NCBI GenBank assembly: GCA_946480815.1
Contig: CAMLLB010000054.1
Span: 1-28,624 of the forward strand
DNA: 28,624 bases
Direction: 5' to 3'
Source: an uncultured Flavobacteriales bacterium
GTDB taxonomy: Bacteria > Bacteroidota > Bacteroidia > Flavobacteriales > Crocinitomicaceae
This document shows positions 1 to 28,624 of this stretch, piece by piece. Both the position numbers and the translations under genes were made by a program. The notes under the pieces are model-generated. The model was not told the origin of the DNA. It ran no database searches and was given only the letters and a program-made list of their open reading frames with translations. The first letter of the stretch is position 1; every line of letters begins with the position of its first letter.

Positions 1-2445
1 GACGAACAGAAGTTGAAGACTCATCGTACGGTTTATAGTTATGATCAGCTGAATCGTATCAAGGACATGAATGGTGCATATATGGGCTTCAGCACAAGTG
101 GAACCATTACTAGCCCGGCTTCGGGGTATAAGAGTGAGTATGGTTTTGATGCAAACGGAAATATCTTGTCGATGAAGAATTGGTCAGCCACTGACGATAC
201 AGAGTCAGGTTCCCAACAACAAATTGATGATTTGAGTTATAAGTATTATGAACAAGGAACCTCACCAGCAGTTTACACCCCTGGTGGATCAAGTAATACG
301 ACCTTAAATGCAAGTAATCGTTTGGCATACGTAGATGATGCTTTAGGAACGAGTGTAATTCCGGGCGCAGATATTGCTGATCAGTCGGCAGGTAATTATC
401 GCTACGATGCAATAGGTCAGTTGACAACCGATATAGGTGCTGACATCGGTACTTCAGGTGACCCAGTGAAGATTTTATGGACGGTAAACAACAAGGTAAA
501 ACAGATCACTAAGACGAGTACAGGTGATGTGATTAGTTTCACATATGATGGAATGGGTAATCGTATTTCTAAGAAAGTTTCACATACGAACGGGAATTAC
601 GAAAAGACTTTTTATATCTTAGATGCACTAGGCAGGGTTATGAGTAGCTACACACGCAACAAAACAGCTCCGTCAGGTCCGATTTATTTGGTGCTGGCTG
701 AACGGAATATTTATGGAGAAGGCCGTGTAGGAATGGAACTGGCTGACCAACGTATGTTTGGACAACCTCAAACCGCGCCGGCACCGGTAACATCAGGTAA
801 TGTGCTGGTAGATCAGTATATTGGAGATAAACGTTATGAATTGAGTAATCATTTGGGCAATGTGCTTAATGTTGTTACGGATAGAAAGTTACCTCAAGAA
901 TTGAATACCTCTTTTGGACGCTTTGATGGTTCAAACGATCTAGCACAAAGTAGTTCGTTTACTGCCCCAATTAGTAATCAGGTGACTGTAGAATGTTGGG
1001 TTCGAACTACATTCTCCGGAGGAGGGGTTTCTAAGGGAATTATAGCCCATTCAGGAACCAACTCAGATATCAGATTACAAATGTTGGATAATGGTAAGAT
1101 CGTATTTTTAGGTAAGCACGGTACAGCATCCTTTTACAATACCATAAGTACGGGAACTGTAAATGACGGAAATTGGCACCATGTTGCAGGTACTGTTTCC
1201 ATTGGAGGTAGCACTACTGTTTGGAAAACGTATATTGATGGAGTACTTCAAAGTACAAACTCTTATGCAGTTACTACTTTATTCCCGACTCTTACCTCTA
1301 ACTTCAAAATTGGTTTCGGCGGTACTTATTTCCCTGGAGATATTAAGGAAGTTAGCTACTGGAATACAGCTAAATCAGCAGCAGAGGTCTTGGCCGATAA
1401 AAATGCTGGTTCATTTGCAGGTACTGAGAATAATTTGATTGGTTATTGGCCTTTGACAGATAACACGAGTCCAAGTCATGATTTAAGTAGTGGGAACCAT
1501 CCGGTTTCGATGCTGAATGGAGCCTATTTTGTAACTGCCGCACAGGGAACTGTAGGCTCTTATATTGCGGATGTAAATTCTTATTCTGATTATTATCCAT
1601 ATGGTATGAAGCTACCATACAGATCTGGTCAGGAGAATACCTCTTATCGTTACGGTTTCCAGGGTCAGGAGGAGGATGATGAGATCAAAGGAGATGGTAA
1701 CAGCATTAATTTTGAATTCAGAATGCACGACCCACGTATTGGAAGATTCTTTGCAACCGATCCTTTGGCTGGGAAATATCCTTGGAATAGCCCGTATGCA
1801 TTTAGTGAAAATCAAGTAATTGCTTTTCTTGAATTGGAAGGTAAGGAAAAGAAAGAAGCTCCTAAGGTAGAATTATGGTCAATAACGCAGACTTATGAAT
1901 TCAAAATAAAAGAAGATGATTATGCGACTGGTGATGAAACCTATGGAAGAGTAACATTTCAGTTGGTGGTGAGAAAATGGTCAGACAATACCTATTCTTA
2001 CTCTGCGGTTGTGGATGGCTTTCAGGATACTGGGGTTGGTGCCGCGGGAGAAGTCAGTTATGACGAGAATGGAGTTTTCACAATGAGTGTGACATTTAGT
2101 GACGGGGAAACTACCGTAACCAGGGAAAAAAATTATTCAATCGGCGCAGAAGTTGAGGGTGTTGGTGGAGAATATTCGGAATCGATTAGTTGTGGGGTAA
2201 CGAAAAATGGTGCATCGATGACTGAGGGCTTTTTCGTGACTTTTAATAAGGAAACGAATTGTTTTGAGCCGAGTAAGAGTTTTCCAAAATCAGATGACAT
2301 GTCTGAAGAAGCGGAAGAGCTATTTTACGATTCAGATTCTTTTCCCCAAGACGGTTGGGGAAAATGTGATGATTGGTATGAACCGGATGACAACCTGGAA
2401 ATATATATTACAATAACAAAAGATTATGATGTGGAAAAAAAATAG
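1..2445 (+). CDS. Rhs/YD-repeat protein, 3' part, with LamG-like insertion and variable C-terminus
   Basis: The reading frame is open to the left edge, so the true start lies outside the window; the TTG at 13 is only the first start-like codon. YD-type repeats ([28 protein letters not shown]) occupy about 40-560. The Rhs-associated core follows in two pieces. The first ends with [17 protein letters not shown] near 840-890. The second begins with [10 protein letters not shown] near 1577 and runs through [20 protein letters not shown] to [11 protein letters not shown] near 1820. Between them, about 910-1540, sits a jelly-roll segment resembling LamG/concanavalin domains ([31 protein letters not shown]). 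After the core junction ELEGKE the last ~200 residues are unlike the rest: acidic, beta-rich and without a family I recognise, as expected of a polymorphic-toxin tip or an exchangeable tail. The gene overlaps the next by 20 bp. Rhs identity is secure; a toxin role is inference. Confidence 0.9.
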
Positions 2446-3025
2446 ATTCTGTTATGTAGTAATTATAACAAACTTGCTTTTGTTTTCTTGTACAAGGAAA
2501 GTAGAGGAGATTCAATTCAATGAAGATCGGGTTGGAAGTGATTATTATAAACATGAAGTTTGGGGGCTCTCAGATGGTAAATGGAAGCAGTTATTTTCCT
2601 TGAATCTGGACCTTTCTAGTGATTCTGTTTTTATTGCCAGGGACAGTAAGACGGATGTTGCTGTAAGAACGGTATTGACTGATGATACTTATAAACTGGG
2701 TTTATCTGTTGAGTACGCCTCTACAAACGGAAGTAAGTCTGTACCTCAACTAAAATCAAAGTTGGTCAAGCAAAAGGAGATCAAAGAATTTTGTGAAGAC
2801 AAGTTTTTGAAAAATTGGCAAAAGTATAGTTCAGGAAATAATGTGATTATAATTGATAAATCCACGATAGATTCTACTTATTCTGCAAAGAAACCTTTTT
2901 TTATGAAGGAAAGTTCCAGATCGTGGATTCTCGATTTATTTGATAACGGAAATTCATCCAGCTATGTTCATTATTTTGAATTGACAACTTCAGGAAAAAG
3001 ACAAAGAGTTATGATTAGACGATAA
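2426..3025 (+). CDS. small lipoprotein downstream of Rhs tail, possible immunity protein
   Basis: A 199-residue protein starting with two Met codons inside the end of the Rhs gene, in a different frame, so translation is probably coupled. The N-terminus is a lipoprotein signal: basic residues (WKKNR), a hydrophobic stretch, and the lipobox LLFSC with the acylated cysteine at residue 22. The mature part is polar, with many Ser, Lys and Asp residues, and resembles no family I know. It is the only gene between the Rhs tail and a strong terminator. That overlapping position is where cognate immunity genes of polymorphic toxins usually lie. A lipoprotein there would fit protection at the envelope, but it could equally be an unrelated secreted lipoprotein. 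No catalytic motif is visible. Confidence 0.75.
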
Positions 3026-3066
3026 GGTCTTGCTTGTACCCGGAATGATTTTTCTGAAAGAATATA

Positions 3067-3097
3067 AAAAATCCCAATATGATTATTGGGATTTTTT
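3067..3097 (+). terminator. intrinsic terminator after the Rhs/lipoprotein pair
   Basis: A perfect 13-bp stem (AAAAATCCCAATA paired with TATTGGGATTTTT) closes on a TGAT loop and ends in a run of six T. It lies 41 bp after the lipoprotein stop. Because the arms are A- and T-rich at their ends it could work in both directions, but only the plus strand has genes leading into it. Confidence 0.9.
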
Positions 3098-3175
3098 ATA
3101 TCTACTTATTTAAGGAGAAAACGGTTTAGATTTTAGAATCGAAGATCAACAAAAGATTATCCCTACCTTTAATCC

Positions 3176-3847
3176 GTGAAAATCAGAATCGCTTTTTTAG
3201 TATGTTTGTTCAGCTATGGGGCCTTCAGCCAGCGAAACAGCCAGGATATTTCTTCTGTGGACGTAATCTATGGTTTCCGCACTTTGAACCGGCCCATGTT
3301 TGGTCCAAACGTCGAAAAAAGATACAGCACCTTTTCAGATTTTCAATGGTCACAGCCGCTGCAATTCCTCGGTGCAGGTCTTACGCTCCTGGGAGATTCT
3401 ATTGACACGGGCGGAAAATACTTCATTGGAAATGCCCAGATAGTCGCATATCTCCCTCAAAAAATCAATATCGGTGATAGCCTGACCGCTAAATCCGGTG
3501 GGTTCAATTTCGGATTGACTTTCCTGGGTCTGGATGCTTTCCCGAAAACAAAGAACTTTGATTTGATCTTTAATTTTGGATTCGATGCAGGACGCATTTT
3601 GCTTACCAATCCCGGAATGAAACAACGAAACCTGTACTTTGCGCCCAAGTTGTCCGTTCAGCCCAAAGTGAAGATGGGACCGGTGGCACTTTCAGTATGC
3701 GCAGAATATGGTTATGACCTTACCAAAGACAAATGGCGGAAAACTTGGTTCGGACCGGGTCATCAGAACAATCTAACGCCTTATTCAAACAAAATCGGAG
3801 GACTTTCCGGGCTTTCCTGGTTCGTGACACTGGGTTATGTGCTGTAA
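3176..3847 (+). CDS. exported beta-rich protein, possible outer-membrane barrel
   Basis: A 223-residue protein with a GTG start. The first ~18 residues form a Sec signal peptide (MKIRIAFLVCLFSYGAFSQ, probable cleavage after Ala-Phe-Ser). The start is fixed by that signal peptide, since no in-frame ATG precedes it. The rest has alternating hydrophobic and polar residues with many Gly, Phe and Tyr, for example FNFGLTFLGL, LIFNFGFDAG and a C-terminal SWFVTLGYVL ending in an aliphatic residue. This pattern is typical of small outer-membrane beta-barrels of Bacteroidota. I cannot assign a specific family. A separate transcription unit is likely, because a strong terminator lies just upstream and an own promoter can be proposed for the gene that follows. 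Confidence 0.75.
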   Translation: MKIRIAFLVCLFSYGAFSQRNSQDISSVDVIYGFRTLNRPMFGPNVEKRYSTFSDFQWSQPLQFLGAGLTLLGDSIDTGGKYFIGNAQIVAYLPQKINIGDSLTAKSGGFNFGLTFLGLDAFPKTKNFDLIFNFGFDAGRILLTNPGMKQRNLYFAPKLSVQPKVKMGPVALSVCAEYGYDLTKDKWRKTWFGPGHQNNLTPYSNKIGGLSGLSWFVTLGYVL

Positions 3848-3868
3848 GGCAATTAAGTTTAAGGTTTC

Positions 3869-3899
3869 TTGCCACTCCCGATTTATTTTTTCATTTTTG
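3869..3899 (+). promoter_or_regulatory. putative Bacteroidota-type promoter for the large lipoprotein gene
   Basis: TTG at 3869-3871 is followed after 20 bp by CATTTTTG at 3892-3899, one mismatch from the -7 consensus TAnnTTTG. The start codon at 3925 lies 25 bp beyond the -7 box, leaving a short leader. Motif match only. Confidence 0.4.
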
Positions 3900-3924
3900 A
3901 CCTGCTAAAAATTGTCCTCAACCA

Positions 3925-5223
3925 ATGAAAAAACTTTTTTACCTGTCCGTACTGCTTCTCTTAACAGCATGCTCTTCTGAAAAAACGGATGAAGAACTGT
4001 TAGAACAGGATCAAATTACTTTAAATGAAAACCTGATTTCAGGAAAAGTTGTTCCCTATAAATTCGTGAAACTAATGGTTCGCGGCTATGCTTCCGACGA
4101 TAAATCTTCCGCCAAATTCAAAGCATTTAAGCACGATTCGGATAAATTGGTGCAAAAAATCATGGAATTGGACCATGCGGATGAGTTGTCGGTAAAAGAT
4201 TACTGGACAATGTACCAGATCTATGACCAAATGGATGAATTCGTTACGCAAACAGACGAAGATGAGTTTCCGGTAATCGTGGATGCATTCAGAAAGTCAT
4301 GGAACGGGACGAAGAGTGCGGATTATTTCAAAGGCAAAGCAAAAGCAGAACAGGAAGCACGTGAACATGCTTTTATGACGATCCTGGCAATGGCGAGCAG
4401 TAGTTTGGGAACCGAAATTGCTTTGTACGAGTGTGCTGAAACCGATATCGAAATCCTTCCCGACTCAGAATTGAAAAGCAACCTGCGTTTTCTGAGAGGT
4501 TTTGTATTCATGCAAAAAGGGTTATACTATTTGTCTGAAAATGAATACACCAATAACCTGGCATGGCTTAAAAAGAATAAGAATATTGATCTGACATACA
4601 CGATCAATTCCATGCAGCTTGGAAAATTCGATAAGAAACAATCGTATGTTGCTTACCGTGCAATGAACCATTTGTACCGCGGGGTGGATCGAATGATGAT
4701 GGAACGGGACATTGATCACGAACGTGCCCTGGAGGATTTTGAACAAGTATTAAAGGATTGCAAAACTTTGAAGATCGATAACGAAGCGGTTTGGGCGATC
4801 GATGTATACGTTCAACTTGAAAAAGGGAACAATGACAAAGCAATCAAATCGCTCAATAAATTGAAAAAAAGCAAACTGCTTACTGCTGACGACAAAGCTT
4901 TGATCGATGAATCTATTGAATACTTGAAAAAGGATGACTCGGAAACGGTATTGACAGAAGTTTACGATAAAGTCTTTATGATGAAAATTGCAAGTTCTTT
5001 TACCTATAACCGATTGAAACAGGTGAACGCGAACAAATTACTGAAGAACAGCAAGGTTCCGAACGCATCAAAGATTGCACAAAAAACAGCAGTGCTTGAA
5101 AAAACAGTCAATCAGATTGAACAGTTCAGTAATGGTGAAACACTGAACGAGGCAACAAAAAAAGCTAGCGAAGAAGGAGAAAGTTTATTGGAGGAAGCAA
5201 AAGAATTACTTCCGGAATTTTAA
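3925..5223 (+). CDS. large alpha-helical lipoprotein of unknown function
   Basis: A 432-residue protein with a clear lipoprotein signal: MKK, a leucine-rich core and the lipobox LLTAC with Cys at residue 16. The mature part is strongly helical and charged. Stretches such as ALEDFEQVLKDCKTLKIDNEAVWAI-type sequence and DKAIKSLNKLKKSKLLTADD look like helical hairpins of a TPR-like array around residues 255-330. A Lys/Glu-rich helical C-terminus (TKKASEEGESLLEEAKELL) follows. I recognise no enzyme motif. A lipid-anchored TPR-type scaffold or binding protein facing the periplasm is the best structural guess. It is followed within 25 bp by a decayed glyoxalase-like stub. Confidence 0.8.
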   Translation: MKKLFYLSVLLLLTACSSEKTDEELLEQDQITLNENLISGKVVPYKFVKLMVRGYASDDKSSAKFKAFKHDSDKLVQKIMELDHADELSVKDYWTMYQIYDQMDEFVTQTDEDEFPVIVDAFRKSWNGTKSADYFKGKAKAEQEAREHAFMTILAMASSSLGTEIALYECAETDIEILPDSELKSNLRFLRGFVFMQKGLYYLSENEYTNNLAWLKKNKNIDLTYTINSMQLGKFDKKQSYVAYRAMNHLYRGVDRMMMERDIDHERALEDFEQVLKDCKTLKIDNEAVWAIDVYVQLEKGNNDKAIKSLNKLKKSKLLTADDKALIDESIEYLKKDDSETVLTEVYDKVFMMKIASSFTYNRLKQVNANKLLKNSKVPNASKIAQKTAVLEKTVNQIEQFSNGETLNEATKKASEEGESLLEEAKELLPEF

Positions 5224-5247
5224 GCAAGATTATAAGAATACAGATAT

Positions 5248-5346
5248 ATGAGTGAACAAAAAGAACCGAAAGTAACAGGAATCGGAGGAGTTTTTTTCTA
5301 TTCTGACAACCTGGACTAAACCAAAAAGTGGTATCGGATAAGTAAT
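5248..5346 (+). pseudogene. remnant of a VOC (glyoxalase/bleomycin-resistance-like) gene
   Basis: From the ATG at 5248 the frame reads MSEQKEPKVTGIGGVFFYSD, then NLD and a TAA stop at 5317. Reading through the stop gives TKKWYRISN. Together these match the conserved beginning of VOC-superfamily proteins, which typically read KVTGIGGxFF, then a short loop, then xxKxWYxxxLG. Only about 30 of the usual 120-plus residues remain, with a stop inside and a terminator-like hairpin directly after, so the gene appears truncated by deletion and point change. The assignment rests on pattern memory of the family start and was not tested by a search. Confidence 0.5.
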
Positions 5347-5351
5347 TGCAC

Positions 5352-5389
5352 AAACTCACACTTCAATCTGACAAGTGAGGTGTGAGTTT
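5352..5389. terminator. hairpin terminator between convergent genes
   Basis: AAACTCACACTTCA (5352-5365) pairs with TGAGGTGTGAGTTT (5376-5389), giving a 14-bp stem with one G-U pair and a 10-nt loop. It sits between the plus-strand lipoprotein/VOC remnant and the minus-strand gene ending at 5397, where a shared bidirectional terminator is expected. The T-run is short on both sides (TTTA on plus, TTTG on minus). Confidence 0.6.
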
Positions 5390-5396
5390 AGCTGGA

Positions 5397-5804
5397 TTAC
5401 AATGTTTTGATAAATTCTTCGTCCGAGACCTTAAAATACCTCCGCGTGGCTTCAATTTTCGTTCGTTCACTTACTTGGCTTAGTTCCAGTTCCGATTCAG
5501 AGATCACTTTCCCCTTGAATCTTAAAAGGTCTTTTTGTACCCAACTGTCCGAAGGGTCGAAAATCTCATTTTCTACTGCAAACTTCAACGTTGTTCCATC
5601 CGTTTGATATGCGCCGCAAAAGGTGTATTCAGGTTGTGCTTTTACCATCATTCCCTCCATAGCAAAACTTTTCAGTTCTTTAGTCAAATAAACGGGGTTG
5701 TCTCCCGCAACGGATTTATAGATCACATATTCGTTTTCATAAAATCGTAAGAAGTGAAATTTGGGAGTCTCACCTTGCTCCTTTGTATAATATAATCCTT
5801 GCAT
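5397..5804 (-). CDS. conserved-looking small cytoplasmic protein, function unknown
   Basis: A 135-residue protein without a signal peptide. Regularly spaced strands (KFHFLRFYENEYVIYKS, PEYTFCGAYQTDGTTLKFAV, LLRFKGKVISESELELSQV) suggest a small beta-barrel or lipocalin-like fold in which a property is displayed as formatted strands. This is a structural impression only. The start codon lies 12 bp after the stop of the upstream lipoprotein gene on the same strand, so the two are probably co-transcribed. I do not recognise the family. Confidence 0.65.
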   Translation of the reverse strand: MQGLYYTKEQGETPKFHFLRFYENEYVIYKSVAGDNPVYLTKELKSFAMEGMMVKAQPEYTFCGAYQTDGTTLKFAVENEIFDPSDSWVQKDLLRFKGKVISESELELSQVSERTKIEATRRYFKVSDEEFIKTL

Positions 5805-5816
5805 GCTTGTTTCGTA

Positions 5817-6230
5817 TTATCTTCTCGGTTTGTAAGGGGTTGTTGGTTTCAGGTATTCCTTTTCCTGGTTGGTTCCAGCCTGGTGCGGGGCACTGTAATA
5901 TTCCATGGTGTCACTTTCGTGATTGGAATAAAAACCAAGTGGTTTATATCCTTTATACCGCCCTAAATTGTTTTTCAACTCCGGGTGTTTTTTATAATAA
6001 CTGTAGACAGGTTCAAAATCGTTATTCTTGAATACGTCAAAGAACAATTGGTAGTTCATGTAGAAATTGCAGGAGCTGTCGGCAGTGAGATTATAGTTCA
6101 CAAAGACCAGACTGTCTTTCAAACCCTCCGAATAATGGATCTCGTATGTTGAGGGCATTTTCGGCTTACACGCAGTTATGAAAACCAAACAACCCAAAAT
6201 TGCACCTGCTGAGACTGATTTTATAATCAT
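5817..6230 (-). CDS. small lipoprotein, function unknown
   Basis: A 137-residue protein whose start ATG opens a lipoprotein signal: MIIK, the hydrophobic run AILGCLVF, and the lipobox FITAC with Cys at about residue 21, followed by KPK. The mature part is Tyr- and Asn-rich (FYMNYQLFFDVFKNNDF, SYYKKHPELKNNLGRYKGY), with a Pro/Lys/Arg tail. No family recognised. It lies between the DUF1801 gene (gap 38 bp) and a 135-residue unknown (gap 12 bp), all in the same direction. Confidence 0.7.
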   Translation of the reverse strand: MIIKSVSAGAILGCLVFITACKPKMPSTYEIHYSEGLKDSLVFVNYNLTADSSCNFYMNYQLFFDVFKNNDFEPVYSYYKKHPELKNNLGRYKGYKPLGFYSNHESDTMEYYSAPHQAGTNQEKEYLKPTTPYKPRR

Positions 6231-6268
6231 CTGTTTTTTAATTTTTTATCCGGTAAAAATAAGTGATT

Positions 6269-6706
6269 TTACGCCTCTTTCTCTTCCCGTAGCTCAAGTC
6301 CGTATTTAATTGCTTCGGCAAGTACGTCGAGGTGGATGTTTTTCAGTGTTTTGAACTTAATGCAGTAACCGGTTACGCTCGCTTTGCCCAGTTTTTCCCC
6401 GTACGTTTTGGCCAGGTATGTCTTGTCGCTCAAACCGAGGATGTAGACAGAAATTCCACTGGTGTTTGCACTCAAACCAATTCTGTAAAACTCCCTGTTT
6501 GTTCCGTCAGCATAATTGATGGTGTAAGATCCGTAGCCGATATTGGGATTGGAAACAATTTTACCTTCACTGTTTTTCCCATCCGTAAACCAGAGTTTAC
6601 ATCCCGGTGAAATTTGAAGGATACGCTCGTGCAATTCCTGCATTTCACTGCGTTTTGGTTCCGCCTGATCGGCAATGTAAGTCCTGATCTGTTCCTGGAT
6701 ATTCAT
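6269..6706 (-). CDS. DUF1801-family protein
   Basis: I place the start at the ATG giving MNIQEQIRTYIADQAEPKRS, about 145 residues. The frame extends 16 codons further upstream (to 6754), but that extension would overlap the transporter gene and does not resemble family N-termini. The opening helix 'IxxYIxxxxEPKRxEMxxLHxxI' and the strand region CKLWFTDGKNSEGKIVSNPN / GYGSYTINYADG, followed by YILGLSDKTYLAKTYGEKLG and a CIKFKTLKNI segment, fit the DUF1801/YdhG-like fold. These are small single-domain cytoplasmic proteins of unclear biochemical role. The gene follows the chromate-type transporter by 40 bp on the same strand. Confidence 0.75.
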   Translation of the reverse strand: MNIQEQIRTYIADQAEPKRSEMQELHERILQISPGCKLWFTDGKNSEGKIVSNPNIGYGSYTINYADGTNREFYRIGLSANTSGISVYILGLSDKTYLAKTYGEKLGKASVTGYCIKFKTLKNIHLDVLAEAIKYGLELREEKEA

Positions 6707-6746
6707 GTTCAATAGTACGCAATAATTCGAAGAAACGGAAAAGAGA

Positions 6747-7886
6747 TTAAACAAGAGTTAACAAGTAACCCAATACTGAACCTCCCAAAACAACAAATAC
6801 GCTGTTTATTCGTCTGATTCCGAATGTAATCCCAATGCTGATTATTCCGATTAAAACAGTTCTCCAATCCGAAACTGCATCCTTTCCGAGTTCAAAACAG
6901 ATAGCAACAATGATCGCAACGGAAGCGATATTGACAGCGTCGAGAAAGGAAGAAAAAAGAATGGAATTCCTCATTTTTTTAACCAGGGGATTCAGCAGGG
7001 CTACAAATACAAATGACGGAAGAAAAATCCCGATGGTAGAAACTATAGCTCCGGAAATCCCGTTGATCTGATATCCCAGGAAAGTGACTGCGGAAAAGAC
7101 CGGTCCTGGTGTAAACTGTCCAACAGCAATCGCATCCGTTAGTTCCTGCCGTGACAGTATTCCCGTTTCAACCAACTCGGAGTTCAGGAAAGCAAATAAG
7201 ACATATCCGCTTCCGTAAAGGATCGCTCCGATTTTCAGGAAAATGAAGAAGAGTTTTCCATTGACTGAAGTAAAAACAAGATTGGAGGAGAGTTTTAAAG
7301 AGACTAAAGGCAAGATACTTTTTTGCACGTTTCCATTCCTTTTGTTTTTGATAAATAAGAGAAACAGACTCAAAAATCCTGCACCGAAAAGGACATAAAT
7401 TTCAGGTATACCAGCCAATGCAAGAATCAATGCAGCGATCCCGATCAAAGCCAGTTCAACCGATTTCAAGGACTTTTTTGCCAGGGGAAAAACGGCCCCT
7501 AAAATGATCGCGATAATTGCGGGTTGAATACCGTAAATGAATGGTTTCACTTGAGGTAATTGGCCAAACTCTTTGTAAATCCAGGCAAATATACCTGTAA
7601 TACATACAGCAGGAAGAATAAAACACATCCCCGCTACGATCAAACCCTTCCAACCTGCCTTTTCACGGCCAATATGTATTGCCATTTCTGTGCTATTTGG
7701 TCCTGGGATCAGGTTGGTTGCCCCCACCAAATCGAGAAAGTGTTGTTCAGTGAACCATTTTCTTTTTCGCACAACCTCTTCCTGCATCATGGAAATATGG
7801 GCCGCCGGACCACCAAATCCGATAATCCCCAGTTTAAGGAATAATCCCGCAACCTCCTTCAGGTTATTTCCCTTTTCATGCTTCAT
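6747..7886 (-). CDS. chrA: chromate transporter family (CHR) protein, two-domain form
   Basis: A 379-residue membrane protein made of two homologous CHR halves. The first half shows FLKLGIIGFGGPAAHISMMQ at about residues 16-35 and NLIPGPNSTEMAIHIG at 58-73. The second half repeats the pattern with FLKIGAILYGSGYVLFAFL and GQFTPGPVFSAVTFLGYQ. The paired 'G-PGP' signatures and about ten hydrophobic segments match full-length ChrA proteins of roughly 380-400 residues. Characterised members export chromate across the inner membrane, but many homologues have unproven substrates, so the family is secure and the substrate is not. It leads a minus-strand run of four genes. The start region is preceded by an inverted repeat and a -7-like box. 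Confidence 0.88.
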   Translation of the reverse strand: MKHEKGNNLKEVAGLFLKLGIIGFGGPAAHISMMQEEVVRKRKWFTEQHFLDLVGATNLIPGPNSTEMAIHIGREKAGWKGLIVAGMCFILPAVCITGIFAWIYKEFGQLPQVKPFIYGIQPAIIAIILGAVFPLAKKSLKSVELALIGIAALILALAGIPEIYVLFGAGFLSLFLLFIKNKRNGNVQKSILPLVSLKLSSNLVFTSVNGKLFFIFLKIGAILYGSGYVLFAFLNSELVETGILSRQELTDAIAVGQFTPGPVFSAVTFLGYQINGISGAIVSTIGIFLPSFVFVALLNPLVKKMRNSILFSSFLDAVNIASVAIIVAICFELGKDAVSDWRTVLIGIISIGITFGIRRINSVFVVLGGSVLGYLLTLV

Positions 7887-7908
7887 CAGGTTCTTATGAC
7901 TTAGTCTG

Positions 7909-7925
7909 TTCCGGAATTGCCGGAA
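7909..7925. repeat. inverted repeat in the chrA leader
   Basis: TTCCGG, a 5-nt spacer (AATTG) and CCGGAA form a perfect 6-bp inverted repeat 23 bp before the transporter start codon. It could be an operator or a leader hairpin; there is no T-run, so a terminator is unlikely. Confidence 0.4.
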
Positions 7926-7944
7926 GAAACCATTTTTTAAATTC

Positions 7945-7952
7945 CAAAATTA
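7945..7952 (-). promoter_or_regulatory. putative -7 element for the chrA gene cluster
   Basis: On the minus strand TAATTTTG exactly fits the Bacteroidota -7 consensus TAnnTTTG, about 60 bp before the transporter start. I could not find a good TTG at the -33 position, so this is a half-supported promoter. Confidence 0.35.
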
Positions 7953-8281
7953 AACCATTCGTGATTTTAAAAGGGAATTTTCTAAGTGTTTATTGGAACA
8001 TCCGGATTCGTTATTCAATTTTCCTCTATACCCAAAACTCATCTCTGCTCTGAAAATGGCATGACAGACTGATTTTGAATGAAATAGCAAAGAGCAAAAG
8101 AATGAGGAGTAAAATGAAAACTAAGCTGATTGAAGATCTGCATCGGATTGTAACAAATCCGGATCTCTCTCATTCTCAATTCGGACAAAAAGAGCATGGG
8201 TTTAAAAAAATGTGCGTGCATAGGGACTTGCAAAGTTAGTTTTTAAACATAAAAAATTAGGCCTGATCTCTAAAATGTCAG
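7953..8281. other. gene-free divergent region between the transporter and the sterol operon
   Basis: No convincing gene is visible in the 413 bp between the two start codons. Besides the chrA and sterol promoter candidates it holds an imperfect hairpin at 8135-8165. There CGGATT (8144-8149) pairs with AATCCG (8156-8161), flanked by GATC on both sides with a 5-nt bulge. It lies upstream of the sterol operon's -7 box and is not followed by T's, so if it acts at all it is more likely DNA-level regulation or chance. Confidence 0.4.
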
Positions 8282-8289
8282 TATCTTTG
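8282..8289 (+). promoter_or_regulatory. putative -7 element of the sterol/mevalonate operon
   Basis: TATCTTTG is an exact match to the Bacteroidota -7 consensus TAnnTTTG. The -33 position offers only an imperfect TTAG (8257-8260). Transcription would begin around 8295, leaving almost no leader before the ATG at 8300. A downstream in-frame ATG (8324) would leave a normal leader. No other promoter-like site is visible within the nine-gene block, whose junctions are too tight to hold one outside coding sequence. Confidence 0.5.
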
Positions 8290-8299
8290 TGCCCTACAA

Positions 8300-9418
8300 A
8301 TGGAGAAAATAATGATTAGAAGGATGACATATTATTCCTTTCATGTGTCTGAGTTGGTTTATCTTATGCAAATGAAGAAAGAATTCAAGCAATTCAAACC
8401 TTCAGAGCACCGCTTGACAGATTTATCACACTCCACAGATGATTTAAGTTATTGCTACGAAGCACTTAAAAAGGTTTCGCGATCTTTTGCTGTCGTGATT
8501 CAGCAATTACCGGATGATCTGAAAAACCCTGTTTGTTTGTTTTACCTTGTTTTGCGGGGTCTTGATACCATTGAAGATGACATGAACATCGACAATGCTG
8601 TCAAAAAAGACATGTTACTTTCATTTGCCGACCGCATAAACAAAGAAGAGTTTATCCTTGAAGACGTTGGAGATACCGAAGATTACCGGGACCTAATGCT
8701 TCATTTTGATAAAGTAATTCGTGAATATCAAAAGCTTGGTCCTGAATACAAAGAAGTTATTACCGAGATAACCAATGAGATGGCAATCGGGATGAATAAG
8801 TATGCGCATGAAACCGTTGAATGTTATAAAGACTGGGACGATTATTGTTATTACGTTGCCGGATTGGTTGGAATAGGTTTGAGCAGATTGTTTCTTGCCT
8901 CAAAATTAGAGACAAGTCCGAAGCTTTCTGACAAAAACCTCAGTAATGAAATGGGACTGTTCTTGCAAAAAACAAACATCATTCGTGATTTTGCGGAAGA
9001 TTTGGAACAAGGACGTATTTTCTGGCCGGAGGAATCCTGGAAAAATAAAGCAAATACATTGACCGAATTGCAAGCAGATGAGAAAAACGGACTTGCTGCG
9101 CTGAATGAAGTGGTACTCAATGCACTTGGACATGTTCCGGCTTGTTTGGAGTTCTTGGAATGTCTGGACAATCAGAAAATTTTCCGTTTTTGTGCCATTC
9201 CGCAATTGATGGCAATTGCAACGCTGAAAGAGTTGTATAATAATCCCCAGGTCTTACACCAAAATGTAAAGATCAGAAAAGGGAAAACCGCTAAATATTT
9301 TATTTCAATTCAGGACTTTAGCAGTACGAAAAAAGAATTTATCTCTATTCTTGACAGTTTGGAGAAAAAAGATAATACAGGTAAAATTAAATCAATATTA
9401 GCCAAAATTCAACGATGA
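8300..9418 (+). CDS. sqs: squalene synthase, eukaryote-like
   Basis: Condenses two farnesyl diphosphates to squalene via presqualene diphosphate with NADPH. The 372-residue protein carries the signature blocks of FDFT1/ERG9 enzymes: SRSFAVVIQQL (60-70), FYLVLRGLDTIEDDM (81-95) with the first Asp-rich motif DTIEDD, YCYYVAGLVGIGLSRLF (182-198) and MGLFLQKTNIIRDFAED (218-234) with the second Asp-rich motif. These read far closer to the eukaryotic enzyme than to bacterial HpnC/HpnD or CrtB. The C-terminal membrane anchor of eukaryotic forms is absent, so it should be soluble or peripheral. The frame allows starts at 8300, 8312 and 8324; the last fits the promoter and the family N-terminus best, and the longest is listed. 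Its stop overlaps the next start (ATGA). It leads the operon although its substrate is made by the eighth gene. Confidence 0.95.
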   Translation: MEKIMIRRMTYYSFHVSELVYLMQMKKEFKQFKPSEHRLTDLSHSTDDLSYCYEALKKVSRSFAVVIQQLPDDLKNPVCLFYLVLRGLDTIEDDMNIDNAVKKDMLLSFADRINKEEFILEDVGDTEDYRDLMLHFDKVIREYQKLGPEYKEVITEITNEMAIGMNKYAHETVECYKDWDDYCYYVAGLVGIGLSRLFLASKLETSPKLSDKNLSNEMGLFLQKTNIIRDFAEDLEQGRIFWPEESWKNKANTLTELQADEKNGLAALNEVVLNALGHVPACLEFLECLDNQKIFRFCAIPQLMAIATLKELYNNPQVLHQNVKIRKGKTAKYFISIQDFSSTKKEFISILDSLEKKDNTGKIKSILAKIQR

Positions 9419-10731
9419 GCACAGGTGAATTTGATATCATAGTGATTGGTGCCGGAGTTGCCGGAGGAGTATTTGCAGCTTCCCAACCCGCGAGCACGCG
9501 CATTCTTGTTGTAGAGCGCGACCTTACAGAACCGGATAGAATTATCGGGGAATTAATGCAGCCGGGAGGAATTCAGGCCCTGAATGAACTGGGGCTCGGT
9601 CATTTACTGGAAGGAATCGACGCGCAGGAAGTCAACGGATATAATCTGATCAAGGGTAATGACCGGTTCACTATCCACTATGATGAAGTACAAAAAGGAA
9701 TCAAGGGAATTGGTTTGAGAAACGGAAAGTTCCTGACAAATATTCGAAAAGAACTTGAAAAAAGAGAGAATATTACCTTAGTTCAGGGAAACGTTACCCA
9801 AATCCTGGAGGACAATAACACCATTATCGGTGTAAGTTATACACAGGAAGATGGAACGAGTATCTCACAATACGCAAAATTAACCATCGTTTGTGATGGG
9901 CCAATGTCTGTGTTGCGTGATAAGTTGAGTAAAGTAAACAAAAAGGTTACGTCCTATTTCATGGGATTGGTTCTGAAAGATTTGGAATTGGAGTTTCCTT
10001 CTTATGGCCACATGATCGTTACGGGTGATTTTCCAATCCTTGTTTACCCGATTCACACCAATGCTTATCGGATCTTAATTGATTATCCCGGTGGAAAAGC
10101 TCCCAAAATGGGTAAAGAATCCATTGAACGATTGAAGGAATCAGTGGTAAAAATATTACCTGAAGAAATGATCAATTCATTTTTAAAGGCAATGGAGGAA
10201 GATCAGCTAAAAGTGATGCCGAACCACGCTATGAAAAATCAGGCATTTCGTATGAAAGGCGCTGTACTTTTAGGCGATTCATTAAATATGAGACATCCTT
10301 TAACCGGTGGTGGAATGACGGCAACTTTCTCAGATATTCTTTGTCTGAATGGCGAATTGGCAGGAATTGATTTTCAAAATGAAACGAAACTGGAATCCGC
10401 CGTTAATGAATATTACAGGAACAGAGGGAAAAATGTAGAGACAATCAACATTTTGGCAAACGCTTTGTACGAGGTATTTACCGATGCTGAATTAAAGGAA
10501 GCATGTTTTGAATATTTACAGAAGGGTGGAGAACAAGCTACAGGCCCGCTTTCTATCCTGTCCGGAATAAACAAAAACAAACAATTCCTGTTGAAACACT
10601 TTTTTAAAGTGGCGATGCAGCATCCGGTACATTTTATTATTAAACCAGCGAAGCAAATACGCTTATATAAAAATGCAATCAGAATTATTCGTCCGATTTT
10701 GAAGGATGAAGACGTTCCGGCAATGATATAA
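9415..10731 (+). CDS. squalene monooxygenase (squalene epoxidase)
   Basis: FAD-dependent enzyme that converts squalene to (3S)-2,3-oxidosqualene with O2. The 438-residue protein has the dinucleotide-binding fold at the N-terminus (DIIVIGAGVAGG, residues 7-18, then VVERD at 32-36). The squalene-epoxidase hallmark EPDRIIGELMQPGG follows at 39-52, with DAQEVNGY at 69-76. The second FAD motif is LLGDSLNMRHPLTGGGM at 285-301. These blocks are near-identical in pattern to human SQLE/ERG1. The N-terminal membrane region of eukaryotic forms is absent. It overlaps the squalene synthase gene by 4 bp and shares one base with the isomerase start (TAATG). The O2 requirement means the pathway works only under oxic conditions. 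Confidence is high because the adjacent cyclase uses its product. Confidence 0.95.
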   Translation: MSTGEFDIIVIGAGVAGGVFAASQPASTRILVVERDLTEPDRIIGELMQPGGIQALNELGLGHLLEGIDAQEVNGYNLIKGNDRFTIHYDEVQKGIKGIGLRNGKFLTNIRKELEKRENITLVQGNVTQILEDNNTIIGVSYTQEDGTSISQYAKLTIVCDGPMSVLRDKLSKVNKKVTSYFMGLVLKDLELEFPSYGHMIVTGDFPILVYPIHTNAYRILIDYPGGKAPKMGKESIERLKESVVKILPEEMINSFLKAMEEDQLKVMPNHAMKNQAFRMKGAVLLGDSLNMRHPLTGGGMTATFSDILCLNGELAGIDFQNETKLESAVNEYYRNRGKNVETINILANALYEVFTDAELKEACFEYLQKGGEQATGPLSILSGINKNKQFLLKHFFKVAMQHPVHFIIKPAKQIRLYKNAIRIIRPILKDEDVPAMI

Positions 10732-11750
10732 TGGAGAAAATAGAACACGAATCGCTTGAAGCAGCAGACTTAAGGAAGCAAAATCATTTGGATTTGGCTT
10801 TTGCTTCACAGAGTGCCCTGTCAGATGGTCGTTTTTATTACGAGCCAATGCTGGAAGGACACCCTGAACAATCAGACTTGTCTATTCAATTGGGGAACAA
10901 AACATTGCGTTATCCAATCTGGATTTCAAGCATGACAGGCGGTACGTCCGCTGCAGGCCCGATCAATAAAATGTTGGCAAAAACTGCCGGCAAATATGGT
11001 TTTGGTATGGGATTGGGTTCCTGTCGCATTATTTTGGAGGACAATACTTATTTCGATGATTTTAACCTGCGCCCGATCCTTGGTGATGCTTCTCCGCTTT
11101 ATGCCAATGTGGGCATTGCTCAAATTGAACGATTAATAGATAAAGGCCAGGCATCCAAGTTAAAAGTACTGGTAGATAAGCTGGATGCAGACGGCTTGAT
11201 TGTACACGTCAATCCATTGCAGGAATGGTTACAGCCGGAAGGCGATCTAATTCAACGTTCTCCGCTTGTCACAATTAAGCAGTTGTTGAATGAAATTGAC
11301 ACCAATATCATTGTGAAAGAAGTTGGGCAGGGCTTTGGTCCTGAAAGCATGAGAGAATTACTCAAACTGCCGATTTTGGCAATCGACTTTGCTGCAAATG
11401 GCGGAACAAACTTTTCAAAATTAGAGTTGTTACGTAACGAACCATTGAAAGCTCATTATGAAGATATTATTGCTTTGGGGCATTCTGCTTCCGAAATGGT
11501 TGATTTTTTAAATACGGCAATCCAGGAACTGGGATCCGAACGTAAGTGTAATAACGTGATTATAAGTGGTGGGATAAAAAACTTTTTGGATGGTTATTAT
11601 TTAACCTCTAAGGCAAGCATCCCTGCTATTTATGGTCAGGCAGCGCCATTCTTAAAACACGCAAATGAATCACAGGAAGCCCTGGATACATTTGCCGAAA
11701 TCCAGATAAAAGGATTACTGATGGCTCAGAAATTTTTAAAAATAAGGTAA
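10731..11750 (+). CDS. fni: type 2 isopentenyl-diphosphate delta-isomerase (FMN-dependent)
   Basis: Interconverts IPP and DMAPP using reduced FMN. The 339-residue length is typical. Visible family features are RKQNHL near residue 15, SSMTGGT near 66-72 (FMN/substrate loop), GFGMGLGSCR near 90-99, and the HVNPLQEWLQPEGD block, which contains the Gln-Glu pair (substrate and Mg2+ binding). VKEVGQGFG, DFAANGGTNFSKLE and a phosphate-binding ISGGIKNFLDG near the C-terminus complete the TIM barrel. It starts on the last base of the epoxidase stop codon and ends flush with the next gene. Supplying DMAPP as primer for the prenyl transferase explains its place in the operon. Confidence 0.95.
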   Translation: MEKIEHESLEAADLRKQNHLDLAFASQSALSDGRFYYEPMLEGHPEQSDLSIQLGNKTLRYPIWISSMTGGTSAAGPINKMLAKTAGKYGFGMGLGSCRIILEDNTYFDDFNLRPILGDASPLYANVGIAQIERLIDKGQASKLKVLVDKLDADGLIVHVNPLQEWLQPEGDLIQRSPLVTIKQLLNEIDTNIIVKEVGQGFGPESMRELLKLPILAIDFAANGGTNFSKLELLRNEPLKAHYEDIIALGHSASEMVDFLNTAIQELGSERKCNNVIISGGIKNFLDGYYLTSKASIPAIYGQAAPFLKHANESQEALDTFAEIQIKGLLMAQKFLKIR

Positions 11751-13061
11751 ATGGTACAAATAGAGGGGTTCTCGAAAAAGAACAAGCAAGAGAAGTTGGA
11801 AACAATTACAAAATTTTTTAAGTATCCTGAGGAAGCGATGGAAACATTTAAAAGTTTTGACCACCCGGAGGTTGCTGTTCAGGAAGTAATTAATGAGTTT
11901 AGTGAAAATACCATATCCAATTTCCACTTACCTTATAGCATTGCTCCGAACTTTTTGATCAATGGGAGAACATTTGCTGTTCCAATGGTGATTGAAGAAA
12001 GTTCTGTCGTTGCTGCTGCTTCAAACAGCGCGAAGTTCTGGTCTGCTTTTGGAGGATTTCATACAGAGATTGTTGATACCGAAAAAGTAGGACAAGTTCA
12101 CTTCTTGTGGCACGACGACATTGAAAAGCTGATCAATCGTTTTGATGAGCTAAAACAGCTTTTCCTGAACGGTTCAGAAGATATTACCGTAAATATGCGT
12201 AAACGTGGCGGTGGTATCAAGGATATCGTTCTAAAAGACCTTTCAGATAAGGAACCCGGATTAATGCAGTTGTTTGTCACTTTTGAAACGAAAGATTCAA
12301 TGGGTGCAAATTTCGTAAACTCCTGTTTGGAACGATTTGCCGAAATATTCCGAAACTGGCACCAAAACCAAGCGGACTTAAAAGAGGACGGATTGGAGAT
12401 CATTATGTCCATTCTCTCTAACCTTACACCGAATTGTGTGGTTAAGTGCTGGGTGGAAACGGATGTGAAGAACCTGGATGGAATTGTTCCGGGTGTTTCC
12501 GGGAAGGAATTCGCAAAAAAATTCCATACTGCCGTGAGAATTGCACAAGTAGATCCTTATCGTGCAACAACACATAACAAAGGGATTTACAATGGTATTG
12601 ACGCAGTTGTATTGGCTACAGGAAATGATTTCAGAGCGGTTGAAGCTTGCGGCCATGCGTATGCAAGTATGAACGGTACTTATACTTCCTTAACGAACTG
12701 TACGATTGAGAATGACATTTTCCGTTTTGAGCTGACTTTACCGATCGCTTTGGGAGTAGTTGGCGGATTGACGAACTTACACCCGCTGGTGAAACTGTCA
12801 CATGAATTGTTGGATTTCCCGAATGCAAGAGAATTGATGGGAATCGCAGCAGCAGCAGGATTGGCAAACAACTTCGGTGCGGTGAAATCATTGACAACAA
12901 CCGGAATTCAGCAAGGACATATGAAAATGCACTTGTTCAATATCATGAATCAATTGGAGGTGAAAAAAGAAGACCGGGATAAAATCGTAGCTTACTTCAA
13001 AGACAAAAACGTCTCTGTATCTGCAGTTCGTACATATGTTGAATCTCTTCAATTGGTTTAA
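11751..13061 (+). CDS. mvaA: hydroxymethylglutaryl-CoA reductase, class II
   Basis: Reduces HMG-CoA to mevalonate, the committed step. The 436-residue protein is of the class II (bacterial) type, without a membrane domain. The conserved block IAPNFLINGRTFAVPMVIEE contains the catalytic Glu (82-83) and is followed by SSVVAAASNSAKFW. ATTHNKGIYNGIDAVVLATG contains the catalytic Lys277, GNDFRAVEA the catalytic Asp293, and GIQQGHMKMHL the catalytic His390. All four catalytic residues of the family are therefore present. The cofactor (NADH or NADPH) cannot be told by eye. The ATG follows the isomerase stop directly. No HMG-CoA synthase gene is present here, so the substrate must come from a gene elsewhere. 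Confidence 0.95.
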   Translation: MVQIEGFSKKNKQEKLETITKFFKYPEEAMETFKSFDHPEVAVQEVINEFSENTISNFHLPYSIAPNFLINGRTFAVPMVIEESSVVAAASNSAKFWSAFGGFHTEIVDTEKVGQVHFLWHDDIEKLINRFDELKQLFLNGSEDITVNMRKRGGGIKDIVLKDLSDKEPGLMQLFVTFETKDSMGANFVNSCLERFAEIFRNWHQNQADLKEDGLEIIMSILSNLTPNCVVKCWVETDVKNLDGIVPGVSGKEFAKKFHTAVRIAQVDPYRATTHNKGIYNGIDAVVLATGNDFRAVEACGHAYASMNGTYTSLTNCTIENDIFRFELTLPIALGVVGGLTNLHPLVKLSHELLDFPNARELMGIAAAAGLANNFGAVKSLTTTGIQQGHMKMHLFNIMNQLEVKKEDRDKIVAYFKDKNVSVSAVRTYVESLQLV

Positions 13062-13961
13062 TTGACAGTTCCGGAAAATAGTATAACGACCTATAAGGCA
13101 TCAGGAAAACTGATGCTTTTTGGTGAATACCTGGTTCTGAATGGATCAGACTGCCTGGCTTTTCCCTTAAAATTCGGACAAACACTTTCGGTAGAAAAGT
13201 CTGATGAACTTATCTGGGAAAGTTATGCCAAACACGGAAGATGGTTTTTTGCTTCTATGAGCAATGATTTTACTGTTCTGGAAACCAATAACGAAGATGC
13301 AGCGGAAATTTTAAGACGCTTGTTTTTGGTGATAAGAACGGAAAAACCCGATCTTGATTTCAAACAAAAATTTAAGTCAGAAGCGAATTTTGAATTGAAT
13401 TGGGGCCTTGGTTCCAGTTCTACGTTGATCAGCTTATTGAGCCAGTGGTCGGGCGTCGAAGCGAAGAAACTGCTTGATGTATCTTTCGGCGGATCAGGTT
13501 ACGATGTAGCTTGTGCAACAGCGGCAGGTCCGATTATCTATGCGAATGGAAAAGTTAAAAAGGAAGTAAATCTCCCGGAATCAATAACGGATAAATTGTT
13601 GTTTGTCTATTTGGGGAATAAGCAAAACTCACGGGAAGAAATAAAACGCTTTAAGGACAGGAAGGTTGATCAGCATCACATTGATACTATGAATGCACTG
13701 ATCTCAAATGCATTACAAACGGATAAAATCGAAGTGTTTGAGCAGCAATTGGATCTTTCCGAAGAGTTAATTTCTTCAATAATAGGGACTGCTAAATTAA
13801 AACAGCGTTTATTTGCAGATTATTCCTACAGCATCAAATCGTTGGGTGCATGGGGAGGAGATTTTTTTCTTGCAACGTACAGAGATCTGAAAACGGCAAA
13901 AAACTATTTTGAAGGAAAAGAATATGATGTATTATTTACCTATCAGGAATTCATAAAATAA
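13062..13961 (+). CDS. GHMP-family kinase, probable phosphomevalonate kinase
   Basis: A 299-residue GHMP kinase. Motif 1 is KASGKLMLFGEYLVLNG (12-28), the ATP loop is NWGLGSSST (113-121), the third conserved region is GGSGYDVACATAAGPIIY (143-160), and the C-terminal glycine motif is GAWGGDFFLA (about 263-272). GSGYDVA followed by IIY resembles the GSGFDVA signature of phosphomevalonate kinases more than mevalonate kinase's HGxPSGxD. Since mevalonate kinase and the decarboxylase are both present downstream, this gene fills the remaining phosphorylation step by elimination. It begins with TTG directly after the previous stop (TAATTG). The first in-frame ATG would fall inside motif 1, so TTG is the best start. 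The specific substrate is inference. Confidence 0.8.
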   Translation: MTVPENSITTYKASGKLMLFGEYLVLNGSDCLAFPLKFGQTLSVEKSDELIWESYAKHGRWFFASMSNDFTVLETNNEDAAEILRRLFLVIRTEKPDLDFKQKFKSEANFELNWGLGSSSTLISLLSQWSGVEAKKLLDVSFGGSGYDVACATAAGPIIYANGKVKKEVNLPESITDKLLFVYLGNKQNSREEIKRFKDRKVDQHHIDTMNALISNALQTDKIEVFEQQLDLSEELISSIIGTAKLKQRLFADYSYSIKSLGAWGGDFFLATYRDLKTAKNYFEGKEYDVLFTYQEFIK

Positions 13962-15017
13962 ATGGAAACAGACAAGGAATTGATGAATAAAGTAAAAGTA
14001 ACGTGGCGCTGCCCGTCTAATATTGCAATTGTTAAATACTGGGGAAAAAAAGGAAATCAAATACCTTGTAATTCTTCGTTAAGTTTGACTTTGTCAAATT
14101 CATTTACAGAAGTCGAAGCCGAATTATCAGAAAAGACAACGGATGAAGCGGTTCAGTTATCCTACTATTTTGAAGGTGAAATAAATGAAAAATTCGGTCA
14201 GCGTGTGGCTAAATTTTTAATCGATAATCGCGAATACTTCCCGTTTGTAGCTGAAAAGGCAATTACCATCCATTCCTCCAATAGTTTTCCGCATTCAGCC
14301 GGGATTGCTTCTTCTGCATCGGCATTCGGAGCTATTTCTTTGGCACTTTTGGATATTACCTACAGCTTACAGGGAAAAGAAAAAGACGCGGTCTTTTATG
14401 AGGAGGCAAGTAATCTGGCCAGATTAGGAAGCGGAAGTGCATCACGAAGCATGTTCCCCGGATTTGCTTCATGGGGAATCAATGAACAAATCCCGAACTC
14501 TTCGGATCAGCATGCAATTGAGATTAAGGATGTACACCCGACGTTCCGGAACATGAAGGACGCCATTCTGATCATCGAAGATGAACCCAAGAAAGTATCC
14601 AGTTCCGTTGGTCACTCCTTAATGAATAATCATCCCTATGCGGAAAATCGTTTCAAACAGGCAAACGAACGTACAGCTGAATTGGTTGAGATTCTGAAGA
14701 CCGGGAATATGGATGCGTTTATCCACATGTGCGAATCAGAAGCATTGACTTTGCACGGGATGATGATGACATCCATGGATTATTATTTATTGGTAAAGCC
14801 GGGAACCATCACAGCCATTGAAAAATTGATGGAATTCCGCAAGGAAAGTAAAGTTCCCGTTTGTTTTACATTGGACGCAGGTCCGAATGTGCACGTCCTT
14901 TATCCAAAAATGTACGAAGCAGAGGTAGAAGCGTTTATCCATACCGGTTTACGCGATACATATAAAAAAGTCATCTTCGATCAGGAAGGAAACGGCCCAA
15001 CAAAAATGAATTCGTAA
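13962..15017 (+). CDS. mvaD: diphosphomevalonate decarboxylase
   Basis: ATP-dependent decarboxylation of diphosphomevalonate to IPP. The 351-residue protein shows the family's PSNIAIVKYWGKK near residues 18-30, SFPHSAGIASSAS (108-120, phosphate loop), ARLGSGSASRS (153-163) and TLDAGPNVHVLYP with the catalytic Asp304. The catalytic Lys in KYWGK is also kept. Length and motif order are normal. The ATG abuts the preceding TAA, and an alternative Met at residue 8 would also preserve all motifs. The gene sits between two other GHMP-superfamily members, an order consistent with a compact lower mevalonate pathway. Confidence 0.95.
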   Translation: METDKELMNKVKVTWRCPSNIAIVKYWGKKGNQIPCNSSLSLTLSNSFTEVEAELSEKTTDEAVQLSYYFEGEINEKFGQRVAKFLIDNREYFPFVAEKAITIHSSNSFPHSAGIASSASAFGAISLALLDITYSLQGKEKDAVFYEEASNLARLGSGSASRSMFPGFASWGINEQIPNSSDQHAIEIKDVHPTFRNMKDAILIIEDEPKKVSSSVGHSLMNNHPYAENRFKQANERTAELVEILKTGNMDAFIHMCESEALTLHGMMMTSMDYYLLVKPGTITAIEKLMEFRKESKVPVCFTLDAGPNVHVLYPKMYEAEVEAFIHTGLRDTYKKVIFDQEGNGPTKMNS

Positions 15018-15020
15018 GAA

Positions 15021-15962
15021 ATGGAAAGCGTTAATTCAAAAATTCTGGTGTTTGGAGAATATGGCGTTTTACACGACGGTATGGCCCTGACAATTCCATT
15101 CAGTAAATTTTCCGGGCAATTGTGCTATCCTGAAAATGGAGAAGAAAGCGCAATGGCGGTATTATCTAACAAAGGTATTCGGGAATTCTTCAAGCATATT
15201 TTAGAGAATCACACAGATGAAACATTCAAATTGAATGTAAATGAACTGTCCAAGGAATTGGATAAAGGATTGTTTTTCAGAAGTGATATTCCACAAGGTT
15301 TCGGACTGGGAAGTTCGGGTGCACTTGTTGCCGCAGTATTCTTGCGTTACCTGGAAAAAGCCGGTGATTTCAAGGACGAATTGAAACATTTAACAATGGA
15401 TCGCATTCAAAGCCTGAAAAGCTGTTTAGGAGATCTGGAAGGGCATTTTCATGGAAAAAGTTCGGGAATAGATCCGTTGAGTATTATTATCAATGAACCG
15501 CTATTATTAAAAGCCAACAAGGAAATAGTAAAGGTGGAGATTCCCGCTTACAATGAAAACGGAAAAAACATCCTGTTTTTGCTGAATACCGGGATGGCAA
15601 GAAATTCCGAAAAACTGATTGAGAAGTTTCATCGTGCCTATGAAAAGGAAGACTTTCAGAAAAAACTGGAAACGAAATTAATCAAATATGCCAATGCAGG
15701 AATTACTGATTTCCTGAAAGGAGATACCGAAAATTTCTACCGGACCCTGGAGAAATTAGTTCGTTTTCAATTGGATGAAATGCATTACCTGATCCCGGAA
15801 AAGTATCATTCCATTGTTAAGCAAGGGTTGGATACAAAGAACTATTATTTAAAAATTTGTGGAGCCGGTGGTGGTGGATTCATGATCGGGTTTACCGAAA
15901 ACTGGGAAGAAACGCAGCAATTACTAAAAGACGAAGAGTTAGAAATTTTCTATAGATTTTAA
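15021..15962 (+). CDS. mvk: mevalonate kinase
   Basis: Phosphorylates mevalonate at C5 with ATP. This 313-residue GHMP kinase opens with KILVFGEYGVLHDG (7-20). The ATP-binding PQGFGLGSSGAL follows at 91-102, then EGHFHGKSSGID (140-151), the mevalonate kinase signature with Glu, His and catalytic Asp151. CGAGGGGFMIGF near 280-291 is the C-terminal glycine-rich motif. The HGxxSGxD block distinguishes it from the other GHMP kinase in the operon. It begins 3 bp after the decarboxylase stop. The order of enzymes along the operon does not follow the order of reactions. Confidence 0.92.
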   Translation: MESVNSKILVFGEYGVLHDGMALTIPFSKFSGQLCYPENGEESAMAVLSNKGIREFFKHILENHTDETFKLNVNELSKELDKGLFFRSDIPQGFGLGSSGALVAAVFLRYLEKAGDFKDELKHLTMDRIQSLKSCLGDLEGHFHGKSSGIDPLSIIINEPLLLKANKEIVKVEIPAYNENGKNILFLLNTGMARNSEKLIEKFHRAYEKEDFQKKLETKLIKYANAGITDFLKGDTENFYRTLEKLVRFQLDEMHYLIPEKYHSIVKQGLDTKNYYLKICGAGGGGFMIGFTENWEETQQLLKDEELEIFYRF

Positions 15963-15965
15963 ATT

Positions 15966-16955
15966 ATGACGACAACAACAACTACAATAAAACAGGAATT
16001 GGAAATCCAAAGAAAAGCGATTATTCAATTTTTGGAGACTGATGCATTGGAAGGTTTTCCAAGCAACTTAGCTGATTCCACTTATCATATCATGACATTG
16101 GAGGGAAAGCGTTTGCGTCCGATTATGGTATTGATGGCGGCTCAAGGTTTTGGTGTCAGTACTGAAGATGCTATGTCTGCTGCAATTTCGATTGAGGTGT
16201 TCCATAATTTCACACTCGTTCATGATGATATCATGGATAAAGCAGTTTTGCGAAGAGGAACGATCACTGTCCATGAAAAATACGGGGTAGATAAAGCCAT
16301 CGTAACAGGAGACGCTATGTTACCGCATTCTATTGCTTTATTGATCAAAGGAAACGAAGAAAAGTCTCCGGCCCTGTTAAAAAGTTTCCTGAAAATGGCT
16401 CAGGAAGTGATGGAAGGACAGCAATACGACATGGAGTTTGAAACCCAGGAAAGTGTCACTGTGGAAGAATACATGAACATGATCCGTCTGAAAACATCCG
16501 TTCTGTTCGGATGTGCTTGTGAGATCGGTGCCATGTTGGGTAATGCTTCGGTTGAAGATCAGAAAAAACTCTACGATTTCGGACTTTATACCGGATTGGC
16601 ATTCCAAATTATGGATGATTACCTGGATACATTCGGTGATGATTCATTTGGAAAACGAATCGGAGGTGATATCTTATTGAATAAAAAGACATTCTTGTTA
16701 ATCAACGCGATGCAACATGCAAATGCTGATCAAAAAGCGCGTATTACGCAACTATTTGATGAACAGGATGAAGAAGCAAAAATCAGTGGATTCCAGGCTA
16801 TTTTCAAAGAAATCGGGGTAGCTAAAATTGCTTTGGATAAAATGGAAGAATTACATGATAAATCTGTTGAAGCAATCATGACTTCCGGTCTTTCTGAAGA
16901 AGACAAACGCAAAATGATCGAATTGGGTGAAATCATGCTTCGCAGAACAACCTGA
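15966..16955 (+). CDS. polyprenyl diphosphate synthase (presumed FPP or GGPP synthase)
   Basis: Head-to-tail prenyl transferase, 329 residues. GKRLRP lies at 47-52. The first Asp-rich motif is DDIMD at 87-91, of the compact DDxxD form without the two-residue insertion of typical bacterial FPP synthases. It is preceded by HNFTLVH, so Phe82 is at -5 and Thr83 at -4 relative to the motif. The second motif is FQIMDDYLDTFGDD with DDYLD at 217-221, followed by GKRIGGDILLNKKT. The operon logic demands FPP for squalene synthase. However, an aromatic only at -5 also occurs in type I (archaeal-like) GGPP synthases, so chain length is uncertain and the product may be a mixture. The enzyme lies 3 bp after mevalonate kinase and 6 bp before the cyclase. 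Confidence 0.9.
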   Translation: MTTTTTTIKQELEIQRKAIIQFLETDALEGFPSNLADSTYHIMTLEGKRLRPIMVLMAAQGFGVSTEDAMSAAISIEVFHNFTLVHDDIMDKAVLRRGTITVHEKYGVDKAIVTGDAMLPHSIALLIKGNEEKSPALLKSFLKMAQEVMEGQQYDMEFETQESVTVEEYMNMIRLKTSVLFGCACEIGAMLGNASVEDQKKLYDFGLYTGLAFQIMDDYLDTFGDDSFGKRIGGDILLNKKTFLLINAMQHANADQKARITQLFDEQDEEAKISGFQAIFKEIGVAKIALDKMEELHDKSVEAIMTSGLSEEDKRKMIELGEIMLRRTT

Positions 16956-16961
16956 TACCCG

Positions 16962-19214
16962 ATGAATTTTGATCAGAAAGATCCGTCTTATTTTTGGGAC
17001 ACGTGGAAATTTTCTTCAAAGAACGGACAACAATCCTGGCACTTTGAAATTCCGGAAGAGCTAAAAGGAATCATTCAAAGTGAATCTGACTGGGACAAAC
17101 CCGAGGGTCAGGCTTTTTTAGAAGCTTTTGACCGTGCATTTATTTTCGACAAGAAAGTCAATCCAAATTCGGGTGACCGCGTATTTCGTTATTTGCGGAA
17201 TAAACAGGTCGGTGAACCGAAAATTGTCCCATCGGATGACTTGCTTTCACTCAAAGACAGGGCCCGGATCGGGTTATTAAATGGTTTTTCGTTTTACGAA
17301 ACATTACAGGAGCCTGATGGAAATTGGGCGGGTGATTACGGTGGTCCGCTTTTCCTGATTCCCGGATTGATCATCGCATCATACATTACTGATTCCCCTT
17401 TTGAGAAACCGATGCAGGTTTTAATGAAGCGCAATTTATGGAATCACCAAAACGAAGATGGTGGTTGGGGATTACATATCGAGGGACATTCAACGATGTT
17501 CGGAACAGTTATGCAATACGTGACTTTGCGCATTTTGGGAGAAGATCTTTCAAATCCGGATATGAAACGTGCGCAGGATTGGATTTTAAGCCACGGTGGA
17601 GCCATTAAAATTCCACAATGGGGCAAGTTCTACTTATCGGTCCTGAACGTCTATGATTGGAAGGGAAATGATGCACTTTTACCAGAAATGTGGAAATTCC
17701 CGAAATGGATGCCTTTTCATCCAGGAAAATACTGGTGCCATAACCGGATGATTTTTTTACCGATGTCTTATTGCTTTGGTAAAAAAGTGAAGTCGGAATT
17801 GACACCTTTGGTCAAAGAATTAAGAAAAGAGCTCTACACAACGGATTATGATTCCATTGATTGGAAAAAAGCCCGTCGTGAGGCATGCGAAATTGATATT
17901 TTTCATCCGGTGAACAAGTGGTATTACCGCCTGAGTAAAATTACCAACGCATATGAACGCATTCACTCGCGCTGGTTTCGGAAAAAAGCCCTCAAATATG
18001 TCGAAGATTACATCGATCACGAAGATATTCACACACGCTATATCAATATCGGTCCTGTAAACCAGGCCATTAATTCTATTTGTGTGTGGCACAATCACGG
18101 AAAGGATTCCGAGCAGTTTAAAAACCACGTGAACCGGTGGAAAGATTATCTGTGGATTGCGGAAGACGGTGCTAAAATGGGAGGGTATAACGGATCTCAA
18201 TTATGGGATACAGCGTTTGCCGGCCAGGCCTTACTGGAAGCAGATATGGAAAGCAGTTTTCCGGAAATGGCAGAGAAAATCTATCACTTCATCGATATCA
18301 CGCAAATTGATCGTAATCCGAAAGAGCATACCAAATATTGGAGAGATGTAACGCTCGGTTGCTGGCCCTTTTCAACCATTGATCATGCATGGGCAGTAAC
18401 GGATTGCACCTCAGAGGGAATGAAGACCGCGCTTTTGTATAACCACAAAGAGCAGATCAAAAAGCAGAATCCCATTGATTTGGAGCGTTTAAAACCTGCT
18501 GTTGACTGGTTGTTATTTATGCAAAACAAAGACGGTGGCTGGGCTTCGTATGAAAGACAACGGGCCCCGAAATGGATTGAAGCATTGAATCCTGCGATGT
18601 TATTCGAAAACATCATGACAGAAGTAACCTATACGGAATGTTCTTCGGCAACGATGCAAGGATTAAAGGAATTCTCGGAAAATTATGACTACCGCAAGGA
18701 AGATATTAAAAGAGCATTGGATCGTGGCGGGAAATTTTTAGAATCCAAACAAGATCCCGATGGCTCCTGGTATGGCTGTTGGGGAGTATGTTATACCTAT
18801 GGGACCTGGTTCGGGATCGAAGGATTACTAGCAACCGGCCATGAAGATTACAAGCATGCTGCACCTTCGCCAAAGATCCAAAAAGCATGTGATTTTTTGT
18901 TGAGCAAACAACGCAGCGACGGCAGTTGGGGGGAATCTTTTGAATCGTGTGTAGAACACCGGTACATTGAACACGAAGACGGCCAGATAATCAATACGGC
19001 GTGGGCACTTCTTGCATTAATGAAAGCAAAACATCCGGACAAAGCTGCTATTGAAAAAGGAATTGCCTTTATTCTTTCACGTCAGGAATCAAACGGTGAT
19101 TTCCCGCAGGAAGGAATTTCCGGTGTATTCAACGGGAACTGCATGGAGACATATACTTCGTATCGAAATGTTTTTCCTTTGTGGGCAATAGCGCGTTATT
19201 ATCGCCATTCCTAG
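16962..19214 (+). CDS. osc: oxidosqualene cyclase (sterol-forming triterpene cyclase)
   Basis: Cyclises 2,3-oxidosqualene to a tetracyclic sterol. At 750 residues it has the full eukaryotic OSC length. The catalytic motif is DCTSE at 481-485 (DCTAE in most OSCs), not the DxDD of squalene-hopene cyclases. The conserved YWCHNRMIFLPMSYCF (the active-site His of WCHxR), NGSQLWDTAFAGQALLEA and TYTECSSATMQ, whose Cys hydrogen-bonds the catalytic Asp, are present. So are QW-type repeats (GGWASYE, GSWYGCWG, GSWGESFE, GDFPQE). Product-determining sites, mapped by alignment to Arabidopsis CAS1 positions 410/477/481, are Tyr409, His475 and Val479. Tyr and His are as in cycloartenol synthases; Val is as in lanosterol synthases. 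Cycloartenol, lanosterol, parkeol or a mixture are all possible. As a monotopic membrane enzyme it should sit on the inner membrane. It is the last gene of the block, and no terminator is visible behind it. Confidence 0.95.
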   Translation: MNFDQKDPSYFWDTWKFSSKNGQQSWHFEIPEELKGIIQSESDWDKPEGQAFLEAFDRAFIFDKKVNPNSGDRVFRYLRNKQVGEPKIVPSDDLLSLKDRARIGLLNGFSFYETLQEPDGNWAGDYGGPLFLIPGLIIASYITDSPFEKPMQVLMKRNLWNHQNEDGGWGLHIEGHSTMFGTVMQYVTLRILGEDLSNPDMKRAQDWILSHGGAIKIPQWGKFYLSVLNVYDWKGNDALLPEMWKFPKWMPFHPGKYWCHNRMIFLPMSYCFGKKVKSELTPLVKELRKELYTTDYDSIDWKKARREACEIDIFHPVNKWYYRLSKITNAYERIHSRWFRKKALKYVEDYIDHEDIHTRYINIGPVNQAINSICVWHNHGKDSEQFKNHVNRWKDYLWIAEDGAKMGGYNGSQLWDTAFAGQALLEADMESSFPEMAEKIYHFIDITQIDRNPKEHTKYWRDVTLGCWPFSTIDHAWAVTDCTSEGMKTALLYNHKEQIKKQNPIDLERLKPAVDWLLFMQNKDGGWASYERQRAPKWIEALNPAMLFENIMTEVTYTECSSATMQGLKEFSENYDYRKEDIKRALDRGGKFLESKQDPDGSWYGCWGVCYTYGTWFGIEGLLATGHEDYKHAAPSPKIQKACDFLLSKQRSDGSWGESFESCVEHRYIEHEDGQIINTAWALLALMKAKHPDKAAIEKGIAFILSRQESNGDFPQEGISGVFNGNCMETYTSYRNVFPLWAIARYYRHS

Positions 19215-19254
19215 AGTAAACGAATGAAATTCTCTTATTTGAGTACTTTTATGA

Positions 19255-19821
19255 ATGATGACAGAACTCTTGCAGTATTTCAACAATTTCAACAGGCTTT
19301 CAAAAGAAGCTGAAAACGCTATTATTGAAATTTCCAGGGAATTAAGGATAAAGAAAAACACCGTAATCCAGGACATAGGGCAAACCTGCAAAACGATTTA
19401 TTTCATAAAAAAAGGAGTTGCCCGGATTTACTACTTCAAAGAGGATATTGAGATAACAGAATCCTTTGCTTTTGAAAACAATATTCTTGCACGCGTGGAA
19501 AGTTTGTTCCGGAATAAACCCTCAAAAAAGGCAATTCAGCTATTGGAGGATTCAGAACTCATTGCCATTAATGCGAATCTACTTTTCAAGTTGTATGATC
19601 AATTCCCGGAAATCGAACGCTTGTTTCGTTTGATTTTTGAATCAGCTTATGTCGATACGGTAAATCGAATCGAAACTATCCAATTCCATACGGCAGAGGA
19701 AAGATATAAGATGCTCCTGAACGAATCTTCAGATGTCATCAAAAGAGTTCCATTAAAGCACATCGCATCTTATTTAGGTATTACACCGGTTAGTTTAAGC
19801 CGGATCAGAGCAATGAAGTGA
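19255..19821 (+). CDS. Crp/Fnr-family transcriptional regulator
   Basis: A 188-residue regulator. The N-terminal two-thirds form a cyclic-nucleotide-binding-like beta-roll (KNTVIQDIGQTCKTIYFIKKGVARIYYF and following strands). A long dimerisation helix around FPEIERLFRLIFESAYVDTVNRI precedes a C-terminal winged helix with PLKHIASYLGITPVSLSRIRA as the recognition region. The cAMP-contacting RxSxxA/FGE motifs of classical Crp are missing and there is no Fnr-type cysteine cluster, so the ligand is unknown. This degenerate form is common in Bacteroidota. ATG codons at 19255 and 19258 are both possible. A near-consensus -7 box (TACTTTTA, 19244-19251) lies immediately before the start. Only 40 bp separate it from the cyclase, so read-through is possible, but control of the following transporter is the more usual arrangement. 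Confidence 0.88.
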   Translation: MMTELLQYFNNFNRLSKEAENAIIEISRELRIKKNTVIQDIGQTCKTIYFIKKGVARIYYFKEDIEITESFAFENNILARVESLFRNKPSKKAIQLLEDSELIAINANLLFKLYDQFPEIERLFRLIFESAYVDTVNRIETIQFHTAEERYKMLLNESSDVIKRVPLKHIASYLGITPVSLSRIRAMK

Positions 19822-19861
19822 TTTCTTATCAAATGTAAAGTGTTTTAATACTGGTTGACAA

Positions 19862-19869
19862 TAGATTTG
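19862..19869 (+). promoter_or_regulatory. putative -7 element for the MFS/rhodanese pair
   Basis: TAGATTTG matches TAnnTTTG exactly. The expected start of transcription, about 19876, would leave a leader of roughly 22 nt before the ATG at 19898. The -33 element is poorly matched, which suits a promoter needing an activator such as the neighbouring Crp-type protein (inference). Confidence 0.45.
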
Positions 19870-19897
19870 CATTGTTAATTGAAGTATCAAAGCAAAA

Positions 19898-21097
19898 ATG
19901 GCAAGGGAAACACAATTAGGGCTAAAAGAAAATCTCAATCAATTTGTCTTATTGATTATTGTAAATGCGTTCGTCGGCGGGATGGTTGGTATGGAGCGCA
20001 CCATTCTTCCTCAAATCGCGGAAAAAGAATTTCATCTGGCCGTAAACACTGCCATACTGTCATTTATTGTTGTTTTTGGAGTTGTCAAAGCTGTCACCAA
20101 TTATTTTACGGGTTCTTTAGCTAATAAATTCGGCAGAAAAAACCTGCTGATAGTGGGTTGGGTTGTTGGAATTCCTGTTCCGCTTATCTTAATGCTTGCA
20201 GACAATTGGAACTGGATAGTTTTTGCGAATGTTTTACTGGGAATCAATCAAGGTCTTACATGGTCCAGTACCGTGGTCATGAAGATCGACCTGGTAGGTG
20301 AAAAAAACCGCGGGTTAGCAATGGGCCTCAATGAGTTTGCCGGTTATTTATCCGTTGCGGTCGTCGCATTTTTGACGGGGTGGATTGCCAGTGAATACGG
20401 TCTGAGACCTTACCCTTTTTATACCGGAATTCTGCTTTCAATTTTGGGTTTACTTGTTTCCATCTTTTTTATTAAAGATACGCGTCATCATGTAGGATTG
20501 GAGTCAAGCTCAAGCAAGTTGCCAAGATTGAAAAATGTGTTTTGGGATACCACCTTGTTTGACCGGAACTTAGGTTCGGTAACTCAGGCCGGATTAATTA
20601 ACAATCTGAACGACGGGATGGCGTGGGGATTATTTCCCATTCTGTTGGCTCAGAAAAATTATAGCATTGGTGAAATAGGAATTATCACAGCTACCTATCC
20701 CGCAGTTTGGGGAATCGGGCAATTAGTAACAGGAAAGATGTCGGATCATTTCCGGAAAAAAAGAATGCTCTTTTGGGGAATGTTGTTACAGGGTGTTGCA
20801 TTGCTGTTTTTTGTTTTTGCCAGTTCTTTTTTTGACTACATCGTTCTTTCATGTATTCTGGGATGGGGAACCGCAATGGTTTACCCGACATTTTTAGCAA
20901 CCATAGCGGAAAATACGCATCCGGTTGACAGAGCCAAAAGTCTTGGTGTATTTCGTTTATGGAGAGATCTTGGCTATGCCATTGGAGCAATTCTAACCGG
21001 AATAATAGCAGATATGGTGGGAATTGATGCCTCTATTATTGTTATTGGAGTACTTACCGTTTTTTCCGCCATCGTTATCGGAGGTAGGATGAAATAA
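19898..21097 (+). CDS. major facilitator superfamily transporter
   Basis: A 399-residue polytopic membrane protein with about twelve hydrophobic segments in two six-helix halves. The loop between helices 2 and 3 carries GSLANKFGRKNLL, an MFS motif A variant, with a second-half counterpart TGKMSDHFRKKRML. An Arg in GLRPYPFYTG and the VDRAKSLGVFRLWRDLGYAIG segment are typical of drug/anion-exporter-like MFS proteins. The substrate cannot be told from sequence. It is flanked by a Crp-type regulator upstream and a rhodanese 12 bp downstream, so a role linked to sulfur, metal or oxyanion stress is possible but unproven. The start gives MARETQLGLKEN before the first helix. Confidence 0.9.
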   Translation: MARETQLGLKENLNQFVLLIIVNAFVGGMVGMERTILPQIAEKEFHLAVNTAILSFIVVFGVVKAVTNYFTGSLANKFGRKNLLIVGWVVGIPVPLILMLADNWNWIVFANVLLGINQGLTWSSTVVMKIDLVGEKNRGLAMGLNEFAGYLSVAVVAFLTGWIASEYGLRPYPFYTGILLSILGLLVSIFFIKDTRHHVGLESSSSKLPRLKNVFWDTTLFDRNLGSVTQAGLINNLNDGMAWGLFPILLAQKNYSIGEIGIITATYPAVWGIGQLVTGKMSDHFRKKRMLFWGMLLQGVALLFFVFASSFFDYIVLSCILGWGTAMVYPTFLATIAENTHPVDRAKSLGVFRLWRDLGYAIGAILTGIIADMVGIDASIIVIGVLTVFSAIVIGGRMK

Positions 21098-21109
21098 AAA
21101 AGCAAACAC

Positions 21110-21424
21110 ATGGAACATATGAAAAGCATCTCTGAATTCACGTTGAAAGAAATGATGAATAGCGATCAGAAAGTAATTCTTGTTGATGTTAGAAATCCGG
21201 GAGAATTCAACGAACAACATATCCCGAATGCAATAAATCTTACCATGGAGCAATTGGAAAATGGAGAATTGAATATCGATGAAAATGCAGCCGTTGTTAC
21301 AGTCTGTGGAAAAGGTGGCGGAAGATCTGAAAAAGCAGCAGATTATATTCGCTCCATTTACAAAAATGAAGTCTTCTTTTTAGAAGGAGGAACATTTGGG
21401 TGGTTTGAAAACACGTTGAAATAA
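21110..21424 (+). CDS. single-domain rhodanese-like protein
   Basis: A 104-residue protein consisting of one rhodanese domain. ILVDVRNPGEFNEQHIPNAI (23-42) is the classical first block. The active-site loop is VCGKGGGRSEKAA with the catalytic Cys66 kept, followed by FLEGGTFGW. An intact Cys in a six-residue CGKGGGR loop indicates sulfurtransferase chemistry (persulfide carrier). There is no signal peptide, so it acts in the cytoplasm. It follows the MFS gene by 12 bp and ends just before a terminator, forming a two-gene unit. Met1 or Met4 could be the start. Confidence 0.92.
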   Translation: MEHMKSISEFTLKEMMNSDQKVILVDVRNPGEFNEQHIPNAINLTMEQLENGELNIDENAAVVTVCGKGGGRSEKAADYIRSIYKNEVFFLEGGTFGWFENTLK

Positions 21425-21431
21425 AACAACA

Positions 21432-21475
21432 ACTGCCCACATTTTGACGGGCAGTCAGATTTTTGTTTTTATAAC
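21432..21475. terminator. terminator shared by rhodanese and HMA-like genes
   Basis: ACTGCCC (21432-21438) pairs with GGGCAGT (21449-21455) around a 10-nt loop. T-rich sequence (ATTTTTGTTTTT) follows on the plus strand, and the minus-strand side is also T-rich (TTGTTGTTTTATTT). The convergent position 7 bp after the rhodanese stop and 7 bp from the minus-strand gene end fits a bidirectional terminator. Confidence 0.85.
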
Positions 21476-21482
21476 TATTATC

Positions 21483-21830
21483 CTACTTTTTACAACAAGC
21501 ATCCCGCTCTTTGTAACCGTTTGGGTCTGCTTTCACTTCATCGGCATCAAAACCCAGTAGCGAAATCTCCTGACGGATTTTTTCGGGTGTTGTCTTTTTA
21601 GTCCAGTAAACCACTGTTGTAGTCTGATCAGCTTCATTGTAAGTTACGGACTGAATTCCTTTTGCCAATCCAAGTTGACTTTCGAGTTTTCCTCCGCAGG
21701 TTTCACATACTTTGCAATGGTCACAGGTATTTGGTGTTTTAATAGTGATCGTTTGTTTACTAGGAGCTTTCTGTGCCATTACCAGGTGAGCAGTGAACAG
21801 GCATGCAATAAATAAGATTGTTTTAAACAT
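21483..21830 (-). CDS. exported cysteine-rich HMA-like (heavy-metal-associated) protein
   Basis: A 115-residue protein with a Sec signal peptide (MFKTILFIACLFTAHLVMAQ, probable cleavage after Ala19). The mature part resembles one HMA/MerP domain: ITIKTPNT-Cys, a helix GGKLESQLGLAKGIQSV, a strand TTTVVYWTKKTTPEKIRQEI and LLGFDADEV. Instead of one CxxC motif, the metal loop reads CDHCKVCETC, four cysteines at residues 36, 39, 42 and 45. Two more are at 112-113 near the C-terminus. This suggests periplasmic metal binding, but with altered geometry. It lies 70 bp downstream of the NarL-type regulator on the same strand and could share its transcript. Confidence 0.8.
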   Translation of the reverse strand: MFKTILFIACLFTAHLVMAQKAPSKQTITIKTPNTCDHCKVCETCGGKLESQLGLAKGIQSVTYNEADQTTTVVYWTKKTTPEKIRQEISLLGFDADEVKADPNGYKERDACCKK

Positions 21831-21900
21831 ATCATTTGAATTTTGCTGGTAATTTCTTTCAACTTTGAATACTAAATTAATATTCTATTCTCTGCAGGAT

Positions 21901-22551
21901 TCAGTTGAGCTTATAAATATTATGCCTGATAGCAAATAATACCAGCCCTGCCGTGTTTTTACAACCGATTTTAAGCAATAAATTATTTCGGTGACCATTA
22001 ACCGTGCTCTCGCTGATAAATAATTTTTGAGAGATTTCCAGACTCGTATTTTCCTGGCAAATGAGTTCGAGCACTTCTCTTTCCCGGCGGGTAATGTCCA
22101 TTTCTCCAAGTGCAACTTTTTGTTTTTTTCCATGCATAAAATGATGCATGGCTTTGATGGTTTGCTCGTTGAAATAGTAATCATTTGTTACAACGGCCCG
22201 AATTGCTTTTTCCACCTCACCGAAATCAGCGTTCTTGGCCAAATAGGCATTTGCCCCGGCTTCAACCATAGCTTGAATGTATTTTTCTTCTTCGTGTATG
22301 GTAAGAATAATGTTTCTTGTTTCCGTGTGTTTTTCGCGGATGATTTTCATGGTTTCCAATCCGTTTAATACAGGCATGTTAATGTCAATGAGGGCTACAT
22401 GAATAGTTTCCTGACAAGTGTCCAGTTGTTGAAGTAAGTCTTCTCCATCAGCACATTCCAACACAACCCTAAAATCAGTTACGGCATTTAACAGAGATAT
22501 AATCCCTTTACGAAAAAGCACCTGATCTTCGGCTATAGCGATGTTAATCAT
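21901..22551 (-). CDS. NarL/FixJ-type response regulator
   Basis: I start the protein at MINIAIAEDQ (216 residues), where ATGA overlaps the kinase stop by 4 bp. The frame runs 13 codons further upstream, but that would lie inside the kinase gene. The receiver domain has the acidic pair Glu8-Asp9, the phospho-acceptor Asp56 in LIDINMP, Thr84 and Lys106 (LAKNA). The C-terminal LuxR-type helix-turn-helix shows ITRREREVLELI and then EISQKLFISESTVNGHRNNL. It should be phosphorylated by the adjacent kinase and bind DNA; its targets are unknown. It is the last gene of an apparent four-gene operon. Confidence 0.92.
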   Translation of the reverse strand: MINIAIAEDQVLFRKGIISLLNAVTDFRVVLECADGEDLLQQLDTCQETIHVALIDINMPVLNGLETMKIIREKHTETRNIILTIHEEEKYIQAMVEAGANAYLAKNADFGEVEKAIRAVVTNDYYFNEQTIKAMHHFMHGKKQKVALGEMDITRREREVLELICQENTSLEISQKLFISESTVNGHRNNLLLKIGCKNTAGLVLFAIRHNIYKLN

Positions 22552-23348
22552 AATTCTTGTGTTTGATTGAAAGGTAAACGTAATGCGCAATTGAATCCCT
22601 GGCCGGGCGAAGAAATGAAATGCACATCTCCATCAAGGGCAAGAACACGACTCTCAATGTTTTTGATGCCGATACCTCTTTTTATTTTCTTGTCGCTTAG
22701 ATCTGCACCAATTCCATTGTCCGTATACTGCAGATGCAGTTGGCTTTCGTAACTGCTGCAAATAATTGTTATGGAACTGGCTTTGGCATACTTTAAAGTA
22801 TTGTTCAGCAATTCCTGGATGATCCGGTAGGTAGCCAGTGATACTATTGGATTTATTTCCTCCGGTACATTCTCAAATTCATAATGAATGTCAATTCCGG
22901 ATGCAGTTGAAACAGATTCTGTATAATTGGTTAGGGTTTGGTTTAAACCCAGTAATTCCAGTTCAAAGGGGATAATGGCATGAGAAATCCGGCGCACACT
23001 ATTTATACCGGTTTGAATGAGCTGCTTACTTTGTTGCAGGGTGTCTTTGTTTTTTTCAGTTTCCGGATTCAATTGTTGGAGGGAGAGAGAAAGCGTTGAA
23101 AAAATTCCGCCCAGTTCATCATGAACATCCCGGGCAATACGCAAGCGTTCTTCCTCGGCTGATTGTATATTACTGCTGAGCAATTCTTTCCGGTGTTCGG
23201 CCTCCATTTGAAACAACTCTTCCTGTTTCTTCAACAGGTTTTTCTGATACCGGATAAAAAATAGAATGGCTCCGCAGGCTATCAGGAAAAATGCAGCCAT
23301 TGTTAGGATAATACCATAATAAAAATCTATTTCCTGCTGGTTTTGCAA
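22548..23348 (-). CDS. NarX/DesK-type sensor histidine kinase with minimal input region
   Basis: A 266-residue kinase. A single transmembrane helix (about residues 11-33) is followed by a coiled-coil-like linker (QKNLLKKQEELFQMEAEHRKELL). The HisKA_3 helix has ERLRIARDVHDELGG with phospho-accepting His76. The HATPase_c domain has QELLNNTLKYAKAS (N box), TDNGIGADLS (G1) and GIGIKNIESRV. There is almost no extracytoplasmic segment, so it probably does not sense by itself. The upstream 7-TM protein, which overlaps it by 22 bp, is the obvious candidate for the sensing part. It is translationally coupled to the regulator through ATGA. Confidence 0.92.
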   Translation of the reverse strand: MQNQQEIDFYYGIILTMAAFFLIACGAILFFIRYQKNLLKKQEELFQMEAEHRKELLSSNIQSAEEERLRIARDVHDELGGIFSTLSLSLQQLNPETEKNKDTLQQSKQLIQTGINSVRRISHAIIPFELELLGLNQTLTNYTESVSTASGIDIHYEFENVPEEINPIVSLATYRIIQELLNNTLKYAKASSITIICSSYESQLHLQYTDNGIGADLSDKKIKRGIGIKNIESRVLALDGDVHFISSPGQGFNCALRLPFNQTQEL

Positions 23349-23971
23349 AATCCGGTGAATATAAAGAGGTAAAGTACAATTAATAAAAGTGTATGCAGCG
23401 TCCAGATATTCATTAGCAAAGGATATCCCAAATGGTTGATATAATTACTGAAAGCGAACAAAATAAGCGAACCGGAGAAATAAATGAAGAAACCTGCATT
23501 CATATATTTCAAAGCATTTTGGTCCTGAAAAACCGCTTTGCTTTCAATGGTAAGCGAACGGATAAACCAATGAACGGATAAGCCAATGAAAACAAAAGCC
23601 TCCAATGAGCGCGTGTAAATATTAAAGCTATGCAGGTTTTCTAACACAAAGGCATCTAAAAGGGCGAATAACAGAAACAAAACCGATACCAGGTAAAACC
23701 AAAACCGTGTAAGAAGCGGTTTGCCTTGAAAAGAATAGTAAGTAAACAATAAGAAAAATTCAAGAATTGTAAACACATGCAGCAACGGCAGGTTGTTGAT
23801 ACCTTTTTTCCATAACAATAAAGATACCGCCTGTGTTACTACAGACAGTATCAGGTACCAGGTAATTATTTTCAGAGCCTTGCTCAACCGATTGTAAAAG
23901 ACAATTGACAGTAGGAACGGAGCAATAATAATCCAGGGACCGTAATTAAATAAAAGCGCTTTTAGCTCCAT
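23327..23971 (-). CDS. seven-helix membrane protein, candidate sensor subunit
   Basis: A 214-residue, very hydrophobic protein with seven evident transmembrane segments: GPWIIIAPFLLSIVFY, ITWYLILSVVTQAVSLLLW, LLHVFTILEFFLLFTYY, FYLVSVLFLLFALL, LEAFVFIGLSVHWFI, GFFIYFSGSLILFAF and LHTLLLIVLYLFIF. Conserved-looking His and Glu residues sit inside helices 3 and 7 (LHVFTILEFF, TLHTLLL). I recognise no transporter signature. The gene overlaps the histidine kinase by 22 bp, so stoichiometric production and a joint complex are likely; this is inference from context. Confidence 0.8.
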   Translation of the reverse strand: MELKALLFNYGPWIIIAPFLLSIVFYNRLSKALKIITWYLILSVVTQAVSLLLWKKGINNLPLLHVFTILEFFLLFTYYSFQGKPLLTRFWFYLVSVLFLLFALLDAFVLENLHSFNIYTRSLEAFVFIGLSVHWFIRSLTIESKAVFQDQNALKYMNAGFFIYFSGSLILFAFSNYINHLGYPLLMNIWTLHTLLLIVLYLFIFTGFCKTSRK

Positions 23972-23984
23972 TTAACCGGAAAAC

Positions 23985-24488
23985 CTATTCCTTCTTACTT
24001 GGACAGGTAGGAGGACAAGGATAGCTGAAATCATAAATGGCAGAATAATCGAGTTCCTTACCACCGATCTCTTCAGGGATCCGGGGCATCAGTTCACCGG
24101 GATTTGTTGCTATCGGATTGTTGGGGTCATCGTTACGTTCAAAATCAATAAGCGGTTCGATCAATAAACAAGGCAGCGGTTCCTGTTCTCCCCTTTCATT
24201 GATATAGTCCTTTATTCCCAAGCGGCAGGCAAATCCTGATATCGGATAGTTATCTTTTCCGCTTTCATTTTGATTGTAGGTTTTTATTCGCTCTGTTAAA
24301 TGAAGCAGATCCTCTACTGAAAGGCTGAATGAATCAATTTCCAACGGCTTATACCCGGGTGGCATTGAGCCTTCAAACGTTTTTGGAACAAGAATATAAT
24401 TGTCATTTTGCCAGCGGTCAATTCTAATATCGGCTTCCGGAACAGATATACGGAAATGTTCAGTTGAATCGTGGAGTTGTGGGTTCAT
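23985..24488 (-). CDS. unknown 167-residue protein leading the signalling operon
   Basis: I choose the ATG giving MNPQLHDSTEHFRI. The open frame reaches back to 24578, but a good promoter lies inside that extension. The protein is cytoplasmic-looking (no signal peptide), Pro- and acidic-rich, with a helix SVEDLLHLTERIKTYNQ and a C-terminal Cys-containing tail PCPPTCPSKKE that might bind a metal. Thirteen bp separate it from the 7-TM gene, so it belongs to the same operon. I do not recognise a family and assign no function. Confidence 0.7.
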   Translation of the reverse strand: MNPQLHDSTEHFRISVPEADIRIDRWQNDNYILVPKTFEGSMPPGYKPLEIDSFSLSVEDLLHLTERIKTYNQNESGKDNYPISGFACRLGIKDYINERGEQEPLPCLLIEPLIDFERNDDPNNPIATNPGELMPRIPEEIGGKELDYSAIYDFSYPCPPTCPSKKE

Positions 24489-24514
24489 AAAATGTGTTTT
24501 TATGTATTTAATCT

Positions 24515-24544
24515 CAAATATAAATACTGAATTCTTCAGTGCAA
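24515..24544 (-). promoter_or_regulatory. Bacteroidota-type promoter of the signalling operon
   Basis: On the minus strand TTG (24544-24542) is followed after exactly 19 bp by TATATTTG (24522-24515), a full match to the TTG-N19-TAnnTTTG consensus. Transcription would start near 24508, leaving about 20 nt before the ATG at 24488. This supports the shorter start of the first gene. Confidence 0.65.
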
Positions 24545-24610
24545 CGAAGTTATCAAAATATTGACACCTCGGATCCAAAACCAGATAAAAATATCTGTTT
24601 TTAAAAACCC

Positions 24611-24790
24611 TTATTTCTGTGTAAAGAATTCCCTTTCCATTACCGTTACTTTGTCTTGTTCACTAAGCGTTGCAACCTTAAAACAGTGGAGCTGAACCCA
24701 CTTATAAAAAACGGACTGTTCCTGTTCAGTCAATTCAACAGGAGGCGGAACCCGAAAAGCCTGATGAGTAGGGAAATTTAAACTACCCAT
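24611..24790 (-). CDS. possible small protein of 59 residues, antisense to the PixA-like leader
   Basis: On the minus strand an ATG at 24790 opens a 59-codon frame ending in TAA at 24611. The translation begins MGSLNFPTHQAFRVPPPVEL and continues with two amphipathic helix-like stretches, TEQEQSVFYKWVQLH and LSEQDKVTVMEREFFTQK. Composition and codons look protein-like. Against it, the start lies 1 bp from the oppositely oriented PixA-like start, leaving no room for separate promoters outside coding sequence. Part of the frame recurs upstream of the GH64-like gene, but without a start or the second helix. It may be a real small gene, the source of the duplicated 58-bp element, or chance. Confidence 0.35.
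   Translation of the reverse strand: MGSLNFPTHQAFRVPPPVELTEQEQSVFYKWVQLHCFKVATLSEQDKVTVMEREFFTQK
24715..24772 (+). repeat. 58-bp leader element, copy 1
   Basis: This 58-bp element matches 25424-25481 at 56 of 58 positions. It ends 19 bp before the PixA-like start. It contains a 7-bp hairpin, TCCTGTT (24720-24726) with AACAGGA (24737-24743), whose 3' arm runs into the purine tract AGGAGG. On the plus strand it ends in a tiny frame, ATG AGT AGG GAA ATT TAA. On the minus strand it is part of the 59-codon frame. Confidence 0.9.
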
Positions 24791-24791
24791 T

Positions 24792-25343
24792 ATGGCACAA
24801 ATTTTTATCGCAATTACAGTCGATGCAATTACACTGGCGCAAAGTAAACCCGGAGGTTCATGGAATGCTCCAATTAGCTTAGGAAGCTACAGTTCTTCTG
24901 ATGTTTATGTAGAAATGATGGCACAAGGAAGTGCTGTTGTCAACGACCAGGGAGGATCAGAACTAACGGTTTCTGCTAATGTCGGAGATGAAATTGTCTT
25001 CACTATTTCAGCTCCTGGCGCTGGTCAAAATTATTATCCGGTGCTTTATAACACGGTACTAAGCAATACTAACGTAAGAAGTTTAGGCCCGAATACAGCA
25101 GTTTGGAACAACTATTGCCTTCAATCAGGAGGTTCGGGAAGTCAGCCGAATTTTGCCAATACCATCCCTACGGGATATCCGAATGCCGGCAGCCCCAACA
25201 CATTTGTTTGTGCACAATGGTTATTCCAGGTTAATGGCGCAGGATCGACACAATACAACATGTCTTTTGCGGTAATGGACACTCAAACCGGAAAAGCCAT
25301 CGGCTATTACGTTTGGGATCCGTTCATTAATGTTAACAACTAA
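24792..25343 (+). CDS. PixA/AidA-family (inclusion body) protein
   Basis: A 183-residue beta-sandwich-like protein without a signal peptide. It starts with an alternating strand (IFIAITVDAITLAQS), has VSANVGDEIVFTISAPG, which corresponds to the 'GDxIxW' region of the family, and ends in NMSFAVMDTQTGKAIGYYVWDPFI. That terminal GYYxWDPxI signature is characteristic of the AidA/PixA family. Members form cytoplasmic inclusion bodies in Xenorhabdus or are quorum-dependent proteins in other proteobacteria; their biochemical role is unclear. A 58-bp element shared with the next gene precedes it, and a hairpin follows. The short mature length and intracellular location agree with the family. Function here is not deducible. 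Confidence 0.8.
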   Translation: MAQIFIAITVDAITLAQSKPGGSWNAPISLGSYSSSDVYVEMMAQGSAVVNDQGGSELTVSANVGDEIVFTISAPGAGQNYYPVLYNTVLSNTNVRSLGPNTAVWNNYCLQSGGSGSQPNFANTIPTGYPNAGSPNTFVCAQWLFQVNGAGSTQYNMSFAVMDTQTGKAIGYYVWDPFINVNN

Positions 25344-25364
25344 CTGGCATTCAATAAATCGAAT

Positions 25365-25395
25365 AACCGGCCCTCACTTTTGTCAGGGGCCGGTT
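25365..25395 (+). terminator. hairpin after the PixA-like gene
   Basis: AACCGGCCC (25365-25373) pairs with GGGCCGGTT (25387-25395) around a 13-nt loop, a GC-rich stem followed by only TCACAAC after three T's. It may be a weak terminator or attenuator that lets some transcripts continue into the GH64-like gene 105 bp further on. Confidence 0.55.
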
Positions 25396-25423
25396 TCACA
25401 ACAAAAACCTTGTGAAAATAAGA

Positions 25424-25481
25424 ACTGTTCCTGTTCAGTCAATTCAACAGGAGGCGTAAACCGAAAAGCCTGATGAGTAGG
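25424..25481 (+). repeat. 58-bp leader element, copy 2
   Basis: Second copy of the element at 24715-24772, differing at two positions (GGAAC versus GTAAA in the middle). It ends 18 bp before the GH64-like start. The hairpin TCCTGTT/AACAGGA and the AGGAGG tract are intact, and the tiny plus-strand frame becomes ATG AGT AGG AAT AAA AAA TGA. Sequence on either side is not conserved between copies. Confidence 0.9.
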
Positions 25482-25499
25482 AATAAAAAATGATATACC

Positions 25500-26777
25500 A
25501 TGTCAATTACTACACTTAATACAATTACTCTTAAAAATATTACAGCCCTGGATACTTCCAAATATACCGTTTGGGTTGCCGGTTTTATACAACAACCGGG
25601 TCTTTATATGTATCTGAATACGGATGGGAATTTTACTGCGGATGCGGGCAATTACATCAACATCAATAATGGACTGACGGTCAATGTACCAAACGTGACA
25701 AATTTAGGGAACAATCGCCTGGTATTTTTAGTTACGGAAAGTACTACCACACCACCGGCGCTTTCACCTACCGTTGGTTATACTGCCTATCCGTTTAATG
25801 CTGCTCCGGGTGTTTGCCCTCCGGGTCCATACGATATTTTTGAATTTGGCCCCAATGCTCAATACGATGTATCTGCAGTAGATTCTTTTGGCCTTAATCT
25901 CTCATTTACGGTAACCAATGACGAGTTGGTTTATGGGGCAGTTCCTGCTATTTCACGTCCTGAGATTGCGGAAGCATTTACTGCGTTTACCGGTTCTGAT
26001 CCGCTTGGAAGTGCATTTACACAATTATTGTATACCAGTCCAACCGGTACCGGTTATCCCGATTCAATTATGGGTCAATTTTCCGCTATCGTTTCACCAA
26101 AAGACTGGTTAGCCATTAATCCCAGTGCAAATGGATTGAGTGGCTATTGGACCGATACCATCAATGACTTTTTCGCCAATGGTAATCAACTCAATCTGTA
26201 CTTGAATGCAGCCACCGTGGGCACTTATTCAGGTACAAGTGACGGAACAAAATTTACCCTTACCGGGCCAAACAAATTAACAATAACCATTCCGGCTAGC
26301 GATTTTGCAGGTGACCAGGGATTCATGCAGGCAGTGCGCGGGATCAAACCAGGTGAAAATCAGGATGAATACGATGCTTTCAACCAAATAGAAGCTGCCA
26401 TTTTTCAAGCCATTTCCCGCGGAGTCTTATTGGACGGGGTTGTAGCTGAAGGAGGAAGTATTTCAGATGGTTACACCTCCACAGCGTGGACGAACATTCA
26501 AAACTGGTACACCAATCACAACAATGCATACAACCAGAATCCGAGTGTTTATGATGCTTATGCCAAGTTTTTTCATTGTGCAAGAAACCATGGAGGAATC
26601 ATCATGGGACTTAACTCCGCTCAAAGCCTGGGAATGGCTTATGGATTTAGTTTGGATGAAAATCCGAATGTCGGAAGCTGGTCGGCCGGCAATAATGTTC
26701 CATCCAAAACCAACTACTCCGTTGGATCAGGTCAGGACGTAACACTTACTATCGGAAGATGGTTTCCGGCATCATAA
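25500..26777 (+). CDS. GH64/thaumatin-like superfamily protein (beta-1,3-glucanase-like)
   Basis: A 425-residue protein. Its N-terminal part (TITLKNITALDTSKYTVWVA, then GLYMYLNTDG) and the block YDIFEFGPN...YDVSAVDSFGLNLSFTV (about 117-140) match the thaumatin-like barrel of GH64 beta-1,3-glucanase-family proteins. In these, 'FE(Y/F)' is followed by 'xxVDxFGLPL'. A middle domain (RPEIAEAFTAFTGSD to the GTKFTLTGPNKLTITIPASDF region) and a C-terminal part with FHCARNHGGIIMGLNSAQ complete it. I could not map the catalytic Glu/Asp pair with confidence. No signal peptide is present, which is unusual for a glucanase and may mean a cytoplasmic or structurally repurposed role. It shares its leader element with the PixA-like gene and is followed by a terminator. 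Confidence 0.75.
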   Translation: MSITTLNTITLKNITALDTSKYTVWVAGFIQQPGLYMYLNTDGNFTADAGNYININNGLTVNVPNVTNLGNNRLVFLVTESTTTPPALSPTVGYTAYPFNAAPGVCPPGPYDIFEFGPNAQYDVSAVDSFGLNLSFTVTNDELVYGAVPAISRPEIAEAFTAFTGSDPLGSAFTQLLYTSPTGTGYPDSIMGQFSAIVSPKDWLAINPSANGLSGYWTDTINDFFANGNQLNLYLNAATVGTYSGTSDGTKFTLTGPNKLTITIPASDFAGDQGFMQAVRGIKPGENQDEYDAFNQIEAAIFQAISRGVLLDGVVAEGGSISDGYTSTAWTNIQNWYTNHNNAYNQNPSVYDAYAKFFHCARNHGGIIMGLNSAQSLGMAYGFSLDENPNVGSWSAGNNVPSKTNYSVGSGQDVTLTIGRWFPAS

Positions 26778-26821
26778 CATTAGTTGACTCTCATTAAGGC
26801 ACGTAAAAACGGTTTTTGAGG

Positions 26822-26854
26822 AAAAAGCGAATTACGGAAGTAGTTCGCTTTTTT
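26822..26854 (+). terminator. intrinsic terminator after the GH64-like gene
   Basis: AAAAAGCGAA (26822-26831) pairs with TTCGCTTTTT (26844-26853) around a 12-nt loop and ends in a run of six T. It lies 44 bp beyond the stop codon. The A-rich 5' arm means it could also stop transcription from the minus-strand gene ending at 26946. Confidence 0.85.
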
Positions 26855-26945
26855 GTTATCCCGAGCCGGGGAACGTCAAACTTTTGGATGGAAGATTTGG
26901 AGCGTATATTGAAATCAGAAACACTGAAATTGCCCTAATTTGCTG

Positions 26946-27698
26946 TTATGCATTCCGTTCGTTTACTATCTCCTTCCATCTGGTAAGTATCAATTGTGTG
27001 TAAATTTCTTTTTCTAGTCCATATGAACCCAGCGCAAAACCATCGTTCCATTCAATCAGTGCCGTTCTGCCGTCATCCAAAACTCCAAAGTCAATACCAT
27101 AAGCATCTGTTCTTTGATTTGATTTCTCAAAATCGTAGATTGCATTTTCCACAACTTCCATATTCAATGTTAGAGCTTTGTCACCATCATAGTTCCTCAC
27201 TCCGACAATTCTCGACTTGTTTACAAACACCCGATACTCAGAAAGCCAGTTAACAACCGATGAACAGTACAAATCAGTATCCTTTGCTATCCCATGCAAG
27301 CGGTATAAGTCTCTATTTGAGTTTATGACAAATCCTGTAAAAAGTTTGGCTTTCGATTTAGGTTTCACGAAAATGTTCCCTATATCATTTTCATGACTTC
27401 TCAGTAATAAGTTTCTAATACTACTTTCCCATACATTTCGGTTCAAGTATTTTCTCAGACTTTGAGGATACGAATCATTCGTCCAGTTGATTCCAAGTAG
27501 TTTAAAAACATTCATCATTGTTGGGTTATCACCAACAACCAAGGTGGTATCGTCAATCAACAACTGATTTCTCATCAATCTTTTGGTCGTAAAAAGCTTA
27601 CATTCTATTCCCCTGGCTTCTAAAATTTCCTTTATATCCATGTGTTCCGGCTCCATCTTGTTATTACCATATTCATGAATGTATGCTTTTGAAATCAT
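26946..27698 (-). CDS. ATP-grasp domain protein, R2K-like clade
   Basis: A 250-residue protein. The N-terminal ~75 residues look like a pre-ATP-grasp domain (IKEILEARGIECKLFTTKRL, LVVGDNPTMM). The ATP-grasp core shows NIFVKPKSKAKLFTGF with a nucleotide-binding Lys (FVKPK, 110-114), NWLSEYRVFVNKSRIVGV (150-167) and AYGIDFGVLDDG followed by ALIEWNDGFALGSYG (213-227), which provides the Mg2+-binding Glu/Asn pair. These match stand-alone ATP-grasp proteins of the DUF4343/R2K type, which form amide bonds between a carboxylate and an amine; the substrate is unknown. It stands alone, convergent with the GH64-like gene and divergent from the DUF2461 gene. Confidence 0.8.
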   Translation of the reverse strand: MISKAYIHEYGNNKMEPEHMDIKEILEARGIECKLFTTKRLMRNQLLIDDTTLVVGDNPTMMNVFKLLGINWTNDSYPQSLRKYLNRNVWESSIRNLLLRSHENDIGNIFVKPKSKAKLFTGFVINSNRDLYRLHGIAKDTDLYCSSVVNWLSEYRVFVNKSRIVGVRNYDGDKALTLNMEVVENAIYDFEKSNQRTDAYGIDFGVLDDGRTALIEWNDGFALGSYGLEKEIYTQLILTRWKEIVNERNA

Positions 27699-27888
27699 AT
27701 GATGTATTGAGAGAAACTGACTTAACTTATTGGTTAACGAATATAAACAGTTTTCCGTTTACAGGGTGGTCTGATATCCCTGAAAAAAAGTGCTACACAA
27801 GAACAAGTGTGAAAGGAGTATTGAGCGCAAAAAGAAAAAGTCTAAATTAAGTGTGGGCATGGGACTTACTTCTTCATACCTTTATGCT

Positions 27889-28566
27889 ATGATACAACAA
27901 TATACGCTGGATTTTCTGTCCGATCTAAAAGCAAATAACAACCGTGATTGGTTCCAAACAAACAAATCAATTTATGAAAAGGCGCATCAAAACGCGATTA
28001 CTTTCGCGGATTCTCTGCTGGAAAAAATGAGGGTTCATGACTCCATTGAAACACCATCAGGGAAAGCAAGTTTGTTTCGTATTTATGCCGATACGCGTTT
28101 TTCAAAAGATAAAACTCCCTACAAAACACATTTCGGAATCCGATTGAGCAGAGCAACGGCATATTTGCGAGGAGGATACTATTTTCACCTGGAACCTGGA
28201 AACAGTTTTATGGCCGGTGGATTCTTTTCTCCGAATCCGGATGATTTAAAACGCATTCGGGAGGATATCAGTTTCAATTACGAAGAATGGAAGGAACTGG
28301 TAAGTCAGCCTAAATTTATAGAGGTATTCGGGGAATTAAAGGGTGATGGAGTAAAAACAGCCCCAAAAGGTTTTGATAAGGATCATCCGGCTATTGAACT
28401 ATTGCGGAAAAAGCAATTTATTTTGAGTCGTAATTTTACGGATAAAGAAGTACTGCAATCAGACTTCGCGGAAAGACTGGATCGAACATTCCGGGAACTT
28501 CGTCCGTTTTTCGATTACATGAGTGAAGTGTTAACTACGGATTCGAATGGGGAATCGATCTTGTAA
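27889..28566 (+). CDS. DUF2461 (TIGR02453) family protein
   Basis: I start at the ATG giving MIQQYTLDFLSDLKANNNRD (225 residues). The open frame begins at 27790, but those 33 extra residues are Lys-rich and unlike the family. Family features are the opening 'FLxxLKxNNxRDWF', then SLFRIYADTRFSKDKTPYKTHFG, GGYYFHLEPGNSFMAGGFFSP and KTAPKGFDKDHPAIELLRKKQF. These motifs fit DUF2461 well, and length is normal. The function of this widespread cytoplasmic family is not established. The 190 bp before it, back to the divergent ATP-grasp gene, hold no convincing promoter or gene. Confidence 0.9.
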   Translation: MIQQYTLDFLSDLKANNNRDWFQTNKSIYEKAHQNAITFADSLLEKMRVHDSIETPSGKASLFRIYADTRFSKDKTPYKTHFGIRLSRATAYLRGGYYFHLEPGNSFMAGGFFSPNPDDLKRIREDISFNYEEWKELVSQPKFIEVFGELKGDGVKTAPKGFDKDHPAIELLRKKQFILSRNFTDKEVLQSDFAERLDRTFRELRPFFDYMSEVLTTDSNGESIL

Positions 28567-28624
28567 GAAAGTCAATGGATTTCGACCGTTAGAATGGTCA
28601 AAACACATAAAAATCAAAGATTTA

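Follow-up and report, generated by a model that had tools for sequence, protein, structure and literature searches.

The closest described system is that of Fluviicola taffensis RW262, for which production of cycloartenol was reported in 2016 (PMC4919349). In other bacteria such as Methylococcus capsulatus (MCA2872-2873), the genes for squalene epoxidase and oxidosqualene cyclase also adjoin, as judged by their locus tags (PMC4919349). The precursor genes are left undiscussed in that study, in which the words "operon" and "mevalonate" do not occur, and the part of the literature covered here, which takes in few subscription journals, yielded no description of a mevalonate-sterol operon in Fluviicola. 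Such an operon bears on the reasons for which certain bacteria produce sterols and on the carbon source that they use for it.

In this study, we analyzed a stretch of 28,624 nucleotides (the window), of which positions 8300..19214 hold nine ORFs. All of them had been described in an earlier interpretation made from the bare sequence (the sequence-only reading), and all were found again on the plus strand, each open and with no internal stop (Table 1). The recomputed lengths of the eight junctions (-4, -1, 0, 0, 0, +3, +3, and +6 bp) agree exactly with those given before. The order of the genes differs from the order of the pathway steps. The host, proposed to belong to the Bacteroidota, was placed in the Fluviicola group. 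Taken together, the locus very probably represents a single operon of a Fluviicola-like bacterium, whose products convert HMG-CoA into a tetracyclic sterol. In contrast to the epoxidase-cyclase pairs of other bacteria, the run has genes for every step from HMG-CoA onward.

Table 1. Predicted genes and promoter-like element of the putative mevalonate-sterol operon (positions in the window; E values and bit scores from profile or structure-database matches).
Feature	Position	Strand	Evidence and remarks
Promoter-like element TATCTTTG	8282..8289	+	fits TAnnTTTG, the -7 box of Bacteroidota
Squalene synthase	8300..9418	+	TIGR01559 384 bits (cut-off 287); motifs DTIED and RDFAED; start probably 8312
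Squalene epoxidase	9415..10731	+	PF08491 E=2e-74; GAGVAG and GDSLNMRHPLTGGGM
Type 2 isopentenyl-diphosphate isomerase	10731..11750	+	TIGR02151 E=2e-53, 182 bits (under cut-off 281)
Class II HMG-CoA reductase	11751..13061	+	TIGR00532 271 bits (cut-off 260); PF00368 E=1e-88
GYDIA-family GHMP kinase, probably phosphomevalonate kinase	13062..13961	+	TTG start
Diphosphomevalonate decarboxylase	13962..15017	+	TIGR01240 170.6 bits (just under cut-off 171.35); PF22700 E=5e-35
Mevalonate kinase-like GHMP kinase	15021..15962	+	TIGR00549 E=6e-20, 72 bits (under cut-off 163)
Polyprenyl diphosphate synthase, farnesyl diphosphate expected	15966..16955	+	PF00348 E=2e-68; DDIMD and DDYLD
Oxidosqualene cyclase	16962..19214	+	TIGR01787 662 bits (cut-off 323); human lanosterol synthase E=2e-203

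Protein families and motifs agree with the roles assigned earlier. In addition to the evidence in Table 1, HMG-CoA reductase carries the motifs EE, NKGI, GNDFRA, and GHM, while for squalene epoxidase a pattern written for the DG motif gave no match. The proteins for the isomerase, the mevalonate kinase-like kinase, and the prenyl synthase remain under the NCBIfam cut-offs and the decarboxylase narrowly misses its own, which argues against the proposed route to sterol. All 18 PDB matches of the decarboxylase at E<=1e-5 carry the name diphosphomevalonate decarboxylase or a synonym, and all five of the isomerase at E<=1e-10 are named IPP isomerase; the latter protein also has the motifs RK..H and NPLQEWLQPEG. 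The mevalonate kinase-like protein shows GLGSS, SSGID, and GAGGGG and has weak PDB matches, with a heptose kinase on top (E=0.003); its identity, like that of the isomerase, rests on fold, motif, and context. For the GYDIA kinase, a sequence comparison with the PDB gave mevalonate kinase only at E=0.09, ranked under proteasome subunits, and the fold comparisons differ, VIA-align favoring phosphomevalonate kinase and Foldseek mevalonate kinase. The protein is probably a phosphomevalonate kinase, as assigned by fold, motif, context, and partly by elimination; which of the two GHMP kinases performs which mevalonate step is thus a presumptive assignment. For the prenyl synthase, which passed no NCBIfam cut-off, a product of farnesyl chain length is expected.

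With these roles, the genes of the classical mevalonate pathway present in the window comprise HMG-CoA reductase, two kinases, diphosphomevalonate decarboxylase, and isomerase. The reductase would form mevalonate, whose phosphorylation by the two kinases (mevalonate kinase and GYDIA kinase) and decarboxylation would lead to isopentenyl diphosphate. From this, farnesyl diphosphate would arise by action of the type 2 isomerase and the prenyl synthase, and squalene synthase, squalene epoxidase, and cyclase would yield squalene, oxidosqualene, and a lanosterol-type sterol in turn. A caution comes from Corallococcus coralloides, a bacterium outside the Fluviicola group that carries sterol genes and gave no sterol in culture (PMC4919349).

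The sequence-only reading had stated that known sterol producers lack such a unit. This does not hold, since F. taffensis RW262 itself has the same nine genes in the same order and with the same junction lengths (locus tags from Fluta_3221 for squalene epoxidase to Fluta_3214 for the cyclase; PMC4919349), the proteins being 85-96% identical to those of the window. Among 240 genomes of the family, a cyclase was found in 16, all of which also have HMG-CoA reductase, and the reductase in just 28. What is said here at the level of whole genomes is based on such relatives, several of which are drafts. The search for the same gene order elsewhere, suggested earlier, recovered the nine genes on one contig in 11 of the 16 cyclase-bearing genomes; in three others (G058, G111, and G152) the run is cut by contig ends, yet is consistent with this order. 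All eight junctions are identical in the window, F. taffensis, and two further loci (L001 and L002), and range from -14 to +15 bp in the remaining eight of the 12 loci. Recurrence in 11 other genomes, three of them with all eight spacings identical, puts the gene order far beyond chance. Same-strand genes with short, conserved junctions, which we took as the mark of an operon, were thus found, and both the spacing and its conservation support the co-transcription proposed before, making one transcript for all nine genes likely. Inactivated core genes in relatives had been named beforehand as evidence that would speak against the pathway; no inactivated cyclase was seen. For the cyclase of L011, an interruption turned out to be apparent only, the gap being a run of N.

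A new finding is that in two relatives (G067 and G068) cyclase and mevalonate genes are unlinked. They have a six-gene operon on one contig, with isomerase, reductase, GYDIA kinase, decarboxylase, mevalonate kinase, and prenyl synthase in the order of the window, whereas the squalene and cyclase genes are not attached to it and lie on different contigs. The nine-gene operon may have been assembled from this six-gene mevalonate operon of the family by gain of squalene synthase and squalene epoxidase on the 5' side and of the cyclase on the 3' side; the direction of this assembly is deduced from the gene arrangement. The idea of a self-contained nine-gene cassette that spreads as a unit by horizontal transfer, raised in the sequence-only reading, fared less well and appears improbable. 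It would account for the patchy occurrence of the cyclase (16 of the 240 family genomes) and for the differing upstream neighbor, a GAPDH gene abutting the operon in L005, L006, and L097; the operon may thus have changed its site between the Fluviicola group and the Paracrocinitomix group. However, flanking genes of the window recur at three other loci of the Fluviicola group (on both sides at L096, on the right at L001, on the left at L002), although the distances differ and the available flanks are short for most loci. Pfam recognized no mobile gene in the window, where some ORFs are without any match, megablast against plasmid records gave no match, and the base composition is even. A survey of 399 genomes of the order yielded only the same 16 carriers, this sample having either missed Eudoraea or failed to detect it.

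The markers DXR and IspH of the MEP pathway were matched in all 14 cassette genomes, a co-occurrence that is also new. As cells of this kind retain MEP genes, the mevalonate genes probably provide an additional isoprenoid supply that is dedicated to sterol. In bacteria that also match MEP genes, one operon spanning all steps between HMG-CoA and sterol would make the sterol branch separately removable or feedable, and the genera with the cassette that have cultured members are Fluviicola, Taishania, and Paracrocinitomix.

The pathway had been called complete, which is true from HMG-CoA onward; HMG-CoA synthase is absent from the window and was detected in none of the cyclase-bearing relatives. 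TIGR01835 exceeded its cut-off in none of 28 genomes and gave either no match or a weak one (best E 2e-10) in the 16 cyclase-bearing ones, PF08540 and PF01154 found no HMG-CoA synthase in eight genomes, and the HMG-CoA synthase of a family member used as query found none in the 16. The search with TIGR01835 detected the enzyme in six of the 12 cyclase-free carriers of HMG-CoA reductase (E 1e-41 to 1e-45) and thus works in this family. This difference between cassette genomes and cyclase-free relatives is a new observation. A possible, tentatively held extension of the operon model is that HMG-CoA derives from leucine breakdown instead of acetyl-CoA, via isovaleryl-CoA, methylcrotonyl-CoA, and methylglutaconyl-CoA, as suggested by gene content. 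Such a leucine shunt, supplying HMG-CoA without HMG-CoA synthase, is described for Leishmania mexicana and Halobacterium salinarum in passages of PMC8791446 that name no bacterial case. In line with it, a homologue of HMG-CoA lyase (at least 170 bits) was found in 26 of 28 genomes (partial in G058 with 109 bits, none in G205), and the F. taffensis copy has six of six PDB matches named HMG-CoA lyase. On the other hand, the lyase model exceeded its cut-off in none of the 28 genomes and matched each of the 14 control genomes at E<=0.001, and such an enzyme would in addition break HMG-CoA down. Seven of eight genomes have a second carboxyltransferase of large size (open frames of 550-574). The F. 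taffensis protein reaches 413-485 bits against five chains that bear the name methylcrotonyl-CoA carboxylase, but its top three PDB matches are AccD1, an acetyl-/propionyl-CoA carboxylase (506 bits), a propionyl-CoA carboxylase (494 bits), and a carboxyl transferase domain protein (489 bits). The hydratase candidate of F. taffensis best matches generic crotonases, human methylglutaconyl-CoA hydratase ranking far lower. The candidate genes are dispersed, and inspection of ORF lists by eye showed no liu-type leucine cluster next to either the carboxyltransferase gene or the lyase gene; an HMG-CoA synthase of an unrecognized kind is also possible. In one genome (G017), DXR, IspH, and a clear HMG-CoA synthase were unmatched, but the reductase, the carboxyltransferase, and the lyase homologue are present, a gene set that favors leucine as source. 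The missing synthase reduces the carbon-source question to one labelling experiment. The wider scheme is rather speculative: MEP would serve housekeeping, while beside it a mevalonate branch that lacks HMG-CoA synthase, is fed by leucine, and has its genes joined to the sterol genes would let amino-acid catabolism directly drive dedicated sterol production; the cyclase would have toggled between the lanosterol type and the cycloartenol type through a joint exchange of two residues.

With respect to the product, DCT[AS]E is the catalytic motif of oxidosqualene cyclases and DxDD that of squalene-hopene cyclases. The window cyclase, with DCTSE at residues 481-485, is by its predicted sequence nearer to the former: in the PDB, it scored 681 bits with human lanosterol synthase and 134 with squalene-hopene cyclase, and TIGR03463 gave 647 bits (under its cut-off of 851) compared to 241 for TIGR01507. 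In human numbering its diagnostic residues are Y381/H449/A450/V453, so that V453 agrees with lanosterol synthases, whereas Y381 and H449 stand in place of T381 and C/Q449. In bacteria only residue 453 is informative, with a complete correlation of V453 with lanosterol and I453 with cycloartenol in those tested (PMC4919349). The window cyclase and the majority of those in cassettes have A450/V453, among them the cyclases of Taishania pollutisoli and Paracrocinitomix mangrovi, while F. taffensis, L001, L008, L009, and L096 have G450/I453, a difference between the window and the F. taffensis clade that is new. On balance we favor mainly lanosterol as product of the window cyclase, unlike the cycloartenol of F. 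taffensis, with A450/V453 as the ancestral state and a joint replacement of both residues by G450/I453 in the F. taffensis clade. V453 accompanies A450 in 60 of 61 rows (140 rows in total, some duplicates), and the six G450/I453 rows of the Fluviicola group form a single clade with support 100, nested in a set of 22 rows whose remaining 16 are A450/V453. However, the tree is a quick one, and deeper rows, placed at weakly resolved forks, also show G450/I453 (P0043 and P0050) or A450/I453 (P0044). Y381 and H449 are cycloartenol-type in both cyclase forms, making an admixture of parkeol or cycloartenol possible. Work ascribed to Banta et al. in 2017 is said to show that Eudoraea adriatica, another member of the Bacteroidota, makes arborinols. 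As this species is listed as lanosterol-type (PMC4919349), V453 does not guarantee lanosterol; still, a pentacyclic arborinol-type triterpenol instead of a sterol is very unlikely here, given 87% identity to the cyclase of F. taffensis, a tetracyclic sterol producer. The natural pair of A450/V453 and G450/I453 forms, in cyclases 84-88% identical to that of the window, offers a clean test of the choice between lanosterol and cycloartenol, which bears on the interpretation of sterane biomarkers.

Concerning signals around the operon, terminator-like sites (12 compared to 9.9 expected) are hardly above chance, and a sigma-70 scan gave 22 promoter-like sites compared to 29.7 expected, this consensus being uninformative for Bacteroidota. 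For squalene synthase, a start at 8312 is more likely than one at 8300, because six relatives begin their first gene at ATGATTAGAAGG, a sequence also present at 8312 of the window; L002 resembles the window. Regarding the -7 box, L097 has no match and L005 and L006 have matches at other distances only, while a match 18-33 bases 5' of the called start of the first gene was found in the window and eight Fluviicola/Taishania-group loci, i.e. nine of the 12 loci compared.

The nine-gene run of the window is real and conserved, and very probably forms one sterol operon. The genes are ordered squalene synthase, squalene epoxidase, type 2 IPP isomerase, class II HMG-CoA reductase, GYDIA-family GHMP kinase, diphosphomevalonate decarboxylase, mevalonate kinase-like protein, polyprenyl diphosphate synthase and oxidosqualene cyclase, and are separated by −4, −1, 0, 0, 0, +3, +3 and +6 bp. 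Squalene synthase probably starts at 8312 rather than 8300. All motif patterns searched in the nine proteins were present except one of three for the epoxidase. Isomerase, mevalonate kinase and prenyl synthase scored below their own NCBIfam cut-offs and the decarboxylase was narrowly under (170.6 vs 171.35); the identities of isomerase and decarboxylase were backed by PDB comparison.

Coordinates of features in the window
Feature	Position	Strand	Remark
Nine open genes, all on the same strand	8300-19214	+	Products matched by Pfam/NCBIfam families
Cyclic-nucleotide-binding (Crp/FNR-like) regulator	19255-19821	+	40 bp downstream of the cyclase; probably not part of the operon
Large protein with Laminin G-like domain	13-2445		Weak RHS-repeat match
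PixA-type inclusion body protein	24792-25343		
R2K-clade ATP-grasp protein	26946-27698		

A genome search established that the gene order is conserved beyond the window. Among the 16 cyclase-bearing genomes of the family, 11 have the full set of nine on a single contig, ordered as in the window (L001, L002, L003, L005, L006, L008, L009, L010, L095, L096 and L097); in three (G058, G111, G152) the cassette is broken by contig ends, with the order kept in every piece, and in two (G067, G068) the genes are unlinked. Junction lengths are identical across the window, L001, L002 and L095, and range from −14 to +15 bp, mostly within 6 bp, in the other eight loci. A TAnnTTTG box starts 18-33 bases upstream of the first gene in nine of the 12 loci. 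The remaining three (L005, L006, L097) have a glyceraldehyde-3-phosphate dehydrogenase gene (identified by Pfam for the L097 copy) adjoining the operon; it ends at most 3 bp from the called squalene synthase start and is perhaps co-transcribed with it. The eleven nearest cyclase loci (L001-L011) show 77-89% identity, under record titles naming Fluviicola, Taishania, Crocinitomicaceae, Flavobacteriales, Bacteroidia and, once, Glaciecola. The latter record (L001, CP034120.1), a complete genome titled Glaciecola amylolytica, by name a gammaproteobacterium, holds the Fluviicola cassette, was placed in the family searched and is probably a mislabelled Fluviicola.

The sequence-only reading had set this unit apart from known bacterial sterol producers. 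This contrast fails, since Fluviicola taffensis RW262, from which cycloartenol has been reported (Wei et al. 2016, PMC4919349), carries the same nine-gene run (L095) in its single-contig genome of 4,633,577 bp. That paper gives the tags Fluta_3221 for the epoxidase and Fluta_3214 for the cyclase, eight consecutive numbers as the operon predicts, and reports that no later sterol enzymes were found in F. taffensis. Neither "operon" nor "mevalonate" occurs in its text, and the literature searched yielded no account of the nine genes as a unit. Pathways of this kind are known, and the lineage includes one known sterol producer; what is new is the arrangement. Two features were not expected: the coupled cyclase residues, and the absence of HMG-CoA synthase beside genes of the MEP route.

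In an alignment with human lanosterol synthase, the cyclase of the window has Y381, H449, A450 and V453, and that of F. taffensis Y381, H449, G450 and I453. V453 accompanies A450 in 60 of 61 rows (140 aligned rows, some duplicates). A rapidly built tree used 89 of the aligned rows, with 51 left out (P0073-P0120, P0045, P0069, L012). In it the six G450/I453 rows of the Fluviicola group form one clade (support 100), nested among 22 rows of which the remaining 16 are A450/V453; the deeper G450/I453 rows P0043 and P0050 stand at weakly resolved forks. Under the residue rule of PMC4919349 (V453 to lanosterol, I453 to cycloartenol), the window cyclase should produce lanosterol, with Y381 and H449 leaving room for a product mixture. 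By this rule F. taffensis, to our knowledge the one chemically tested member of the group, would be a derived exception.

HMG-CoA reductase was found in 28 of 240 family genomes (E ≤ 1e-20), including all 16 cyclase carriers (E ≤ 1e-30). HMG-CoA synthase was found by profile search (PF08540, PF01154) in none of eight genomes, with 4 and 7 of the 14 named control genomes positive, and above the TIGR01835 cut-off in none of the 28. The 16 cyclase genomes gave only weak TIGR01835 matches (best 2e-10; frames of 329-382 residues), as FabH-type enzymes would give, or none. Among the 12 reductase carriers that lack a cyclase, six possess a clear HMG-CoA synthase, with E values of 1e-41 to 1e-45 and frames of 510-526; with one of these as query, 0/16 cyclase genomes and 2/24 overall were matched, both positive controls. 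Missing sequence is an unlikely cause, because F. taffensis lies on one contig and L001 is titled complete. Of the MEP route, judged on the two enzymes DXR and IspH, DXR was matched in 221/240 family genomes (212 above cut-off), including all 14 cassette genomes, and IspH in 15/28 reductase genomes, again including all 14. This makes the mevalonate genes look like an additional isoprenoid supply that is tied to the sterol genes. In G067 and G068 DXR was matched and IspH was not. G017, G114 and G154 (the last only 2.0 Mb and possibly incomplete) have HMG-CoA reductase and no match for DXR, IspH or a clear HMG-CoA synthase; these are apparently mevalonate-only cells whose HMG-CoA source is not visible.

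HMG-CoA might instead be supplied by leucine breakdown, a leucine shunt as reported from Leishmania and Halobacterium (PMC8791446); we consider this possible, at somewhat less than even chances. An HMG-CoA lyase homologue of at least 170 bits occurs in 26 of the 28 reductase genomes, and all six PDB matches of the F. taffensis homologue are named HMG-CoA lyase, but the lyase model passed its cut-off in none of the 28, and each of the 14 controls also had a match to it at E ≤ 0.001. Seven of eight genomes have a second large carboxyltransferase, five of them 547-548 residues when translated. That of F. taffensis scored 413-485 bits against five methylcrotonyl-CoA carboxylase chains and at most 272 against the remaining propionyl-CoA carboxylases, but higher with AccD1 (506 bits), which we take to act as a methylcrotonyl-CoA carboxylase, and with one chain named propionyl-CoA carboxylase (494). 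The hydratase giving HMG-CoA was sought in F. taffensis and none was pinned down.

In an order-wide sample of 399 genomes, which either left out Eudoraea, a member of the same order, or failed to detect its cyclase, a cyclase (E ≤ 1e-100) occurred solely in the same 16. Eudoraea is a known cyclase carrier (PMC4919349). In G067 and G068 (cyclase 53% identical) the mevalonate and sterol halves are separated between contigs. One holds a six-gene operon, in the order isomerase, reductase, GYDIA kinase, decarboxylase, mevalonate kinase, prenyl synthase (L169, L170); another carries a second prenyl synthase together with the cyclase, squalene synthase and epoxidase genes (L098, L099). The nine-gene form equals the six-gene order with squalene synthase and epoxidase in front and the cyclase behind; we infer fusion of the halves rather than fission. 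For the proposed movement as a unit, signs of recent movement are lacking: genes on the left of the window recur in L096 and L002 and those on the right in L096 and L001, with distances that vary. The Crp/FNR-like regulator is probably outside the operon, as none of the 11 other loci compared has a close homologue after it. Records under the names Bacteroidales, Chitinophagales and Bacteroidota (P0056, P0073, P0080, P0112) also contain cyclases, at 51-57% identity.
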